Shown: positions 1-64,000 of the stretch, in pieces
Numbering within the stretch: position 1 is the stretch's first letter
Layout: each line of letters opens with the position of its first letter
Source of the DNA: Phycisphaerales bacterium
Lineage (GTDB): Bacteria > Planctomycetota > Phycisphaerae > Phycisphaerales > UBA1924
Assembly (NCBI GenBank): GCA_007693785.1
Contig: RECY01000015.1
Span: 1-64,000, forward strand
Direction of reading: 5' to 3'
DNA: 64,000 bases
The notes under the pieces: generated by a model
What the model saw: only the letters and a program-made list of their open reading frames with translations
Database searches by the model: none
Told to the model about the DNA's origin: nothing
Made by a program: the position numbers and the translations under genes

Positions 1-77
1 GCTCGCCTTCCTCAGACGATATCTTGCCCTCATCGATCCGTCAGACACGCCCTAGTGCCCAGTGCCTTCCTCGCCCG

Positions 78-83
78 TATCCT
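78..83 (+). promoter_or_regulatory. -10-like hexamer, STAS gene
   Basis: TATCCT ends 8 nt before the ATG at 92. No Shine-Dalgarno is visible, so the transcript may be leaderless. Support is the recurring pattern in this window. Confidence 0.4.
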
Positions 84-91
84 GTCCCGCG

Positions 92-442
92 ATGATCGAA
101 TCCGCCTACGTCAAGAACGAGCTGATCGAGAACGTCCTGATCGTTCGCCTGCGCACGGACCAGCTCACCGAGCGTGAGACCTCGCCCGTGGTCGAGGACA
201 TCGCCAAGGACGCGCCGGCCTCGGGCTGGAAGGTCGCGATCGATTGCTCCGGCGTCCGGTTCATCGCCTCGGCCGGGATCGGAGCGATGGTGACGATCTG
301 CCGCCAGTGCAAGGAAAAGAACGGGCAGTTCGCGGTGTTCAACGCCTCGCCCGAGATCGCGGAGCTCATCCAGATCATGAAACTCCACAAGCTGTTCAAG
401 GTCGCGCCGGACGAGGCGAAGGCGATCAAGGCGGTGCGGTGA
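92..442 (+). CDS. STAS-domain anti-sigma factor antagonist
   Basis: A 116-residue single STAS domain of the SpoIIAA/RsbV type, normally a phospho-switch that sequesters an anti-sigma kinase in the cytoplasm. The core reads AIDCSGVRFIASAGIGAM; the serine in ASAG (residue 60) sits next to the phosphorylated serine of SpoIIAA, but the Asp-Ser-Ser of the classic motif is Ala-Ser-Ala here. The ATG at 92 is preferred over the GTG at 62 because TATCCT lies 8 nt before it and the family starts there. No serine-kinase partner lies nearby, so the partner is unknown. The family call is solid; the pathway is inferred. Confidence 0.85.
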   Translation: MIESAYVKNELIENVLIVRLRTDQLTERETSPVVEDIAKDAPASGWKVAIDCSGVRFIASAGIGAMVTICRQCKEKNGQFAVFNASPEIAELIQIMKLHKLFKVAPDEAKAIKAVR

Positions 443-499
443 GGCACTAGGCGGGGATTGTTTTTGGGTGTTGCTGACGGTCAACCGAGGGTGCGTGGT

Positions 500-1117
500 T
501 TGCCGCGATTGGTTGTGCTCGTCTCGGGTGGCGGGCGGTCGCTCGCGAACCTGATCGAGCGAACGCGCCTCGCGCCGGGCGATCCGAAGCGGCTGGCGTG
601 TGAGATCGTGCTGGTGATCGCGAGCCGGGATTGCAAAGCGGTCGGGATCGCCGAGCGGGCGGGGATCGAGGCGGCCATCCTTTCTGGCGAGATCCCGGCA
701 GAGGCGCTCGGCGAGCGACTGACGCGCGCCGGGGCCGAGCTTGTCGTGCTCGCGGGGTATCTGCGGAAGCTGCACGTGCCACGGGGGTACGAGGGGCGTG
801 TGCTGAACATCCACCCGGCCCTGCTGCCGGCCTTCGGCGGCCCCGGGATGTACGGGCAGCACGTCCACGAAGCCGTCCTCGAAAGCCACCGCCGAACGGG
901 ACGCCCGACCGACTCGGGGTGCACGGTCCACGTCGTAACCGAGGGGTACGACGAGGGGCCGATCATCGCGCAGGCTCGGTGCCCGATCGAGCCCGGCGAC
1001 ACGCCCGAGACGCTGGCGGCCCGGGTGTTTACGCTGGAGCTGGAAACCTATCCGCGGGCGATCGCCGCTTTTCTCGCCGCGCTGCCCGGTCGCGAGGCGT
1101 CCGCGGAGAGGCTTTGA
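500..1117 (+). CDS. purN: Phosphoribosylglycinamide formyltransferase
   Basis: Transfers a formyl group from 10-formyl-tetrahydrofolate to GAR in purine synthesis. The N-terminus MPRLVVLVSGGGRSLANLIE matches the PurN nucleotide-binding start. Further on are NIHPALLPAF and the conserved SGCTVHVVTEGYDEGPIIAQ segment. The TTG at 500 is chosen because GAGGG (487-491) sits 8 nt upstream and gives 205 residues, the usual family length; an in-frame TTG at 458 would add 14 residues. The stop overlaps the next gene's TTG start (TTGA), so the two are probably co-transcribed. No other pur genes are in the window. Confidence 0.88.
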   Translation: MPRLVVLVSGGGRSLANLIERTRLAPGDPKRLACEIVLVIASRDCKAVGIAERAGIEAAILSGEIPAEALGERLTRAGAELVVLAGYLRKLHVPRGYEGRVLNIHPALLPAFGGPGMYGQHVHEAVLESHRRTGRPTDSGCTVHVVTEGYDEGPIIAQARCPIEPGDTPETLAARVFTLELETYPRAIAAFLAALPGREASAERL

Positions 1118-2298
1118 TCGAACGGTCCGGCGGATCGGACGCCGCGAGGGGCGGCGGCGAGGCGTGGGCTTGGTTTGCTGGAGAGCGTGCCGCGTTGCAA
1201 GACGTCCCGATCGAGCCCGTGCCTTCCGCTTCGTCGCCACACCCGGCGCCGCTTCCTCCGGAGCGTGCGCTCGCGGCGGCCGAGCGGCTGCTGGCGCCGG
1301 GGACGCCGGATCGCGCGCGCGCGGCGCATCGGTTCCTGGATCTGGCGCCGCGGTACGGGATTGATTTCAGCCTGGGGCGTGCGACCCTGGGGGATCGGGC
1401 CGAGGCCCCGGTGCGCCAGGTCTCGCTCGCGGTGCCGAGCCCGGGGCGGACGGCGATGCTGTTTGTCTCCGGGCCGGGGACCGGGGGTGCGTTCGGCGAC
1501 GCGGAGGTGCAGGCCGCCGAGCGGGCGGCCTGCGTCCGAGCCGCGACCAGGGCGATCGCCCCGCTGCGCGCCCCGGACGGCGGGCCCCTGGTCGCCCTCG
1601 CCCAGGCCCTGCCGGAGCCCGGGGAGACCTGGGCGATCCGGGCGTACCGCGAGGCGGGGTTCCGCGAGATCGGCGTGCTGAGCTACCTCCGTCGCCCGCT
1701 GCGGGTGCGCGAGCGGGCGTGGGGCGGGCACGAAGCGATCGAGGCGCGGGGCGCGACGGGCGGCCTTCCGGGAAGCGGCGGGCCGGAACTACCGATCGGA
1801 TGGCGTTTGCGGTCGGTCGCGGCGATCGGCGGGATGGACGCGGCGCGTGCGTCGCTCACGGTCGCGCTCGAACGCTCGTACGTCGACACGCTCGACTGCC
1901 CCGGGCTGTGCGGGCTGCGGGCGACCAGTGACGTGATCGAATCGCACCGCTCCACCGGCGTCTGGAGCCCCGAGCACTGGTTCATCCTCGAGCACGCCCC
2001 CGCGAGCGCCGACGGCCCGGGCGAGCCGCTCGGGGCGCTGCTGCTCAATCCCTCGCCCGAGACCGGCTCGGTCGAACTGGTCTATCTCGGGCTCGCGCCG
2101 GGCGCACGCGGCAAAGGGATCGCGGGCCCGCTGCTCCGGTTCGGGATCGGCTTGGCGGCCCGCACGGGGCTGGGGGAGATCGTCTGCGCGGTCGACCAGG
2201 GGAACACCCCAGCGATGCGTTTGTACGAGCGGTGCGGGTTCTCCGAGCGCGGACGACGACTCGCGTTTGTCGTGGCGCCCGAGAACGCCCCTTCCTGA
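1114..2298 (+). CDS. GNAT-family acetyltransferase, probably tandem domains
   Basis: A 394-residue protein. The last ~100 residues form a typical GNAT fold: VELVYLGLAPGARGKGIAGPL carries the acetyl-CoA pyrophosphate loop (R-G-K-G), followed by N-T-P-A-M-R-L-Y-E-R-C-GF. The middle (around YREAGFREIGVLSYLRRPL) looks like the end of a degenerate first GNAT domain without a clear CoA loop, so this may be a fused pair with one dead half. The TTG start overlaps the purN stop, with GGAGAGG just upstream; a later start is possible. The substrate cannot be read from the sequence. Confidence 0.75.
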   Translation: MIERSGGSDAARGGGEAWAWFAGERAALQDVPIEPVPSASSPHPAPLPPERALAAAERLLAPGTPDRARAAHRFLDLAPRYGIDFSLGRATLGDRAEAPVRQVSLAVPSPGRTAMLFVSGPGTGGAFGDAEVQAAERAACVRAATRAIAPLRAPDGGPLVALAQALPEPGETWAIRAYREAGFREIGVLSYLRRPLRVRERAWGGHEAIEARGATGGLPGSGGPELPIGWRLRSVAAIGGMDAARASLTVALERSYVDTLDCPGLCGLRATSDVIESHRSTGVWSPEHWFILEHAPASADGPGEPLGALLLNPSPETGSVELVYLGLAPGARGKGIAGPLLRFGIGLAARTGLGEIVCAVDQGNTPAMRLYERCGFSERGRRLAFVVAPENAPS

Positions 2299-2573
2299 AC
2301 CCGATCGGCGTCGTGCGGAGCGAACCTCGCACGCCGACGGCGCACACCCGTGTATGCGAAGCGGCTTTTGTGCGGACGACGCCCGCGGACGACTTCCGCC
2401 GGGCGCGTGCGACGCGGGCGTGGGTGGCCTGCCCCAACAGGCGGACGTGGGCGATCGCCCCATGATCGCGAAGGTGTCGCACATCGTTGCTGGCGTGCAA
2501 GTGTCTGGAAACACAGTGTCGGCGCGGGATGTTCACGGGTTTTGCACACCCTGTGCAGCCTGGACGCTCGGGG

Positions 2574-2582
2574 CGTGGATAA
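2574..2582 (-). promoter_or_regulatory. DnaA-box-like nonamer
   Basis: The plus strand reads CGTGGATAA, so the minus strand reads TTATCCACG: 8 of 9 matches to TTATCCACA. An AACAAAAAATT run follows directly. TTTTGCACA at 2540-2548 is a weaker 7/9 match. Could serve oriC or dnaA autoregulation. Confidence 0.45.
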
Positions 2583-2660
2583 CAAAAAATTGCGCGGTCT
2601 AAGCCTAGGAAAAACGGTGCGCAACGTGCGCGCGGGCCTCACCGATCGCGCGATGGGTCG

Positions 2661-2689
2661 TTGCGATGCGCGAGCGAACCCGCTATTGT
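2661..2689 (+). promoter_or_regulatory. Candidate sigma-70 promoter upstream of dnaA
   Basis: TTGCGA (2661-2666) and TATTGT (2684-2689) are separated by 17 nt, each matching 4 of 6 consensus bases. It would give dnaA a leader of about 370 nt that contains hairpins. Confidence 0.35.
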
Positions 2690-3065
2690 TCACCCCTTCG
2701 GCCAAGGACTCGGCCGACACGTCGTTCGGCCCGCATGACGCGGGAATGCTCGCCAACTCGGGCTTTGCCGGTTGCACGCCGGCCGCGGTTTCGCGGCAGG
2801 CTCGGGCGATCGGTCCATCCTGATGACGCGAGCGTGCATCGCCCGGGGGTCGGCCTCGTCGTCAGGCGTTCTGCGCTGTCGTCGGGGGCCGGCGCGCGGT
2901 CGGGCATGACCGAACGACGTGCCGCGGAACGGACTTCCGGTCATTTCAGGGACGGTCGCGCGAGCCGGGGGCTCGTCGGTCGGTTTAGCACATTGCCGCG
3001 TCCGCGGCGGTGTGTCGCCGGTTCGGCGGGCGCGGGTCGCCTTGAGCGCGGGGAGCATGGCGCAT

Positions 3066-5000
3066 ATGAGCACCCGGTCGACGACGGCGAGCCAGACCCT
3101 GGGCCCGGATCGGCGCAAGGCGCAGAGCCTGAAGCGTCCCCCCACGGAAGAACCCGCCGGACAGGTCGAGCCGACCGCTCCCCCATGCAGCCCCGCCCGC
3201 CCGCAGGACGGCGAGCGCGGGGCGGGCGAGCCCGGGCGCGACGAGGCGCGGCGCTCGGGCGGTCGCGCCACGGGGCGCTCGCGTCGCGTCGTGGCCCGGC
3301 GCCTGGTCACCGCCCCTGCGCCCTCGGCGAGCGAAGCCGGCGCGGATCAGGCGAGCGGCGAGCCCACGACGGACGCGCTGGTGCGCATCCGGACGCATCT
3401 GGCGGCCTCGATCGGGACCGAGGCTTTCGAGCGGTACTTCGTCCAGCAGGCGCGCCTCGAGGTGATCGACGGGCAGCTCCGCGTCCACGCGGCCTCGGGG
3501 TTCATCGCGGCGGTCATCGACCGACGCTTCGGCCCGCAGCTCCGCGAGGCGGCGGGCGAGCTCGCGAGCGCAGGGGCGGAGACGGGCGACCGGGTGCGGG
3601 TGCTGATCGACGCCAACGCCGCGGGTGCGGCCGCCGCCAACGAGCGGGCGACGCTTGACGCGCTCCGCCCCCCATCGGCCCCCGACACCCCGAAGGGCAA
3701 CGGGCAGACGGGCGAGGACGACGAGCCCGCGCGTGCCGCAAGCCGACACCACCGCGCGGCCCGCCCCGGTCAGCCGCGCGGCGGCGCGCACACGCCCGGC
3801 GCGCAGGCGGGGGTCGCGCGTCAGCACCGCCTCGAGCGGTTTGTCGTGGGCGAGAGCAACAAGCTCGCCTTTTCCGCGGCCCTGAGCGCCGCCGACCCCG
3901 GGCGCGGGCTCCCGTTCCAGTCGCTGTTCATTCATGGGCCGTGCGGCACGGGCAAGACGCACCTGCTGCAAGGCGTGGCGTCGGCGTTCCGCAAGAACGC
4001 GAGCGGCCCGGCCGCCTCGCCCGGGCGTCACCCGCGTGCGCAGGCGCGGGCGTCGAGCGGCTCGGGCGTGCGGTACATGACCGGCGAGGCGTTCACGAAC
4101 GCGTTCGTGACGGCCGTGCGCGAGGGGAAGATGGACGCGTTCCGCGAGCAGTTCCAGGGCGTGGAGCTGTTCTGCATCGACGACGTGCATTTCGTGAGCA
4201 ACAAGCAGCAGACGCAGCAGGAATTGCAGCACCTGTTCGATCGCCTGGTGTCGGCTGGGGCGCGGGTGGTGATCGCGAGCGACGCGCCGCCGCAGCAGAT
4301 CGAGAAGCTGAGCCGCACGCTGGGGTCGCGTTTTGCGAGCGGGATGGTGGTGCGGATCGACCCGCCGGACGCGGTGCTGCAGCGGACGCTGGTCGAGCGT
4401 TTCGCGCAGGAGCGGAACCTGCCGCTGACGCCGGAGGCGACGGCGTTGATCGCGCAGCGTGCCGGCCGCCTCGGGGCGAGCGTGGGCGGGGCGAGCGTCC
4501 GGGACATCGAGGGGATGCTGACGCAGGTGGACGCGGTGTACCGCTTGCTGCCGGAGCTGTGCGTCGAGCCGGGGCGGATCGGGCCGGGGCTGATCCGCCG
4601 GGCGCTCGGGCTGGGCGCGAACGACGAGGGCTCGCGCCCCGGCGGTTCCGCGTCGGGCGCGACGCCGCGACGCCCGGTCACGCTCGAGACGATCCTGAGC
4701 GAGGTAAGCCGGGAGCTCCGCGTGGAGCGTGAGGAGGTCATGGGTCGGGGTCGCCACAAGCGCGTCGTGATGACCCGGGCGCTGGTGACCCTGCTGTCGC
4801 GCCGGATGACCACCGCGAGCTTCCCGGAGATCGCGCGGGTGCTGGGGCGTCCGAACCACTCGACGGTGATCACCGCCCTGCGCCGGATCGAGGGCCAGGT
4901 CGCGAACGGGGAGATCGTCGGGCTCGGGCTGGAGGCGGACGGGCTGACGATCGGCGAGTTGGCTTCGAAGCTGGAATCGGTGCTCGGGCAGTCGCGGTAG
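3066..5000 (+). CDS. dnaA: Chromosomal replication initiator DnaA
   Basis: Binds DnaA boxes and opens oriC as an ATP-bound filament. The protein has 644 residues, long for the family (about 450-500), because of an N-terminal tail and linkers rich in Pro, Ala and Arg. In order: a domain-I-like segment (IRTHLAASIGTEAFERYFVQ), a disordered linker, the AAA+ domain with Walker A GPCGTGKTHL and Walker B LFCIDDVHFV, and C-terminal domain IV with KRVVMTRALVTLLSRRM and the signature GRPNHSTVITALRRI. The ATG at 3066 has GGGGAG about 11 nt upstream; the ATG at 3057 is too close to it. An open frame continues back to 2919 but is unlikely to be translated. Confidence 0.93.
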   Translation: MSTRSTTASQTLGPDRRKAQSLKRPPTEEPAGQVEPTAPPCSPARPQDGERGAGEPGRDEARRSGGRATGRSRRVVARRLVTAPAPSASEAGADQASGEPTTDALVRIRTHLAASIGTEAFERYFVQQARLEVIDGQLRVHAASGFIAAVIDRRFGPQLREAAGELASAGAETGDRVRVLIDANAAGAAAANERATLDALRPPSAPDTPKGNGQTGEDDEPARAASRHHRAARPGQPRGGAHTPGAQAGVARQHRLERFVVGESNKLAFSAALSAADPGRGLPFQSLFIHGPCGTGKTHLLQGVASAFRKNASGPAASPGRHPRAQARASSGSGVRYMTGEAFTNAFVTAVREGKMDAFREQFQGVELFCIDDVHFVSNKQQTQQELQHLFDRLVSAGARVVIASDAPPQQIEKLSRTLGSRFASGMVVRIDPPDAVLQRTLVERFAQERNLPLTPEATALIAQRAGRLGASVGGASVRDIEGMLTQVDAVYRLLPELCVEPGRIGPGLIRRALGLGANDEGSRPGGSASGATPRRPVTLETILSEVSRELRVEREEVMGRGRHKRVVMTRALVTLLSRRMTTASFPEIARVLGRPNHSTVITALRRIEGQVANGEIVGLGLEADGLTIGELASKLESVLGQSR

Positions 5001-5015
5001 GGCCTCGCCGCCTGC

Positions 5016-5021
5016 TACCCT
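5016..5021 (+). promoter_or_regulatory. -10-like hexamer upstream of the aminotransferase
   Basis: TACCCT just after the dnaA stop. The leader to ATG 5088 would be about 60 nt and contains the palindrome GCCCCGCGGGGC (5024-5035) and a Shine-Dalgarno. Confidence 0.25.
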
Positions 5022-5087
5022 CTGCCCCGCGGGGCGGTGAGGGCGGCTCACGGGCCCGCGCACGCACGGACGCCGGAGGCCCACCGC

Positions 5088-6254
<1,167 letters not shown>

Positions 6255-6281
6255 ACGGGCGAACAGGCCGAGAGCAAAGAC

Positions 6282-7940
6282 TTACAGCCGCACGCCGTGC
6301 AGGCTCAGGTGATGGGCGGCCGTCACGCGGACGGGCACGATCGTCCCCACCAGGCGCTCGGCCTCGCTCGCGTCGGCGTCGAAGAAGACGATGTTGTCGC
6401 CGTCGGTCCGCCCGCTGAGCTGGACCGTGCCTTCCAGTTCCGCCGGCTCGGCTTCGGCGACCGCCACCCCGGGCTCGCGCCCGGCGACGGTCAGCATCAC
6501 CGAGCCGGCGCGACGGATCGCGCCGCTGGTCGCTCCCGCGCTCTTGCGGCTCTTCTTGCTCAAGCCCTCGACGTACACCTCGAACGTCCGCCCCACCTGC
6601 TCGGCGCTGATCGCGCCGGACACCCTCGCCTGCACCGCGAGCAACTCGTTGTTCCGGCGACGCTTCACCTCGTCGGGCACGTCGTCGGGGATCTTGTCGT
6701 ACGCGACGGTGCCGGGGCGCGGGCTGTACTTGAAGATGAAGCAGTTCTTGTAGCGGCTGCGCTCGACCAGCGCGACCGTCGCGTCGAAGTCCGCGTCGGT
6801 CTCGGTCGGGAAGCCGACGATGACGTCGCCCGAGACCATCAGCGGTCGTCCCTTCTCGGGCTCGTCAAGATAACTCCGCGCACGATCCAAGAACTCGTCG
6901 TACTCCGCGACGGTGTACCCGCGGTTCATCATCTTGAGCATGCGGTCGGAGCCGGTCTGGGCCGGGACGTGCAGGTAGCGGCAGATCCGCTCGCGGTCGC
7001 GCATCACCTCCAGCACGTCGTTGCCGAAGTCCCGCGGGTAGCTGGTGACGAACCGGAGGCGACGGATCGCGGGGACCTCCTCGTGGATGCGGTCGAGCAG
7101 CCCGGCGAAGGTCGTGACGCGCTCGCCGGCGAAGGCGTCGCGGTGGTGGCTGCCATTATAGGTGCGCCCTTTTTGCGGCTGGAGGACGCCGCCGAGGCTG
7201 ACGGCCGCCCCGTGCTCATAGCGGTAGTGGTTGACCGTCTGCCCGAGCAGCGTGACCTCGATGACGCCGGCGCCCGCGAGGCGTTTGCACTCGTCGATGA
7301 TGTGCTCGGGCGGGCGGTGGATCTCGGCGCCGCGTGTGAACGGCACCACGCAGTAGGTGCAGAACTTGTTGCACCCGCGCGTGATGCGGACGTAGGCGCT
7401 GGTCCGCCCGGTGCCGGGCGCGGGCGCGTCGACGGGGCTGACCGAGCGGGAGAGGTCGAGCAGTTCGAGCGTGTCCTCGGCCGCCGCGAGGGTCGCGCTG
7501 CGTCGGCTCGCGCTGCCCTGGAGGGCCGTGAGCTTGGCGCTGATGCGCTCGGGCGCGTCGGCATTCAGCGACTCGCGTGTGCGGACGGCGTTGTCGAGCA
7601 GGGCGGGGAGCTTGTCGAGCTCGGCCGGGCCGACCATCAGGTCGACGACCGGCATGCGGTCCATGAGGGCCGCCCCGTCACGCTCGGCCATGCACCCCAG
7701 CACACCCACGACCAGGTTCGGCTCGTCGTGCTTGCGCTGCTTGAGATCCCCCAAACGCGACCAGACCTTCTGCTCGGCCGCCTCACGGACCGAACAGGTG
7801 TTGTACAGCACCACGTCGGCGGCGGCGGGGTCCTGGCTGAAGGCGTAGCCCAGCTCGCGGAGCCGCCCGGCGACGAGCTCGGAGTCGAGCTCGTTCATCT
7901 GGCAGCCGAAGGTTTCGAGATAGACGGTCCGCCCGGGCAT
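6282..7940 (-). CDS. miaB: tRNA 2-methylthio-N6-adenosine-37 synthase MiaB
   Basis: Radical-SAM methylthiotransferase that adds the ms2 group to i6A37 in tRNAs reading UNN codons. It starts VYLETFGCQMNELDSE (N-terminal cluster domain), has CSVREAAEQKVW and LGCMAERDG with further cluster cysteines, then RGCNKFCTYCVVPFTRG with the radical-SAM CxxxCxxC. A TRAM-like domain ends it. At 552 residues it is about 100 longer than most MiaB, because of inserts near residues 135-175 (before the SAM cysteines) and 235-270 (Gly/His/Arg-rich). MiaB is preferred over MtaB or RimO from the start motif and TRAM end. Confidence 0.9.
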   Translation of the reverse strand: MPGRTVYLETFGCQMNELDSELVAGRLRELGYAFSQDPAAADVVLYNTCSVREAAEQKVWSRLGDLKQRKHDEPNLVVGVLGCMAERDGAALMDRMPVVDLMVGPAELDKLPALLDNAVRTRESLNADAPERISAKLTALQGSASRRSATLAAAEDTLELLDLSRSVSPVDAPAPGTGRTSAYVRITRGCNKFCTYCVVPFTRGAEIHRPPEHIIDECKRLAGAGVIEVTLLGQTVNHYRYEHGAAVSLGGVLQPQKGRTYNGSHHRDAFAGERVTTFAGLLDRIHEEVPAIRRLRFVTSYPRDFGNDVLEVMRDRERICRYLHVPAQTGSDRMLKMMNRGYTVAEYDEFLDRARSYLDEPEKGRPLMVSGDVIVGFPTETDADFDATVALVERSRYKNCFIFKYSPRPGTVAYDKIPDDVPDEVKRRRNNELLAVQARVSGAISAEQVGRTFEVYVEGLSKKSRKSAGATSGAIRRAGSVMLTVAGREPGVAVAEAEPAELEGTVQLSGRTDGDNIVFFDADASEAERLVGTIVPVRVTAAHHLSLHGVRL

Positions 7941-7947
7941 GGTGGGA

Positions 7948-7953
7948 AGCGTA
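7948..7953 (-). promoter_or_regulatory. -10-like hexamer, miaB
   Basis: On the minus strand TACGCT ends 7 nt before the miaB ATG (7940). No Shine-Dalgarno is visible; probably leaderless. Confidence 0.4.
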
Positions 7954-8016
7954 GACGCCGGAGCGGGCGATCGCGTCGGCGCGATGGAAACCCGGGCCCG
8001 CGTGCGGCGGCCCCTT

Positions 8017-9810
8017 TCAGCGGGCGTCGCGCAGCGTCCGCCGCCCGGCCAAGGCGCCGCGGAAGGCGTTCTCCAGCTTGGCTTCTTCGACGCGGGCCGG
8101 GTCGAGCTTGCGCGGGAGGATGACGCTGAACATCGAGCCGCGCCCGAGGTCGGAAACGAGCTGCAACTCCGCGTCCAGCACGCCCGCCAGTTCGCGGACG
8201 ATCGCGAGCCCGAGCCCGGTCCCCTGGTGCGCCCGGCTCAGCCCCTCCGAGCCCTGCTCAAACTTTTCGAAGATCCGCGACTGATCCTCCGGCGCGATCC
8301 CGGGGCCCGTGTCGATCACGCTGAACCGCACGCGCTCCTCGCCGCCCAGCACGCCGGGCGGGAGCGGCTCCACACGCAGCGTCACCGTCCCCGCCGGGCC
8401 CGCCCGCCCCGGCGCGGGCGAGGGGATGAACTTCACCGCGTTGCTCAGCAGGTTGAACACGATCTGCTGCAGCTTCCGCGAGTCCGTCTCCACCACCGGC
8501 ACCTGCGGGCTCAGCTCCAGACGCACGTCCACGCCCTTGCGGTCGGCCAGCGGCGAGATCAGCCCCAGCAGGCCCTCGCACACCTCCCGCACAGGCATCG
8601 CCTCGACCCGCAGCTCCACACGACCCGCCTCGATCTTCGCCATCTCCAGCAGGCTCTCGATCATCTCCAGAAGCGAGCGCGACGCGTTGACGATGTTCTG
8701 CAAATAGCGCGTCCGCTTGCCCAGGCTCGCCGGCGGCTCTTCGCCCTCGGGCATCGACTGGATCTCCGCCTTGGCGATGTCCAGCAGCAGCTCCGCGAAG
8801 CCGATGATCGAGTTCATCGGCGTGCGCAGCTCGTGGCTCACCTTCGCCAAAAATTCGCCCTTGATCCGGGCCGACTCGTGCAGCGTGCTGTTGCTCTTGG
8901 CAAGCTCGTTCAGCTTCAGGTCGAGCGCCCGGTTGATGGCGCGGAGCTGCTCGTGCGTCGTCTGCATGTCCGCGAGCATGAGGTTGAACGTCTCGGCCAG
9001 CTCCTCGAACTCGTCCCCGGTGCGGATCGCGCTCCGCGTGTCCAGATGCCCGTCGCGCACCAACTCGGCCGTCTCGCGCAGCTGACGCACCGGGCTCAGA
9101 ATCAAGCGGTGCGTCACCTGATAAAACACCAGCACCGCGAGCCCGAGCACCAAACAGCCGGCGCTGAACAGGTAGACGATGTTGACCCCGAGCTGCTCGG
9201 CCGCCCCGTCGCTGCGACGGGTCAGCGTGATGAGCGAGACGAGCTCGGGCGCTTCTCCCGGCGCGGCCGCGGGCGTGCGCTCGGCGAGGAAGTAGCGGTA
9301 GACGCGGGTGCCCCCGTCCCACCGGGCGGCCTGCCACTCGTCGCGCCGCCCACGCTCCAAGGCCGCGATCGCCCGCCGAAAGACCTGGTCGTTCTCCGCG
9401 AGCTGGCGGGCCTGCTCGAGGCGCAGACGCGTCGCGGGCACGCCCGAGCGCCGCACGCTCCCAGGCGCTTCGCGCCCTGTGCCCAGCTCGGGCGGGCGCT
9501 CCGGGTCGCCCGCCCGCTCGCCGGCGAGCCAGATCTGCACCAGCTCGCGGTGATGCTCGAACTGCCCCTGATTCACCAGCGCGTTCATGCGGAGGAACGG
9601 CACGGTGAGCGCGACCGCGACGATCAGCAGCACCGCGCCGCCGAAGAGCAGCAGGCACTTGTTCGCCAAGCTCACCCGCGGCGGGCGGACCTTGGGCCAA
9701 GCCGGGCGCCACTCGCTCGGCCAGCCGAGGCTCCACGTCGGACGCCACCGCCCGCGCAGCGTGCCCCACCAACCCGGCGGTTCCTTGTTGTCCGGCCAGC
9801 GCTCCGCCAT
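8017..9810 (-). CDS. Membrane sensor histidine kinase (HAMP-HisKA-HATPase)
   Basis: A 597-residue two-component kinase. Order: a Trp/Pro/Arg-rich N-terminus, TM1 about residues 50-70, an extracytoplasmic sensor domain of ~140 residues with no recognised family, TM2 about 205-225, HAMP, a coiled coil, HisKA with the phospho-acceptor His in AKVSHELRTPMNSIIGF, then HATPase with N-box FNLLSNAVKF, G1 DTGPGIAP and G2 GTGLGLAIV. No response regulator is adjacent, so it is an orphan here. The ATG at 9810 is chosen over the upstream frame opening at 9879 because TACGCT sits 7 nt before it. Confidence 0.9.
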   Translation of the reverse strand: MAERWPDNKEPPGWWGTLRGRWRPTWSLGWPSEWRPAWPKVRPPRVSLANKCLLLFGGAVLLIVAVALTVPFLRMNALVNQGQFEHHRELVQIWLAGERAGDPERPPELGTGREAPGSVRRSGVPATRLRLEQARQLAENDQVFRRAIAALERGRRDEWQAARWDGGTRVYRYFLAERTPAAAPGEAPELVSLITLTRRSDGAAEQLGVNIVYLFSAGCLVLGLAVLVFYQVTHRLILSPVRQLRETAELVRDGHLDTRSAIRTGDEFEELAETFNLMLADMQTTHEQLRAINRALDLKLNELAKSNSTLHESARIKGEFLAKVSHELRTPMNSIIGFAELLLDIAKAEIQSMPEGEEPPASLGKRTRYLQNIVNASRSLLEMIESLLEMAKIEAGRVELRVEAMPVREVCEGLLGLISPLADRKGVDVRLELSPQVPVVETDSRKLQQIVFNLLSNAVKFIPSPAPGRAGPAGTVTLRVEPLPPGVLGGEERVRFSVIDTGPGIAPEDQSRIFEKFEQGSEGLSRAHQGTGLGLAIVRELAGVLDAELQLVSDLGRGSMFSVILPRKLDPARVEEAKLENAFRGALAGRRTLRDAR

Positions 9811-9817
9811 CGCATCA

Positions 9818-9823
9818 AGCGTA
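9818..9823 (-). promoter_or_regulatory. -10-like hexamer, histidine kinase
   Basis: TACGCT on the minus strand ends 7 nt before ATG 9810. No Shine-Dalgarno is visible. Confidence 0.4.
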
Positions 9824-9900
9824 CCGAAGCCGACGACCCGGGAAGCGTGCCCGCGCCGACGACGCCGCGTTGACGTCATGGCGACCGCGTCGCACGCCGA

Positions 9901-10353
9901 TCACCGCAGGGCGTCGATGTAGTGGCGGAAGGCCCAGTCCCGGGTCCGCGGGCCGACCGCGTCGATCGCGACCACGTCCACCCGAACGGGCCGACCCTTG
10001 GCGAAACGTGTGCGACGGACGGCCTCGCACGCGCGCCGGAGGCGCTGACGCTTCGCGGCGTTGATCCCCATCTCGGGCGGGCGTCCGTCGGGACCCGGGC
10101 GGCGTGCCTTGACCTCGACCAGCACCAGCGTCCGCCGATCCGGCGCCTCGCAGACCAGGTCGATCTCCACCCCGCCCGGCCGCGCGTTCCGCTGGAGCAC
10201 GCGGTACCCGAGGGTGCGGAGGCGACGCGCCGCGACCCGCTCGCCCGTGACGCCGAGGCGGGCCCGCCCCGCGTCGCGGCTCTCCGCCCCGAATCGCCGC
10301 GGGAGCCAAGCCATCAGGCGGGCGAGCGGGCCCGCTCCGCCCTCGCGGCTCAT
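9901..10353 (-). CDS. YraN/UPF0102 family endonuclease-fold protein
   Basis: A 150-residue cytoplasmic protein of unknown role. It has the Holliday-junction-resolvase-like fold: GERVAARRLRTLGYRVLQRN, then GGVEIDLVCE (the D of the E-D-ExK set) and LVLVEVKARR with the catalytic-type E-x-K. The start overlaps the stop of the upstream lipoprotein gene by ATGA, so the two are translated from one message. A second ATG 13 codons in is possible. The family call is strong; the biochemical function is not established for the family. Confidence 0.87.
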   Translation of the reverse strand: MSREGGAGPLARLMAWLPRRFGAESRDAGRARLGVTGERVAARRLRTLGYRVLQRNARPGGVEIDLVCEAPDRRTLVLVEVKARRPGPDGRPPEMGINAAKRQRLRRACEAVRRTRFAKGRPVRVDVVAIDAVGPRTRDWAFRHYIDALR

Positions 10354-11792
10354 CGCGTCTCGGGCGGGAGGTACCGCTGGGACGCGATCTCCAGCAGGCG
10401 TTCGGTCATCTCGTCCAGGTCCGTGTACGTCGCTGCGCTCAGCAGCGAGCGCGTGTAACGATCGAACTCGAAGTTCTGCTTCGCGTTCTCGATCTCCCTG
10501 CGGAGCAGTTCCTGCACGTCGTACAAGCTCCGGCTGAGCCGCTCCACCCGGTCCAGATAGAGCCACCGCGTGGTCGAGCCGACCTCGAACGGGCCCGACC
10601 ACTCGCCGGGCGACAGGCTCAGCGCGACCTCGTTCAGCACCGGCACGTTGAAGATGCGGAGGTCTTCCCAGGCCGCGTCCCGCGCAAACTCGAAGCGGGT
10701 CTGACCGCCGGTTTCCGGGGTGCGCATGTTCACGCGGTCGCGCGCGACGTCGATGAACGTCTCCCCGCCTTCCAGGCGCGACGCGACCGACCGGATCGCC
10801 GACTCGTCGCCCGTCGGCACCTCGATCTGGTGAAACACCGCGACCGCGGGCGGGTTGAACCGCTCGAACGCGTTCTCGTACGCCCGCTGGATTTCCTGGA
10901 AGCTCACCGATACGCGCCGGTCGATCACCCGCCGGATCTGGAGCGAGATCAGGTCGCCCCGGAGGCGTGCGTCCACGTACTCGTCCAGGTCGCGGAAGCC
11001 CTGCTCGCGGAGACGCTGGTTCGCGATCTCGCGCGAGCCGAAGTTCTGCGCGATCGTGTCCGCCTGCATCCGCTGCACGACCGCGATCAGACCCTGGCGA
11101 CGCGCCTCGGGCGGGAGCGAGGCCCGGGCCTCGGCCTCCAGCACGCTCGTCTCCAAACGACGCGTTAGATCCTCCCGCAACGCCCGGCGCGCCTGCTGAC
11201 GCCACGCGTTCCGGTCCAGACGCTGCGCCTCGGCCCGCAGGCGGTCCCCCACCACCGCGAAGATCTCGTTCGCGTAGATCGGCTCCCCGTTCAGGTCGCC
11301 CACCTTGGAATCGATCAGCACCGCGCCCTCCACCCCGCGCGAAGGCTCGGGGGAGGGCGGGGGCTCGCCCACCCGCACGGACGCGTCGAGGATCGACTCC
11401 CGCGCCTCGTCGGGCGTGCTCGTCCGCGCTCGCTCGAACGCACTCGGACGCAAGGGCGACGGACGAGGGCTCGCCGGGTCCGGGCGCCAACGCCCCGCCG
11501 AGCCTGTCTCGCGGCTCGGATCGGGCGTCGAACCGGTGATTAAACCGGTGATCGAATCGGGGGCCGGGCTTGCGCGGGTTTCGGCCGCGACGGGGCGTCC
11601 CGCCTCGGCCCGGGGCCCCCCCAAGGCGACGGCGGCGTCGGGCGCGCGAAAATCGTCGGTCGCGACCGAGCCCGTCGTCCCCGCGCGGACGCTCACGCAC
11701 GCCGGGAGCGTCAAAGCCGCACAACAACCCCCGATCGCCACCAGCAACGGCGAGAACGTGCGCACACGGGAGATCAAGGCCAATCGGATCAT
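10350..11792 (-). CDS. SurA/parvulin-like lipoprotein, putative periplasmic chaperone
   Basis: A 480-residue protein with a signal peptide and a lipobox (LTLPAC, Cys about residue 31), so a membrane-anchored exported lipoprotein. A Pro/Ser/Arg-rich linker follows, then a SurA-type N-domain (VGDLNGEPIYANEIF) and a helical stretch. The later part (AVFHQIEVPTGDESAIRSVA, then LSPGEWSGPFEVGSTTRW) resembles the parvulin fold, but I cannot confirm the catalytic residues. It heads a two-gene unit with the YraN gene. Peptidyl-prolyl isomerase activity is inferred; the chaperone role is more likely than catalysis. Confidence 0.72.
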   Translation of the reverse strand: MIRLALISRVRTFSPLLVAIGGCCAALTLPACVSVRAGTTGSVATDDFRAPDAAVALGGPRAEAGRPVAAETRASPAPDSITGLITGSTPDPSRETGSAGRWRPDPASPRPSPLRPSAFERARTSTPDEARESILDASVRVGEPPPSPEPSRGVEGAVLIDSKVGDLNGEPIYANEIFAVVGDRLRAEAQRLDRNAWRQQARRALREDLTRRLETSVLEAEARASLPPEARRQGLIAVVQRMQADTIAQNFGSREIANQRLREQGFRDLDEYVDARLRGDLISLQIRRVIDRRVSVSFQEIQRAYENAFERFNPPAVAVFHQIEVPTGDESAIRSVASRLEGGETFIDVARDRVNMRTPETGGQTRFEFARDAAWEDLRIFNVPVLNEVALSLSPGEWSGPFEVGSTTRWLYLDRVERLSRSLYDVQELLRREIENAKQNFEFDRYTRSLLSAATYTDLDEMTERLLEIASQRYLPPETR

Positions 11793-11798
11793 CTGCCT

Positions 11799-11804
11799 AG
11801 TCTA
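11799..11804 (-). promoter_or_regulatory. -10-like hexamer, SurA-like gene
   Basis: TAGACT on the minus strand ends 6 nt before ATG 11792. No Shine-Dalgarno is visible. Confidence 0.4.
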
Positions 11805-11870
11805 CCGTGGGCCCGGCGCCCCGGATGCCCCCGCAGAATCACGGCCACGCCCGGCGAGAGGAGCCACCAC

Positions 11871-12398
11871 GTGAGCGACCAGGAAAAGCCCAAGATCATC
11901 ATCGACGACGACTGGAAATCGCAGGCCCAGGCGGAGAAAGAGAAGCTCTCCGCGAAGGAGCGCGAGTCCGCTGAGAAAAAGGCCGCCCAAGGCGGCGAAG
12001 AGGGCATGCCCAAAGCCGACTTCACCGAGCTCGTGCGCACGCTGGCGATCCCCGCGTTGATGTACCTCGGACAGGTGCCGGACCCACAGACCGGTCAGGC
12101 GATCCTCGCCCCGGATGCCGCCAAACTGCACATCGATCTGCTCGGCGTGCTCGAAGCCAAGACCAAGGGCAACCTGACCGATGAAGAGCAGCAGCTCATC
12201 ACCGGCTTCCTGGGCGATCTGCGCGCGGTCTTCGTCGAGGTGACGCAGGCGTACGCGAAGGCCGTGCAGGAGGGCAAGATCAAGCCGCAGTCCATGGGTG
12301 GCGGCATGGGCGGCCCCGGAGGCGGGATGAGCCCCGGCGGGATGGGTGGCGGCATGGGTGGGCCCGGCGGCGGCATGTCCCCGTTCGCCTCGACCTGA
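11871..12398 (+). CDS. DUF1844-type protein with Gly/Met-rich tail
   Basis: 175 residues. A charged N-terminus (IIIDDDWKSQAQAEKEKLSA) leads to a compact helical domain, MPKADFTELVRTLAIPALMY to EEQQLITGFLGDLRAVFVEV, the pattern of DUF1844 proteins, whose function is unknown. The last ~35 residues are low complexity, with two near-copies of MGGGMGGPGGGMSPG; this may be flexible or vary in copy number between strains. GTG start at 11871, with GAGAGGAG about 8 nt upstream. It is divergent from the SurA-like gene. Confidence 0.78.
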   Translation: MSDQEKPKIIIDDDWKSQAQAEKEKLSAKERESAEKKAAQGGEEGMPKADFTELVRTLAIPALMYLGQVPDPQTGQAILAPDAAKLHIDLLGVLEAKTKGNLTDEEQQLITGFLGDLRAVFVEVTQAYAKAVQEGKIKPQSMGGGMGGPGGGMSPGGMGGGMGGPGGGMSPFAST

Positions 12399-12509
12399 GA
12401 CGCGGAAAATCTGTTCAACGAACCGCGACGAATATTGAGAACGTCTCTCATCTGAGGCGTGACATGGTTCCTGCCACGCGAGAGCGTGTCCCGTGCGGCG
12501 GGAAAACGC

Positions 12510-12515
12510 TAGGAT
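12510..12515 (+). promoter_or_regulatory. -10-like hexamer, sdh operon
   Basis: TAGGAT about 70 nt before the sdhC GTG. The leader would include the GGAGG Shine-Dalgarno at 12573-12577. Confidence 0.3.
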
Positions 12516-12585
12516 GCCCTCGCTCCGGGCCAGCACGCGTCGATGCGACCGCCCGGACGCTTCGTCGACGCTGGAGGTCGCCCCT

Positions 12586-13443
12586 GTGAGCAACGAGAAA
12601 TCGAGCGCCGTCGCGGCTCAGCACTTTCTGCTGCGTCGTCTCCACTCGCTGACGGGCATCGTCCCGATCGGCGTCTTCCTCATCGCCCACCTCACCACCA
12701 ACTCCTCTCTGCTCTGGGGCAAGATCGGGCTCCGCGGAGAACCCGGACCCGACGGGCAGCCCTACACCTTCCAAGACGGCGGCGTCGCCTACTTCTGGAA
12801 AGAGGTCTTCTGGATCAACTCCCAGATCCCCCACCTCTTGCTCATCGAGATCACCCTCTGGGTCAGCATCGCCTTCCACTCGATCCTCGGCTGGTACTAC
12901 GCCACCACCGGCAAGAGCAACGTCAAACGCTACCCCCACCAGGACAACTGGCGGTACTCCCTCCAGCGCTGGAGCGGGTACATCGGCATCTTCTTCATCT
13001 TCTACCACGTCGCCACCCTGCGCTGGGGCTGGACGTGGCTGGTCCCGAGCGGGACCAAGTGGAGCCACGACTATTCCGTCTCGACCCTGGCGGCGGCCCT
13101 CCAGGGCTCGACCGAGGGCTGGACCGCGGCCGGGCTGCTGGTGAGTCTGTTCTACTTCGTCGGGATTACGCTGCTGGTCTTCCACTTCGCCAACGGGCTG
13201 TGGACGGCCGCGATCACCTGGGGGCTCACCGTCTCCGAGGCCGCCCAGAAGCGATGGGGCTTTGTCTGTGCGGCTCTGGGTGTCGGGATGATGGGTCTGG
13301 CGTGGGCGTCGCTCTACGGGGCGCTGGCCGTCAACCCGCAGGACGCCCGGGTCGTCGAGGAACAGCTGCTGGAATCCAAGGGAAAGTCTGGTGTGCCGAC
13401 TCCGACCGGGCGTGAGACGGCCGCCCCTGCCGACGGCGACTGA
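12586..13443 (+). CDS. sdhC: Succinate dehydrogenase cytochrome b subunit
   Basis: Membrane anchor of complex II: binds heme b and passes electrons from SdhB to quinone. 285 residues with about five hydrophobic helices, as in the B-type (Bacillus/Wolinella-like) single-anchor enzymes. Candidate heme-ligand histidines are in RRLHSLTGIVPIGVFLIAHL, FHSILGWYY, FYHVATLRWGW and LVFHFANGLW. A flexible tail follows. The GTG at 12586 has GGAGG 8 nt upstream; the frame is open back to 12493 but that part is Arg-rich and unlike the family. First gene of sdhCAB, with no separate sdhD. Confidence 0.9.
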   Translation: MSNEKSSAVAAQHFLLRRLHSLTGIVPIGVFLIAHLTTNSSLLWGKIGLRGEPGPDGQPYTFQDGGVAYFWKEVFWINSQIPHLLLIEITLWVSIAFHSILGWYYATTGKSNVKRYPHQDNWRYSLQRWSGYIGIFFIFYHVATLRWGWTWLVPSGTKWSHDYSVSTLAAALQGSTEGWTAAGLLVSLFYFVGITLLVFHFANGLWTAAITWGLTVSEAAQKRWGFVCAALGVGMMGLAWASLYGALAVNPQDARVVEEQLLESKGKSGVPTPTGRETAAPADGD

Positions 13444-13551
13444 ACGCATCCGAACCCCCCGAAAAACGAACCGGATTACGTATTTCACGATTTTCAGGCA
13501 TCTTTGAAACCGATTCCTGAGAGTCGAGAGCATCGACGGGAGCACCGAGGC

Positions 13552-15555
13552 ATGGTGGCGAATCGCGAGCGGCGTGTGATCGTGGTGGGTGGCGGGCTGG
13601 CGGGGCTGGCGGCGGCCGTCCGCGTCGCGGAGAGCGGGATCCCCGTCGACCTGTTCAGCATGGTGCCCGTCAAGCGGAGCCACTCCGTCTGCGCCCAGGG
13701 CGGCATCAATGCCTGCAACGAGGTCGCCCGCCAGCAGGGGTACAGCGAATACCAGCACTTCGACGAAACCATCTACGGCGGTGACTACCTCGCCGACCAG
13801 GGCCCCGTGCTCGAGATGGCGAACTGGGCCCCCAAGGTCATCGACCTGCTCGACCGCATGGGCGTGCCGTTCAACCGCACCAGCGAGGGGATGCGCGACC
13901 TCCGCCTCTTCGGCGGCAGCCTCTTCAAGCGCACCCACTTCGCCGGCGCCACGACCGGGCAGCAGCTCCTCTACGCCCTCGACGAGCAGACGCGGCGCTA
14001 CACCAGCGAGGGCAAGATCAACAAGTACGAGTTCTGGGAGTTCCTGTGGCCCGTCACCACGGGCGAGGGCGAGGACAAGCGCTGCGTCGGCATTGTCGCC
14101 CAAGACATGCGCACGATGCAGATCCGCGCCTTCCGCGGCGACGCGGTCGTCATGGCGACCGGCGGCAACGGGCTGATCTTCGGCAAGAGCACCAACAGCG
14201 TGATCTGCACCGGCGGGGCGGCGGCCCGCTGCTACCAGGCCGGCGCGTGGTACGGGAACCCGGAGATGATCCAGGTCCACCCGACCGCGATCCCGGGGGC
14301 CGACAAGTGCCGCCTGATGAGCGAGTCGGCCCGCGGCGAGGGCGGGCGCGTCTGGGTCCCCCGCAAGAAGGGCGACACCCGGCGCGGGCAGGACATCCCC
14401 GAGGGCGAACGCTGGTACTTCCTCGAAGAGAAGTACCCGAAGTACGGCAACCTGGTGCCGCGGGATATCGCGAGCCGCGAGATCTTCGACGTCTGCGTGA
14501 ACCAGGGCATGGGCGTCTTCGGCGAGAACCAGGTCTACCTCGACCTGACGCACAAGGACCCCGAGTATCTCACCCGCAAGCTCGGCGGGATCATGGAGAT
14601 CTACGAGAAGTTCGCGGGCGAGGACCCGCGCTACGCCCCGATGCGGATCTTCCCGGCCGTCCACTACACGATGGGCGGGCTCTGGACGCAGTTCACCCCC
14701 GGCACCTACGACCCCAGCGAGCCTTGGGGCGATCACAAGCCGGGGATGGAAGCGCCGACCGACGCCAAGCCCGGCCGCGGCATGCGCATCGGCGCGATGA
14801 ACAACGCGATGACCAACATCCCCGGGCTCTACGCCTTCGGCGAGGTCAACTTCGCCTACCACGGCGCGACGCGACTCGGGGCGAACGCGCTCCTGAGCTG
14901 CATCTTCGACGGGCTCTTCTGCGGGCTGGGCGTGGCGAACTTCGTCAACGAGGGCCCGGCGGCCGAGGCGCCGGCGGAGCTCGTCGAGCAGAAGGTTTAC
15001 GACGCGGCCGTGGAGAGCGAGCAGGCGAAGGTGCGGAAGCTGGTCGACTCGGCCGCCGGGGTCGGCGAGCAGAGCGACGACGTGAACCCGTACATGATCG
15101 GCCGCGAGCTCGGCATCGAGATGACGGCCGCCTCGACCGTGGTCAAGACCGGCGAACGCCTTCAGAGGTGCCTCGCCAAGCTGCGCGAGCTGGGCGAGCG
15201 GTACAGCCGCGTGAAGCTGAGCGACGGCGCGGGGTGGACCAACCAGTCCCTCAGCTACACCCGCGCGATCGGGGACATGATCGTTCTCGCCCAGGCGATC
15301 GCCAAGGGCGGGCTGCTGCGTGAAGAGTCCCGCGGCTCCCACTACCGCCTGGACTTCCCCGAGCGCGACGACACCCGCTTCCTGAAGACCAGCGTCGCGG
15401 TCTACGACCCGAGCGACGCGGACCGCTGCCGCATCGATTGGCGCGACATCGACACCCGCCTGGTCAAGCCGCGGGCGCGGACCTACGGCAAGACCGAGTC
15501 GAGCCCGGACGCGAAGACGCCGACTGAGAAACCCGCGGAGGCCGCCGCCTCCTGA
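13552..15555 (+). CDS. sdhA: Succinate dehydrogenase flavoprotein subunit
   Basis: Oxidises succinate to fumarate with covalently bound FAD. 667 residues. The FAD dinucleotide fold is VIVVGGGLAGLAAAVRVAE; the flavinylation histidine region is KRSHSVCAQGGINA; the catalytic segment is ESARGEGGRVWV; and FPAVHYTMGGLWT and NFAYHGATRLGANALLSC close the substrate and FAD site. The C-terminal region carries the usual helical bundle. ATG at 13552, with CCGAGG just upstream; the TTG at 13504 is unlikely. It is 108 bp after sdhC and 67 bp before sdhB. Confidence 0.95.
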   Translation: MVANRERRVIVVGGGLAGLAAAVRVAESGIPVDLFSMVPVKRSHSVCAQGGINACNEVARQQGYSEYQHFDETIYGGDYLADQGPVLEMANWAPKVIDLLDRMGVPFNRTSEGMRDLRLFGGSLFKRTHFAGATTGQQLLYALDEQTRRYTSEGKINKYEFWEFLWPVTTGEGEDKRCVGIVAQDMRTMQIRAFRGDAVVMATGGNGLIFGKSTNSVICTGGAAARCYQAGAWYGNPEMIQVHPTAIPGADKCRLMSESARGEGGRVWVPRKKGDTRRGQDIPEGERWYFLEEKYPKYGNLVPRDIASREIFDVCVNQGMGVFGENQVYLDLTHKDPEYLTRKLGGIMEIYEKFAGEDPRYAPMRIFPAVHYTMGGLWTQFTPGTYDPSEPWGDHKPGMEAPTDAKPGRGMRIGAMNNAMTNIPGLYAFGEVNFAYHGATRLGANALLSCIFDGLFCGLGVANFVNEGPAAEAPAELVEQKVYDAAVESEQAKVRKLVDSAAGVGEQSDDVNPYMIGRELGIEMTAASTVVKTGERLQRCLAKLRELGERYSRVKLSDGAGWTNQSLSYTRAIGDMIVLAQAIAKGGLLREESRGSHYRLDFPERDDTRFLKTSVAVYDPSDADRCRIDWRDIDTRLVKPRARTYGKTESSPDAKTPTEKPAEAAAS

Positions 15556-15622
15556 GTTCTTGCTGTTCTCTACTGATCACCCGCCCCTGTTTTTCCCGAG
15601 GATCGCACGAAGGAACCCCGCC

Positions 15623-16462
15623 ATGGTCGCCCCGAGCAAGCCCGTGACGTCGAAGCCCGATGAGGTCAAGCCCGAGATGGGGCGGACGGTTCGTTTCACG
15701 ATCCATCGGTGCGACGGGCCCGGCAAGGCCGCACGGTGGGAGTCGTTCGATGTCCCGATCGAGCCGGGGAGCAACATCATCAGCGTGCTCCAATACATCG
15801 CGGCCCACCCGGTCACGATCGAGGGCAAGCGCACCACGCCGGTCGTGTGGGACTCCGGCTGCCTCGAAGAGGTCTGCGGCGCCTGCACGATGGTCATCAA
15901 CGGGCGCGTCCGACAGAGCTGCTCCTGCCTCATCGACCACATCGCTCCACGGAACGGCGACGAGGTCACGCTCGAGCCGATGAGCAAGTTCCCCGTTGTG
16001 CGCGACTTGTGGGTCGACCGTGAGCGACTGTTCTACAACCTCAGGCGCGTCAAGGCCTGGGTCCCCATCGACGGCACCTACGACCTCGGCGCCGGGCCGA
16101 CCGAGAACCCCGACAAGCAGGAGACCCGTTACAAGCTTTCCACCTGCATGAGCTGCGGCTGCTGCCTCGAGGCCTGCCCGCAGTTCAACCTCGAAGAAGA
16201 CCCCGAGCACTGGGACTCGGCCTTCATCGGCGCGCACGCGATCAGCCAGGCCCGCCTCTTCAACGAGCACGAGACCGGCAAGCAGCTCAAGCGCGACCGA
16301 CTCGACGAGCTCATGGGCCCCGGCGGTGTCAGCGACTGCGGCAACGCCCAGAACTGCGTCAAGGTCTGTCCCAAGGAGATCCCGCTCACCGAGTCGATCG
16401 GCGCGATGGGACGAGCCGTCACGATCCACTCCCTCGCCCGCTTCTTCGCCGGCAAGAAATGA
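15623..16462 (+). CDS. sdhB: Succinate dehydrogenase iron-sulfur subunit
   Basis: Carries electrons from FAD to the membrane anchor through three clusters. 279 residues. The [2Fe-2S] cysteines are in DSGCLEEVCGACTMVINGR and the following SCSC; the [4Fe-4S] and [3Fe-4S] cysteines are in TCMSCGCCLEACPQFN and NAQNCVKVCPKEIPLTESI. The ATG at 15623 has AAGGAA about 8 nt upstream. The stop overlaps the tag start by ATGA, so tag is coupled to the operon. Confidence 0.95.
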   Translation: MVAPSKPVTSKPDEVKPEMGRTVRFTIHRCDGPGKAARWESFDVPIEPGSNIISVLQYIAAHPVTIEGKRTTPVVWDSGCLEEVCGACTMVINGRVRQSCSCLIDHIAPRNGDEVTLEPMSKFPVVRDLWVDRERLFYNLRRVKAWVPIDGTYDLGAGPTENPDKQETRYKLSTCMSCGCCLEACPQFNLEEDPEHWDSAFIGAHAISQARLFNEHETGKQLKRDRLDELMGPGGVSDCGNAQNCVKVCPKEIPLTESIGAMGRAVTIHSLARFFAGKK

Positions 16463-17055
16463 CGATCGCGCCCAGCCGCTGCCCGTGGGCGAAGGCCGAC
16501 GCGGACGTCGCGTACCACGACGCGGAATGGGGCGTGCCGATCGTGCGCGACGAGGCACGCCTGTTCGAGATGATCACGCTCGAGGGCGCGCAGGCCGGGC
16601 TGAGCTGGTCGACGATCCTGAAAAAACGAGAGGGCTACCGGCGATGCTTTGCCGCCTTCGACGCCGACCGCGTCGCGCGGTTCACGACGCGAGACGTCGA
16701 GCGGCTCGTGCTGGACGCCTCCATCGTCCGCCACCGCGGCAAGGTCGAGTCCACGATCCACAATGCGAAGGCGATCGTCGCTCTCCGCAACACCCGCGGC
16801 CCCGACGCGCTCAGCGACCTGCTCTGGTCCTTCGTTGACGCCAAGCCCGTGCAGAACGCGTGGCGCACGATGGCGGACGTGCCCGCGAAGACGCCCGAGT
16901 CGGTCGCGATGAGCAAGGCGTTGCAGAAGGCCGGGTTCCGCTTCGTCGGCCCGACGACCTGCTACGCCCTGATGCAGGCCGCCGGGCTGGTGAACGACCA
17001 CCTGGTCACCTGCCCGCGCCACGCGGCCTGCGCCGATCTCGCCCGCTCGTTCTAA
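16459..17055 (+). CDS. tag: DNA-3-methyladenine glycosylase I
   Basis: Removes 3-methyladenine from alkylated DNA (base-excision repair). 198 residues, normal for the family. It opens RCPWAKADADVAYHDAEWGV with the zinc-type Cys and the YHDxEWG signature; LEGAQAGLSWSTILKKREGY is the helix with the binding Glu and Trp; GFRFVGPTTCYALMQAAGLV is the base-pocket helix. The C-terminal zinc histidine and cysteine are in VNDHLVTCPRH. It overlaps the sdhB stop by 4 bp, a context without an obvious metabolic reason. Confidence 0.94.
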   Translation: MTIAPSRCPWAKADADVAYHDAEWGVPIVRDEARLFEMITLEGAQAGLSWSTILKKREGYRRCFAAFDADRVARFTTRDVERLVLDASIVRHRGKVESTIHNAKAIVALRNTRGPDALSDLLWSFVDAKPVQNAWRTMADVPAKTPESVAMSKALQKAGFRFVGPTTCYALMQAAGLVNDHLVTCPRHAACADLARSF

Positions 17056-17058
17056 ACT
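17053..17058 (+). promoter_or_regulatory. -10-like hexamer overlapping the tag stop
   Basis: TAAACT includes the tag stop codon and ends 7 nt before ATG 17066. No Shine-Dalgarno is visible, so the next gene probably has its own leaderless transcript. Confidence 0.4.
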
Positions 17059-17065
17059 GCACCAT

Positions 17066-17560
17066 ATGAACGCCCTCCAAAAGCTCCGTCAGCAGGTCGA
17101 CACGATCCGGACATCCAAGAGCGGGCTGCAGATCGTGGACGCGTGGGCGCTGGCCGAGCGCCTGCTGATGCGGATGCCGGTCAACGTCAGCGAGCTCGAC
17201 CGCGTGCTCAAAGAAAAGGACGCCGAGGGGCTGGACGCGCTGGTTCAGAAGCTCGAGAACCCCGCGTCGAAGCCGGAGCCCGCGACCGCCGCCCCGGCGT
17301 TCGACGAGCACCAGAAGGCCGAGGCGCTGCGCGCGTTCCGCAAACGCCTCAAGCTCGGGCGACTGGCGGAGGAATCCAAGCTCGGCGGGCGCTACACCAG
17401 CGGCGGCAAGAAAAGCAGCATCGACGCGATCGTGCCTCCCAACGACTACCCGCCCGAACTCTGGAAGGCGCTGGCGCACGACGGCAAGCTAATCAACACC
17501 GGGCACGGCATGTACGCCCTCCCCTCGGGCGACCCCGCCAACCGCCCGCAGCATCCGTAA
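17066..17560 (+). CDS. Small soluble protein of unknown function
   Basis: 164 residues, not recognised. A helical N-terminal half (MNALQKLRQQVDTIRTSKSG to LENPASK), an Ala/Pro linker, then a basic helix (ALRAFRKRLKLGRLAEESKL) and a C-terminal part ending DYPPELWKALAHDGKLINTG before a Pro-rich tail. No signal peptide or membrane segment. Codon use matches its neighbours. The last ~60 residues look like a small winged-helix or effector fold, but I would not assign one. Confidence 0.7.
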   Translation: MNALQKLRQQVDTIRTSKSGLQIVDAWALAERLLMRMPVNVSELDRVLKEKDAEGLDALVQKLENPASKPEPATAAPAFDEHQKAEALRAFRKRLKLGRLAEESKLGGRYTSGGKKSSIDAIVPPNDYPPELWKALAHDGKLINTGHGMYALPSGDPANRPQHP

Positions 17561-17595
17561 CGCGACATACGCGTTGCGACCGCGCGACGCGTGCG

Positions 17596-20500
17596 TCAGT
17601 CGTCGCGTTCGAACCGCTCGCGGGCTCGTCGCTTGGCGGCGAGGAGGCCGCCGGGCTCGTCAGCGGGCGGCTTGGGCGTTGGCGCGGCTTTCGGTGGCTC
17701 GTCCGGAGCGGGTTTCTGTGCCGGAGGCGCGGTTGACGTCGGCGTTTCGGTCGCGGGCGTGGCTTCGCGGGCCGCTCGGCGGGTGGCGCGACGACGCGCC
17801 ATCGCCTCGTCACGGATCCGGGCGGCGTCGCCCTCGCCGAGCACCGCTCCGGGCTCGTTCCCGTCCGCGTCATCGCCGGTCCGGCGTGAGCGGAGCCCGC
17901 CGACGGTCGCGCTCGCCTGCTGCGAGCGGTCGGCGGTGCTCCCGGCGACGCTCGCGCGCCAGTCCCCGCCATAGGTTTTGCTGAGGAACCGGTCCCACGC
18001 CACGCGCCGCGTCCCGACGTCCAGCAGCAGGACGGCAACCGCCCAGAGCAGCAGCGTCCGCCAGAGCGGGGTCATCGCCAGCCGCGGCGGGACGTCACGC
18101 CGATCGAACAGGCCCTCGGGCGACGGGGCGTCGAGTTCGAACACGCGCCCGCCGGACTCGCGCGCGATCGCCTCCAGCAGCGCCGCGTTGCTTGCCAGCG
18201 ATCGCGCCGCCTGCCCGCTCGCGACGCTCGCCCCGCCCGTCACGGGCGGGAGTGACTCGCCCGCGGCGCTCGGGCGGATGACCGCGACGTACGTTCCCGC
18301 GCCCGACGTCGGCGCGCGGGCGCTGTACACCCCCGGGCCGGTCTGCTCGAGTCGGATCTCCTGCCCGCGCCCGTCTGGCCCGTAAATCGTGCCGCGAACG
18401 GTCAGCAGGTCCATCGGACGCCCGTCCGCGTCGGTCGCCTCGTAGCGGACGTGCAGCCCGTCCTCTTCGGCCCGAAGATCCAGCTCCCCACCGCGCCCGC
18501 CCGGCGGGCGCGAGGCGAGACGCACCACGCGCGTCCAGAGGTCCGCGTAGCCCGGCCAATCCAGCCAGCGCGACCCCCAGTCATGCGCGTCGCTCGTGAA
18601 CGCCACCACCTGCCCGAGCCCCGCGGCCCAGTGCGAGAGCAACGGCTCGCCCGTCGGCGCCAGCATCGCGTCGGTCACGGTCGGATCCTCGCGACGCTGG
18701 GTCAGCACCAGCCCGCCGAGCGCCGGCGCGTCGCCCAGGCCCGCCGTCAACGCCGAGCCCGAGTCCGTGATCACCGGCTCGAACAGCCCCTCCCGCACCA
18801 TCGGCTGGCGCAGCACGCGCACCGCGCTCAGGAACACCCTCGGCAGCACCGTCGGGTTCGTCACCGCGAAATACGCCCCGCCCCCGCGAGCCGCCATCGC
18901 GCTCAGCGTCTCGGTGTCCGCCATGTCGCCCAGCGCGATCGTCGTGACCCGGACGCCCCGCTCGAACAGCGCCTCGGCCTGGTCCGCCAGCACCTCGGAG
19001 CCCATCGAGAGCCCGTCGCTCAGCACCACAATCTGCTTCACCTTCGCGTCGCTCGCCAGGAGCTGATGCCCCGCTTCAGCGAGCGCCGGGCCGATATTTG
19101 TCCCGCCGCCGGAGACAATCCCCAGCGTGCGCTGCTGCGTGCGCTCCGGGTTGGTGTTGGGCCCGAGCGGCTGGATGACGTCGTACCCGATGTCGTGCGC
19201 GATGACGCCGACCAGGTCCTGCGGGTCGAGCGAGCCGACCGCCAGCGCCGCCGCCTCGTTCGCGATCGTCTGCAGGTCGCGAGTCGAGCCGCCCATCCGG
19301 GCGCGCATCGAGCCCGAGCGGTCGATCACGAACACGACCCCGGCCTCCGGCGTCACCAAGCGTTCCGGGAGCGCCAGCTCCACCGGGAGCAGCGGCTCCA
19401 CAGCCGTCCCGCGCCACGCGCCCGCGCCGAACGAGTCCGGCCCGCCCACCATCACCAGACCGCCGCCCATCTCACGCACGTACGCCGCCAGACGCGCCGC
19501 CCCGTCGCTCCCGATCTCCTCGGCCGCCACGTTCTGCAGCACGATCAGGTCGAACGCCTCCAGGCCCAGCACGTCCAGCGGAAAATCCGTCGGCGGGCGC
19601 AGCTCCACCCGGACGCCCGAAGACGCCAACGCACGCGACAGCACCGCGCCCGAGCCGCGCTCGTCCCCGCGGCTCACGCCGTCGAGCACCAGCACCGAGC
19701 CGCTCCCGGGCGTCAGCGTCACCGCCTCGGCGCGGTTGTTGTCCGCGAACGTATCGCTCGGGGGCTCGCCCTCCGGCGACGGGTCCGGCTCGAACACCGA
19801 CTCGAACCGGTGGATCCGACCCGCCTCCAGCGGCACCTCCACACGCACCACCGTCCGCCCCTCCGCCAGACGCACGCGCCGCCCCGAGCCCGCCTCCCCC
19901 GGCGACAGGTCCACCGCCTGCCCCTCGCGCAGCAAGCGCAGCGTCCCGGTCACCTCGTGCGTCGAGCGGAGCACGATCCGAACCGGGATCGTCGCCCCCT
20001 CCGCCGCACGCGGGGGCGTCTCCACGCCCTCCACGAGCACCTCGCGGTCCACCGTGTACCGCACCGGCGCGACGTCGATCGGCGTGCGCACGCCCCCGCT
20101 CGAACCCGCGCGGCTGAGCTGGGCGGCCGCCGACAACGCGTCGCCGCGCGTCTCGTTCCCGTCAGAGATCAGCACGAGACGCCCGGCCGCGTCGGCCGGA
20201 ATCAACGCCCCCGCGTACCGCAGCGCCGATTCGATGTCCGAGCCCGGCGAGCCGCGGAGATCCATCGAGCGGCCGGTCACGTCGGCGCGTGTCGGCGTCG
20301 CGACCGCGAACGAGCGCCCATCAAAGATCACGATCCCCGCGAGGTCGTCGGGCCCGCGCTCAGCGAGCGCGCCGCCGATCCAATCCCGCACCCGCGGGAG
20401 ATAGCTGGTCGAGCCGACCCCGCCCGAGCGCCGGACCGTCTCGGACACGTCCACGACGAACATCACCGCGAGGCGCTCGGTGCGCTGCACGCTCGCCGCC

Positions 20501-20667
20501 CCCGCGAGCGCCGCCGCGATCAACCCGAGCAGCACGACACGCAGCACGATCGCGCTCGCACGCCGATACCCGGTCATCCCCGTAAACCAACGCCACGCGA
20601 GCAGACCCATCGGGACCGCGAGCAGCATCAGCAGCAACCACCCCGGGCTGGCGAAACGCAGGTCCAT
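17596..20667 (-). CDS. VWA-domain membrane protein with glutamine-amidotransferase-like fold
   Basis: 1023 residues. The N-terminus has two TM helices (about 8-28 and 38-60) and the BatA-like start MDLRFASPGWLLLMLLAVPM. A first VWA-like domain follows (VMFVVDVSETV); a later full VWA has the MIDAS-type VVFVIDRSGSMRARM with DLVGVIAHD. Between them is an amidotransferase-like segment (FDLIVLQNVAAEE, EMGGGLVMVGGPDSFGAG) without the catalytic Cys, as in many planctomycete VWA proteins. A last TM lies near residue 900, then a charged Pro-rich cytoplasmic tail. The upstream gene's TAG abuts its ATG, so they form one unit. Confidence 0.83.
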   Translation of the reverse strand: MDLRFASPGWLLLMLLAVPMGLLAWRWFTGMTGYRRASAIVLRVVLLGLIAAALAGAASVQRTERLAVMFVVDVSETVRRSGGVGSTSYLPRVRDWIGGALAERGPDDLAGIVIFDGRSFAVATPTRADVTGRSMDLRGSPGSDIESALRYAGALIPADAAGRLVLISDGNETRGDALSAAAQLSRAGSSGGVRTPIDVAPVRYTVDREVLVEGVETPPRAAEGATIPVRIVLRSTHEVTGTLRLLREGQAVDLSPGEAGSGRRVRLAEGRTVVRVEVPLEAGRIHRFESVFEPDPSPEGEPPSDTFADNNRAEAVTLTPGSGSVLVLDGVSRGDERGSGAVLSRALASSGVRVELRPPTDFPLDVLGLEAFDLIVLQNVAAEEIGSDGAARLAAYVREMGGGLVMVGGPDSFGAGAWRGTAVEPLLPVELALPERLVTPEAGVVFVIDRSGSMRARMGGSTRDLQTIANEAAALAVGSLDPQDLVGVIAHDIGYDVIQPLGPNTNPERTQQRTLGIVSGGGTNIGPALAEAGHQLLASDAKVKQIVVLSDGLSMGSEVLADQAEALFERGVRVTTIALGDMADTETLSAMAARGGGAYFAVTNPTVLPRVFLSAVRVLRQPMVREGLFEPVITDSGSALTAGLGDAPALGGLVLTQRREDPTVTDAMLAPTGEPLLSHWAAGLGQVVAFTSDAHDWGSRWLDWPGYADLWTRVVRLASRPPGGRGGELDLRAEEDGLHVRYEATDADGRPMDLLTVRGTIYGPDGRGQEIRLEQTGPGVYSARAPTSGAGTYVAVIRPSAAGESLPPVTGGASVASGQAARSLASNAALLEAIARESGGRVFELDAPSPEGLFDRRDVPPRLAMTPLWRTLLLWAVAVLLLDVGTRRVAWDRFLSKTYGGDWRASVAGSTADRSQQASATVGGLRSRRTGDDADGNEPGAVLGEGDAARIRDEAMARRRATRRAAREATPATETPTSTAPPAQKPAPDEPPKAAPTPKPPADEPGGLLAAKRRARERFERDD

Positions 20668-23433
20668 CTATGAACCGCCCCCGCCACCACTCCCGGCACC
20701 AGTGCCCGTTCGGTCCGCGTCGCGGGCCCGCTCGGTCGCGGGCGCGGGCGCCGGTGGCGACTCGCTGGCGCGTTGCTCCACACGCTCGAACACCCGGCGG
20801 ATCAGGTCCCGCCGACGCGCGGGCACCGTCTGCTGCTCCAGCGCGCGTTCGGCTGCGCCCACCGCCTCGCGCAGGCGCGACGCGACCGCTTCGCGCCCTC
20901 GCCCCACGCCCTCGCCCGCCTCGCCGTCACCCAGCCACTCGGCGATCACGCGGTCCTGCTCGCCCGCCTCGGCGTCCGGGCTCCGCGCGTCCACCGTCTG
21001 GCTCGGACGCGAACGCAGGTCATCCGGGCGCGTCGCCGGACCCTCCGCGAGCCGCTCACCCAAGCTCGGTGGAGACGCCTCGGGCTCGGGCTCGGGCTCG
21101 ACCCCGCGCAGCCGGTCCGCCCGCTCGCGCAGACGACGGGCGGACTCTCGGGCCGACTCCGCGTCCGGCTGCGACTCGCGCAGCTCGCGCACGCGCTCGC
21201 TCAGCGAACGCCCGTCCGCCTCGCCCCGACCGATCCCTTCGCCGTCGCCCGCGTCCGCACTATCGGGAGACGCGTCCCCCGCGCCCTCGCCGAAGCCGTC
21301 CGCGTCGCCTCCCTCCGCCTCACCCCTGCCGACGCCCTCGCCGCCCGGATCGGGCTCGCCCGCGCCGGGGGCGGGCTCGCCCCCCGCATCCCCCGCCTCG
21401 CCCTCGCCCGGCTGCGCTTCGCCCGGAGCGGGCTGTGCCCCGCCGTCCGACCCTTCCTGACCACCCTGGGCCGGCTCACCCGGCATCCCCTCCGCGGGCT
21501 CGCCCCCCGCGCCCGGCTCGTCTTCGCCCCCAGGCGAGGGCTCGCCCTCGCCCGCCTGGTCGCCGGCGACGTCGCCCTCGGGGGCGTCGGTGTCAGACTC
21601 GGGCGGCTGGCCGCGGAGCCCGTCCGCCGCATCGCTCGCCCGCTCGGCCGCTTCCTGCTCGGCTTCGAGCGCCTCGGGCGTGGGTGGCGGGCCCGCGGGG
21701 CGGTCGGCATCCGGCATCATCGGCGCCGGGGCGCCGTCCGGCGCGGGCGCCGCCTCGCGCTCGCCGGGTGTCGAGCCCGGCTCGGGGTCACCGCCCGGGC
21801 TGTCGCCCGCCCGATCGCCGGGGGCATCACCCGGCTCGTCGGTTGGCTCATCGCGGGATCCGTCGCCGGGGTCGCGTTCGCGTGTTTCGCCTTCCCCGGG
21901 CGCCGGGGTCTCGGAGGGTTCCTCCGCCCCGCCCTCGCGATCGGGCGGTTCCGGGGCGCGGGGCTCCGAGGGCGGGCCCAGCGGCTCGCCAGCATCGGGC
22001 GTCGGCTCGGATGCCGGTTCCTGTTCCGGCTCGGATCCCGGCTCCGGCTCGGCGTCGGGCTCGGGGGGCTCGGGCTCTTGCTCGAAGGGGGGCTCCTGCG
22101 CGCTCGGCGGCGTCGGCTCGCGATCGGCTTCCGGCTCGCGCACGCGGTCCGCCTCGTCGCGCAGGCCCTCCTCGATCGCCTCCGCCGCACGATCCGCCGC
22201 GTCACGCGCCCGCTCACGCTCCGCAGCCTCCGACGCACGGTCCGCCAACCGGTCCGCCTCCGCAGGATCCAGCCCCGCCTCGCGTAACGCCTCGACCAAG
22301 CGGTCACGCTCCGACGCCAGCTCCCGCGCCGACGAAGGGTCCGTCTCGCCCAGCGCCCGCGCCACGTCGTCGAGCACGCTCGAGTCCTGCGGCGCTTCCG
22401 AACGAGCGGCCTCCACCGCGTCCGCCAAGCGGTCCAGCTCCGCCGCAAGACGCTCACGCTCCGACTCGTCCATCCGCGCCGCCTGCTCGCGCAAGCGGTC
22501 CGCCTCGTCTTCCACGCCCGCGAAATCACCCTCGCGCAGGCGCTCCGCCAGGGCTCGCGCGCGATCGAGTTCATCCGGGTTCAATCGCTCGAATCGCTCG
22601 CGGGCCGCCTCGCGCTCGCGTTCGGTGCGACGGGCTTCGCGCTCGGCACGCTCGGCGAGGGCTTCCAGCCGACCGGCGGCCTCCGTACGCACCTCGCTCG
22701 CCGATCGCCCGCTCCCGCGCGTCAGCTCCTCTTCCAGCTCGCGCAGGCGTTCGAGCTCTTCGCTGGACGCGGCATCGACCCCGCGATCCCGGGTGGCTTC
22801 GGCGGCCGCTTCGGTCGCCTCCCGCACCTCGGACGCCGCCTCGCGACGGGCGTCGAGTTCGGCCGCGGCGCGGAGCTCGGCCTCACGCATCGAAGCCGCC
22901 TCGGTCCAGGCCGCGTACGGAAGCAACGCGCCCCCCGCCGCAACGATGCCCAGCACGATCGGCCACGCCACCCACGTCGCGCCCGCGCGGATCGGGTAGA
23001 CCTTCCGCAAGTCGGCCTGACGCGCGGCTTGCTCGGCGTCCGAAGCCGCCCACGACGCGAACGCGTCCCGCGCGTGCGTCAGCCCGACCGCCGACGACAG
23101 GCGGTCGCGGAACCCAAGGGCCGAGTCGATCGTGACGGCCGCCGACAGCGCCCCCGGGCGCGCCCGCCAGGATCGCACGAGCGCCCACGCGATCGCCGCG
23201 GAGGCCGGCACGCCGACCATCGCCCACCACGGAACACCCGCCTCGCGCCCCCATCCGAGCAGGCGGTCGCCCCCGACCAGAGCCGCGGAAACCCCGCCCG
23301 CGATCAGCAACGCCCGCCCGGACCGGGCGACCAAATCGCGCACGAACGCACGCCGACGGGCCCGCCGGATCAACTCGCTGGTCTGGGTCGTGTGTCTCGG
23401 GTTGGCTCGCCCTTCGGGCTCCCGCGGGGTCAT
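20668..23433 (-). CDS. Large E/P/G-rich membrane protein, DUF4175-like
   Basis: About 921 residues. The N-terminal ~190 hold three hydrophobic helices (around LLIAGGVSAALVGGDRLLGW, WWAMVGVPASAAIAWAL and WVAWPIVLGIVAAGGALLPY). Then come ~250 residues of Arg/Glu/Ala coiled coil, a ~260-residue low-complexity tract of Glu, Pro, Gly, Asp and Ser, and a basic C-terminus. This architecture resembles DUF4175-type partners of VWA proteins; the match is structural, not motif-based. ATG 23433 is preferred to GTG 23439 because TAGGAT ends 6 nt before it. No MoxR ATPase or DUF58 gene, the usual companions, lies upstream. Confidence 0.72.
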   Translation of the reverse strand: MTPREPEGRANPRHTTQTSELIRRARRRAFVRDLVARSGRALLIAGGVSAALVGGDRLLGWGREAGVPWWAMVGVPASAAIAWALVRSWRARPGALSAAVTIDSALGFRDRLSSAVGLTHARDAFASWAASDAEQAARQADLRKVYPIRAGATWVAWPIVLGIVAAGGALLPYAAWTEAASMREAELRAAAELDARREAASEVREATEAAAEATRDRGVDAASSEELERLRELEEELTRGSGRSASEVRTEAAGRLEALAERAEREARRTEREREAARERFERLNPDELDRARALAERLREGDFAGVEDEADRLREQAARMDESERERLAAELDRLADAVEAARSEAPQDSSVLDDVARALGETDPSSARELASERDRLVEALREAGLDPAEADRLADRASEAAERERARDAADRAAEAIEEGLRDEADRVREPEADREPTPPSAQEPPFEQEPEPPEPDAEPEPGSEPEQEPASEPTPDAGEPLGPPSEPRAPEPPDREGGAEEPSETPAPGEGETRERDPGDGSRDEPTDEPGDAPGDRAGDSPGGDPEPGSTPGEREAAPAPDGAPAPMMPDADRPAGPPPTPEALEAEQEAAERASDAADGLRGQPPESDTDAPEGDVAGDQAGEGEPSPGGEDEPGAGGEPAEGMPGEPAQGGQEGSDGGAQPAPGEAQPGEGEAGDAGGEPAPGAGEPDPGGEGVGRGEAEGGDADGFGEGAGDASPDSADAGDGEGIGRGEADGRSLSERVRELRESQPDAESARESARRLRERADRLRGVEPEPEPEASPPSLGERLAEGPATRPDDLRSRPSQTVDARSPDAEAGEQDRVIAEWLGDGEAGEGVGRGREAVASRLREAVGAAERALEQQTVPARRRDLIRRVFERVEQRASESPPAPAPATERARDADRTGTGAGSGGGGGS

Positions 23434-23439
23434 GGTCAC

Positions 23440-23445
23440 ATCCTA
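23440..23445 (-). promoter_or_regulatory. -10-like hexamer, DUF4175-like gene
   Basis: TAGGAT on the minus strand ends 6 nt before ATG 23433. Confidence 0.38.
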
Positions 23446-23588
23446 ACCGGCGGCGGCACCGCCCTCGGCGCCGGGCCGCCTCCAGAGAGTTGTACGGGGT
23501 GCGGTTCGTCCAGGTGCGTCGCTCCGATGCCGCGTCCGCGGGATGCGGGGGTTGTGCGGCGGTTCATCCGTCGGCGGATTCGGGCCGA

Positions 23589-23594
23589 TACCCT
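23589..23594 (+). promoter_or_regulatory. -10-like hexamer, trpD
   Basis: TACCCT ends 8 nt before the trpD ATG at 23603. No Shine-Dalgarno is visible. Confidence 0.38.
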
Positions 23595-23602
23595 TGGGCC
23601 GA

Positions 23603-24682
23603 ATGCCCGATCCATCGTCCAACCCGTCGTCGTCCGCCGCGGCAGACGTGCTGCTTGCCTCGCTCCGCACGCTGACGCGTGGGCAGCGTCTGGATGAAGC
23701 GCAGGCCGAGCGCCTGTTCGCGCTCCTGCTCGCAGGGGAACTCGACGACGCGCAGATCGGCGCGGTGCTGGCGCTCTGCCCGCCCGGGCAGCTCGCGCCG
23801 GAGGAGCTTGTCGGGGCCGCCCGCGTCATGCGCGCGCACGTCACACGCGTGCCCTACGAGCCCGGGCCCGGCGAATCCCTGATCGACACCTGCGGCACCG
23901 GGGGCGCGCCCAAGACCTTCAACATCTCCACCGTCGCCGCGTTGATCGCGGCCGGCGCGAAGCCGTCGGAGGGACGCCCCCGCGCGGTCGTCGCCAAGCA
24001 CGGCAACCGCTCGCGCACCGGGCGGGGCTCGGCGGAGGTGCTGGAATCACTCGGCGTTCGCGTCGAGGCCTCGCCGGAGACCCAGGCCGCCTGTTTGCGC
24101 GAGGCCGGCGTCTGCTTCAGCTTCGCGATCCATCACCACCCCGCGATGCGCCACGCCGCGGGCCCGCGCCGGTCGCTCGGCGTGCCCACGATCTTCAACT
24201 GCCTCGGCCCGCTCACCAACCCCGCGGGCGCACGACGCCAGCTCATCGGCGTCTTCGACCGAGCCCTCGTCGACCCGATGGCCTCGGCGCTCGCCGCACT
24301 CGGCGCCGAGCACGCGATGGTCGTCCACGGCGACGACGGGCTGGACGAGCTCACCACCACAACCACCACAACGATGGCCCGCGTGCGCGCGGGCGCGGTG
24401 ACGCGGGAACGCCTCGACGCCGAATCGCTCGGGCTCCGGCGCGCAACGCTGGCAGAGCTGGCGGTGGAAACGGTCGGCGAAGCCGCCGAAGCCGTGCGCC
24501 GCGTGCTCGCGGGCGAGCCCGGGGCGAAGCGCGACATCGCGCTGCTCTCGGCGGCCGCGGCGCTCACGGTGGCGGACGCCGCACCCGACATGCCCGAGGG
24601 CGTGCGCCTGGCGGCTGAAGCCGTGGACAGCGGGCGCGCGAGCGCGGCGCTCGCGAAACTCATCGAGTGCTCCCACGCGTGA
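23603..24682 (+). CDS. trpD: Anthranilate phosphoribosyltransferase
   Basis: Joins anthranilate to PRPP in tryptophan synthesis. 359 residues. Anthranilate and PRPP site motifs: LIDTCGTGGAPKTFNISTVA, VVAKHGNRSRTGRGSAEVLE, FAIHHHPAMRHAAGPRRSLG, FNCLGPLTNPAGARRQ and MVVHGDDGLDELT. After that last motif is a run of seven Thr codons (24353-24373) where most homologues have a mixed short stretch. ATG 23603 is chosen over the open frame from 23543 because TACCCT sits 8 nt upstream. It is isolated from any other trp gene. Confidence 0.93.
   Translation: MPDPSSNPSSSAAADVLLASLRTLTRGQRLDEAQAERLFALLLAGELDDAQIGAVLALCPPGQLAPEELVGAARVMRAHVTRVPYEPGPGESLIDTCGTGGAPKTFNISTVAALIAAGAKPSEGRPRAVVAKHGNRSRTGRGSAEVLESLGVRVEASPETQAACLREAGVCFSFAIHHHPAMRHAAGPRRSLGVPTIFNCLGPLTNPAGARRQLIGVFDRALVDPMASALAALGAEHAMVVHGDDGLDELTTTTTTTMARVRAGAVTRERLDAESLGLRRATLAELAVETVGEAAEAVRRVLAGEPGAKRDIALLSAAAALTVADAAPDMPEGVRLAAEAVDSGRASAALAKLIECSHA
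24353..24373 (+). repeat. ACC/ACA microsatellite encoding seven Thr
   Basis: Seven consecutive threonine codons (ACC ACC ACA ACC ACC ACA ACG) inside trpD. Slippage would change length in whole codons. Confidence 0.8.
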
Positions 24683-24737
24683 ACCCCGCGGCCGGCTTGG
24701 GTGCCCGGCGCCCCTCGCCGGGGCTCACACACCGGGC

Positions 24738-27092
24738 TCATCGCGTTCCAACAAGCTCGATCGTGCGCCCGAACAGGTGCGGGATCTCCTCGGACGAATC
24801 GAGCCAGCTCACCACGCTCTCGGCATCTTTGGTGATCATCGCGTAGCGCACGCCCCCGCTCTCCGCGTCCAGCGGCTCGAGCCAGAGCACGACGTCGGTG
24901 TCGCCGCGCCGCACCTGCGGGAGCAACTCCATCAGGAGCGTGCTCTCAAGCGGGCGACGCCCGCGGCTCGCCCGCAGGCGCGCCGTCAGCTCCACCGCCT
25001 GCGCGTCCGCGTCCGGATCGGCTTCGGTGCTCTCCCACGCGCCGACACCCAGCACGCGCGCCCCGCGATCGCGGACGGCCTGCACGCCGCCCGCCAAACT
25101 CGTGCGGAAGGCCTCGCTCACCGGCGGGCGGAAATCGCTGATGACAAGATACGTCGTTCCTTCGAGGCTCAGGTGCGCCGGCAGGGCCGACGGATCCTGA
25201 CGGGGGAGCGCGTACGGGCTGCGTCCGTGCGCGGGCGTCCGATCGCCCACACCGCTCGCGACGCCCGTCACGCCTTCGGTAAAGACCGCCGCCAGCTCGC
25301 GCCGCGTCTCGGGGCTGCTGGTCCCCATGCGGACGACCATCGCCGCAAACCCGACGCAGACCGCCAGAAAGAGGAACAGCGCGATCGCGACGCCCGCGTT
25401 GCCGCCGGAGGCGTGCTGACGAGCCGCACCGCTCGCCCCGCGACGCCGTTGCACGCGGGTGCGGGCTCGCTGGCGGGCGGCCTCAGCGCGCGAGCGGGCG
25501 TTAGCGAGTTGCTGCTTCGCCGGCGCGCGCACGCCGGCTGCGACGCGCTGCCCCCGGCGCGGGCCCGCCGGCTCATGCGAGCGTGCCACGCCGGGCTCGG
25601 CGGTCGCCCCGTCCACCCGGTATCGCCCGGTCCACCAGTTCGCGACGACGAGACTGGGACGCGTGCGCTCGGCATCGGCGCGATGCGGGCCCGCTTCCGG
25701 CCGCGGCGTCCGCCGAGCGCCGCCTGCCGCCGCGGCGGCAGCGCCGAAGCCCAGGTCCGGCTCGGGCGACTCGCCATCGCCCGTAGTTGCGTCGGCCGCG
25801 CCCGCGACACTCGGCAGCATCGCCGGCTTGACCGCGAACGGGTCCGAAGCCGACCGCACCGCGTCCAGGTCCGCCAGCATCTCAGCGGCCGAGGCGTACC
25901 GCTTGTCGTACTCGGCCATCGCGCGGCGCACGATCCACCGCACCGCGTCCGGGCAGCGCTTGGTGATCTGGCTCAGCCCGCCGTGCGCGGGGAAGGAGTT
26001 CTCGATCATGCTGAACAGCACCGCACCCGCGGCGTACACGTCGAACTTCGCCCCGTCGACCTGGTGCACCTTCACGCCCCGCAGCGCCATGCGCACCAGC
26101 TCCGGGTCGCGGAAGTACTCGGTCCCGTGCGTGGTCAGCGTCATCGCCGAGCGCAGCGGCGTGACGAGCCCGAGGTCGACCACGTGCGCGCGCCCGTCGT
26201 GGATGATGATGTTGTCGGGCTTCACGTCCTTGTGCCAGAGCCCCCCGCGGTGATAGTCGCCCAGCGTGCGCACAAGATCGGCGGCGTAGGTCATCGCCGA
26301 GCGCAGGTCACGGTCGTTCAGCCCGCCCGCACCGCTGTGCGCGTGCAGGCGCGTCGTTACAAGCCCGAGCGGCTCGCCCGGGACGTACCGCATGATGTAA
26401 AAGAACCGCTCGTCGTTCAGCTCGTGGTCGAGCACGAGCCCGAGGCGACGGGCCGCGTCGAGCGCTCGGCTCTCGCGCACGATCTGCGGCAGGCTGCTCC
26501 CGTCGGCGAGGCTGAAGCTCTTGATCACGACCTGATCGACGTCCCCGAGCCCGCGCCGCTCGAAAGCGGCGCGGCGGGTCTCGGGGGGCGCAGCGACATA
26601 GAGCTTGCGCCCCGCTCCCCCGCCCTTGAGCGAGCCGATGATTGTGTAGCCCTCGAACTGCCCCGTGCGTTTGGTGGGCGTGTCGCGCGTCGGTGCGGCG
26701 GCGATCGCGGCCGGGAGACGCTCTTCGAGCCCCTCGGTCAGACCGTGGAGCAGCAGGAACCGCGCCGGGTGCCCGATCAGGACGCGGTAAAGGCAGGCGC
26801 CAAGGGTCGAGACTTCCGCCGAGACCGCGCGCCCGAAGTGGGCCGAGGCGCTCCATCGCCCGATCGCGATGTTCGCGATCACCAGAAACGCAAACAGCGC
26901 GACCGTCATGACCGCGCCGACGGCGCGGACGGTGTCGCCCAGCATGCCGAAGATGAACTTCACCACGTGCGTGATGAGCCAGCCCGTGCCCTTGAAGGCC
27001 GGCCAGAGCGCGTAGCGGATGAGCAGGACCGAGAGCGCGATGCCGAGCACGCCCCCGGTCAGGATCAGCATCATCGTCATCAGGGGGGCCAT
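24738..27092 (-). CDS. Transmembrane Ser/Thr protein kinase
   Basis: 784 residues. The N-terminus has two or three TM helices within about residues 1-85. The kinase domain (about 150-420) has a Gly-rich loop (IIGSLKGGGAGRKLYV), the ATP-binding Lys in QVVIKSFS, a catalytic loop HKDVKPDN (usual HRD becomes HKD), DLG in place of DFG, and an APE-like RDPELVR. An Arg/Ala-rich linker, another TM (VAIALFLFLAVCVGFAAMVV) and a ~130-residue exported C-terminal domain follow. It lies 72 bp downstream of a sigma factor on the same strand, suggesting a kinase-controlled sigma pathway. GGAGAA precedes the ATG. Confidence 0.86.
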   Translation of the reverse strand: MAPLMTMMLILTGGVLGIALSVLLIRYALWPAFKGTGWLITHVVKFIFGMLGDTVRAVGAVMTVALFAFLVIANIAIGRWSASAHFGRAVSAEVSTLGACLYRVLIGHPARFLLLHGLTEGLEERLPAAIAAAPTRDTPTKRTGQFEGYTIIGSLKGGGAGRKLYVAAPPETRRAAFERRGLGDVDQVVIKSFSLADGSSLPQIVRESRALDAARRLGLVLDHELNDERFFYIMRYVPGEPLGLVTTRLHAHSGAGGLNDRDLRSAMTYAADLVRTLGDYHRGGLWHKDVKPDNIIIHDGRAHVVDLGLVTPLRSAMTLTTHGTEYFRDPELVRMALRGVKVHQVDGAKFDVYAAGAVLFSMIENSFPAHGGLSQITKRCPDAVRWIVRRAMAEYDKRYASAAEMLADLDAVRSASDPFAVKPAMLPSVAGAADATTGDGESPEPDLGFGAAAAAAGGARRTPRPEAGPHRADAERTRPSLVVANWWTGRYRVDGATAEPGVARSHEPAGPRRGQRVAAGVRAPAKQQLANARSRAEAARQRARTRVQRRRGASGAARQHASGGNAGVAIALFLFLAVCVGFAAMVVRMGTSSPETRRELAAVFTEGVTGVASGVGDRTPAHGRSPYALPRQDPSALPAHLSLEGTTYLVISDFRPPVSEAFRTSLAGGVQAVRDRGARVLGVGAWESTEADPDADAQAVELTARLRASRGRRPLESTLLMELLPQVRRGDTDVVLWLEPLDAESGGVRYAMITKDAESVVSWLDSSEEIPHLFGRTIELVGTR

Positions 27093-27164
27093 GCGCGTTC
27101 TCCAGAGCGCCCGATCCGCGGTCGGCGTGCCCGATCGCCCGGGTTGGTGCGCCGGCGAGGGGCT

Positions 27165-27920
27165 TCAGCCCGTCGCCGACGCCTCGTCTTCCCGGCGCAG
27201 GGCCATCTGGCGGTGGTAGATCTCGCACACCGCCTCATCGAACAGGGCGTCGTCGCTCTTGCTGGGATTCAGCACCAGCCCGTTTCGCTCCGGCTCGGCC
27301 AGCTCCTCTTCCGTGAAGCTGTACGTCGCGATCACCTCGCCCAGCCTCGCCCGCAGACTGGTCCGCACCTTCGCCAGGCGGCGTGAGACCGTCGGCTCGC
27401 TCGTCCCCACGCTCTCGGCGACCTCTTTCCCGCTCATCCCGTCCAGCACACGCATCCGGAAGATCGAAAAGTCCATGAAATCCGTCTCTCGCTCCACCAT
27501 CCGGATCGCGGCCTCGACCTTGGCGTGGAAGACCGCCGTCTCGTACTGCTTGTCGGCCGAGGCCTCGATCGCGGCCTTGTGCATCCACCGCTCGTCAAAC
27601 TCGGCGGTCTTCTTGCCGCCGCCGCGTTTGAGGGCGCTGCGCCGGTCGATCTCGTCGCCGAGCACGTGCTTGGCGATCGCGAGCAGCCAGGTGCTGAACC
27701 GAGCGCCCTTCGCGGGGTCGTAGCGGTCGATCGAGTCGCTGAGGGCCGCCAGCGTCTCCTGGCTCAGGTCGCGGACGGTCTCGACGCCGACCCGCCCCTT
27801 GCCCCACTTCATGAGCTGGGCGCGGATGACCGGGCCGAACGTCTCCCAGAGCTCGAACCACGCGGCCTGATCGTTGGCGCGGAGGCGCTGGACAAAGCCG
27901 GTGGTCATCGCGTTGAGCAT
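27165..27920 (-). CDS. RNA polymerase sigma factor, ECF-like (planctomycete type)
   Basis: 251 residues. Region 2: RLRANDQAAWFELWETFGPV, then SQETLAALSDSIDRYDPAKG and RFSTWLLAIAKHVLGDEIDR. Region 4: MDFSIFRMRVLDGMSGKEVA to SEPTVSRRLAKVRTSLRARL, a helix-turn-helix for the -35. A ~50-residue acidic tail follows region 4; extra C-terminal tails of this sort are seen in ECF groups tied to Ser/Thr kinases. AGGGGA sits 6 nt before ATG 27920; the frame opens at 27956. No anti-sigma gene is adjacent; the downstream kinase is the likely regulator. Confidence 0.87.
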   Translation of the reverse strand: MLNAMTTGFVQRLRANDQAAWFELWETFGPVIRAQLMKWGKGRVGVETVRDLSQETLAALSDSIDRYDPAKGARFSTWLLAIAKHVLGDEIDRRSALKRGGGKKTAEFDERWMHKAAIEASADKQYETAVFHAKVEAAIRMVERETDFMDFSIFRMRVLDGMSGKEVAESVGTSEPTVSRRLAKVRTSLRARLGEVIATYSFTEEELAEPERNGLVLNPSKSDDALFDEAVCEIYHRQMALRREDEASATG

Positions 27921-27950
27921 CGGCGTCCCCTTCCCTCTCCCGGCTCCCAG

Positions 27951-28024
27951 TGGCACAGCTCTCCGAGCTGTGGGCTCCGGCTATTGGCTTCTGACAGCGG
28001 ATCACAGCTCGGAGAGCTGTGCCA
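27951..28024. repeat. Repeat family A, copy 1
   Basis: Two perfectly inverted 22-bp arms, TGGCACAGCTCTCCGAGCTGTG (27951-27972) and its complement (28003-28024), 30 bp apart. Each arm contains its own palindrome AGCTC-N-GAGCT. The same design recurs at 45010-45073. Confidence 0.9.
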
Positions 28025-28190
28025 CCAGCGGAGGGATCCTCTCCTTCCGAATCCGCCCGCCGGGGTTTCAACCCCACGCGGGATGCGCCACGATTCAGGA
28101 TACCGCTGAACTCGACCCGAGCCGCCGGATCGGGGCGGGTTTCGGCGCGATGGACACGGTTTTCGGACGGGCGCTCTCTGCCGCAGCTCA

Positions 28191-28320
28191 CGCTGTCCGG
28201 TGCCCCGGAAACGGCCCGCCGCGGGCCGTTTCCGGGTTCCGCGCGGATTGCAGCCCCGCCGCGGATCCCGGAGAAGCTCCGCCGCGGCGGCTCCGCGTCT
28301 CCGGGGCACCGGAGACAGCG
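28191..28320. repeat. Repeat family B, copy 1
   Basis: Outer inverted arms at 28191-28209 and 28300-28320 (one 2-bp gap) share CCGGTGCCCCGGA. Inside are two hairpins: one at 28204-28236 with a ~15-bp stem, one based on CCCGGAGA/TCTCCGGG. Copy 2 is at 32416-32534. Confidence 0.85.
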
Positions 28321-28464
28321 TGCGTGGTGATGAAATTCGGCGTGGTGGTTTCCGAAGGACATATTCAACGCCCGCTCCGCGAAGCCGCGGGGTGCGGGCC
28401 GAACCGGACCATTTTGCGGGCGAGGCGAGCGCCTCACCCGCCCGTTGAACGGAGGACTCCCGCC

Positions 28465-29448
28465 ATGCCGCTTTGCAAGACCATCGTCCGCGTCGCCGTC
28501 TTGGGCGCCGTCGCGGGCACCGCCGTCGTGCTCGTCGCCCAGACCCCTCGCGGGTCCGCCCTGTACAGCCAGATGAAGCAGGGGGTCACGAACCAGATCG
28601 ATCGGCACATCGATGACCCGGTCGCGCTCCGCAACCAGCTCCGCAAGCTGGAAGCGCAGTACCCCGATCGGATCGCGGCCGTCCGCACCGACCTGAGCGA
28701 GGTGCAGCGTCACGTGACCGAGCTGGAGCGCGAGCGAGCCGTGGGCGAGCGTGTGCTGGAGCTGACCCTCGCCGATCTGGACGTGCTCGAGGACCTGATC
28801 ACGCGTGCCGAGGAGGCCCGGAGCGAGAACGGGATGCGCGCGGTGCGTGTGAGCTTTGACAACCAGTCGATGGACATCGCCGGGGCGTACGCGAGGGCGA
28901 ACAGCGTCGCGAGCACGCACCAGGCCTACGCGAGCCGCCAGAACGACATCGAGCGGGATCTCGACCTGCTGAGCCAGCAGGCGTCGCGCCTGGGCGAGCT
29001 GCTCGCCCAGCTCGAGACGGAGCAGGGGCAGTTCCAGGCCCAGCTCTGGCAGCTCGACCAGCAGGTGGACGCGATCGCCCGCAACGAGCGGATGATCGGG
29101 ATGCTCGAGACCCGCGACCGCGCGATCGCCCGCCACGACCGGTACCAGAGCCACTCGCTGCACGAGGTGCAGGGCAAGATCGCCGAGCGTCTGGCATCGC
29201 AGGAGAAGCGTCTGGCGGGGCTGGCGACCGTCACCGAGCGTCAGAGCTACGAGCAGCGGGCGCAGTTCGAGCTGGACGTGCTCCGCCGGGCCGGGGCCGC
29301 CGCTCGGAAAGACCGCCCGGGCGACACGAGCCTGCTCTCCAACCCCGGCTTCGTGATCGAGCGCGAGCGCCCGATCGAGATCAAGCCCAAGGGCGAGCCC
29401 GAGCAGGACGGCGAGCGCAACCCCACCCGGATCGGGCAGAACCGCTGA
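28465..29448 (+). CDS. Membrane-anchored coiled-coil protein, unknown function
   Basis: 327 residues, not recognised. One N-terminal hydrophobic helix (about 8-25, IVRVAVLGAVAGTAVVLVAQ) is followed by ~230 residues of Glu/Arg/Leu/Gln-rich coiled coil and a short charged tail. The pattern resembles PspA or tethering coiled-coil proteins but lacks a clear family motif. ATG 28465 has GGAGGA 8 nt upstream; the frame is open back to 27874 across the repeats, which is not believable coding. A hairpin terminator follows at 29549. Confidence 0.8.
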   Translation: MPLCKTIVRVAVLGAVAGTAVVLVAQTPRGSALYSQMKQGVTNQIDRHIDDPVALRNQLRKLEAQYPDRIAAVRTDLSEVQRHVTELERERAVGERVLELTLADLDVLEDLITRAEEARSENGMRAVRVSFDNQSMDIAGAYARANSVASTHQAYASRQNDIERDLDLLSQQASRLGELLAQLETEQGQFQAQLWQLDQQVDAIARNERMIGMLETRDRAIARHDRYQSHSLHEVQGKIAERLASQEKRLAGLATVTERQSYEQRAQFELDVLRRAGAAARKDRPGDTSLLSNPGFVIERERPIEIKPKGEPEQDGERNPTRIGQNR

Positions 29449-29548
29449 GCGTCGGAGGCGAGACCCGGGCGAAGACTCGGCACGATTTCTTGAGAATAAA
29501 TGAGGGTTGACCCCAAATCCTCAAAACACACCTAAACAGGTGGATTTC

Positions 29549-29583
29549 ACCCGGCGATCGGATGATCCGGTCGGCGGGTTTTC
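29549..29583 (+). terminator. Hairpin terminator after the coiled-coil gene
   Basis: ACCCGGCGATCGGAT (29549-29563) pairs with 29565-29579, with one G-U pair and one mismatch, and TTTT follows. It lies about 100 nt past the stop codon. Confidence 0.55.
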
Positions 29584-29640
29584 GCGTTTCGGGGTGTTCC
29601 GTGACGGTTCGGCCCGTCATCAAGTGGATGAAGTGACGAA

Positions 29641-29696
29641 TTGACACCATATCTCGCGGTTTTGGTTGCTGGCTTGTCGGGCTCGAACCCGATAAT
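29641..29696 (+). promoter_or_regulatory. Candidate mreB promoter region
   Basis: A perfect TTGACA (29641-29646) lacks a good -10 at 17 nt. GATAAT (29691-29696) is a better -10, with TTGCTG (29666-29671) 19 nt upstream. The hairpin TCGGG/CCCGA lies in the spacer. The exact promoter cannot be fixed by eye. Confidence 0.3.
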
Positions 29697-29807
29697 GTTG
29701 CAGTTGAAGCCCGCTGAGCGGAACGGGGCTGTGCCGCATGGCCCGGTATCGGGTCGAAACGTGGGCCCCGGTCGTCGGGGCGTTGACGCCGCTAGGGAAG
29801 GCCGCGT

Positions 29808-30857
29808 GTGATCCTCGACAGGCTCCTCAGTTGGTTCACGGTCGATATGGGGATCGACCTCGGCACGTGCAACACCCTGGTTGCCGTGCGCGGGCAGGGG
29901 ATCGTCCTGAACGAGCCCAGCGTGGTCGCCGTGCGCAAGGGCACCAACGAGGTGCTCCGCAACGGGCAGGCCGTCGGGTGGGTCGCGAAGGAAATGCTCG
30001 GGAAGACGCCCGGCAGCATCACGGCCGTCCGCCCCCTGAAAGACGGCGTCATCAGCGACTTCACCATCACCGAGGCGATGCTCAGCTACTTCATCGGGAA
30101 GGTCACCGGGCGCATCCGGACGATCGGCCCGCGCGTGGTCATCAGCATCCCCAGCGGGATCACGCTGGTCGAGAAGCGGGCCGTGCTCGACTCGGCCCAG
30201 CGCGCCGGGGCGCGGAAGACCTACCTGCTCGAAGAGCCCGTCGCGGCCGCGATCGGCGCGGGGCTCCCCTTCGCCGAGCCGACCGCGAGCATGATCGTGG
30301 ACATCGGCGGCGGGACGACCGAGGTCGCGATCATGTCGCTCGCCGACATCGCGACGTGCGAGTCCGTCCGCGTCGCGGGCGACGATATGGACGAAGCGAT
30401 CATCAACCACATGAAGCGCACGTACAACCTGATGATCGGCGAGCAGACGGCCGAGCGGATCAAGATCGAGATCGGCTCGGCGGCCCCGGTGGGCGACGAG
30501 ACGGCGATGGACGTCCGCGGGCGCGACATGATCAGCGGGCTGCCCCGCAAGACCACGATCACCAGCGAAGAGATCCGCGAGGCGTTGCAGGAGCCGGTCA
30601 ACAGCATCATCGACGCGGTGACGCGGACGCTGGAGCGGGCCGAGCCCGAGCTCAGCGCGGACCTGGTGGACCGCGGGATCGTGATCGCCGGGGGCGGGGC
30701 GTTGCTCCGCGGGCTCGGGATCGTGTTGCAGAAAGCGACGGGGCTGGACGTGCGCCTCGCCGACGACCCCCTGACGTGCGTCGCGCGGGGGACGGCCGTC
30801 TATCTCGAGAACCTCGAGGAGTGGCAGGTCACTCTCGAGAACGACATGGACGTCTGA
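29808..30857 (+). CDS. mreB: Rod-shape-determining actin homologue MreB
   Basis: ATP-dependent filament protein that positions the elongation peptidoglycan machinery. 349 residues, normal length. Motifs: MGIDLGTCNTLVAVRGQGIV (phosphate 1), LEEPVAAAIGAGLP (connect 1), IVDIGGGTTEVAIMSL (phosphate 2), GIVIAGGGALLRGL (adenosine). GTG start at 29808, with AGGGAAGG about 6 nt upstream. It heads mreBCD: mreC 57 bp downstream, mreC-mreD overlapping. It is useful context because murein synthesis in planctomycetes was long debated. Confidence 0.95.
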   Translation: MILDRLLSWFTVDMGIDLGTCNTLVAVRGQGIVLNEPSVVAVRKGTNEVLRNGQAVGWVAKEMLGKTPGSITAVRPLKDGVISDFTITEAMLSYFIGKVTGRIRTIGPRVVISIPSGITLVEKRAVLDSAQRAGARKTYLLEEPVAAAIGAGLPFAEPTASMIVDIGGGTTEVAIMSLADIATCESVRVAGDDMDEAIINHMKRTYNLMIGEQTAERIKIEIGSAAPVGDETAMDVRGRDMISGLPRKTTITSEEIREALQEPVNSIIDAVTRTLERAEPELSADLVDRGIVIAGGGALLRGLGIVLQKATGLDVRLADDPLTCVARGTAVYLENLEEWQVTLENDMDV

Positions 30858-30914
30858 CCGGGCCCCCGCCCGGTTCAGCTCACCGCCAACCGGAGCCGAC
30901 TGCTTCATCAGGTC

Positions 30915-31829
30915 ATGCCCCGCGCTTACGCCCCATCCCACGCCGGCCGCCGGACGCTGCCCGTCGCCGTCGTGCTCCTGGTCGCGCTCAGCGCGCTCCC
31001 CCCGAGCTGGAACGAGTGGGCCGAATGGGCCAGCGACCTGACCGGACGCCTGGTCGGCGCGATCAGCCACCCGCTGCTCTACGCCTCACGTCTCGTCGCC
31101 CCGGCGCGCGGCTCCGGCGTGGGCGAGCCCGAGGACGTCCGCATCCTCACCGACGACCGCAACCGCTTCGAGGCGCTCTGGCTCCAGGAGCGCGAACGCG
31201 TCGCACGCCTGGAGAGCTATATCGAAGAGCTCCAACGCGGGGTCGCGCTCAACCCCGACCTCCGCGTCCGCCAGCTCCGCACGCCCGTCATCGGGCGCTC
31301 CAGCGATCTCTCGAGCCCCACGCTGACCGTCCGGGCCGGGCGGAACGCGCAGGTGGACGCCGGGGCGGTGGTCGTGGCGCGGGCGGTGCAGCTCGTGGGG
31401 CGGATCGAGTCTGTCGGCGCGCGCACGTCGCGGGTGCGTCTGATCTCCGACCGCGACGCGGGGAGCCTGCGCGGGCGGGTGATCGTGACCGAGGACGGGC
31501 GCGGGCCGGTGTGCCTGCTCATGCCCACCGGGGCGGGGACGCTCACGGGCGACGTCGCCGACACAGCAGACGACCCGACGCTCGCCGGCGTGCAGATCCA
31601 GCCCGGCGCGGAGGTGCGCCTGCTGGACGATACCTGGCCGGAGAACGCGCAGCTCTTGGTTGTCGGCGTCGTCGAACGCGTCGCGACCGATCCCAACAAC
31701 CCGCTGCGCACCGTCATCACCGTCCGCCCGACCGTCGAGATCGAGCGTGTCAGCGAGGTGATCATCCGCGCCACGCTCGCCCAGGACGGCGGTGCCGGGA
31801 CAGGCGCCGGGGCGGGGGGCGAGCGATGA
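30915..31829 (+). CDS. mreC: Rod-shape-determining protein MreC
   Basis: Periplasmic scaffold linking MreB to cell-wall synthases. 304 residues: one N-terminal TM (about 14-30), a periplasmic coiled coil (RNRFEALWLQERERVARLES), then the two-barrel MreC core with TPVIGRSSDLSSPTLTVRAG, VARAVQLVGRIESVGARTSR and VEIERVSEVIIRA, and a Gly-rich tail. The core has extra residues around TEDGRGPVCLLMPTGAGTL. The stop overlaps the mreD start (ATGA). Confidence 0.88.
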   Translation: MPRAYAPSHAGRRTLPVAVVLLVALSALPPSWNEWAEWASDLTGRLVGAISHPLLYASRLVAPARGSGVGEPEDVRILTDDRNRFEALWLQERERVARLESYIEELQRGVALNPDLRVRQLRTPVIGRSSDLSSPTLTVRAGRNAQVDAGAVVVARAVQLVGRIESVGARTSRVRLISDRDAGSLRGRVIVTEDGRGPVCLLMPTGAGTLTGDVADTADDPTLAGVQIQPGAEVRLLDDTWPENAQLLVVGVVERVATDPNNPLRTVITVRPTVEIERVSEVIIRATLAQDGGAGTGAGAGGER

Positions 31830-32386
31830 ACTGGCTGGTCTTCGCGATCGCCGCGTGGTTCGTGCTGGGGCTCGAGGTCGGGCTTAAGGACATCTTCCAG
31901 CTCGGGCCGACGGCGATCGCGCCGAGCTTTGTGGTCCCGCTGGCGGTCTTCATCGCGCTCGCGGCCCCGCCGCGACAGACGCTCTGGGCCTGCCTGATCC
32001 TGGGGCTCGGGATGGACCTGACCGCCCGCGTCGCGGGCTCGCCGAGCGTGGTCGTTGGGCCCTACGCCTTGGGCTTTCTGCTGATGGGCCAGCTCGTGCT
32101 GGCCGCACGCGGGCTGATGATCCGGCGCAACCCGCTCAGCCTGGTTCTGCTCTCGGTGCTCGGCTCGATCGTCGCGAGCATCGTCGTTGTCGCGATCTAC
32201 ACCATCCGAGGGCTGGTCTTCGGGCCGGAGCCCTTCCCCGCCGGGCAGCAACTCGTCACCCGCGTGCTCGCGGCGCTGTACACCGTGCTCACCGCGTTCG
32301 GGATGAGCCTGCTGCTGCTCCCCGCGGCCGGGCTCTTCGGGTTCCCCCACGACCAGCACCGACGCTTCAGCGTGGCGCGCACCTAA
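31826..32386 (+). CDS. mreD: Rod-shape-determining protein MreD
   Basis: Inner-membrane partner of MreC. 186 residues with about five TM helices; it starts MNWLVFAIAAWFVLGLEVGL and includes LILGLGMDLTARVAGSP, the short motif typical of MreD. Assigned mainly from position, size and hydrophobicity, since MreD is weakly conserved. It overlaps mreC by 4 bp. Repeat family B occupies the space after its stop. Confidence 0.82.
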   Translation: MNWLVFAIAAWFVLGLEVGLKDIFQLGPTAIAPSFVVPLAVFIALAAPPRQTLWACLILGLGMDLTARVAGSPSVVVGPYALGFLLMGQLVLAARGLMIRRNPLSLVLLSVLGSIVASIVVVAIYTIRGLVFGPEPFPAGQQLVTRVLAALYTVLTAFGMSLLLLPAAGLFGFPHDQHRRFSVART

Positions 32387-32415
32387 AACAGCGCGCTGCC
32401 GCCCGGTCCTCCAGC

Positions 32416-32534
32416 CCGGTGCCCCGGAAACGCGAAGCCGCCGCGGCGCAGCTTTTCCGGGACGAGCGTGCGAACGCGCCCAAATCTACAAAAACCCGGA
32501 AAAGCCCCGCAGCGGGGCGTTTCCGGGGCACCGG
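32416..32534. repeat. Repeat family B, copy 2
   Basis: Perfect 18-bp inverted arms CCGGTGCCCCGGAAACGC (32416-32433) and complement (32517-32534), with inner hairpins based on CCCGGAAA/TTTCCGGG. It fills the gap between the convergent mreD and HAD genes, so it may also act as a two-way terminator. Confidence 0.88.
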
Positions 32535-32545
32535 AAACGCCAATA

Positions 32546-33217
32546 TCAGATCTCCAGCAGCATCCCCGGCGTGATCTCCGCGATCGTGCGCACCACCGCG
32601 TCCGCTTCGCCCAAGCGATCCCGTGCGAAGCTGTGCTCCACCGCGATCACCCGCAAACCCGCGGCCTTCGCGCTCGCGATCCCCGTCGGCGAGTCCTCGA
32701 TCGCCACCGCACGCGACGGCTCCACGCCGAGCCGCTCGCAGCTCAGCAGGTAGCACGCCGGGTCCGGCTTGGTCCGGTGCACGTCGTCGGCCGTCACGAA
32801 CGAGCCCAGCACGTTGCGCACGCCGAACCGCTCCAGCAGCGGCTCCACCTCCGGGCGACGGCTCCCCGTGCACACCCCCACCCCCCCGAACGACGCCAGC
32901 GCCTCCGCGCACGCACGCAGCAGCTCCACCCCGCCCGCCAGCGGCTCCGGCGGCATCTCGGCGCACAACACCCGGAAGAGCTCGCGCTTCCGCACGATCA
33001 TCGAGCCCAGCCCCGCCTCGTCGAGCGCCTCCCCCGCTTCCTCCGCCAGCGTCAGGAAGACCATCCGGTCGCCCTGCCCGACGAAGCGGTCGCTGAAGTC
33101 GGACACATCGACGACCCAGCCCCGCTCGCGGGCCGCCATCGCGACGGATCGCTCATGCAGCGGCTCGGAGTCAGCCAGCACGCCGTCGAAATCGAAGATT
33201 ACCGCCTCGCGTCGCAT
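32546..33217 (-). CDS. HAD-superfamily phosphatase (beta-phosphoglucomutase-like)
   Basis: 223 residues. HAD motif I is VIFDFDGVLADSEPLHERS with the nucleophile Asp; motif II is GVGVCTGSRR; motif III Lys is in HRTKPDPACYL; motif IV is AIEDSPTGIASAKAAGL. The cap domain is of the helical C1 type, as in phosphoglycolate phosphatase and beta-phosphoglucomutase, so it probably removes phosphate from a small sugar or metabolite. The ATG at 33217 has TACTGT 6 nt upstream. It is divergent from the GlmU-like gene. Confidence 0.88.
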   Translation of the reverse strand: MRREAVIFDFDGVLADSEPLHERSVAMAARERGWVVDVSDFSDRFVGQGDRMVFLTLAEEAGEALDEAGLGSMIVRKRELFRVLCAEMPPEPLAGGVELLRACAEALASFGGVGVCTGSRRPEVEPLLERFGVRNVLGSFVTADDVHRTKPDPACYLLSCERLGVEPSRAVAIEDSPTGIASAKAAGLRVIAVEHSFARDRLGEADAVVRTIAEITPGMLLEI

Positions 33218-33223
33218 GTGGGC

Positions 33224-33229
33224 ACAGTA
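33224..33229 (-). promoter_or_regulatory. -10-like hexamer, HAD gene
   Basis: TACTGT on the minus strand ends 6 nt before ATG 33217. No Shine-Dalgarno is visible. Confidence 0.4.
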
Positions 33230-33290
33230 TGCCCGGGGGCGTCGATCGCCCGGGATCCACGCCCGGGCCGCCCGCCCCGGGCCCGCCCCG

Positions 33291-33296
33291 TACACT
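33291..33296 (+). promoter_or_regulatory. -10-like hexamer, GlmU-like gene
   Basis: TACACT ends 9 nt before ATG 33306. It pairs back-to-back with the HAD hexamer 62 bp away. Confidence 0.4.
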
Positions 33297-33305
33297 TCGC
33301 CCGTC

Positions 33306-34574
33306 ATGGTTTCCGCGATTATTTTCGACGACGGCAAGGGGCAGCTCGCCCCGCTCACCGACCTCCGCCCGGCGTTCGACGTGCGCACCGGCGCGATGCG
33401 CACGATCGAGCGCCTCAAGCTGCACCTCAAGCTCGACGTGCGCGCGATGTACGTCCCCCGTGCGCTCAAGGCGCTCGCTCCGGATCGGCACGCCGTGCCT
33501 GTGAACACCGTCCCGCCGAGCGACAAGCCCTACCTGCTGGTGAACGGGCGGTGCCCGATCCCGCTGGAGGCGATCGGCGAGCTCGAGCCCGGGCAGGCGC
33601 TCCGCGACGAGGCGAGCGGCGACCTCATCGCGGCCCGCGTCCACGCGGACGCCGCCAAGAAACTTCTTGATCCCGAACGCGACGACCCGGAGTTGGACAC
33701 CACCACCGTGCACGAGCGCGTGCTGCTGAGCCGCCCCTGGCACTTCCGGACCGTTCGCGACCCGGCGATCGCGGCCGACATGCGCATCCTCGCCCGGCGT
33801 CAGTCCGCCCCGCTGCCCGCGCACGTCGCGGTCATCGGCGACGCGGCCGACGTCGTCCTCGACCACCGTGCCACCGTTCACCCCGGCGTCATCCTCGACA
33901 CCACCCACGGACCGATCGTCATCAGCGCCGAGGTCACCGTCCGCCCCGGCGCGATCCTCTGCGGCCCGTGCGCCATCGGCCCCGGCTCCACCGTTCTCGA
34001 CCGCTGCCTCGTCAAGCCCAACACCGCGATCGGCCCGACCTGCAAGATCGCCGGCGAGGTCGGCGGGTGCGTCTTCCAGGGCTTCGCCAACAAAGCCCAC
34101 GACGGGCACCTGGGCGATAGCTGGCTCGGCGAATGGGTCAACCTCGGCGCGGGCACCACCAACAGCAACCTGCTGAACACCTACGCCGAGGTTCCCGCCC
34201 GCGCCACGCCCGAAGGACGCGACGAACGCACAGGCGAGCAATACCTCGGCTGCGTCCTGGGCGACCACGTCAAGACCGCGATCTGCACGCGCATCATGAC
34301 CGGCGCAATCGTCCACACCGGGGCGATGCTCGCGGCGAGCGCGCCCGTCAGCGGCTGCGTCCCCGCGTTCACGTGGGGCACCGACGCGGGCAGCCGCCTC
34401 TACCGCTTCGACAAGTTCATGGACGTCGCGCGCAGCATGATGGGGCGTCGCGAGCAGACGCCCAGCCAGCCGTACGCCGAACGGCTGGAGATCCTGCATC
34501 AGGACGAGACGCTGCGTCGGGCCGCCAGCCCCGCGGGCAAGCCCGCGAACCCGAACCCGCGGGCCGACGCGTGA
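33306..34574 (+). CDS. GlmU-family sugar nucleotidyltransferase-like protein
   Basis: 422 residues. The N-terminal half opens AIIFDDGKGQLAPLTDLRPA and FDVRTGAMRTIERLKLHLKL, as in GlmU-family proteins of Bacteroidetes and relatives, not classic GlmU. The second half is a left-handed beta-helix (hexapeptide repeats with V-I-x-x-x periodicity, then ANKAHDGHLGDSWLGEWVNL). The usual GlmU nucleotide loop (LAAGxGTRM) is absent, so true UDP-GlcNAc synthesis is unproven. The stop overlaps the polA GTG (GTGA), an unexpected coupling. Confidence 0.78.
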   Translation: MVSAIIFDDGKGQLAPLTDLRPAFDVRTGAMRTIERLKLHLKLDVRAMYVPRALKALAPDRHAVPVNTVPPSDKPYLLVNGRCPIPLEAIGELEPGQALRDEASGDLIAARVHADAAKKLLDPERDDPELDTTTVHERVLLSRPWHFRTVRDPAIAADMRILARRQSAPLPAHVAVIGDAADVVLDHRATVHPGVILDTTHGPIVISAEVTVRPGAILCGPCAIGPGSTVLDRCLVKPNTAIGPTCKIAGEVGGCVFQGFANKAHDGHLGDSWLGEWVNLGAGTTNSNLLNTYAEVPARATPEGRDERTGEQYLGCVLGDHVKTAICTRIMTGAIVHTGAMLAASAPVSGCVPAFTWGTDAGSRLYRFDKFMDVARSMMGRREQTPSQPYAERLEILHQDETLRRAASPAGKPANPNPRADA

Positions 34575-37525
34575 ACAGCCTCTACCTCATCGACGGCTAC
34601 GCCCAGTTTTTCCGTCATTATCACGCGATCCGCACGCCGATGACCAGCCCCGTCACCGGCGAGCCGACGAACATGACCTTCGGCTTCGTCGGGCTCCTCC
34701 TCAAACTCCTGCGCGGGCAGGGCGCGCGCATGACCGAGTGGGGCGGCCCGCCGACGCACCTCGCCGTCGCGCTCGACGTCTCGGGCGACCGCGGGACGTT
34801 CCGATCGACGCTGTACCCCGCGTACAAAGCGACGCGCGACGCCCCGCCGGAGGACCTCGCGCCGCAGGTCGAGCGTTGCCTCGGGATCCTGCGGGCGATC
34901 GGCGTGCCGATCCTGGGAGCCGAGGGTTTCGAAGCCGACGACGTGATCGCGGCGATCGCGGGCAGGCTCGCCAGCGACGCCGGCACGCGCGTGCGCGTCG
35001 TGAGCAAGGACAAGGACCTCAAGCAGCTGCTGGCCGAGGCGAAGCTGGAGCTCTACGACGCGCACACGGAGCAGACGATCACCGCCGCGGACCTGCACGC
35101 CGACGCGGGGATCACGCCCGCGCAGGTGATCGACATGCTCGCGCTGATGGGCGACACGGTCGACAACGTGCCGGGCGTCGCGGGGATCGGCCCGAAGACC
35201 GCGGCCCAACTGATCGCGGAGTTCGGCTCGCTCGAAAGCGTGCTGGAGGAAGTCCGCGCCGAGAAGCCCGCGAAAGAGCAGAGAATCAAGGGCAAACGGC
35301 GCGAGAACATCCTCGCGTCGATGGACGCGCTCCCGTTGAGCCGCGAGCTGGTGACGCTGCGCACGGACGTGCCGATCGAGTTTGATCTCGAAGCCGCGGC
35401 CGTCCGCACGCTCCACCCCGCGGCCCTCGAACCCATCCTCAAAGAACTCGGCTTCAACCGGTATCAGGACGAACTGAAGGCGCTGCTCGGCCAGCTGACG
35501 GGTTCGGTTGCCGCGGACGCCGCAGCGACGCCGACAAGCAAGCCCGCAAGCCGACGCAAGGCCGACGACGGGTACACCGACAGCCTTTTCGCGAGCGCAA
35601 GCGAGCCGGCTGGGATCGCCGCACCAGCGGGCGATTACCGGTGCGTGCGCACGAAGGCAGAGCTCGCGGCGCTTTTGAAGGAACTGGAAAGCGCTGACGC
35701 GATCGCGGTCGACACGGAGACGACCTCGCTCAGCCCGCGTCAGGCGAAGCTCTGCGGGCTCTGCTTCAGCACGAGGCCGGGGAGCGGGTGGTACGTCCCG
35801 ATTCGCTCACCGGAGCCTAGTTCGCACATTGATGAAGCGACGGTGCTCGGCGCGGTCCGCAGCGTGCTGGAGGACCCCGCCAAGGCGAAGATCGGGCATA
35901 ACCTCAAGTACGATCTGCTCGTGCTCCGCGCGGCGGGCGTCGAGCTGCGCGGGCTCGACGCGCCTGGCGCGCTCGACACGATGGTCGGCAGCTACCTGCT
36001 CGACGCCTCGCGCTCCGGCCACAGCCTCGACGCGCTCGCCCTCGCGATGCTCGGGCGCACGAACGTGTCGATCAAGGACCTCATCGGCTCCGGCAAGCAG
36101 CAGCGCACGTTCGATACCGTCCCGCTCGAACTCGCAACCGGATACGCGGCCGAGGACGCGGACGTCGCGCTCCAGCTCGCAACCAAAATGCTCCCAGAAC
36201 TCCGGGAAAAGCAGCTCGAAAAGCTCGCCCGCGAGCTGGAGCTCCCGCTGGTCGAAGCCCTCGCCGAGCTGGAGTGGAACGGCATCCGCGTCGATCCCGA
36301 CGAGCTCGATCGCCAGCGCGAGCGTCTCGAAATCCAGATCCTTGAATTACAAAAACAGATCGACGAGGCGAGCGAGGACACGATCGGGCGACGGTTCGAC
36401 CACAACAGCCCCAAGCAGCTCGCGGCCGCTCTCTTCAACAAGCCCGAGCACGACGAGCCCGGGCTCGGGCTCAAGCCGATCAAGCGCACCAAGACCGGCT
36501 ACTCGACCGATGCCGAGGTGCTGGAAAAACTCGCGAACGATCCATTGATCGGGACGCCGATCCCCGCGCTGATTCTCGAGTACCGCCAGCTCAGCAAGCT
36601 CGTCAGCACGTACCTCGTCGCGCTCAAGGACGCGATCGACCCCGGCACCGGTCGCGTGCACGCGAGCTTCAACCAGACGGTCGCCGCGACGGGCCGCCTT
36701 AGCTCCAGCGATCCGAACCTGCAGAACATCCCGATCCGCACCGACGTGGGTCGCGAGATCCGGCGTGCGTTCGTCGCGAACGCGCCGGGCGACACGTCGC
36801 GCACGCTCGTGAGCGCGGACTACAGCCAGATCGAGCTCCGCCTGCTTGCGCACCTCTCGCGGGATCCCGCGCTGATCGAGGCCTTCGAACGCGGCGACGA
36901 CATCCACGCCGCGGTCGCCGCGCAGATCCACGCCGTGCCGACCGATCAGGTCACCCGTGAGCAGCGCAACGGCGCAAAGATGGTCAACTTCGGCATCGTC
37001 TACGGCATCACCGCGTTCGGCCTCGCGCGACGCCTCGGCGTCAGCAACTCCGAGGCCGACGCGATCATCACCGGCTACAAAAAACGCTTCGCCGGCATCA
37101 CCACGTTCCTGCAGGAGTGCATCCAGCAGGCGCGGGCGAAGGGCTACGTCGAAACGATGCTCGGGCGTCGTCGCCCGATCCCGGACATCGAGAGCACGAA
37201 CCCTTCGCGGAAGTCGCTCGCTGAGCGGATGGCGATCAACAGCGTCGTGCAGGGCTCGGCCGCCGACCTGATCAAGCTCGCGATGGTCGACCTGCACGCC
37301 CGCCTGAGCCCGCACGCCGCCCACCGACGCGCCGGCAAGCCGCCCGAGATCCCGAACGTGCGGATGCTGCTGCAGATCCACGACGAGCTGGTCTTCGAGT
37401 GCGACGCGAGCGACGCCGAGCGTGTGCGCGCGCTCGTGGTCGACCGGATGCAGCGTGCGGCCGCGATCTCCGTCCCGCTCGTCGCCGACGCGTCGATCGC
37501 GCCGAACTGGTTCGACGGGAAATAG
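34571..37525 (+). CDS. polA: DNA polymerase I
   Basis: Lagging-strand and repair polymerase. 984 residues, all three domains intact. The 5'-3' exonuclease starts SLYLIDGYAQFFRHYHAIRT and has FEADDVIAAIAG and GVAGIGPKTAAQLI. The proofreading domain keeps its acidic residues: AVDTETTSLS, IGHNLKYDLLVL and YAAEDADVALQL. The polymerase has NLQNIPIRT, motif A SADYSQIELRLLAHLSRD, the O-helix region (QRNGAKMVNFGIVYGITAFG) and motif C LQIHDELVFE. A ~45-residue Pro/Ser/Lys linker separates the first two domains. GTG start overlapping the previous stop. Confidence 0.95.
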   Translation: MNSLYLIDGYAQFFRHYHAIRTPMTSPVTGEPTNMTFGFVGLLLKLLRGQGARMTEWGGPPTHLAVALDVSGDRGTFRSTLYPAYKATRDAPPEDLAPQVERCLGILRAIGVPILGAEGFEADDVIAAIAGRLASDAGTRVRVVSKDKDLKQLLAEAKLELYDAHTEQTITAADLHADAGITPAQVIDMLALMGDTVDNVPGVAGIGPKTAAQLIAEFGSLESVLEEVRAEKPAKEQRIKGKRRENILASMDALPLSRELVTLRTDVPIEFDLEAAAVRTLHPAALEPILKELGFNRYQDELKALLGQLTGSVAADAAATPTSKPASRRKADDGYTDSLFASASEPAGIAAPAGDYRCVRTKAELAALLKELESADAIAVDTETTSLSPRQAKLCGLCFSTRPGSGWYVPIRSPEPSSHIDEATVLGAVRSVLEDPAKAKIGHNLKYDLLVLRAAGVELRGLDAPGALDTMVGSYLLDASRSGHSLDALALAMLGRTNVSIKDLIGSGKQQRTFDTVPLELATGYAAEDADVALQLATKMLPELREKQLEKLARELELPLVEALAELEWNGIRVDPDELDRQRERLEIQILELQKQIDEASEDTIGRRFDHNSPKQLAAALFNKPEHDEPGLGLKPIKRTKTGYSTDAEVLEKLANDPLIGTPIPALILEYRQLSKLVSTYLVALKDAIDPGTGRVHASFNQTVAATGRLSSSDPNLQNIPIRTDVGREIRRAFVANAPGDTSRTLVSADYSQIELRLLAHLSRDPALIEAFERGDDIHAAVAAQIHAVPTDQVTREQRNGAKMVNFGIVYGITAFGLARRLGVSNSEADAIITGYKKRFAGITTFLQECIQQARAKGYVETMLGRRRPIPDIESTNPSRKSLAERMAINSVVQGSAADLIKLAMVDLHARLSPHAAHRRAGKPPEIPNVRMLLQIHDELVFECDASDAERVRALVVDRMQRAAAISVPLVADASIAPNWFDGK

Positions 37526-37551
37526 CTGATTTTGTGAGGATGCCACGAGCC

Positions 37552-38436
37552 ATGCCCGCCGCCCCGACCAACTGGACCACCAAGGAACTGCTCAACTGGA
37601 TGAGCGGCGCGTTCAAGGAGCGCGGGCTGGATTCGCCGCGACTGTGCGCGGAGCTGCTGCTGGCGCACACGCTTGGATGCGAGCGTCTGCGTCTGTACAT
37701 GGAGGCCGACCGCCCCGCGCTGCCCGAAGAACGCGAGAAGCTGCGCGAGCTCGTCGGGCGCGCGCTCAAGCAGGAGCCGGTGCAGTACCTCGTCGGCGAG
37801 GCGTGGTTCTTCGGGCTCCCGCTGCACGTCGACCGGCGTGTGCTCATCCCTCGCCCGGCGACCGAGACGATCGTCGAGCACGCGCTCCAGCACCTCCGCC
37901 GAGCCGAGCGGGCGCACGAGGCGATCCGCATCGCCGACGTCTGCACGGGGAGCGGGTGCGTCGCGGTCGCGCTCGCGAAGCACCTGCCCAAGGGCGAGGT
38001 CGTCGCGACGGACGTGTCCGAGGGCGCGCTCGAGGTCGCGCGATTGAACGCCGAGCGTCACGGCGTCGCCGATCGCATCGACTTCCGCGCCGGGCACCTG
38101 CTCGAGCCGCTGCGGGGCGAGCGTTTCGGGCTGCTCGTCGCGAACCCGCCGTACATCCCAGACGCTGAGTGGGAAGCCGTCGCCCCGAACGTGCGCGACC
38201 ACGAGCCGACGCTCGCGCTCCGCGGCGGCGCGGACGGGCTCGACCTGGTACGCCCGCTGCTCGCCGGCGCGCCGGCGCACGCCGAGGCAGGGGCGTGGGT
38301 GCTGGTGGAGGCCGCCGACTCGAACGCGCTGGCGGCGCTGGAACTCGTGCGCACGACCGACGCCTACGCCTCGGCCGAGGTGCTCGACGATTTCGAGGGC
38401 CTCCCGCGCGTCGTCGCAGCGCAGGTGCGGGCCTGA
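37552..38436 (+). CDS. prmC: Peptide chain release factor glutamine methyltransferase
   Basis: Methylates the GGQ glutamine of release factors. 294 residues. The N-terminal helical domain (GLDSPRLCAELLLAHTLGCE) binds the factor; the SAM domain has IADVCTGSGCVAVALAKHLP, and VANPPYIPD is the catalytic NPPY. The end DHEPTLALRGGADGLDLVRP is also family-typical. ATG 37552 is chosen (TGAGGA upstream at 37535-37540); the ATG at 37540 is an alternative. It sits 26 bp after polA and is likely co-transcribed. Confidence 0.92.
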   Translation: MPAAPTNWTTKELLNWMSGAFKERGLDSPRLCAELLLAHTLGCERLRLYMEADRPALPEEREKLRELVGRALKQEPVQYLVGEAWFFGLPLHVDRRVLIPRPATETIVEHALQHLRRAERAHEAIRIADVCTGSGCVAVALAKHLPKGEVVATDVSEGALEVARLNAERHGVADRIDFRAGHLLEPLRGERFGLLVANPPYIPDAEWEAVAPNVRDHEPTLALRGGADGLDLVRPLLAGAPAHAEAGAWVLVEAADSNALAALELVRTTDAYASAEVLDDFEGLPRVVAAQVRA

Positions 38437-38458
38437 AGCAAGCAAAAAAACGCGTGCG

Positions 38459-40195
38459 CTACGCCCGCTGCTTCTCGGTAAACACCGCCCGCACCTGTTC
38501 AAGCAACTGCTCGATCTCGAACGGCTTGAACAGCACGCTCTGGAGCCCTTCCTGGCTCGCGCGGACGATCGAGTGGTGCGGGTCGTAGCCGAACCCGGTC
38601 ATCAGGATCACCGGCGTTTCGACGTTCTTTTTCTGCGCGGCCGCGAAGACCTCGTACCCGTTTCGGTCCGGCATCTTGATGTCGCTGATGATCAGATCGA
38701 ACGCCTCGCGTTCGTGCTCGATCGCCACGATCGCCTCGGCGCCGTCCTCACAGACGGTGACCTCGCACCCGCGGTGGCGGAGCACGTCGCCGATGACGCG
38801 TCGGATCTTGGCCGCGTCGTCAGCGATGAGCACGCGCCGCCCTTCAAAGGCCGGATCGCGCCGCGTGTCCTGCATCGCGCGCTCGACGCCGAGGAGCGTC
38901 TGCGGCCCGCCGGCGACATCCTTCATGCGCGAGCGGATCGCCTCCACGTCGGCGCGGATCCGCTGGAGGTGGGCCGCCCCCTCCGGGTCGGCGTCCGCCA
39001 TGCTCTGGAGCATCACGTCCGCCTCGTGGAGGATGTCGTCCAGCGGCTCGTCCAGCTCGCCCTGCACGCGTCCCGAGACGGCCTCGTTCGTCGAGCACCG
39101 CTCGCTCACCAAGAGGTCCAGCATGTGCAGCGCGATCGCGATGTGACGCGCGAAGATCTCGGCGAACTGCTGGTCGTCCTTGGTGAACGCCCCGGGCGTG
39201 CGGCTCTCCACGTCCAGCACGCCGATCACCTTGTCGTGCAGACGCAGCGGCACCGTCAGCGAGCTTCGGCACCCCGGCAACCCCGGGATGTACCGCTCGT
39301 CGTTGCCGGCGTCGGTGCAGAGGTAGCTCCGACCGGTCGCCGCGACCATCCCGCTGATCCCCGAGCCCTCGCGACCGATGAACAGGTCTAGGTCCTGGAT
39401 TTCCTTCGGCAGCCCGGAGCTGATGACCAGCTCCAGCTTGTTGCGGTGCGCCTCGACCAGGAAGATCGCGAAGTGGTCGAAGTTGAGCAGGTCGCGCGTG
39501 AACTGCACGATCTTCTGCTCGATGAAGCGCACGCGCTCCATCGCGTTCATCTTCTTCAACTCCTCGGCTTCCAGGCTGACCAGCTCGCTCCCCGCGCGGT
39601 CGATCGCGTCCATCTTGCGCCGGAAGCGACGGGCGGCCGTCACGTCCCGCACCGCGACCGCGACCTGCTCCGGAGCCGACGTCGCCGCCCCGCCGCGTGT
39701 CGGCACCGGGCTGATGAAGACTTCAAAAAACCGGGACTCGTCCGGCGAGGTCAGCTCGAACTTGGCGGCCGGCGTCGCCTCTTCGGGCTCCGGACGCGAA
39801 CCGGGGCGGCGCTGTCGCTCGCGACGGCGAGCCTCCTCGCCGAACCACGCCGACGCCTCGCGGCAGACCGTCGCCACGCTCGACTGGGTCCCCGCGTCGA
39901 GCCCCGCGAAAAAATCGTTCATCCACAGAAAACGACCGTCGCCCGTCGAGAGGCAGACCCCCTCGCCGATCGCGTTCAGCAGCGTGATCGCCCGGTCGTT
40001 GGCGAGCTCCGCGACGAGCATCGGCAGGCGGTCGGTCGAAGCCAGCACCGCGTCGCTCGGCTCGCGCACCGCGTGGCCCTGACCCTGCGCATCCGAAACC
40101 GTCACGTCGAACCGATCGCTCAGGACCTTCGCAAGGTCCGAACCGGGCAACTCGGGCCCGGTGATGATCAAGAGTTTCGGTCGGTCAACCACCAT
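38459..40195 (-). CDS. PAS-GAF-receiver signalling protein
   Basis: 578 residues. The first ~50 residues look like a weak receiver or P-loop-free alpha/beta fragment. A PAS-like part (LLNAIGEGVCLSTGDGRFLW) follows, then a GAF domain (FVEAHRN-type core, SLTVPLRLHDKVIGVLDVES), a helical linker and a C-terminal receiver domain: VLIADDAAKIRRVIGDVLRH, the phospho-acceptor Asp in IISDIKMPDRNGYEV, and LFKPFEIEQLLEQV with the Lys. There is no histidine-kinase or output domain, so it probably relays to another protein. The start at 40195 is family-like (MVVDRPKLLIITGPE). Confidence 0.82.
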   Translation of the reverse strand: MVVDRPKLLIITGPELPGSDLAKVLSDRFDVTVSDAQGQGHAVREPSDAVLASTDRLPMLVAELANDRAITLLNAIGEGVCLSTGDGRFLWMNDFFAGLDAGTQSSVATVCREASAWFGEEARRRERQRRPGSRPEPEEATPAAKFELTSPDESRFFEVFISPVPTRGGAATSAPEQVAVAVRDVTAARRFRRKMDAIDRAGSELVSLEAEELKKMNAMERVRFIEQKIVQFTRDLLNFDHFAIFLVEAHRNKLELVISSGLPKEIQDLDLFIGREGSGISGMVAATGRSYLCTDAGNDERYIPGLPGCRSSLTVPLRLHDKVIGVLDVESRTPGAFTKDDQQFAEIFARHIAIALHMLDLLVSERCSTNEAVSGRVQGELDEPLDDILHEADVMLQSMADADPEGAAHLQRIRADVEAIRSRMKDVAGGPQTLLGVERAMQDTRRDPAFEGRRVLIADDAAKIRRVIGDVLRHRGCEVTVCEDGAEAIVAIEHEREAFDLIISDIKMPDRNGYEVFAAAQKKNVETPVILMTGFGYDPHHSIVRASQEGLQSVLFKPFEIEQLLEQVRAVFTEKQRA

Positions 40196-40234
40196 GGGAG
40201 CCCGTCGTTGGCCTTGCTGCCACCAAGCTAAAGG

Positions 40235-40240
40235 AGTGTA
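40235..40240 (-). promoter_or_regulatory. -10-like hexamer, PAS-GAF-receiver gene
   Basis: TACACT on the minus strand, about 40 nt before ATG 40195. A leadered promoter is possible. Confidence 0.25.
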
Positions 40241-40511
40241 CCCGCGCCGTGTCACGCCCCGCGCACCCAAGCCGATCCTTCGCACAGAACCCGTCGCTCC
40301 AACATACAACCCGCACATCATCTTTCGTCCCACGATCCATCCGGATGAACCCCGGACAGGATCCCGCGCCCGGATGATCTCACAAAGGGTTAAACACCCC
40401 AACTTCTCCACCCGCACGCCACCGCCCGCACGCCCGCCCCGAGCCCCCCGTCCCGCGGCCGATTTTCGAATCCGTCCTTACCCACCTTTGCATCGGCTCG
40501 ACCCCCCCCGC

Positions 40512-40517
40512 TACTGT
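40512..40517 (+). promoter_or_regulatory. -10-like hexamer, ABC ATPase gene
   Basis: TACTGT ends 10 nt before ATG 40528 and overlaps the alternative GTG start at 40516, which favours the ATG. Confidence 0.35.
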
Positions 40518-40527
40518 GCAACCGCTC

Positions 40528-41499
40528 ATGCTCAACGTCCGCGACATCCGCCACAGCTTCGGCCCCGTCCACGCCCTTCGCGGCGTCACCTTCGCCCAGA
40601 CCCGCGGCGAGGTCGTCGCACTCCTCGGGCCCAACGGCGCGGGCAAGACCACCACCATCCGCTGCGTCACCGGCTACCTCACCCCCCACCACGGCTCGGT
40701 CACCCTCGCCGGGCACGACCTCCGAAAAGACCCCATCGCCGCACGCCAGCACCTCGGCTACCTCCCCGAATCCGCCCCGCTCTACCCGGAACTCACGCCC
40801 ACCCAATACCTCGACTTCCGCGCCCGGCTTTATCGCATCCCCCGGCGACAGCGGCGTTTGGCGATCCAGAAGGCCCTGGACCGCTGCCGCGTCGCCGACG
40901 TCGCCACGCGCCGGATCGGGCACCTCTCCAAGGGGTACCGCCAGCGTGTGGGTCTCGCGGCCGCCCTGGTCCACGAGCCGGCGGTGCTCGTGCTCGACGA
41001 ACCTAGCAACGGGCTCGACCCGGGGCAGATCCGCGAGATGCGGTCGCTGGTCCGAGAACTCGCGGCCGACCGCACCATGCTCGTCAGCAGCCACATCCTG
41101 CCGGAGATCGAGCAGCTCGCCGACCGCATGGTCGTGATCGCGGGCGGACGGGTGCTCGCGGTCGGCTCGGGGGAGGAGCTGCGCCGGGCCCACGCTGGCG
41201 GCACGCGTCTGGTCGCCGAAGCCGCGCCCAGTTCGGGGGCGCTCGACGCACCCACGATCGCCGGCGCGCGCCTAATCGAGAACGCACCGCTCGAAGGTAA
41301 CTGGCGGCGTTTGGTTTTCGAGCCCGTCAGCTCGCTCGAGGAAACGGACATTCTCTCCGCCCTCGCGGCCGTCTTTTTACTCAGCGGGTGGCGCTTACGC
41401 GAACTGCGCCGCGACAAGCCGTCACTGGAAGCGGTCTTCATGCGACTGACCGAGTCCGCCGCGGAGCCTTCCCCGAAAACGAAAGAGGCCGCCGCGTGA
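40528..41499 (+). CDS. ABC transporter ATP-binding protein (GldA-like)
   Basis: 323 residues. Walker A is LGPNGAGKTTTIRC, the signature is HLSKGYRQRVGLAAALVHEP, Walker B is AVLVLDEPSNGLDP, and the H-loop is MLVSSHILPEIEQL. A ~90-residue C-terminal domain is of the kind seen in ABC-2 exporters. It overlaps the permease start (GTGA), which in turn overlaps the third gene: a tight three-gene unit like gldA-gldF-gldG. The substrate is unknown; in Bacteroidetes the set serves gliding, but elsewhere it is common without gliding. Confidence 0.9.
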   Translation: MLNVRDIRHSFGPVHALRGVTFAQTRGEVVALLGPNGAGKTTTIRCVTGYLTPHHGSVTLAGHDLRKDPIAARQHLGYLPESAPLYPELTPTQYLDFRARLYRIPRRQRRLAIQKALDRCRVADVATRRIGHLSKGYRQRVGLAAALVHEPAVLVLDEPSNGLDPGQIREMRSLVRELAADRTMLVSSHILPEIEQLADRMVVIAGGRVLAVGSGEELRRAHAGGTRLVAEAAPSSGALDAPTIAGARLIENAPLEGNWRRLVFEPVSSLEETDILSALAAVFLLSGWRLRELRRDKPSLEAVFMRLTESAAEPSPKTKEAAA

Positions 41500-42248
41500 G
41501 CGACGCCCCCGCGATGACGATGCCGTTCGCCCCCGCCCTCGCGATCGCGACCCGAGAGCTGCGGTCGTTCTTCCGCCTCCCGGTCGGGTGGGTCGTCCTC
41601 GCGCTCTACGCGGCCCTCACCGGCGCGGTCTTCGCGCTCGACACCCTCCGACCCGGCGAACCCGCCACCATGCGAGCCTTCTTCGCGACCGCCGGTATCC
41701 TCCTGATGGCGGTCGGCCCGGCCGTCTCCATGCGACTGTTCAGCGAAGAGATCCGCACCGGCGGCATCGAGCCGCTCGCCACCGCACCCGTCGGCGACCT
41801 CGCCCTCGTCCTCGGCAAGTACCTCGGCTCGGTCCTCTTCCTCGGCGCGATCCTCCTGCCCACCCTCGCCTTCCCGATCGCGCTCGCGATCCTGAGCGAC
41901 CCGAAGCCGGACCCGGGACCGATCGTCGCGGGCTATCTTGCGCTCGCGCTGCTCGGGTGCCTGGTGCTCGCGGTGGGCACCGCCGCGAGCGCGCTGACCA
42001 GCAGCCAGACCCTCGCCTTCCTCGCGACGCTGCTCGTCCTGCTCGGGTTCACGCTCGCGACCAGCCGCCTGCCCGCTCAGCTCGACCCGCGCCTCGGCGA
42101 GCTCTTCGCGGGCTGGTCCCCCACCGCCCGACTGCGCGACTTCGCCCGCGGCGTCATCGACCCGGCCCACGCCGTCTACTTCCTCGCCCTCTCGGGCGTC
42201 GCGCTCAGCGTCGCGTGGGGCGCCGTCCGCGGGAGGCGCACCGGATGA
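41496..42248 (+). CDS. ABC-2 type permease (GldF-like)
   Basis: 250 residues, six TM helices: RSFFRLPVGWVVLALYAALT starts the first, then GILLMAVGPAVSMRLFSEEI, the motif of ABC-2 permeases of the GldF/NosY group, and RTGGIEPLATAPVGDLALVL. GTG start inside the previous stop, with AAAGAGG about 6 nt upstream. The stop overlaps the next ATG. Confidence 0.88.
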   Translation: MSDAPAMTMPFAPALAIATRELRSFFRLPVGWVVLALYAALTGAVFALDTLRPGEPATMRAFFATAGILLMAVGPAVSMRLFSEEIRTGGIEPLATAPVGDLALVLGKYLGSVLFLGAILLPTLAFPIALAILSDPKPDPGPIVAGYLALALLGCLVLAVGTAASALTSSQTLAFLATLLVLLGFTLATSRLPAQLDPRLGELFAGWSPTARLRDFARGVIDPAHAVYFLALSGVALSVAWGAVRGRRTG

Positions 42249-44398
42249 GCGCCCGACGCCTGCTCAGCCTCGCCGTGCGCGCGGGCGCGGTCCTGCTGAC
42301 CGCGGGCGTCGCCGTGCTGCTGGTCGCCCTCGCCGACCGTCTGCCCACCTTCGACGTCACCGCGACCGGCGCCCACCGCCTCAGCGAACGCACGCGCCTC
42401 GTGCTCGACCGCGCCTCGCGCGAGGGCGAACGCCTGGAGCTCGTCATCGCGGCCGACCTCGCCCGCCTCGACCGACGCGCCCGGGAGCGCACGGGCGACG
42501 TGCTCGACGCGATCGCGCGGGCCGCCCCGGGCCTGCGCACCACGACGATCGACACCGGCTCACCCTCGGGGCTGGACGAGTACCGCGCCCTGCTCGAACG
42601 CCTCCGCGAGCGCGAATCGGCCCTGCTCGACGAGCACCAGCGCGTGCTCAGCGAGCTGAGCGCCCGCCTCACCGGCGTCGGGGACTTCGCCGAGCGAACG
42701 CTCCAAACCCGCCTCCGCGCGATCGGGGAAGCCGTCGCGGACGACGCGCCCGACGCCGCGAGCTTTCAGAACTTTTTTCGCGAGGAGCAGCCCGTAGGCG
42801 CACGCCTGCTGGCGCGCGACCTGCGCGGGTACGCCGAGACCGTCGAGCGCGAGTCGAACGCGGAGATCCCGCAGCTCGTCGCGATCCGCGCCTCGCTCGA
42901 CGACGCCCTCAACAACGTCGATGCGCAGCTCCTGAGCCTCGCGGGCATCCTCTCCCGCTTCGCGGCGATCGAGACGATGACACCCGCGGCGCGGGACGCG
43001 GCCTCCGGCCTGATCCCCCTCGTCCGGGGCGAGCGGGACGCGCTGGCGATCGCGAGCGAACGCCTGCGGGCGCTGCGACCGGCCGACATCGCGCGGGTGA
43101 GCCGGGCGCTCGAACGGGCCGAGACGGTGCTGGTCATCGGCCCCGTCCGCGAGGCCGGGGCCGGTCTGGCGGCGGTCGACGCCAACGAGCTCTTCCCCTC
43201 CACCGCGGCTCTCGACGCCGTCGGCTCGGGCGGGGCCGACCTGCGCCGACGCGCCGAGGAACTGCTCGCGACCGCGATCGGCGTGGTGAGCGACCCGATC
43301 CGCCCGATCGTGATCGTGACGCACGCCGAGCCGCAGGCGTTCCTGTTCCGCGTCCCGCTGATGCGCGCGCTCACCGAACGCCTGAACCTGCGCGGGATCG
43401 ACGTCGCCGAGTGGGCGACCGTCCTCGACGAGGACCCGCCCGTCCTGACCGACCTCGACCCCGCGGGCGTGCGCCCGATCGTCTACCTCACCCTCGCGCC
43501 GGACTCCTCGGCCGCCAGCCAGTCCAACCCCGACCTCTCCGGCCCGCGCCGCGCCCAGACCCTCGGCGAGGCGACCCGACGCATCCTCGAGAGCGGGGAT
43601 AACGCCGTCGTCAGCCTCAACCCCTCCGTCCTGCCCGGGTACGGCGAGGCCGACCCGACCGCACGCCCGCTCCGCGCCCTCGGCATCGACGCCATGACCG
43701 GCAGGCCGCTCCTCTCGACCACGCTCGGGCAGAGCGGCCCGGTCGTCGAGACAGACCGCGTCGTCATCCCCGAGGGCGCGAGCGACACCGCGACCGATCA
43801 CCCCGTCTCCAGCGCGATCGGCGGGCTCCGCACCATGCTCATCTGGCCGATCGCGCTCGACCTCACCGAAACCCCCGGCGTGCGCACCTGGTCGCTCATG
43901 AGCTTCGCTGGCGGCGACCGCTGGTGGGCCGAATCGAGCTGGCTCCGCGTCTGGCAGACCCCACGCGAGCAGCGCCGCTTCATCGCGCAGCCGCCCACGT
44001 TCGATGAAGCCCGCGACGAGCGCCGGGACCGCTGGACCGTCGCGGCGGCCGCCGAACGCGAGCTGCCGCCGGAACTGAGCGACGAGGATCGGCGCACGCA
44101 GCGTGTCATCGTCGTCGGCTCCAACGGGTGGCACATCGACCCGGTCACCCAGCAGGCGGCCGAGGTGGACGGGCGCGTCGTCCCGCTCTACCCGGGCAAC
44201 CTGGAATTCCTGGAAGCCGCGGTCTGGTGGCTCAGCCACCGCGACGGGCTCATCGCCCGCAGCGAACGGGCCCGGGCCGCCCCGACCGTCCGCGCCATGA
44301 GCGACGGCGAAGTCCTCACCTGGCGCCTCGGGCTCCTCCTCGGGCTCCCCCTGGGCATCCTCGCCCTCGGCCTCGCCTGGCGCGTGATCCGCGGCTGA
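42245..44398 (+). CDS. GldG-like ABC-associated exported protein
   Basis: 717 residues. An N-terminal TM (about 8-28), a periplasmic region of ~650 residues with the Gld/ABC-type pattern (FDVTATGAHRLSERTRLVLD, then coiled coil, then RPIVIVTHAEPQAFLFRVPL), and a C-terminal TM (LGLLLGLPLGILALGLAWRV). The N-terminal motif and the closing TM are the marks of GldG/DUF4350-like partners of ABC-2 exporters. It contains ~250 residues of helical insert around residues 100-330 that I do not recognise. Confidence 0.78.
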   Translation: MSARRLLSLAVRAGAVLLTAGVAVLLVALADRLPTFDVTATGAHRLSERTRLVLDRASREGERLELVIAADLARLDRRARERTGDVLDAIARAAPGLRTTTIDTGSPSGLDEYRALLERLRERESALLDEHQRVLSELSARLTGVGDFAERTLQTRLRAIGEAVADDAPDAASFQNFFREEQPVGARLLARDLRGYAETVERESNAEIPQLVAIRASLDDALNNVDAQLLSLAGILSRFAAIETMTPAARDAASGLIPLVRGERDALAIASERLRALRPADIARVSRALERAETVLVIGPVREAGAGLAAVDANELFPSTAALDAVGSGGADLRRRAEELLATAIGVVSDPIRPIVIVTHAEPQAFLFRVPLMRALTERLNLRGIDVAEWATVLDEDPPVLTDLDPAGVRPIVYLTLAPDSSAASQSNPDLSGPRRAQTLGEATRRILESGDNAVVSLNPSVLPGYGEADPTARPLRALGIDAMTGRPLLSTTLGQSGPVVETDRVVIPEGASDTATDHPVSSAIGGLRTMLIWPIALDLTETPGVRTWSLMSFAGGDRWWAESSWLRVWQTPREQRRFIAQPPTFDEARDERRDRWTVAAAAERELPPELSDEDRRTQRVIVVGSNGWHIDPVTQQAAEVDGRVVPLYPGNLEFLEAAVWWLSHRDGLIARSERARAAPTVRAMSDGEVLTWRLGLLLGLPLGILALGLAWRVIRG

Positions 44399-44437
44399 AG
44401 TGCCCGGGGTGCGTTCAACCGCCCCTTTCCACAGGGC

Positions 44438-44953
44438 CTAGTCCGGCCGGTCGTGGTCCACATACGTCCCCGACCGCAACCCCCACATCGTGTGTAGACA
44501 CCGCGTCGCCGCCAGCCCGATCGGGTACGCGATCCCCACCGCCCACACCGGCGACATCCCCTGACGCTGGAGCGTCTCGGTCAGGCCGGCCGCGATGATG
44601 TAGTACACCGGGCTGATCACCGCACGCTCGAACTGCAGGCGCCCCGTATCCCTCAGGTACGACGGGCGTTTCGCGTCCAGCGCGGCCTTCGCCTCCGGGC
44701 AATCCCCCCGACGCAGCGGGCGCCAGTGGTTCGCCACCCAGTGCAGCCCCATGAACACCGTGATGTCGAGGATCAGGTCCGCCACCACGCTGAACGCCGT
44801 AAACCCCCACGTCGGCCAATCCACCCCGAACCGCTTCATCACCCACAGGATCACCATCACGAACACCGTCGACAGCAAACCACTCGCGATGATGTTCGCG
44901 TTCAGGTTGATGACGCGGCGGCGCTGATAGAGTCGGAACAGGCGGTCAGGCAT
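44438..44953 (-). CDS. Small polytopic membrane protein, unknown function
   Basis: 171 residues with about four hydrophobic helices (NANIIASGLLSTVFVMVILW, GFTAFSVVADLILDITVFMG, VISPVYYIIAAGL, VWAVGIAYPIGLAATRCLHT) and charged ends. No recognised family; it resembles small integral membrane proteins annotated as hypothetical in planctomycetes. ATG 44953 has TACGAT 8 nt upstream. Downstream it is convergent with the GldG-like gene (39 bp). Confidence 0.72.
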   Translation of the reverse strand: MPDRLFRLYQRRRVINLNANIIASGLLSTVFVMVILWVMKRFGVDWPTWGFTAFSVVADLILDITVFMGLHWVANHWRPLRRGDCPEAKAALDAKRPSYLRDTGRLQFERAVISPVYYIIAAGLTETLQRQGMSPVWAVGIAYPIGLAATRCLHTMWGLRSGTYVDHDRPD

Positions 44954-44961
44954 CGGCGATC

Positions 44962-44967
44962 ATCGTA
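44962..44967 (-). promoter_or_regulatory. -10-like hexamer, small membrane protein
   Basis: TACGAT on the minus strand ends 8 nt before ATG 44953. No Shine-Dalgarno is visible. Confidence 0.38.
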
Positions 44968-45009
44968 CCCCCGGTGATACAGCCCAAGGAGCCGTGCCTG
45001 AGCCCCCGG

Positions 45010-45073
45010 TGGCACAGCTCGCCGAGCTGTGTCCGGATCCCCACAGCGGTACACAGCTCGGCGAGCTGTGCCA
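45010..45073. repeat. Repeat family A, copy 2
   Basis: Arms TGGCACAGCTCGCCGAGCTGTG (45010-45031) and complement (45052-45073), perfectly inverted, 20 bp apart. It differs from copy 1 by one base per arm, and both arms changed together, so pairing is kept. It ends 9 bp past the ugd stop. Confidence 0.9.
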
Positions 45074-45082
45074 CCAAGGGCT

Positions 45083-46453
45083 TCACCCCTGCACCACGCT
45101 CGGACGCCCCACCGAGTGATGACTGAACCCGAGCTGGCGCAGCTGGCGACGCCGATAGAGGTTCCGCCCGTCGAAGACGGTCGCCTCGGCCAGGGCCCTC
45201 TTGAGCTTGTCCCACTCCGGGTTCTTAAATTCGTCCCAGTCCGTGCTGACGACGACGCCGTGCGCCCCCTGGGCGCACTGATACATGTCGCCCACGATCT
45301 CGGCCTCGAAGCCCATCTCCGCGATCGCCTCGCGCCCCGTCTCGCTCGCGACCGGGTCGAACGCCCGGATCGTCGCGCCACGCTCGGCCGCCATCTTCAT
45401 CAGGTCCAGCGCCGGCGCCTCCCGCACGTCATCCGTCCGCGGCTTGAACGCGATCCCCCAGAACGCCAGCGTCTTCCCCTGCAACCCCCCGCGGCTCTCG
45501 TAATGCGCCGCGATCTTCTCGAAGAACAGCACCCGCTGGCGCTGGTTCACCTCGTGCACGCTCCGCGAGAGCTGCGCCTCGAACCCGATCGCCTCCCCCA
45601 TCCCGATCACGGCCTTGGTGTCCTTCGGGAAGCAGCTCCCCCCGTACCCCAGCCCCGGGTACAGGAATTTGTTCCCGATGCGGCTGTCCGAGCACATCCC
45701 CTCACGCACGCGGTTGATATTCGCCCCGTACCGCTCGCACAGGTTCGCCATCTCGTTGATGAAGCTGATCTTCGTCGCCAGGAAGTTGTTGCTCGAGTAC
45801 TTCACCATCTCGCTCGACGGGATGTCCATGATGAAGATCGGGTGCCCGTTCCGCGTGAACGGCTCGTAGATCTCGCGGAACATCCGCCCCGCCGGGTTGT
45901 CCGGGTTCTCGTGATCCTCGACGCCGCAGACCACGCGGTCGGGCCGCAGAAAGTCCGTCACCGCGTCGCCCTCTTTCAAAAACTCCGGGTTGTTGCCGAC
46001 GTGGAACGGGATGTCCTTGCCGACCTTCGCCCGGATCCGGTCCCGCACCGCGAGCGTCGTCCCCACCGGCACCGTGCTCTTGACCACCACCGTCTTCGCC
46101 TTCTGCTTCGGCCCGAGTTCGATCAGCACGTCCGCGATCTCGTCGGCCGCCTGAAAAACATACTTCAGATCCGCCCGACCGTCCTCGCCGCTGGGCGTGC
46201 CGACGCAGATGAAAACCATGTCCGCGTCGCGATAGGCCTTCTGCTTGTCGAGCGTGTACACCAGCCGACCGGCCGCCGCGTTCTTGACCATCAGCTCGGT
46301 CAGCCCGGGCTCATAGATCGGGCACTCGCCCCGTTCGAGCTTCTCGATCTTCTTCGGGTCGACGTCGAGGCAGGTGACGTGGACGCCCGTGTTCGCGAAG
46401 CAGACGCCCGTGACCAGGCCCACGTACCCCGTTCCGACCATGGTCAGTCGCAT
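45083..46453 (-). CDS. ugd: UDP-glucose 6-dehydrogenase
   Basis: Oxidises UDP-glucose to UDP-glucuronate for surface polysaccharides. 456 residues, family length. The NAD fold is LTMVGTGYVGLVTGVCFANT, then VFICVGTPSGEDGRADL; the substrate site has NPEFLKEGDAVTDFL, and the catalytic Cys is in GLGYGGSCFPKDTKAV. The C-terminal domain has GIAFKPRTDDVREAPALDLM. ATG 46453 with GAGGAG 8 nt upstream. It is related in role to the DegT aminotransferase at 5 kb, though far away. Confidence 0.95.
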   Translation of the reverse strand: MRLTMVGTGYVGLVTGVCFANTGVHVTCLDVDPKKIEKLERGECPIYEPGLTELMVKNAAAGRLVYTLDKQKAYRDADMVFICVGTPSGEDGRADLKYVFQAADEIADVLIELGPKQKAKTVVVKSTVPVGTTLAVRDRIRAKVGKDIPFHVGNNPEFLKEGDAVTDFLRPDRVVCGVEDHENPDNPAGRMFREIYEPFTRNGHPIFIMDIPSSEMVKYSSNNFLATKISFINEMANLCERYGANINRVREGMCSDSRIGNKFLYPGLGYGGSCFPKDTKAVIGMGEAIGFEAQLSRSVHEVNQRQRVLFFEKIAAHYESRGGLQGKTLAFWGIAFKPRTDDVREAPALDLMKMAAERGATIRAFDPVASETGREAIAEMGFEAEIVGDMYQCAQGAHGVVVSTDWDEFKNPEWDKLKRALAEATVFDGRNLYRRRQLRQLGFSHHSVGRPSVVQG

Positions 46454-46530
46454 GACAATCGCTCCTCGCTCGCGGCGTGCTCCGAGCCCCGGGCCCGCGA
46501 CCCGCGCGCGGCCTTTCCCCCCGGGCGGGC

Positions 46531-46536
46531 ATCGTA
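46531..46536 (-). promoter_or_regulatory. -10-like hexamer, ugd
   Basis: TACGAT on the minus strand, about 77 nt before ugd, which has a normal Shine-Dalgarno. It lies 33 bp from the hexamer of the divergent methyltransferase gene. Confidence 0.28.
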
Positions 46537-46568
46537 CGCCCCACCCCCCGCGCCCGTTCGCGCTCGCG

Positions 46569-46574
46569 TACACT
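46569..46574 (+). promoter_or_regulatory. -10-like hexamer, methyltransferase
   Basis: TACACT ends 7 nt before ATG 46582. No Shine-Dalgarno is visible. Confidence 0.42.
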
Positions 46575-46581
46575 CCGCCCC

Positions 46582-47535
46582 ATGCCACCAGCCACCAAGA
46601 CCAGCCGTGCCCCCAAGCTCACCGCCAAGACCGCCGACAAACACACGCTCTACGAGCTCGCCGTTCAGAACGTCGAGGCAGAGATCGATTTCGTCGACGA
46701 CACCTACAAGACGCTCCGCGGCAAGGCCGCCCGCACGCTCCGCGAGGACTTCTGCGGGACCGGCAACACCAGCTGCGAGTGGGTCCGTCGGCGTAAGACC
46801 AACACCGCGACCGGGCTCGATATCGACAAGCCCACCCTCACCTGGGGCAAGGCGAAGAATGTCGCCAAGCTCCCCGCGGAGGCCCGGAGCCGCGTTCAGC
46901 TCCTCCAGCGGGACGTCCTCACCCCCGGCGACGCCGCGGGGACCGACATCGTCCTCGCGATGAACTTCAGCTACTGGCTTTTCCGCAAGCGCAGCGAGCT
47001 GCTCGCCTACTACAAGGCTGTCCTGGAGTCCCTGCCCGAGCACGGCGTCTTCATGCTCGACCACTACGGCGGCTGGGAATCCATGAAGGAAGTTGTCGAG
47101 GACCGCGAGGTCGAAACACCCGACGGGCAAACGTTTACGTACGTCTGGGAGCAGGCCCGCTACGCCCCGGTCTCGGGCGATATGGACTGCCGCATCTCCT
47201 TCCGCTTCGAAGACGGCACCGAGCTCACCGACGCCTTCAGCTACACCTGGCGACTCTGGACCCTGCCCGAGGTCCGCGACCTGCTCGACGACGCGGGGTT
47301 TGAGCGGGTGACCGTCTATTGGGAAGGGGCCGAGGAGATCGACGAGGACGAGCACGAGGACGCCGAGGAGGACGAAGACATCGAAGTCGGCGGCAACGGC
47401 ATCTTCGAGCCCACCGAGGACGGCGAGGCCGACCCCGCCTTCATCAGCTACATCGTCGCCGAAAAACGCGCGATGCCGCCCAAAGGCGCGAAGCCGAAGG
47501 GTGGCAAGGGGACGAAGAGCAAAAGCCGCAAGTAG
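46582..47535 (+). CDS. Class I SAM-dependent methyltransferase
   Basis: 317 residues. A charged basic N-terminus precedes a Rossmann-type domain: LREDFCGTGNTSCEWVRRRK is motif I (with D-F-C-G-T-G) and TGLDIDKPTLTWGKAK is motif II. Later, DIVLAMNFSYWLF and LPEHGVFMLDHYGGWESM fit motifs IV-V. The C-terminus is odd: a strongly acidic stretch (EEIDEDEHEDAEEDEDIE) followed by a Lys/Gly tail (PPKGAKPKGGKGTKSKSRK). Substrate unknown. Confidence 0.82.
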   Translation: MPPATKTSRAPKLTAKTADKHTLYELAVQNVEAEIDFVDDTYKTLRGKAARTLREDFCGTGNTSCEWVRRRKTNTATGLDIDKPTLTWGKAKNVAKLPAEARSRVQLLQRDVLTPGDAAGTDIVLAMNFSYWLFRKRSELLAYYKAVLESLPEHGVFMLDHYGGWESMKEVVEDREVETPDGQTFTYVWEQARYAPVSGDMDCRISFRFEDGTELTDAFSYTWRLWTLPEVRDLLDDAGFERVTVYWEGAEEIDEDEHEDAEEDEDIEVGGNGIFEPTEDGEADPAFISYIVAEKRAMPPKGAKPKGGKGTKSKSRK

Positions 47536-47544
47536 CGGTGGGCA

Positions 47545-47631
47545 AGCCATCAGCCATCAGGGATCAGCCATCAGACCCGGCATCGAGCCCCCCCGCCGCC
47601 CTTGATGGCTGATCGCCGATCCCCGATGGCT
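47545..47631. repeat. Repeat family C: AGCCATCAG arrays with inverted GATGGCTGAT
   Basis: Tandem copies of AGCCATCAG at 47545-47574 face an inverted stretch GATGGCTGATCGC...GATGGCT at 47604-47631. The ATGs inside (47605, 47626) come from the repeat, so they are poor start codons for the next gene. Confidence 0.75.
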
Positions 47632-47652
47632 CTCCCCCTCCCCGGAGCCCCT

Positions 47653-48717
47653 ATGCGAGGCGTGCTGGACATCCCCGCCGAATTCGAGCCCGTGCAGGAC
47701 AGCGTCGTCCGTGCGCTCGAACGCGTCGCGGAGCTGTTCGACCGCGAGCTCGAGAGCGACCTCCCCCCCGTCGCCCAGCTCACCAGCCACGTTGGGCGGT
47801 ACCGGGGCAAGATGCTCCGACCGACCCTTGCCGTCCTCAGCGGGCTGGCGGCCCGGGGCGAGCGCGAGCCGCCCCGCGAGCTCCCGAACGACTTGGTGAC
47901 CGTCGCAGCCGTCGCCGAGATGGTCCACATGGCGACCCTTGTCCACGACGACGTGCTCGATGAGGCCGACGTCCGCCGACGCGGCGAGACCGTCAACCGC
48001 CTCCGCGGGAACGAGGCCGCCGTGATTCTGGGCGACTACCTCATCGCGGCCGCCTTCCGCCTCTGCTCCACCGTCCGCGATCGGCGGGCCGCCCTCGACG
48101 TCGGGCGCACGAGCATGGATATGTGCGCGGGCGAGCTCCTCCAGCTCCACCACCGCCACGACCTCGCCCTCGACGAAGCGACCTACCTCGAGATCCTCCA
48201 GCGCAAGACCGGGGCCCTCGTCGGCTGCGCCTGCGTGCTCGGCAGGCGGGCCGGGCGCGAGGATTTGCCCGAGAACGGGCCCGACGACCGGCCCGACGAC
48301 CAGGGCGAGGCGTACGACCACGCCTTCCGCACCTTCGGTCACGCGCTCGGCGTCGCCTTCCAGATCCAGGACGACCTGCTCGACCTCATGGGCGACGAGG
48401 CCGTCGTCGGCAAGAGCGTCGGCAAGGACCTGGAAAAGGGGAAGCTGACGCTCCCGATGATCCACCACCTCGCCCGGGCCGAGCCGACTGAGCGGGGCCG
48501 AGCGCTCCGCCTGCTGGAGTCGGCCCCGAGCGACCCGGCCTCGGCGGCTGTGGCGCTCCGTCACGCGTTGGAAGGGACGGGGTCGATCGCGTTCGCGCGC
48601 GCGGAAGCCGAGCGTCTTGCCGCTGAGGCCGCCCGGGCCCTCGATCCGCTCCCGGACACCCCCGCCCGGGGCGTGCTCCGCCTGATGGCTGCCGCAGCCG
48701 TCGAACGCCCCTTCTGA
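47653..48717 (+). CDS. Trans-isoprenyl diphosphate synthase (polyprenyl type)
   Basis: 354 residues. Chain elongation from FPP/IPP, probably for quinone side chains. First Asp-rich motif MATLVHDDVLDEADVRRRGE and second FQIQDDLLDLMGDEAVVGKS; GRYRGKMLRPTLAVLSG is the IPP-binding Lys/Arg region. There is a ~15-residue acidic insert (EDLPENGPDDRPDDQGEA). Start at ATG 47653 (GGAG 5 nt upstream); the earlier ATGs lie in repeat C. A squalene/farnesyl synthase is less likely from the motif order; the chain length cannot be read. Confidence 0.87.
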   Translation: MRGVLDIPAEFEPVQDSVVRALERVAELFDRELESDLPPVAQLTSHVGRYRGKMLRPTLAVLSGLAARGEREPPRELPNDLVTVAAVAEMVHMATLVHDDVLDEADVRRRGETVNRLRGNEAAVILGDYLIAAAFRLCSTVRDRRAALDVGRTSMDMCAGELLQLHHRHDLALDEATYLEILQRKTGALVGCACVLGRRAGREDLPENGPDDRPDDQGEAYDHAFRTFGHALGVAFQIQDDLLDLMGDEAVVGKSVGKDLEKGKLTLPMIHHLARAEPTERGRALRLLESAPSDPASAAVALRHALEGTGSIAFARAEAERLAAEAARALDPLPDTPARGVLRLMAAAAVERPF

Positions 48718-48915
48718 CCCCTCGATGAGAGAGCCCGACCGGGTAGACGCAAAAATCCACCCCGAATCCCCGTGTGAAGGTGGCCCGAACGGCTGAGACT
48801 GAATATCAATTCCCGTCAGCCCGCAGGAACTCCTGCCGAACCGGAACCGCAGGGCGGTGCTCACCGACGTGATCTGCCCAATGATGCCCTTTAAGACGGA
48901 CTTTTGGGTCTTGAA

Positions 48916-48921
48916 TACACT
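48916..48921 (+). promoter_or_regulatory. -10-like hexamer, pseudopilin gene
   Basis: TACACT about 50 nt before ATG 48974. A GTG (48971) lies one codon before that ATG. Confidence 0.22.
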
Positions 48922-48973
48922 GCCGCTGTCCAGATCGCTCCGTCACCGCCAGCCGAATCGGGTGTTGCCTGTG

Positions 48974-49915
48974 ATGACACACGCTTCTGAAACACGCTGT
49001 CCGAACCCCGCCCGCGTGGGCCGATGCCCGGTCCGTCGAGCGTTCACGCTCATCGAGTTGCTGGTGGTCGTTGCGATCATCGCGCTCTTGATCGGGATCC
49101 TGCTCCCGGCGCTCAGCAGCGCGCGGTCGAGCGCTCGGACTGTCCGCGAGATGGCGGCGGCCCAGCAGCTCATGATCGCCTACACCCTGTACGCCAACGA
49201 CTTCAACGGCTCGGTGATCCAGGGCACGCTCCCGGGCGACATGGTCGCCGTCCCCGGGCGGGCGCCGCGGAGCGGGCAATCGGTCGTGCGGAACGAGCTC
49301 GGGGAGCAGATCGGCGGGCTCACGGCTCAGCGCTACCCGTGGCGACTCGCCCCGTATTTCGACTACGACTTCCGCGGGATGTACGACGACGACCGGTTCA
49401 TCGACAGCCTGCGGCGCGACGCCACCGGGCCGACGCCGGAGTATTACCTGAGCCTCTTCCCGCTCCTCGGGATCAACGCCGACTTCGTCGGCGGGAGCGA
49501 GCTGACCCTCGGGCGCACCTTCCGCAACCGCTACGGCGACGTCCACGTCCGTCGCATTGATCAGCCCCGACGCCCCGACCGTCTGATCACCTTCGCCTCG
49601 GCCCGGACCGACGCCTTCTGGTATCAACGGTTCGACCTGACCCGCCCCGCCGGGTGGTATGAGGTGCTCAGCCCGAACCTCACCGGCCCCACCGTCGGCC
49701 CGACGGGCGCCCGGCGCGCCAGCGCCTACAACCCCGACGCCCCCAGCCCCCGCACCAACTCGGGCAACGTCGACCTGCGTCACGCCCGCACTCACGCCGT
49801 CGCCGCGATGATTGATGGGCACGCCGCCACGCTCGACTGGGAACAGCTCGGCGACATGACCCGATGGAGCGACCAAGCGACCACGCCCGACTGGTACGCG
49901 ACGCCGCGCAACTGA
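48974..49915 (+). CDS. Pseudopilin-like protein with prepilin leader
   Basis: 313 residues. The type IV prepilin leader RRAFTLIELLVVVAIIALLI, cut before Phe and methylated there, is followed by GILLPALSSARSSARTVREM. The rest is a secreted domain of unknown fold with DGHAATLDWEQL near the end, the DG-containing tail of planctomycete prepilin families that often occur in many copies. It would be processed by a prepilin peptidase. ATG 48974 or GTG 48971. Convergent with the heme oxygenase. Confidence 0.86.
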   Translation: MTHASETRCPNPARVGRCPVRRAFTLIELLVVVAIIALLIGILLPALSSARSSARTVREMAAAQQLMIAYTLYANDFNGSVIQGTLPGDMVAVPGRAPRSGQSVVRNELGEQIGGLTAQRYPWRLAPYFDYDFRGMYDDDRFIDSLRRDATGPTPEYYLSLFPLLGINADFVGGSELTLGRTFRNRYGDVHVRRIDQPRRPDRLITFASARTDAFWYQRFDLTRPAGWYEVLSPNLTGPTVGPTGARRASAYNPDAPSPRTNSGNVDLRHARTHAVAAMIDGHAATLDWEQLGDMTRWSDQATTPDWYATPRN

Positions 49916-49962
49916 TCGCGACGCCGCCCCCTGCCGCCCGCGCTTGAATCCACGCAAGCATA

Positions 49963-49997
49963 AAGCCGCGTCGCCCTGAACGGGACCGACGCGGCTT
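49963..49997. terminator. Two-way hairpin between pseudopilin and heme oxygenase
   Basis: AAGCCGCGTCG (49963-49973) pairs perfectly with CGACGCGGCTT (49987-49997) over a 13-nt loop. It lies between the convergent stop codons at 49915 and 50022. U-runs are short, so it is a moderate call. Confidence 0.5.
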
Positions 49998-50021
49998 GAT
50001 CGTTTCGGACATCCGCGATGA

Positions 50022-50672
50022 TTACGGGCGGCCGGCCCCGGCGGGGGCTTCGATCCCGTGCTTGGCGGCCATCGCGTCGAACATCGCGATCATCCCCTCG
50101 AACATCGCGTTGGCGCCATCGAGAATCGCGTCCTGCTCCGCCTGCGAGAAGTCGGCCTCGGTCATCGCGTCCTTGAACGCGGCCCACTTGGCGGGCTGCT
50201 CGTCGCCGTAGGGGTCGAGATAGCGGTCGCCCTTGCCCGGCTCGAGCCCGTACGCCGGGCGGACGGCCTTCACGATGAACCGGTTCCCGTTGTTGCTCCC
50301 CTCCAGCACGTAGTGCGCCCCGAGCAGGAACAACGGGCGCTGCGACGCCTCGGCGTGGAACTTGTCGATCAGGTCGTTGGTCGGCGCGAGCCCGTCCGGC
50401 TCGGTCGAGCCGCCGAAGTGGGCGAGGTCGTCCAGCAGGTACGGCTCCTGGTACTGCTCCGGACGCACCACCTTCGCCACACGCTCGTCCTTGTCAACCA
50501 GCTTCGCCAGGTGCTTCTCGAGCGCCCGGTGGACGAGCAGCATCTGCCCCAGGTGCTCGGCGTACTGATCGGCCGGGAGCTTGCCGCGGACGATCGCCGC
50601 CTGAAGCGGGTGACGCTCCGCACGCTGGTGCAACGGCCAGGTCTTCTCTTTCAACGTTTCCATCACGGACAT
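50022..50672 (-). CDS. Biliverdin-producing heme oxygenase
   Basis: 216 residues, soluble. Opens heme to biliverdin, CO and Fe2+. The proximal His region is LKEKTWPLHQRAERHPLQAA; then YAEHLGQMLLVHRALEKHLA, and the distal helix side FLLGAHYVLEGSNNGNRFI holds the glycine-rich kink. No ferredoxin reductase, TonB receptor or phytochrome gene is nearby, so it may serve iron acquisition or signalling. AGGAGA is 8-9 nt before the ATG. It is divergent from tyrS. Confidence 0.85.
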   Translation of the reverse strand: MSVMETLKEKTWPLHQRAERHPLQAAIVRGKLPADQYAEHLGQMLLVHRALEKHLAKLVDKDERVAKVVRPEQYQEPYLLDDLAHFGGSTEPDGLAPTNDLIDKFHAEASQRPLFLLGAHYVLEGSNNGNRFIVKAVRPAYGLEPGKGDRYLDPYGDEQPAKWAAFKDAMTEADFSQAEQDAILDGANAMFEGMIAMFDAMAAKHGIEAPAGAGRP

Positions 50673-50798
50673 GGCCGATTCTCCTGCGGGCGAGGGGAGG
50701 GGCGAGGCAACTGGCGCTCCTGCGCCGTGCACAGCCTTCGTGGCTTCATCGTAGGAACACCCGGGGAAAGGGTCGAGATTCCCTCCCCGGGACGCCCC

Positions 50799-50804
50799 TA
50801 TCCT
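50799..50804 (+). promoter_or_regulatory. -10-like hexamer, tyrS
   Basis: TATCCT ends 7 nt before ATG 50812. No Shine-Dalgarno is visible. Confidence 0.4.
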
Positions 50805-50811
50805 GCGCCCC

Positions 50812-52452
50812 ATGAGCGCCACAAGCCCAGATCGGACCGATTTCCTCGAAGAACTCCGCTGGCGGGGCCTGCTGCATCAGGCGACCGACGAATCGGGGCT
50901 GCAGCAGCACCTCGCTGAGGGCACGAGACGGGCGTATTGCGGCTTTGATCCTACGGCCGACAGCCTGACGATCGGCAACCTCGTCCCGATCATCACCCTC
51001 GTCCACTTCGCCCGGGCCGGGCACGAGCCCGTCGTCGTCATGGGCGGCGGGACGGGACTGATCGGCGACCCCAGCGGCAAGAGCGCCGAGCGCCAGCTTC
51101 GGACGCCGGAGGAAGTCGCCGCCAACGTTGAGAAGCAGCGCGACATCTTCCGGCGCGTCTTCGAGAACGCGGGCCTCCCCGAACCGACCATCCGCAACAA
51201 CTACGAATGGCTCAAAGAGCTCTCCTTCATCGACGTGCTCCGCGACGTCGGCAAGCACTTCAGCGTCAACATGATGATTCATAAAGAATCGGTTAAAGAA
51301 CGCCTGCACAACCGCGAGCAGGGCATCAGCTACACCGAGTTCAGCTACATGATTCTTCAGGCGTACGATTATTTAAAACTTTATCGTGATGAGCATGACG
51401 GCGGATGGATTACACTGCAAATTGGCGGAAGTGATCAATGGGGAAACATTGTATCCGGGATTGATCTGATTAAAAAATTTGGCCAATCGCTGTCTTTCGA
51501 TATTATGTTTAATAAGCACCCAAACGCAGACTTTGGCGAAAACCCCAATACGATTCTTGACAAATACGACGAATCCTCAAGAGTGAAGATAGAGACGTAC
51601 AGGGAGGCTGGCGGCTGGGGCTTTCTTGAATATCCAAAAATAAAGCGCGACCTAATCGAAAAATACCGAGAATCCGGCTATGATCTATCTAGAATTCTTG
51701 ATCCAGATGACGAAGAAGCGCAATTGGTTCAAAAGAATTTTAATGAAGATTTGAACAGGCTGTACCTCAAGAGAGAAGGTTGGTCAGGCGCCTTCGGCCT
51801 CACCGTCCCCCTCGTCACCAAAGCCGACGGCGGGAAGTTCGGCAAGACCGAATCCGGCGCGGTCTGGCTGACCGCGCCGGTGGATGCGGACGCGGACGAG
51901 GCGCGGGCCCGTCGCACCAGCGCGTTCGCGATGCACCAGTTCTGGCTCAACACGGCCGATGCCGACGTGGTCCGGTTCCTCAAGGTCTTCACGCTGCTCC
52001 CGCGTGCGGAGATCGAGCGCCTCGAGGCCGAGCACGCCGAGGCCCCGCACAAGCGGGCCGCACAGCGGGCGCTGGCGCATCACGCGACGGCCCTGGTCCA
52101 CGGGGAGGACGAGGCCCACGCCGCCGAAGCGGCGGCCGCCGCCCTCTTCTCCGGCGACGTGCGCGCGCTCCCGAAGCAAACCCTCTTCGACGCGATGGGC
52201 GAGGCGCCGTCCTCAAACCACGCCAAGGGCGAGCTGGCGGGCGAGGGCGTGGCGCTGCTCGACGTGCTGATCGGCACCGGGCTCGCCAAGAGCAAACGCG
52301 AGGCGCGGGAGTTCCTCGAAGGCGGGTCGGTATCGGTCAACGGCGAAAAGGCCGGGGCGGATCGGCGGCTCACCGAGGCCGACCTGCTCCACGGCGAAGC
52401 GATCGCCCTCCGACGCGGGAAGAAGCAGTGGCACCTGACGCGGTGGGCGTGA
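50812..52452 (+). CDS. tyrS: Tyrosyl-tRNA synthetase with AT-rich internal patch and insertion
   Basis: Charges tRNA-Tyr. The class I core is complete: GFDPTADSLTIGNLVP (HIGH equivalent), GGGTGLIGDPSGKSAE, KHFSVNMMI, LQIGGSDQWGNIVSGIDL, the KMSKS-like KFGKTESGAVWL, and a C-terminal S4 domain. It has 546 residues against ~420 usual. Between SGIDLIKK and AFGLTVPL there are ~100 residues where homologues have ~10. The DNA from about 51349 to 51780 is AT-rich (42% G+C counted over 51361-51780), with AGA, AAA, ATT and AAT codons unlike the rest. A smaller AT-rich bit is at 51280-51300. Frame is continuous throughout. Confidence 0.93.
   Translation: MSATSPDRTDFLEELRWRGLLHQATDESGLQQHLAEGTRRAYCGFDPTADSLTIGNLVPIITLVHFARAGHEPVVVMGGGTGLIGDPSGKSAERQLRTPEEVAANVEKQRDIFRRVFENAGLPEPTIRNNYEWLKELSFIDVLRDVGKHFSVNMMIHKESVKERLHNREQGISYTEFSYMILQAYDYLKLYRDEHDGGWITLQIGGSDQWGNIVSGIDLIKKFGQSLSFDIMFNKHPNADFGENPNTILDKYDESSRVKIETYREAGGWGFLEYPKIKRDLIEKYRESGYDLSRILDPDDEEAQLVQKNFNEDLNRLYLKREGWSGAFGLTVPLVTKADGGKFGKTESGAVWLTAPVDADADEARARRTSAFAMHQFWLNTADADVVRFLKVFTLLPRAEIERLEAEHAEAPHKRAAQRALAHHATALVHGEDEAHAAEAAAAALFSGDVRALPKQTLFDAMGEAPSSNHAKGELAGEGVALLDVLIGTGLAKSKREAREFLEGGSVSVNGEKAGADRRLTEADLLHGEAIALRRGKKQWHLTRWA
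51349..51780 (+). other. AT-rich mosaic patch inside tyrS
   Basis: 432 bp in frame. Counted per 60-base line from 51361, G+C is 42, 37, 43, 42, 52, 42 and 35%; the following line is 68%. It begins at ATTCTTCAG and ends in GAAGGT before TGGTCAGGCGCC. It encodes both conserved core (GSDQWGN) and the extra segment. Either a foreign recombinant segment or a chimeric assembly. Confidence 0.85.
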
Positions 52453-52525
52453 GCGGGCGCGGGGCTGCGGGCACAGGCCCGTCCCCCCGAGATGCCGAAG
52501 GCAAAGCCGAGCCGCTCAACAGAAG

Positions 52526-53329
52526 TTAGTCGTCGTCGCCTTCGTCGTCTTCGACGGTGTGTTCGCGCGGGCCGAAGAGGGCGGAGCCGACGCGGACGAT
52601 GTTGGCGCCTTCTTCGATCGCGACCTCGTAGTCGCCGCTCATGCCCATGCTGAGCAGGTTGCACTTGCCCTCGCCGACGCCGGCCTTCTGGACGTCTTCG
52701 AGCAGGTCGCGGAGTCGGGCGAAGTGCGGGCGGGCGTCCTCTGGGTTGTCGCTATAGGGAGCCATGGTCATGAGCCCGCGGACGCGGAGCCCGACCATGG
52801 TGTCGATCTGCTCGCAGAGGGCGCGGGCGGCCGGGAGGAGGCAGCCGGACTTGCTTTCCTCGCCCGAGACGTTGACCTGGACGAGGACGTCGATCGCGCG
52901 GTCCTGCTTGGCGCCGATCGCGTGCAGGTCCTCCGCCAGACGCAGCGAATCGACCGTGTGGATCAGGCGGCAGAGCTCGACGGCCTTCTTCGCCTTGTTC
53001 CGCTGCACGTGCCCGATCATGTGCCATCGGATCGGCTCGTCGCCGCCCACCCCGCCCGTCTCGCGCGAGGCGAGCGTCCGCCCCAGCACGCGACGGCGGG
53101 CCATGTGCTCGTCGAGCATCGCGACCCGCTGGAGCAGGTGCTGCACGCGGTTCTCGCCGAGATCCCGGTGCCCCATGTCGACCAGGGCCCGGACCTGCTC
53201 CGGGTCGGCGTACTTGGTCACCGCGACGGTCAAGACCCGCTCGCCGCGCCGCCCCGAACGGGCCAGGGCATCGTCGATGCGCTGCTTGACCTCGGTGTAC
53301 CGGTCCGTCAACGTTGCTGCCGCGTGCAT
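52526..53329 (-). CDS. YggS/PROSC-family PLP-binding protein
   Basis: 267 residues. Binds pyridoxal phosphate and helps its homeostasis; no catalytic reaction is established for the family. VLTVAVTKYADPEQVRALVD has the PLP Lys; MGHRDLGENRVQHLL, RWHMIGHVQRNKAK, GLMTMAPYSDNPE and LLSMGMSGDYEVAIEEGANI are the family blocks. There is a short acidic tail. GGAGG lies just before ATG 53329; the open frame to 53461 is not family-like. Divergent from the peroxiredoxin. Confidence 0.9.
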   Translation of the reverse strand: MHAAATLTDRYTEVKQRIDDALARSGRRGERVLTVAVTKYADPEQVRALVDMGHRDLGENRVQHLLQRVAMLDEHMARRRVLGRTLASRETGGVGGDEPIRWHMIGHVQRNKAKKAVELCRLIHTVDSLRLAEDLHAIGAKQDRAIDVLVQVNVSGEESKSGCLLPAARALCEQIDTMVGLRVRGLMTMAPYSDNPEDARPHFARLRDLLEDVQKAGVGEGKCNLLSMGMSGDYEVAIEEGANIVRVGSALFGPREHTVEDDEGDDD

Positions 53330-53412
53330 TCGGCCTCCTGCCTTCCGGCGTTCACCCGCCCGGCGTCCCGGCTCGGACTCCGCCCGAACCCGCCCGCCAA
53401 CGCCGTCCTCCC

Positions 53413-53418
53413 TAGCAT
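53413..53418 (+). promoter_or_regulatory. -10-like hexamer, peroxiredoxin
   Basis: TAGCAT about 42 nt before ATG 53460. The overlapping minus-strand TATGCT (53414-53419) could serve yggS, so the site may be shared. Confidence 0.3.
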
Positions 53419-53459
53419 AACCGCCTATTACCGCGGCATCACCCGCAGGAGTTCTCCCC

Positions 53460-53945
53460 ATGCCCGACCCCGTTCCTCACGAAACCCCCATCCAGCCCGG
53501 CGCAGCCGCCCCCATCTTCACCCTCAAGACCCAGTCGAAAGCCGATTGGAGCCTTGAGGAGCACCTGAGCAAGGGCGACGTCGTCCTCTGCTTCTACCCG
53601 CTGGATTTCAGCCCCGTCTGCAGCACCGAGATGAAGTGCATCACCGAGGACATGGACAAGTGGGCCAGCAAGGGTGCGACCGTCGTCGGCGTGAGCTGCG
53701 ATAGCTTCTTCGTCCACGAAGCCTGGGCGCAGAGCCTCGGGCTGAAGCAGGACCTGCTCGCCGACATGCACCGCGAGGTCTGCAAGGCGTACGGGTTCTA
53801 CTTCCCGGCGTTGAACGTCTCGAGCCGCGGCACGGTCGTCATCGCCGGGGGCAACAGCCCGGACAAGGGCAAGGTCAAATGGGTCCAGGCCCGCGAGATC
53901 CCGCAGGCGATGAATCTCGACGAGATGCTGACGGCGCTCGCCTGA
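53460..53945 (+). CDS. Peroxiredoxin (AhpC/TSA family)
   Basis: 161 residues. Reduces peroxides with a cysteine thiol. FYPLDFSPVCSTEMKCITED carries the peroxidatic Cys in P-x-C-S-T-E, then TVVGVSCDSFFVHEAWAQSL with a second Cys. Later, SSRGTVVIAGG gives the Arg of the site. Whether the resolving Cys is the one in VSCDS or the one in EVCKAYG cannot be told, so it could be 1-Cys or atypical. GCAGGA precedes the ATG. Confidence 0.9.
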   Translation: MPDPVPHETPIQPGAAAPIFTLKTQSKADWSLEEHLSKGDVVLCFYPLDFSPVCSTEMKCITEDMDKWASKGATVVGVSCDSFFVHEAWAQSLGLKQDLLADMHREVCKAYGFYFPALNVSSRGTVVIAGGNSPDKGKVKWVQAREIPQAMNLDEMLTALA

Positions 53946-54017
53946 TCCGAACAAAATACGATTGATAAAAACTGGTTATTTCTGGTGATTCACTGGATCA
54001 TTTTCCGTTGATCGTTG

Positions 54018-54023
54018 TATATT
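54018..54023 (+). promoter_or_regulatory. Candidate -10 of the toxin-antitoxin operon
   Basis: TATATT in an AT-rich 94-bp spacer (53946-54039) unlike the surroundings. No good -35 lies at 17 nt; the predicted start site falls inside the operator palindrome. Confidence 0.35.
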
Positions 54024-54033
54024 TCTGTAGAAA
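54022..54033 (+). promoter_or_regulatory. Candidate operator palindrome
   Basis: TTTCT-GT-AGAAA, overlapping the -10 and about 6 bp before ATG 54040. A helix-turn-helix antitoxin in the next gene could bind it for autoregulation. Confidence 0.35.
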
Positions 54034-54039
54034 AACACG

Positions 54040-54501
54040 ATGGGGGACGGGATGGGGAAGCGATCGGACGGGCCCGCGGCGACGGAGGGCGTGCCGCCAC
54101 CGCCGCTGCGGGTTCGGATCCACAAGGAAGCGCCGCCGCGGGACGGGCACTACCGGGACCTGCACCGGCGTTTGGAGGAAGTGGGCTGGTTTCGGCACGC
54201 GGTGCGAAACCTCGGAGGCCTCGCGTCCGCCGCCCGGCGGAGCGAGCACGCGGCGAACGAACTGGGCATCGAGCCGGTGGACGCCGGCGGTGTGCGGTTC
54301 ATGCGGGCGACCATCGACGGGCTGTGCGTCATGTTCTGGATTTCGGAATCAACCTCGACCGTCTACGTCCTGCACAGCCTGATCGCGGGGCTGCTCGGGC
54401 GCCTCCCGAGATCGGCCGAGATGATCGCCGCCCGGCGGTGCAAGGCGTGCATGCAGTTGGATGCGAGGCGTACGCGGGGAAGAAAGGAAGGCGAGCGATG
54501 A
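54040..54501 (+). CDS. HigB/RelE-superfamily toxin-like protein
   Basis: 153 residues. The C-terminal part (FWISESTSTVYVLHSLIAGL, then LPRSAEMIAARRCKA) matches the HigB-like pattern of a strand pair followed by K/R-rich helix, as in ribosome-dependent mRNA interferases. The first ~45 residues are Pro/Arg-rich and not part of the fold. No catalytic residue can be fixed by eye. ATG 54040 or 54052. It overlaps the antitoxin by ATGA; toxin first is typical of higBA. Confidence 0.6.
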   Translation: MGDGMGKRSDGPAATEGVPPPPLRVRIHKEAPPRDGHYRDLHRRLEEVGWFRHAVRNLGGLASAARRSEHAANELGIEPVDAGGVRFMRATIDGLCVMFWISESTSTVYVLHSLIAGLLGRLPRSAEMIAARRCKACMQLDARRTRGRKEGER

Positions 54502-55202
54502 GTGCCGCCGATCTGCCGTATCCGGGCCTGCTGAACCAAGGCTTGCGCGACGTCTTCACGCGTCTCGGTGGTGTTTCTGACGCGAGCCGCGCTCGCTCGG
54601 CATCCACCCGGGGCACCGATCTGCCGGAATCGCGGGTCACGATGAGCGTGCTGGAAGAACTGGAATCCGCCGAGCAAGCCGAGCTTCGGGCCCGGGAGCA
54701 GGCGTTCGTGCTGCACGGGCTGGCGCGTCGCCAGGCGGCCGCGTTGCTGTCGATGTCGGACGAGGACTGGGCGGCCTTCGAGACGATCCGCGCCGATTTC
54801 ACCAAGGCCGCGGCGGACAACGACACCGAAGCGATCACGGAACTCATCGGCTACGCCCTCGAGATCCTCGCCGGCCCGATCAGCATGGACGACTTCGTCG
54901 ACGAGATCGTCTATAGCGATCCCCAGGAGCTCGAAGTCATCGAACGCGTCGATCGCGAGCGCGAGGCGTTCTTTGATCGCTACTTCGAGCTCAAAGCCGC
55001 CTCCGGGCTCGAGACTCAGGCGGACGTCGCCAAGAAAGCCGGGCTGAGCCCGACGACCGTCCACGCGATCGAGTCGCGGAGCGTGCGCCCGCAGTTCAAG
55101 ACGCTGAAGAAGCTGGCCGTCGCCTTCGGCGTCGAAGTCTCGGCCTTCTCCGAGCCCGCGCCCCCGGCTCGCCCGAAGCGAGCCCGCAAGCCCAAGGGCT
55201 GA
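54498..55202 (+). CDS. HTH-XRE antitoxin-like regulator
   Basis: 234 residues. The C-terminal XRE domain is clear: ASGLETQADVAKKAGLSPTT, VHAIESRSVRPQFKTLKKLA, then VAFGVEVSAF. It is longer than most HigA: the N-terminal ~130 residues are a helical region around EELESAEQAELRAREQAFVL and an acidic stretch (DDFVDEIVYSDPQELEVIE). A basic tail RPKRARKPKG ends it. Start overlaps the toxin stop. It could instead be a plain repressor. Confidence 0.65.
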   Translation: MSAADLPYPGLLNQGLRDVFTRLGGVSDASRARSASTRGTDLPESRVTMSVLEELESAEQAELRAREQAFVLHGLARRQAAALLSMSDEDWAAFETIRADFTKAAADNDTEAITELIGYALEILAGPISMDDFVDEIVYSDPQELEVIERVDREREAFFDRYFELKAASGLETQADVAKKAGLSPTTVHAIESRSVRPQFKTLKKLAVAFGVEVSAFSEPAPPARPKRARKPKG

Positions 55203-55233
55203 TCCGCCGGGGCAAATCCGCTCGCCCGCACGC

Positions 55234-55239
55234 TACAGT
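55234..55239 (+). promoter_or_regulatory. -10-like hexamer, gpmI
   Basis: TACAGT ends 6 nt before ATG 55246. No Shine-Dalgarno is visible. Confidence 0.42.
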
Positions 55240-55245
55240 GCGCTC

Positions 55246-56904
55246 ATGAGCAAGCCCCGCAACACGCCCTGCGTCCTGATCATCCGTGATGGCTGGGGGG
55301 AGAACCCTCATGCCTTGCACGATGCCTTCAACGCGATCAAGCTGGCGAACACGCCTGTGGCGGATCGGCTGATGGCGGAGTGGCCGCACGCCTTGATCGG
55401 GACGAGCGGCGAGGACGTCGGGCTGCCCGAGGGGACGATGGGCAACTCGGAGGTCGGTCACCAGAACATCGGGGCCGGGCGTGTGGTGGATCAGGAGGCG
55501 GTGCGAATCAGCAAGGCCTGCCGTGCGGGTTTGAGCGGAAACGAGACGCTGGCCGAGGCGATCCGTGGGGCCCGCGACGCGGGGCGAAACGTTCACCTGA
55601 TGGGCATCAACTCCGACGCGGGCGTGCACGGTTTGCTGGAGCATCTGTACGCGCTGCTGCGATTGTGCAAGGCGCTGGACGTGCCGCCGGACCGTGTGTT
55701 TGTGCACCTGTTCACGGACGGTCGCGACACGGGGCCGTTCACGGGCAAGGCGTTCGCGGAGACGGTGGTGGAGCGCTGCCGCGAGATGGGCGTCGGGCGT
55801 GTGGCGTCGATCATCGGGCGGTACTGGGCGATGGACCGGGACAACCGGTGGGAGCGGGTGCGTCGGGCGTACGACTGCCTGACCGGGCGGGGTGACTGCC
55901 CGCGGTTCGCGTCACCGGGCGAAGCGATCCAGCGGTGCTACGACCACCCGGGCGGGTCCGCCGACGCGCCGCTGGTGGGCGATGAATTCATCGAGCCGAG
56001 CTGGATCGCGGAGACGGAGGAGGCCGCGAGCGCAAGCCGCGTGCGCGACGGCGACGCGGTCGTCTTCTACAACTACCGCGGCGACCGCCCACGCGAGATC
56101 TGCTCGGCGTTTCTGCTGCCGGAGTTCCACGGCGCGGACGAGGTCAAGCCGAGCCCGGATTCCGGCGAGCGCGGCTTTGACCGCGGCCCGAAGCTCAACC
56201 TCCGCTTCGTGCTTATGAGCCCCTACAGCGAGCGCCTCGCGCAGCTCGCGGGCGTCGCCTTCCCGCGCCCGCCCAAGATGACCGACATCGGCGGGGCGTA
56301 CTTCAGCAAGCTCGGGCTGAAGCAGTTCCGCTGCGCGGAGACGGAGAAGTTCCCGCACGTGACGTTCTTCTTCAACGACTACCGCGACGAGCCGTTCCCT
56401 GGCGAGCGGCGCGAGATTATCCAGAGCCCGCAGGTGGCGACCTACGACCTGAAGCCGGAGATGTCGAGCGATGGCGTGCGCGACGCCGTGCTGCGACGCC
56501 TGGCGAGCGACGACTGTGAGGACGTGATCGTCGTGAACTTCGCCAACGGCGACATGGTCGGGCACACCGGGAGTTTGCAGGCCGCGATCCGGGCGTGCGA
56601 GGTGGTGGACGCGTGCGTGGGCGCGATCGCCGACGCGACGCTGTCGCGGGGGGGGAGCGTGATCGTGACGGCCGACCACGGCAACGCCGAGCAGATGCGC
56701 GACCCCGAAACCAGCATCCCGCACACCGCGCACACGACGTATCCCGTCCCGTGCATCGTCGTGGGCGAGCCGTTCCGCGGTCGTCGCCTCCGCACGGGCG
56801 GGCGCCTTGGGGACCTGGTGCCGACGATGCTGGAGATGATGGGCATCCCGCAGCCGAGCGCGATGACGGGTAAGAGCCTGCTCGCGCCGAAGCGCGGCGA
56901 GTGA
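55246..56904 (+). CDS. gpmI: 2,3-bisphosphoglycerate-independent phosphoglycerate mutase
   Basis: Interconverts 3- and 2-phosphoglycerate in glycolysis with two metal ions. 552 residues. LIIRDGWGENPHALHDAFNA has the first metal Asp; PEGTMGNSEVGHQNIGAGRV contains the catalytic Ser; HLFTDGRDTGPFTGKAF and YRGDRPREICSAF bind substrate; FANGDMVGHTGSLQAAIRAC and VTADHGNAEQM complete the metal site. Slightly longer than usual (~510) because of inserts in the middle (around PSPDSGERGFDRG). Convergent with the kinase, 16 bp apart. Confidence 0.94.
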   Translation: MSKPRNTPCVLIIRDGWGENPHALHDAFNAIKLANTPVADRLMAEWPHALIGTSGEDVGLPEGTMGNSEVGHQNIGAGRVVDQEAVRISKACRAGLSGNETLAEAIRGARDAGRNVHLMGINSDAGVHGLLEHLYALLRLCKALDVPPDRVFVHLFTDGRDTGPFTGKAFAETVVERCREMGVGRVASIIGRYWAMDRDNRWERVRRAYDCLTGRGDCPRFASPGEAIQRCYDHPGGSADAPLVGDEFIEPSWIAETEEAASASRVRDGDAVVFYNYRGDRPREICSAFLLPEFHGADEVKPSPDSGERGFDRGPKLNLRFVLMSPYSERLAQLAGVAFPRPPKMTDIGGAYFSKLGLKQFRCAETEKFPHVTFFFNDYRDEPFPGERREIIQSPQVATYDLKPEMSSDGVRDAVLRRLASDDCEDVIVVNFANGDMVGHTGSLQAAIRACEVVDACVGAIADATLSRGGSVIVTADHGNAEQMRDPETSIPHTAHTTYPVPCIVVGEPFRGRRLRTGGRLGDLVPTMLEMMGIPQPSAMTGKSLLAPKRGE

Positions 56905-56920
56905 GCCTGACGTCGCGTGT

Positions 56921-59806
56921 TCAGGCGCTGGGGGCGGTGAGCAGGCCGAGGCGTCGCCCCGCGCCGCCGGGCTGGACGGCGACGAGCCCGGCGAAGACGG
57001 CAAAAGCCGCGGGGAGTAGGAAGGCGATCGCCGTGAGCCCGAACTGCCAGGAGGCGAGGTCGCTGGTCGCGGGCAGCCCGACCGCGAGGTGGAACGCGAA
57101 GGTGCCGGCGATGACCGCGAGCAGCCCGTACCGCACCATGACCACGAGCGTGACCGAAGCGACCAAGGCGTAGACCAGCCAGGTCAGGACGTTGGGCTCC
57201 TGCGCGGGCGCGACCCATGCGCCGGTCTGGATCACGCCGAAGATGACCATCGCCGCGACGCGGTTGCGAACGATCAGGCGGATGACCACGAGCGTTGCGA
57301 GCAGGATGACGGCGAAGACGATGGCGCGGAAGATCCCGTCCATGAGCACGCCCCCGAGCGCGTGACGCTCGCCGAGCAGGGCGGGGATGGTCATCAGCGT
57401 GCCCTCGAAGGGCGTGCCGGGCGGCTTGCCGATCAGCGGGTTCAGCCACGGCTCCACGAGCGCGAGCGCGGCGCAGAGCAGCCCGGTCGCCATGCCGATG
57501 AGCGTGGTCTGCCCGACGAGCGGGTCGCGCCATCGCCCGGCGAGGAGTCGCGACCAGGCGATGAGCGTTTCGGGCCACTGGCGGCGCACGATCGGTTCGA
57601 GCGCGATGTAGAGCAGCCAGACAAAGATCCCCGCCAGCAGAGCCGCGGCCCCCGCCTGCACGAGCCCCCTCACCGCGCCCGAGAGCGTGACCAGGTGTTG
57701 CACGGTGAGCAGCTCGGCCGCGAGGACGACGCCGAACGCCGTCATCCCGAGCTTGAACGCGCCCTCGCGGTCGCCGCGACGGTTGCGGAGCGAGACGAGC
57801 GCGAGCACGATGCACACCGCCGAGACGATGCCCGTGACGGCGTCGCCGAAGTTGATCTCCGGGTGCGCGCGGAGCGCCCCCGCGCGGGGATCGACCGCGG
57901 GGGCCGAGGCCTGCGGCCAGCGGTCCTCGGCGATCCGCAACCACGTCGCCCGCGCCCCTACCCACCCCGTCTCCACGCGGATGCCGATGTCCGGCGCTTC
58001 CGGGTAAACGCCCGACCACGCCAGACGTGAGGAGGCGTAGACCGGCGGCAGCCGCTCGGGCTCGGCCCGCTCCAAGCCCGACACATCGAGCCCGGCCGCG
58101 TTCAGCAGCGCCCGCACGTCGGCTTCGCTCGGCTCGCTTCTCTCGCTTGTCTCGCTTGTCTCGCGTGCCTCGACCCAGCCGGTGTGCACGATCAGCTCGC
58201 GCAGGTGCCCGTCGGGGCTGAGGCGGAGCTTGATCGCGCCGGGGAGCGGGGCCGCCGGCTCGTCGAGCGACACACGACCGCCCAGCCCCGGGGGCATCAG
58301 GACCACGGGCGCGCGCCGATACCAGAAATCCACGGCCGCCGGGCGCGGGCGGGCGAGGCGGTCCCACCGTTGGCGGCTCTGGTCGGACCTGCGGATCTCG
58401 GCAAGGTATTCCTCGTAGAGGTCAAACCCGAACGCCTCGTCGAGCCCGGGCTCGGTGTGCCCGAGCGTGTCGAGGATGCGGCGCGCGTCGTACGCCAGTT
58501 CGGTTGCGCTCTTCTCCAGCGGCACGGGCGAGATCAACCCAAACCGCGCATTGAGAAACAACACCCCGAGCAGCATCGCGAGCACCAGCCCGACCCCGAT
58601 CGCGGCGGTGCGCTTCGAGAGCCCGCCCTCGCTCCCCGACTCGGCGACCATCTGCGGGCTCGGCGTCTGCCCCGCGGCGAGGGCGGCGGCGAGCGGGTCG
58701 GCCCCAGGCAGGGCCGCCGCCACCGCGCGGGCCGAGCCCGGGCGATCCTCGGGGTCTGCCATCAGGCAGCGCAGGATCGCCCGATCCACCCGCGGGCTCA
58801 GGCCCTCGACCAGGTCCCCCGGCGGCGTCGGGCGCTGCGTCGCGTGCGCACGCTGGAGCTCCTCCACGCCGTCGCCCTCGAAGGCCGGGTGACCGGTGAA
58901 CAGCTCGTACAGCACCAATCCCAGGGCGAACACGTCGCTCCGGGGCGTGACTGCCTTGCCGGCGAGCTGCTCGGGGGCCATATACGCGGGCGTGCCGGCG
59001 CGGACGTCGTCTTCACCGACACGCCCGTCGACGGCGGCGAGCCCGAAGTCGAGGATCCGCGCGTTGCCCTCGCGATCGATGATGACGTTGCCGGGCTTGA
59101 GGTCGCGGTGGAGGATGCCGGCGCGGTGGGCCGCGTCGAGCCCGGCGCAGAGCTGCTGGGCGATGCGCACCGCTCGGTCCTGCGGCAAGCGCCCGACGCG
59201 ACGCAGCAGCGTCCGCAGGTCGTCACCCTCGACGAACTCCATCGAGAGGAACGTGTGCCCGTTCGCCTCGCCGATGTCGTACACGCGGCAGACGTTGGGG
59301 TGCGAGACCTGCCGCGCCAGGCGGACCTCGGCGAAGAACCGCTCGTTGCGCGCCGGGTCGCGCGCAAAGCGGTCGGGCAGGAACTTGAGCGCGACGGTCT
59401 GCCCGAGGACGAGGTCTTCCCCGCGGTAGACCTCGCCCATCCCGCCGCGCCCGATGAAGCCACCGATGCGGTAGCGCCCGCCGAAGAGCGTGCCCGGGGC
59501 GAAGCGGGCACCGTCGACCGAACCGGAGCCGGCGGTGGTGCTCAGCGAGCGCCCGGCGGGTGAAACGCTCGGCGATAGCACGCGGGGCGCGGGGTCGGAG
59601 GGCATCTCGAGCGGGGCCGACTCGTTCGCGCCTCCCGCCGGCACGTCGCGGACTTCGACCGGCGCGTTGCCGGGCGGCGACGGCGCGCCGTCGCTGCGCT
59701 CGGGCGGGCGGGATGAGGTCAGATCCATATCCGGGTGAGCGGGCGGATCGGGTTGGTCGCGCTGGTCCGCCACGTCGTCAGGGCTCCGATCACACGCATC
59801 GCTCAC
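56921..59806 (-). CDS. Ser/Thr protein kinase with polytopic C-terminus
   Basis: 961 residues. A Pro/Ser/Asp-rich N-terminus (~110) precedes a complete kinase domain: the Gly-loop GGFIGRGGMGEVYRG, LALKF-type Lys (TVALKFLP), catalytic loop HRDLKPGN, DFG in ARILDFGLA, and APE in YMAPEQLAG. One TM (IGVGLVLAMLLGVLFLNARF) links to a ~230-residue exported domain, then about eight TM helices. That end recalls CPBP-type membrane proteins, but the EExxxR and His motifs are missing. GTG start at 59806, or ATG 59728. It lies 15 bp after the SDR gene on the same strand. Confidence 0.85.
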   Translation of the reverse strand: MSDACDRSPDDVADQRDQPDPPAHPDMDLTSSRPPERSDGAPSPPGNAPVEVRDVPAGGANESAPLEMPSDPAPRVLSPSVSPAGRSLSTTAGSGSVDGARFAPGTLFGGRYRIGGFIGRGGMGEVYRGEDLVLGQTVALKFLPDRFARDPARNERFFAEVRLARQVSHPNVCRVYDIGEANGHTFLSMEFVEGDDLRTLLRRVGRLPQDRAVRIAQQLCAGLDAAHRAGILHRDLKPGNVIIDREGNARILDFGLAAVDGRVGEDDVRAGTPAYMAPEQLAGKAVTPRSDVFALGLVLYELFTGHPAFEGDGVEELQRAHATQRPTPPGDLVEGLSPRVDRAILRCLMADPEDRPGSARAVAAALPGADPLAAALAAGQTPSPQMVAESGSEGGLSKRTAAIGVGLVLAMLLGVLFLNARFGLISPVPLEKSATELAYDARRILDTLGHTEPGLDEAFGFDLYEEYLAEIRRSDQSRQRWDRLARPRPAAVDFWYRRAPVVLMPPGLGGRVSLDEPAAPLPGAIKLRLSPDGHLRELIVHTGWVEARETSETSERSEPSEADVRALLNAAGLDVSGLERAEPERLPPVYASSRLAWSGVYPEAPDIGIRVETGWVGARATWLRIAEDRWPQASAPAVDPRAGALRAHPEINFGDAVTGIVSAVCIVLALVSLRNRRGDREGAFKLGMTAFGVVLAAELLTVQHLVTLSGAVRGLVQAGAAALLAGIFVWLLYIALEPIVRRQWPETLIAWSRLLAGRWRDPLVGQTTLIGMATGLLCAALALVEPWLNPLIGKPPGTPFEGTLMTIPALLGERHALGGVLMDGIFRAIVFAVILLATLVVIRLIVRNRVAAMVIFGVIQTGAWVAPAQEPNVLTWLVYALVASVTLVVMVRYGLLAVIAGTFAFHLAVGLPATSDLASWQFGLTAIAFLLPAAFAVFAGLVAVQPGGAGRRLGLLTAPSA

Positions 59807-59821
59807 GCCCGCCGGGCGCGG

Positions 59822-60547
59822 TCACGACCGCCCGTACACCGGCACCAACGCCGCCCGCGTCGAAAGGTTCCACGGGCTGGCGAGAAAAACGACCGTTTCA
59901 GCGATGTCGGCGACGCTCGGCCACTGGCCGTGGTCCGCGTCCGGCATCGCCTTGCGGTTGCCGGGCGTATCCATGATCGAGGGGACGACCGCGTTGACCC
60001 AGAGCTCGTGCTCGGCCCACTCGGCGGCGAGTGCCTGCGTCAGCGCCGCGACGCCCGCCTTGCTCACCGCGTACGACACCATCCCTTTGCCCAGCTCCCC
60101 GAAAAGCGCCGGGCGGGCCGCGACGTTGACGATCCGCCCCCCACCGCCGGCCTTGCGCACCAGCTTGCCCGCCTCGCGGCTGCACAGAAAAGCCGTGGCT
60201 AGATTCATCCGGAGCTGCGCGTCGAAATCCGCCAGCGAAGTCTCCATCGCCGGGCCCATCGCGAACCCGCCCGCGCAGTGGACCGACGCCCACAGGCGGC
60301 TCTGGGCCTGCTCGGCCTTCCGCCCCACGCCTTCATAAAACGACACGACCGCCGTTTCGTCGGTCAGGTCCACCCCGGGCTGGAAGCGGCAGCGCGGGTC
60401 GTCGAGCGCCGGGTGGCGGTCCGGGGGCCGGGCTTCGGCGAGCGGGACGTGGCAGATCGCCCCCGCCCCGAGCAGCTTCGTGACGACCGCGCAGCCCAAC
60501 GAACCCCCGCCGCCGGTCACCACGACATGCCGCCCCTCGAAACTCAT
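59822..60547 (-). CDS. Short-chain dehydrogenase/reductase
   Basis: 241 residues, NAD(P)-dependent. VVVTGGGGSLGCAVVTKLLG is the cofactor fold with TGGGGSLG, and SYAVSKAGVAALTQALAAEW holds the catalytic Tyr and Lys; the catalytic Ser position reads Ala (VAARPALF), so the triad is not complete, which may mean reduced or no activity. ATG 60547 with GGGAGG about 10 nt upstream. Probably co-transcribed with the kinase downstream. Substrate unknown. Confidence 0.85.
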   Translation of the reverse strand: MSFEGRHVVVTGGGGSLGCAVVTKLLGAGAICHVPLAEARPPDRHPALDDPRCRFQPGVDLTDETAVVSFYEGVGRKAEQAQSRLWASVHCAGGFAMGPAMETSLADFDAQLRMNLATAFLCSREAGKLVRKAGGGGRIVNVAARPALFGELGKGMVSYAVSKAGVAALTQALAAEWAEHELWVNAVVPSIMDTPGNRKAMPDADHGQWPSVADIAETVVFLASPWNLSTRAALVPVYGRS

Positions 60548-60608
60548 CTGCACGGCGTCACCTCCCGGCGTTGTGGCGGCATCGGAACACGCCGCGCCCG
60601 CCAAAGCC

Positions 60609-60614
60609 TACGCT
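60609..60614 (+). promoter_or_regulatory. -10-like hexamer, FmdB-like gene
   Basis: TACGCT about 31 nt before ATG 60646; this gene has a Shine-Dalgarno (GGAGGG). Confidence 0.3.
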
Positions 60615-60645
60615 TGCGCGAGCCGCGGGTTTGGAGGGCGTGCCG

Positions 60646-60882
60646 ATGCCGATTTACGAGTACCGGGCGAAAGAAGACGGCGTGGTGGTGGAACTGGTCC
60701 GCCCGCCCGCGGAGGCCGACGCGCCGGTCGAGGACCCCGAGGGCAAAGGGCGGACGTTCGAGCGCGTGCTGAGCACCTTCGCCGCGCGTGCCGGGGCGGG
60801 CGAGCGTGCGAACCCGGGCTTTGCGCTCCCCCGCGCCGGGTGCTGCCCCTGCGGCGACCCGAGCGGGCCCTGCAACAACTGA
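60646..60882 (+). CDS. FmdB-like small zinc-ribbon protein
   Basis: 78 residues. It opens MPIYEYRAKEDGVVVELVRP, the FmdB start, and ends with Cys-rich CCPCGDPSGPCNN. The usual first CxxC pair after the tyrosines is missing, so the ribbon is atypical. GGAGGG precedes ATG 60646 by 7 nt; the frame opens at 60571. Convergent with the recombinase, 3 bp apart. Function unknown for the family. Confidence 0.75.
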   Translation: MPIYEYRAKEDGVVVELVRPPAEADAPVEDPEGKGRTFERVLSTFAARAGAGERANPGFALPRAGCCPCGDPSGPCNN

Positions 60883-60885
60883 CGC

Positions 60886-61887
60886 TCACGCCCGCGGGTG
60901 GTGCCTCTTGTGCACGTCACGGAGGTGGGAGCGGTCGACGTGGGTGTAGATCTGCGTCGTGGCGATGTCGGCGTGCCCGAGCAGCTCCTGCACGACACGG
61001 AGGTCGGCCCCGCCCACGAGCAGGTGCGTCGCGAACGAGTGACGCAGCACGTGGGGATGGATCTTGCCGAGCCCCGCGGCGCCCGCGCGCCGACGCACGA
61101 TCTGCCAGAGCGCCACACGCTCGATCGGGCGGCCTGTGCGGGAAAGAAACAAGCGCCCGTCGTCGCGCGCGTCCGGTCGGCGGAGCAGCGGGCGGGCCTC
61201 GGCGCGGTAGCGATCGATCCAGAGGCGGGCCGCGACGCCGTAGGGCACCAGGCGCTGCTTATCCCCCTTGCCGGTCAGGCGGACCACGCTCAGGTCGTCG
61301 ATGACGTCCCCGGCGCGGACCGCGCCGACCTCGCTCGCTCGCAGCCCGCTCGCGTACATGAGCTCCAGGATCGCGCGGTCCCGCACCGCCAGCGCCCGCG
61401 CGACGCCCTCGCCCTGCCTGGGCGGGACGCTCGCCGGATCGACACTCTCGAGCAGCTTGCGCATCTGGGCCGGGCTGAGCACGCCGGGGAGTTTTTTCCA
61501 GCGCGTCGGCTGGTCGAGCACGTGGCTCGGGTCGTCCTGGAGCTGCCCGGTCGCGACGAGCCAGCGGAAGAGCACGCGGATCGTCGCCAGGTGACGTGCC
61601 ACGCTGGAAGGGGCCATCTTGCGGACGCTGCTGAGGCGGGCGAGATGCTGGCTGAGGTGGCGCGGGGCGATGTCGCTCGGCGTGCGCACGCCGTCGTCGG
61701 CCAGCTCGTTGAAAAGCTCCCGCGCGTCGCGGGCGTACGCCTCCAGCGTCGCCTTGCTGAGCCCCGCCTCGACGCGGAGATACGTCAGAAACCGCTTCTG
61801 CACCGGTGCGAAGCAGGGCGCGACCGACGAAGGCTCCGGTGCGGCAGGCGGCTTGGGTTGGCGGGAACGCTGGGGCACGGCTTTCAA
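60886..61887 (-). CDS. Tyrosine recombinase, XerC/XerD type
   Basis: Resolves chromosome dimers or moves elements by strand exchange. 333 residues. N-terminal SAM-like domain (FLTYLRVEAGLSKATLEAYA); catalytic set: Arg in YASGLRASEVGAVR, Lys in VRLTGKGDKQRLVPYG, HVLRHSFATHLLVGG with His-x-x-Arg, LLGHADIATTQIYTHV with His and the Tyr nucleophile. The family is right for host XerD; no phage or integron context is visible, so a housekeeping role is more likely. TTG start at 61887; a GTG at 61803 is an alternative. Confidence 0.9.
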   Translation of the reverse strand: MKAVPQRSRQPKPPAAPEPSSVAPCFAPVQKRFLTYLRVEAGLSKATLEAYARDARELFNELADDGVRTPSDIAPRHLSQHLARLSSVRKMAPSSVARHLATIRVLFRWLVATGQLQDDPSHVLDQPTRWKKLPGVLSPAQMRKLLESVDPASVPPRQGEGVARALAVRDRAILELMYASGLRASEVGAVRAGDVIDDLSVVRLTGKGDKQRLVPYGVAARLWIDRYRAEARPLLRRPDARDDGRLFLSRTGRPIERVALWQIVRRRAGAAGLGKIHPHVLRHSFATHLLVGGADLRVVQELLGHADIATTQIYTHVDRSHLRDVHKRHHPRA

Positions 61888-61914
61888 AAAGATCGGCCGA
61901 GGGCGGCCGGCGGA

Positions 61915-61956
61915 GGCACAAAAGAAACACGCCCCGGCGTCGGACGCCGGGGCGTG
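61915..61956 (-). terminator. Intrinsic terminator after flagellin
   Basis: CACGCCCCGGCGTC (61928-61941) pairs with 61943-61956. On the minus strand the stem is followed by GTTTCTTTTGTG, a U-rich stretch. It lies about 50 nt beyond the flagellin stop. Confidence 0.8.
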
Positions 61957-62007
61957 GAATGGGATTCAGAATCGACCGCCCGTGACGGGCTCCGCGGAGG
62001 CTCGGGA

Positions 62008-63555
62008 TCAGCCGAGCAGCTGGAGCACGGCCTGGGGCTGGCTGTTCGCCAGGCTTAGGGTGTTAGTGGCGGCGGCCGAGAGGATCTGGCCGCGGGTCAG
62101 CGAAGCGGTCTCGCTGGCGAAGTCCGTGTCACGGATCACGCTGTTGGCGGCGTTGGTGTTCTCAAGACCGATGTTGAGGCTTCGGATCGTCGCACCGATC
62201 GTGTTGCGCTGGAAGGCGCCGAGTCGCCCGCGGAGGCTGGAGACCTCTTCGATCGCGGAGGCGACGACGTTCTGGGCGTTGGAGAGGTCGCCGTCGACCA
62301 CGTTGAGGCTCTTGCCGGAGCCCAGGTCGTCGAGGCGGCGGAAGTTGCCCTCGCCCGACGTGTCGAAGCGCCCGAGCTTGCGGGTCGAGACGTCCTGGAT
62401 GCCCAGGCTCACCTTGCCCGCGATATCCACCTGCCCGGCGAGCTGGAAGTCGGCGCCGCCGGCGGTGATGTCGAAGGCCTGGATGCTGCCGCGCTGCGTG
62501 GCCTGCGCGGCGGCGATGGTCATCTCCACATCGAGGAAGTCGGTGTTGACACGGATGGTGCGCCCGCGGGCCGTCGCCTGGACGCCGTTGATCGTCGCGG
62601 CGATGTCCTGGCCGGCGTCACGGACGCCGTTGCTGGCGGCGGTCGAGTTGAAGGCGCGGACAGTGGCGCCGTCGATCGCGTTGGTGTCGGTTGCTTCGAA
62701 GTTGAAGATGCCGCTGCCGGCGTTGGTGGCGGTGAAGTTCGCGTCGCTGACGATCTGGACGCGGACGAACTGGTCCGAGCCGTACTTGTCGCTGCGGAGC
62801 GTGACGCCGCCCGAGCCGGAGCCGGTGCCGACCGCGGCCTCGACGCCGGTGACCTCGGTGAAGGTGTTGATGGTGTTGACGACGTCCGCGAGGCTGGTGC
62901 CGGAGGCGAACGAGAGCTCGCGGCTGCCCAGGGCGCCGGTGATCTCGATCGTGAAGGTCGAGCCCTGCGCACCGCCGAGGTCGATCCCGCCGCCGAGCGA
63001 CAGGAACAGACCGGCCTGCTGAGCCGACTGGGTGACGATGACGTCCACGTTCAGATCGTTGCCGTCGAGCTTGGCGCCGTTGACCCGGTAGGTCTCGACG
63101 CTGGCGGCGACGTTGTCGGTCTGGTAATCAAAGTTGCCGTTGAGCAGCTTGGTGCCCTGGAAGCTGGTCGCGCCGGCGATGCGGTCGATGGTCTGGAGGA
63201 TGGAGTCGACCTGGAGCTGGTTGGCGGCCTTCTCGGCGTCGCTCAGGCCCGCGGTGTTGGCGCTGGTGGTCAGGAGGCCCTGGAGCTCGGTCAGCAAGCC
63301 GCTGACTTCCTGCAAACCGCCTTCAGCGATGTTGACGACCTGGTCGGCGCGCTCGGCGTTGCCGATCGCGGAGGTGGTCGCGGTCATCTCCTTGCGGAGG
63401 TTCTCGCTGGCGATCAGGCCGGCGGGATCGTCCTTGCCGCGGTTGATCCGCAGGCCCGTGCTCAGGCGTTCGAGGCTCGTGTTCAGACTGTTATTGTTCT
63501 GGTTCAGCACGCGCTGAGCGATGAGGCTCTGGACGTTGGTATTAATGCGACTCAT
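62008..63555 (-). CDS. fliC: Flagellin
   Basis: Filament subunit, exported by the flagellar type III system. 515 residues. The conserved N-terminus MSRINTNVQSLIAQRVLNQN and SLERLSTGLRINRGKDDPAG and the C-terminus (SLNIGLENTNAANSVIRDTD, then ILSAAATNTLSLANSQPQAV) form D0/D1. The variable middle (about residues 150-420) is Thr/Ala/Gly/Asp-rich, forming the outer domains. ATG 63555 has GGAGGAA about 6 nt upstream. No other flagellar gene is in view except possibly the partial gene after it. Confidence 0.95.
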   Translation of the reverse strand: MSRINTNVQSLIAQRVLNQNNNSLNTSLERLSTGLRINRGKDDPAGLIASENLRKEMTATTSAIGNAERADQVVNIAEGGLQEVSGLLTELQGLLTTSANTAGLSDAEKAANQLQVDSILQTIDRIAGATSFQGTKLLNGNFDYQTDNVAASVETYRVNGAKLDGNDLNVDVIVTQSAQQAGLFLSLGGGIDLGGAQGSTFTIEITGALGSRELSFASGTSLADVVNTINTFTEVTGVEAAVGTGSGSGGVTLRSDKYGSDQFVRVQIVSDANFTATNAGSGIFNFEATDTNAIDGATVRAFNSTAASNGVRDAGQDIAATINGVQATARGRTIRVNTDFLDVEMTIAAAQATQRGSIQAFDITAGGADFQLAGQVDIAGKVSLGIQDVSTRKLGRFDTSGEGNFRRLDDLGSGKSLNVVDGDLSNAQNVVASAIEEVSSLRGRLGAFQRNTIGATIRSLNIGLENTNAANSVIRDTDFASETASLTRGQILSAAATNTLSLANSQPQAVLQLLG

Positions 63556-63951
63556 GCGATTCCTCCATGAAACCCGGGACGGACGCGCCGGCGACCGGGC
63601 AAAAATCATCGGGACGCCACGCGCCCCAGCCAGGACACCGAGTCAGCCACCAGCCGCTCGGCCTCAGGCCACCGCCGGGATCCATCCCGGCACGCGAGCC
63701 CGCTCATCCACGCCGACGCGGCGTGATGCAAGCGACTGATCGGATGCTTCTTCACCGCGATTGACGCTCGCCATGAGGCATGACGCTCATCACCGCCCGG
63801 CGTAACGACTGTGCAGCCCCGCATGGTTTTGCCGGTTGTGCGGCCTGCGGAAAACCGCAACACGGCGCCCGAGTGGCGCAACGACCGGGCGCGCAAAAAG
63901 AACGCCGCGACGGGGTGATCCATCGCGGCGTCCGGGTGGTTGCCTTGGGCG
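63556..63951 (-). other. Spacer between flagellin and the partial gene
   Basis: 396 bp. Contains the flagellin Shine-Dalgarno and, near 63738-63764, a weak sigma-28-like pair (TCAA, 17 nt, CCGATC). A terminator lies at 63890-63931. Short ORFs here look like chance frames. Confidence 0.5.
63890..63931 (-). terminator. Intrinsic terminator of the partial gene
   Basis: ACGCCGCGA (63902-63910) pairs with TCGCGGCGT (63923-63931). On the minus strand it is followed by TCTTTTTGCGC, a U-run. Confidence 0.75.
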
Positions 63952-64000
63952 TCAGCCCTCGGCCGGGAAGGAGCTCAGTGTCTGCTCGGTCAGGTCCGAG
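63952..64000 (-). CDS. 3' end of an unidentified minus-strand gene
   Basis: Reads SDLTEQTLSSFPAEG followed by TGA (63952-63954), with an intrinsic terminator 20 bp on. The frame is open to the window edge. Too short to identify; its position suggests a gene upstream of flagellin in the same direction. Confidence 0.45.
   Translation of the reverse strand, partial: SDLTEQTLSSFPAEG

Follow-up and report, generated by a model that had tools for sequence, protein, structure and literature searches.

The only tyrosyl-tRNA synthetase gene (tyrS) found in a GC-rich Phycisphaerales bacterium contains a short, sharply bounded AT-rich patch that is translated in frame, which raises the question of how foreign-looking sequence came to lie inside an essential enzyme. 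The gene belongs to the window, the whole 64,000-nucleotide stretch of contig RECY01000015.1 analyzed here. An initial annotation read the patch as a foreign segment converted into the active-site region, with a detached AT-rich islet, and noted a chimeric assembly as the alternative. Its compositional description was borne out. Positions 51338-51757 (420 bases) contain 40.7% G+C, against a window mean of 70.3% (sd 4.3%, 420-base windows), and the patch holds the sole 300-base window below 50% G+C in these 64 kb plus 170 kb more of the same genome (234 kb sampled). GC at third codon positions (GC3) is 89% over residues 20-150 and 100% over residues 151-154, then passes through islet, spacer and patch (Table 1); it is 46% over residues 223-322 (n = 100) and 95% over residues 326-345 (n = 20). 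The edges are sharp in GC3, and the islet is indeed separated from the patch by codons of host composition.

Table 1. Features of tyrS and its AT-rich patch (window coordinates)
Feature	Position	Strand	Basis
tyrS, tyrosyl-tRNA synthetase, 546 aa	50812..52452	+	TIGR00234, PF00579, PF22421, PF01479
T-I-G-N replacing class I HIGH motif, residues 53-56	50968..50979	+	T.GN pattern count
AT-rich islet, residues 155-164	51274..51303	+	GC3 30%, n = 10
Host-like spacer, residues 165-179	51304..51348	+	GC3 100%, n = 15
AT-recoded conserved TyrRS core, residues 180-222, including SDQWGN (51430-51447)	51349..51477	+	GC3 35%, n = 43
K221-K222	51472..51477	+	Aligned to R207-K208 of B. stearothermophilus TyrRS (2ts1); insert directly after
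In-frame insert, 103 residues (223-325), predicted helical	51478..51786	+	Without counterpart in solved TyrRS alignments
Host-like downstream core, FGLTVPLVTKADGGKFGKTE, then C-terminal domains including S4-like	51787..52449	+	GC3 95% from residue 326; PF22421, PF01479
KMSKS-like KFGKT	51835-51849	+	

The open reading frame continues across the patch without a stop codon, as had been stated, and GGSDQWGN (51424-51447) is encoded inside it. The product scores 357.6 bits against the TIGR00234 profile (cut-off 113.8), with the match in two stretches, and contains both the GSDQWGN-type motif and a KMSKS-like KFGK. It lacks the HIGH signature and reads TIGN in its place; T.GN occupies this position in 124 of 143 tyrS rows from the window's family (18 could not be read by the pattern) and in 11 of 16 rows from outside it. 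Because the curated profile cut-off is exceeded and TIGN is common to the family, the TyrRS assignment was kept. Residues D208, Q209, G211, N212, K342 and K345 are invariant among 40 sequences, and the nearest solved TyrRS is that of B. stearothermophilus by sequence and that of E. coli by fold. A search of the window's genome for a second tyrS returned its own gene as the single match. With no other tyrS found, and with both the frame and the conserved residues intact, we infer that the enzyme still works. Elsewhere in the family, genomes G367 (L193) and G309 each carry two tyrS-like genes, the second of G367 being divergent with an ordinary short loop. A further length-variable loop precedes the TLQ strand (~51385-51411), reading RDEHDGGWI in the window and RDYAKYGLDGRV in G028 (L089/L207).

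The patch divides into conserved core (43 codons, residues 180-222) and an in-frame insert of 103 codons (residues 223-325), since residues 223 to ~322 lack a counterpart in solved TyrRS. Borders were placed at residues 223 and 325; the match to solved TyrRS ends after the SDQWGN helix and resumes around FGLTVPLVTKADGGKFGKTE. The insert thus lies between the SDQWGN helix and the KMSKS-like segment, and it cuts the TyrRS profile match in two. The view of the patch as active-site core accordingly applies to residues 180-222 and not to what follows them. A structure model (40 sequences, mean pLDDT 83.4) shows the insert as helical, with 10-residue block means of 49-81 and helices at 207-234, 245-251, 254-265, 270-287, 292-296 and 301-321; we therefore regard helix formation by the insert as predicted at low to moderate confidence. 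Residues R207/K208 of the B. stearothermophilus enzyme presumably contact the tRNA acceptor stem, and a literature search on this contact listed no match concerning TyrRS. By analogy, the insert, which adjoins the equivalent basic pair, probably sits beside the acceptor end of the tRNA, where it may be tolerated or may adjust RNA contacts.

Scans of the insert against protein families and solved structures gave a best E value of 0.13. Several kinds of element were considered and rejected. An intein was discounted because a Pfam scan of the insert was empty at E 10, and a group I/II intron or RNA element on the lack of any Rfam match at E 1 over 51000-52100, together with the open frame. A template-repeat search of the genome for a diversity-generating retroelement, by DNA and by protein, recovered only the gene itself. 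The insert has no Y1 transposase match, and its repeats are short and imperfect only, which disfavors an IS200-like or REP-associated element.

Comparison with relatives shows that the insert occupies a hypervariable site. Of the 180 tyrS loci compared, 159 are distinct: 143 belong to the window's Phycisphaerales family and the remaining 16 to further families of its order and class. The window's genus was represented among the genomes searched by the window's genome alone. Among 163 family genomes, 9 had no tyrS match, and 12 of the 154 matching genomes (G090, G297, G309, G430, G434, G435, G463, G470, G476, G480, G492 and G494) yielded no tyrS row. Locus L122, which reads 2 residues and has its second alignment piece off frame, was left out of the sister-pair, flank, close-relative, basic-pair and step/gradient tests. 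Between the landmarks at residues 222 and 326, all 16 non-family rows have 4 (14 rows), 6 or 10 residues, whereas family rows have 3-103. Family inserts (n = 143) are at most 10 residues long in 45 rows, at least 20 in 69, at least 35 in 40 and at least 60 in 18, and no compared tyrS row has a stop codon in the insert. A broader sampling of TyrRS from bacteria and phages drew on ~94 loci, bacterial and viral, in which 103 stretches fitted the motif, 30 of them lacking a measurable loop. Of the 73 loops that could be measured, 61 are of ordinary length, which is 17 by the longer measure used there and equal to 4 by the landmark measure.

On a tree of 148 core sequences built without the insert and its upstream flank, inserts changed between long and short (threshold 35 residues) at least 30 times. 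Detectable kinship between inserts is mostly confined within genera, L013 and the L134 group being the clear exception. Related inserts may be constrained, with dN of 0.03-0.09 against dS of 0.65-1.33 (L105/L109, L127/L149 and L127/L134), or freely diverged (L013/L134, dN 0.76 and dS 0.72; L105/L141, dN 0.69 with saturated dS). Among long-insert genomes, 29 of 40 retain the basic pair that precedes the insert, versus 82 of 89 short-insert genomes (p = 0.005, uncorrected for relatedness). From these sequence comparisons, TyrRS of the family appears to have repeatedly gained, lost and exchanged in-frame inserts at this one site. AT-rich tyrS inserts recur in 30 other genomes. Because most of the patch is insert at such a site and the pattern recurs so widely, the idea of a one-off conversion of the active-site region was abandoned.

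Inserts in relatives are accompanied by an asymmetric change in composition. In the 17 other genomes with inserts of at least 60 residues, GC3 falls by 30 points in the insert, by 24 in the nearest 15 codons upstream and by 8 in the next 15; downstream, it falls by 4 in the first 15 codons and then by zero. This dip is absent from 90 short-insert genomes. Taken over 45 codons, the contrast of long-insert with short-insert genomes is significant on the upstream side (p = 2e-5) but not on the downstream side (p = 0.51). Phylogenetically independent pairs gave the same picture, with an upstream mean of 10.7 pairs for, 1.8 against and 14.6 undecided (median p 0.02, range 0.0002-0.34) and a downstream median p of 0.69. 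Among inserts of at least 30 residues (n = 51, window's gene excluded), insert composition correlates with that of the upstream flank (rho 0.73) and little with that of the downstream flank (rho 0.14); once insert composition is known, insert length adds nothing to prediction of the upstream drop. Masking of a downstream change by stronger conservation was rejected, as DNA identity in short-insert genomes is 0.74 upstream and 0.69 downstream.

In sister pairs whose inserts differ, DNA identity over the 15 codons upstream shifts by -0.06 (n = 15); where the insert is shared, the shift is +0.05 (n = 9). The difference is significant (p = 0.010) and is not seen downstream (p = 0.81); the upstream-versus-downstream contrast inside the 15 different-insert pairs is not significant (p = 0.16). 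Four different-insert pairs (L155/L170, L161/L171, L103/L118 and L028/L179) have no upstream loss. Of the AT-rich-insert genomes (30 including the window's), 14 have a close relative; identity to that relative is reduced by 0.12 over the 30 codons upstream and is unaltered downstream.

Similar inserts were sought in other genes of family members (17 leuS, 17 alaS, 17 ileS and 20 secA), a small control. The mean GC3 shift was -3 for leuS (n = 11), +4 for alaS (n = 1) and -11 for ileS (n = 6), with no inserts in secA; tyrS gave -16 by the same procedure for 8 inserts, two of which (L016, L028) lie elsewhere, near the frame start. Control inserts are mostly at host composition, the exceptions being a transposase-containing leuS insert in G008 and one ileS insert in G017. 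The former (L308) is an in-frame insert of ~212 residues, at about codons 283-500 of a 1205-aa open frame, that contains an IS200-like Y1 transposase domain (PF01797, E 3.4e-8) and, at GC3 35-75%, is AT-richer than its flanks. In the latter (L405), a variable insert of ~35 residues follows 15 codons whose GC3 is 60 points lower, a one-sided AT-rich pattern like that of tyrS. Two GC-rich leuS inserts, of ~40 and 59-79 residues, are common to five family members (L314, L312, L313, L318 and L320), the window's genome among them.

For the window's own gene, we favor import of the patch through recombination, the donor being the tyrS of a relative that is AT-richer and unsampled, a proposal we hold at about even confidence. 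At residue 179/180, a step in GC3 outperforms a gradient by 7.1 log units, an advantage reached in 0 of 500 gradient simulations, and the gradient model was rejected. The similarity pattern of residues 180-222 is discordant with that of the rest of the enzyme (rho -0.15 versus a mean of 0.29, rank 2 of 146). Segments of 43 residues starting at 20-140 and 326-491 have a normal pattern, and the pattern weakens in those starting at 150-170, which extend into the patch. The patch thus combines sharp edges with a discordant segment relationship, as expected of an import, and it is the step, the islet and the discordant core together that favor import here. The discordance covers 43 residues and could partly reflect AT-driven replacements, for example R to K and V to I. 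The insert and recoded core are alike in composition (GC3 46% and 35%), and we infer a single donor and import for the patch. The imported block would run from residue 180 to 325, with a short converted islet at 155-164, and would have delivered the 103-residue helical insert together with its upstream flank into the space between the SDQWGN helix and the KMSKS-like segment, the family's site of repeated insert exchange.

Searches of the collections available, which sampled them or kept a capped number of loci, returned no donor sequence for the patch and no other organism carrying the insert. Among 397 genomes of the class, 111 contain a match to the 144-aa patch, the listed rows covering almost only its core part (residues ~1-72); two listed rows reached further, G033 to residue 124 (37% identical) and G015 to residue 139 (33%). 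Against viral contigs it matched 26 loci, all inside patch residues 1-65, and against phages 28 records, none with 80% coverage. A 105-aa insert query gave nothing confirmed among genome contigs and viral contigs, only matches of E 5 or worse among phages and plasmids, and its own gene plus one weak row (E 0.004, 41 residues) among 392 genomes of the phylum. The recoded core found no donor among its best 80 loci in genome contigs, and a family TyrRS query found nothing in viral contigs. At the protein level, the recoded core is matched best at ~70-74%, alike in its own order and in distant bacteria, and a distant donor is thus unsupported. In the collections tried, the insert has no convincing relative. 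The case for a foreign origin keeps its step, islet and discordant core.

A rival account, possible if on the unlikely side for this gene, is that the AT-rich state arises and is kept in place, the variable helical loop and preceding codons becoming AT-ending without import. Drift or selection could be responsible, through slow codons, weakly structured mRNA or the disappearance of whatever force holds GC3 near 90%. For the family-wide upstream asymmetry, this is a serious rival. In the 30 other AT-rich-insert genomes, a clean step was rejected (0 of 500 simulations) and a gradient was not (60 of 500). Raw likelihood had the step beating the gradient in 24 of these 30, support that was withdrawn because a gradient alone yields such a sum in 60 of 500 draws. 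Comparison across relatives thus recovered AT-rich inserts and the upstream asymmetry, but as a gradient and not the step of the window. Moreover, the L105/L109 inserts have kept GC3 of 46-47% despite a synonymous divergence of 1.33 (0.47 in the far-5' core and 0.54 in the downstream core), persistence that would not be expected of old imports drifting to host composition. These two results leave uniform import for the whole family unsupported. Inserts also exceed the upstream core in synonymous divergence, in GC-rich groups too (L127/L134, L127/L149 and L006/L189). Against an in-place cause, GC-rich long inserts are fast at synonymous sites and yet have not become AT-rich (L127 group, GC3 85-91%). 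An in-place cause is further opposed by the step and islet of the window's own profile, by the mostly host-like GC3 of the 18 leuS, alaS and ileS inserts, by the nearly untouched downstream codons and by the failure of insert length to predict the upstream drop once composition is known.

A more elaborate version of exchange, which we consider doubtful, would make the site an exchangeable cassette. Directional exchange, with the 3' border fixed and the 5' border variable, would repeatedly install unrelated helical inserts plus ~5-40 upstream core codons, perhaps through conflict over tRNA or the enzyme, and the AT-rich, upstream-biased composition would be its footprint. It is also improbable that the insert is a mobile element or a remnant of one that landed in frame and was kept. 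The transposase domain in the leuS insert of G008 offers a precedent, the L155/L170 comparison resembles simple gain or loss of an AT-rich stretch, and one weak Y1 transposase match lies elsewhere in the window's genome; the tyrS insert itself, however, gave no match to transposase or phage families and lacks both clear terminal repeats and a second genome copy, and this reading leaves the recoded core upstream unaccounted for. Finally, a chimeric assembly that joined a piece of another organism's tyrS into the contig would suit a 45-contig assembly and the sharp composition change at both edges, but is very improbable given that the frame is open through both edges with motifs intact, that the insert was found in no other organism in the collections searched, and that comparable AT-rich inserts recur in other assemblies, some on megabase contigs (L195, 1.57 Mb; L186, 3.49 Mb; L023, 1.06 Mb).

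Essential, slowly evolving enzymes serve as stable markers. In this family, one such enzyme exchanges a whole helical piece at a single site from one sister species to the next, and the base composition of the incoming piece carries over into conserved codons on just one flank. Family tyrS illustrates in nature how an essential gene can be remade time after time at the same spot, and its ~140 enzymes form a natural set for asking by which route, import or change in place, an essential protein gains a new domain, and whether the insert alters tRNA recognition. The locus also cautions against labelling such AT-rich patches as contamination. The titles and abstract openings of the literature matches listed contain no description of such a TyrRS insert site.

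Compared with known systems, the window's enzyme resembles bacterial TyrRS (TIGR00234) in its fold, SDQWGN, KFGKT and C-terminal S4-like domain, and differs in its 103 extra residues, 43 recoded core codons and TIGN for HIGH. Mosaic genes formed by intragenic homologous recombination display sharp composition edges and discordant similarity of a segment. The window's tyrS shares these edges and the discordant segment, along with an islet, but here the block also brings in a new insert, at a site used repeatedly within the family. Rickettsia palindromic elements are in-frame inserts in coding genes; they likewise add an in-frame peptide to conserved genes, whereas the tyrS insert shows no clear palindrome and no further copy in its genome. 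In fungal mitochondrial TyrRS CYT-18, lineage-specific insertions gave a new RNA-binding function, group I intron splicing, and are small (Ins 1-5 and H0) and common to one fungal lineage (PMC4275181). Both are TyrRS with acquired lineage-specific insertions; the family TyrRS differs in having one site, with mostly unrelated inserts that change between sister species.
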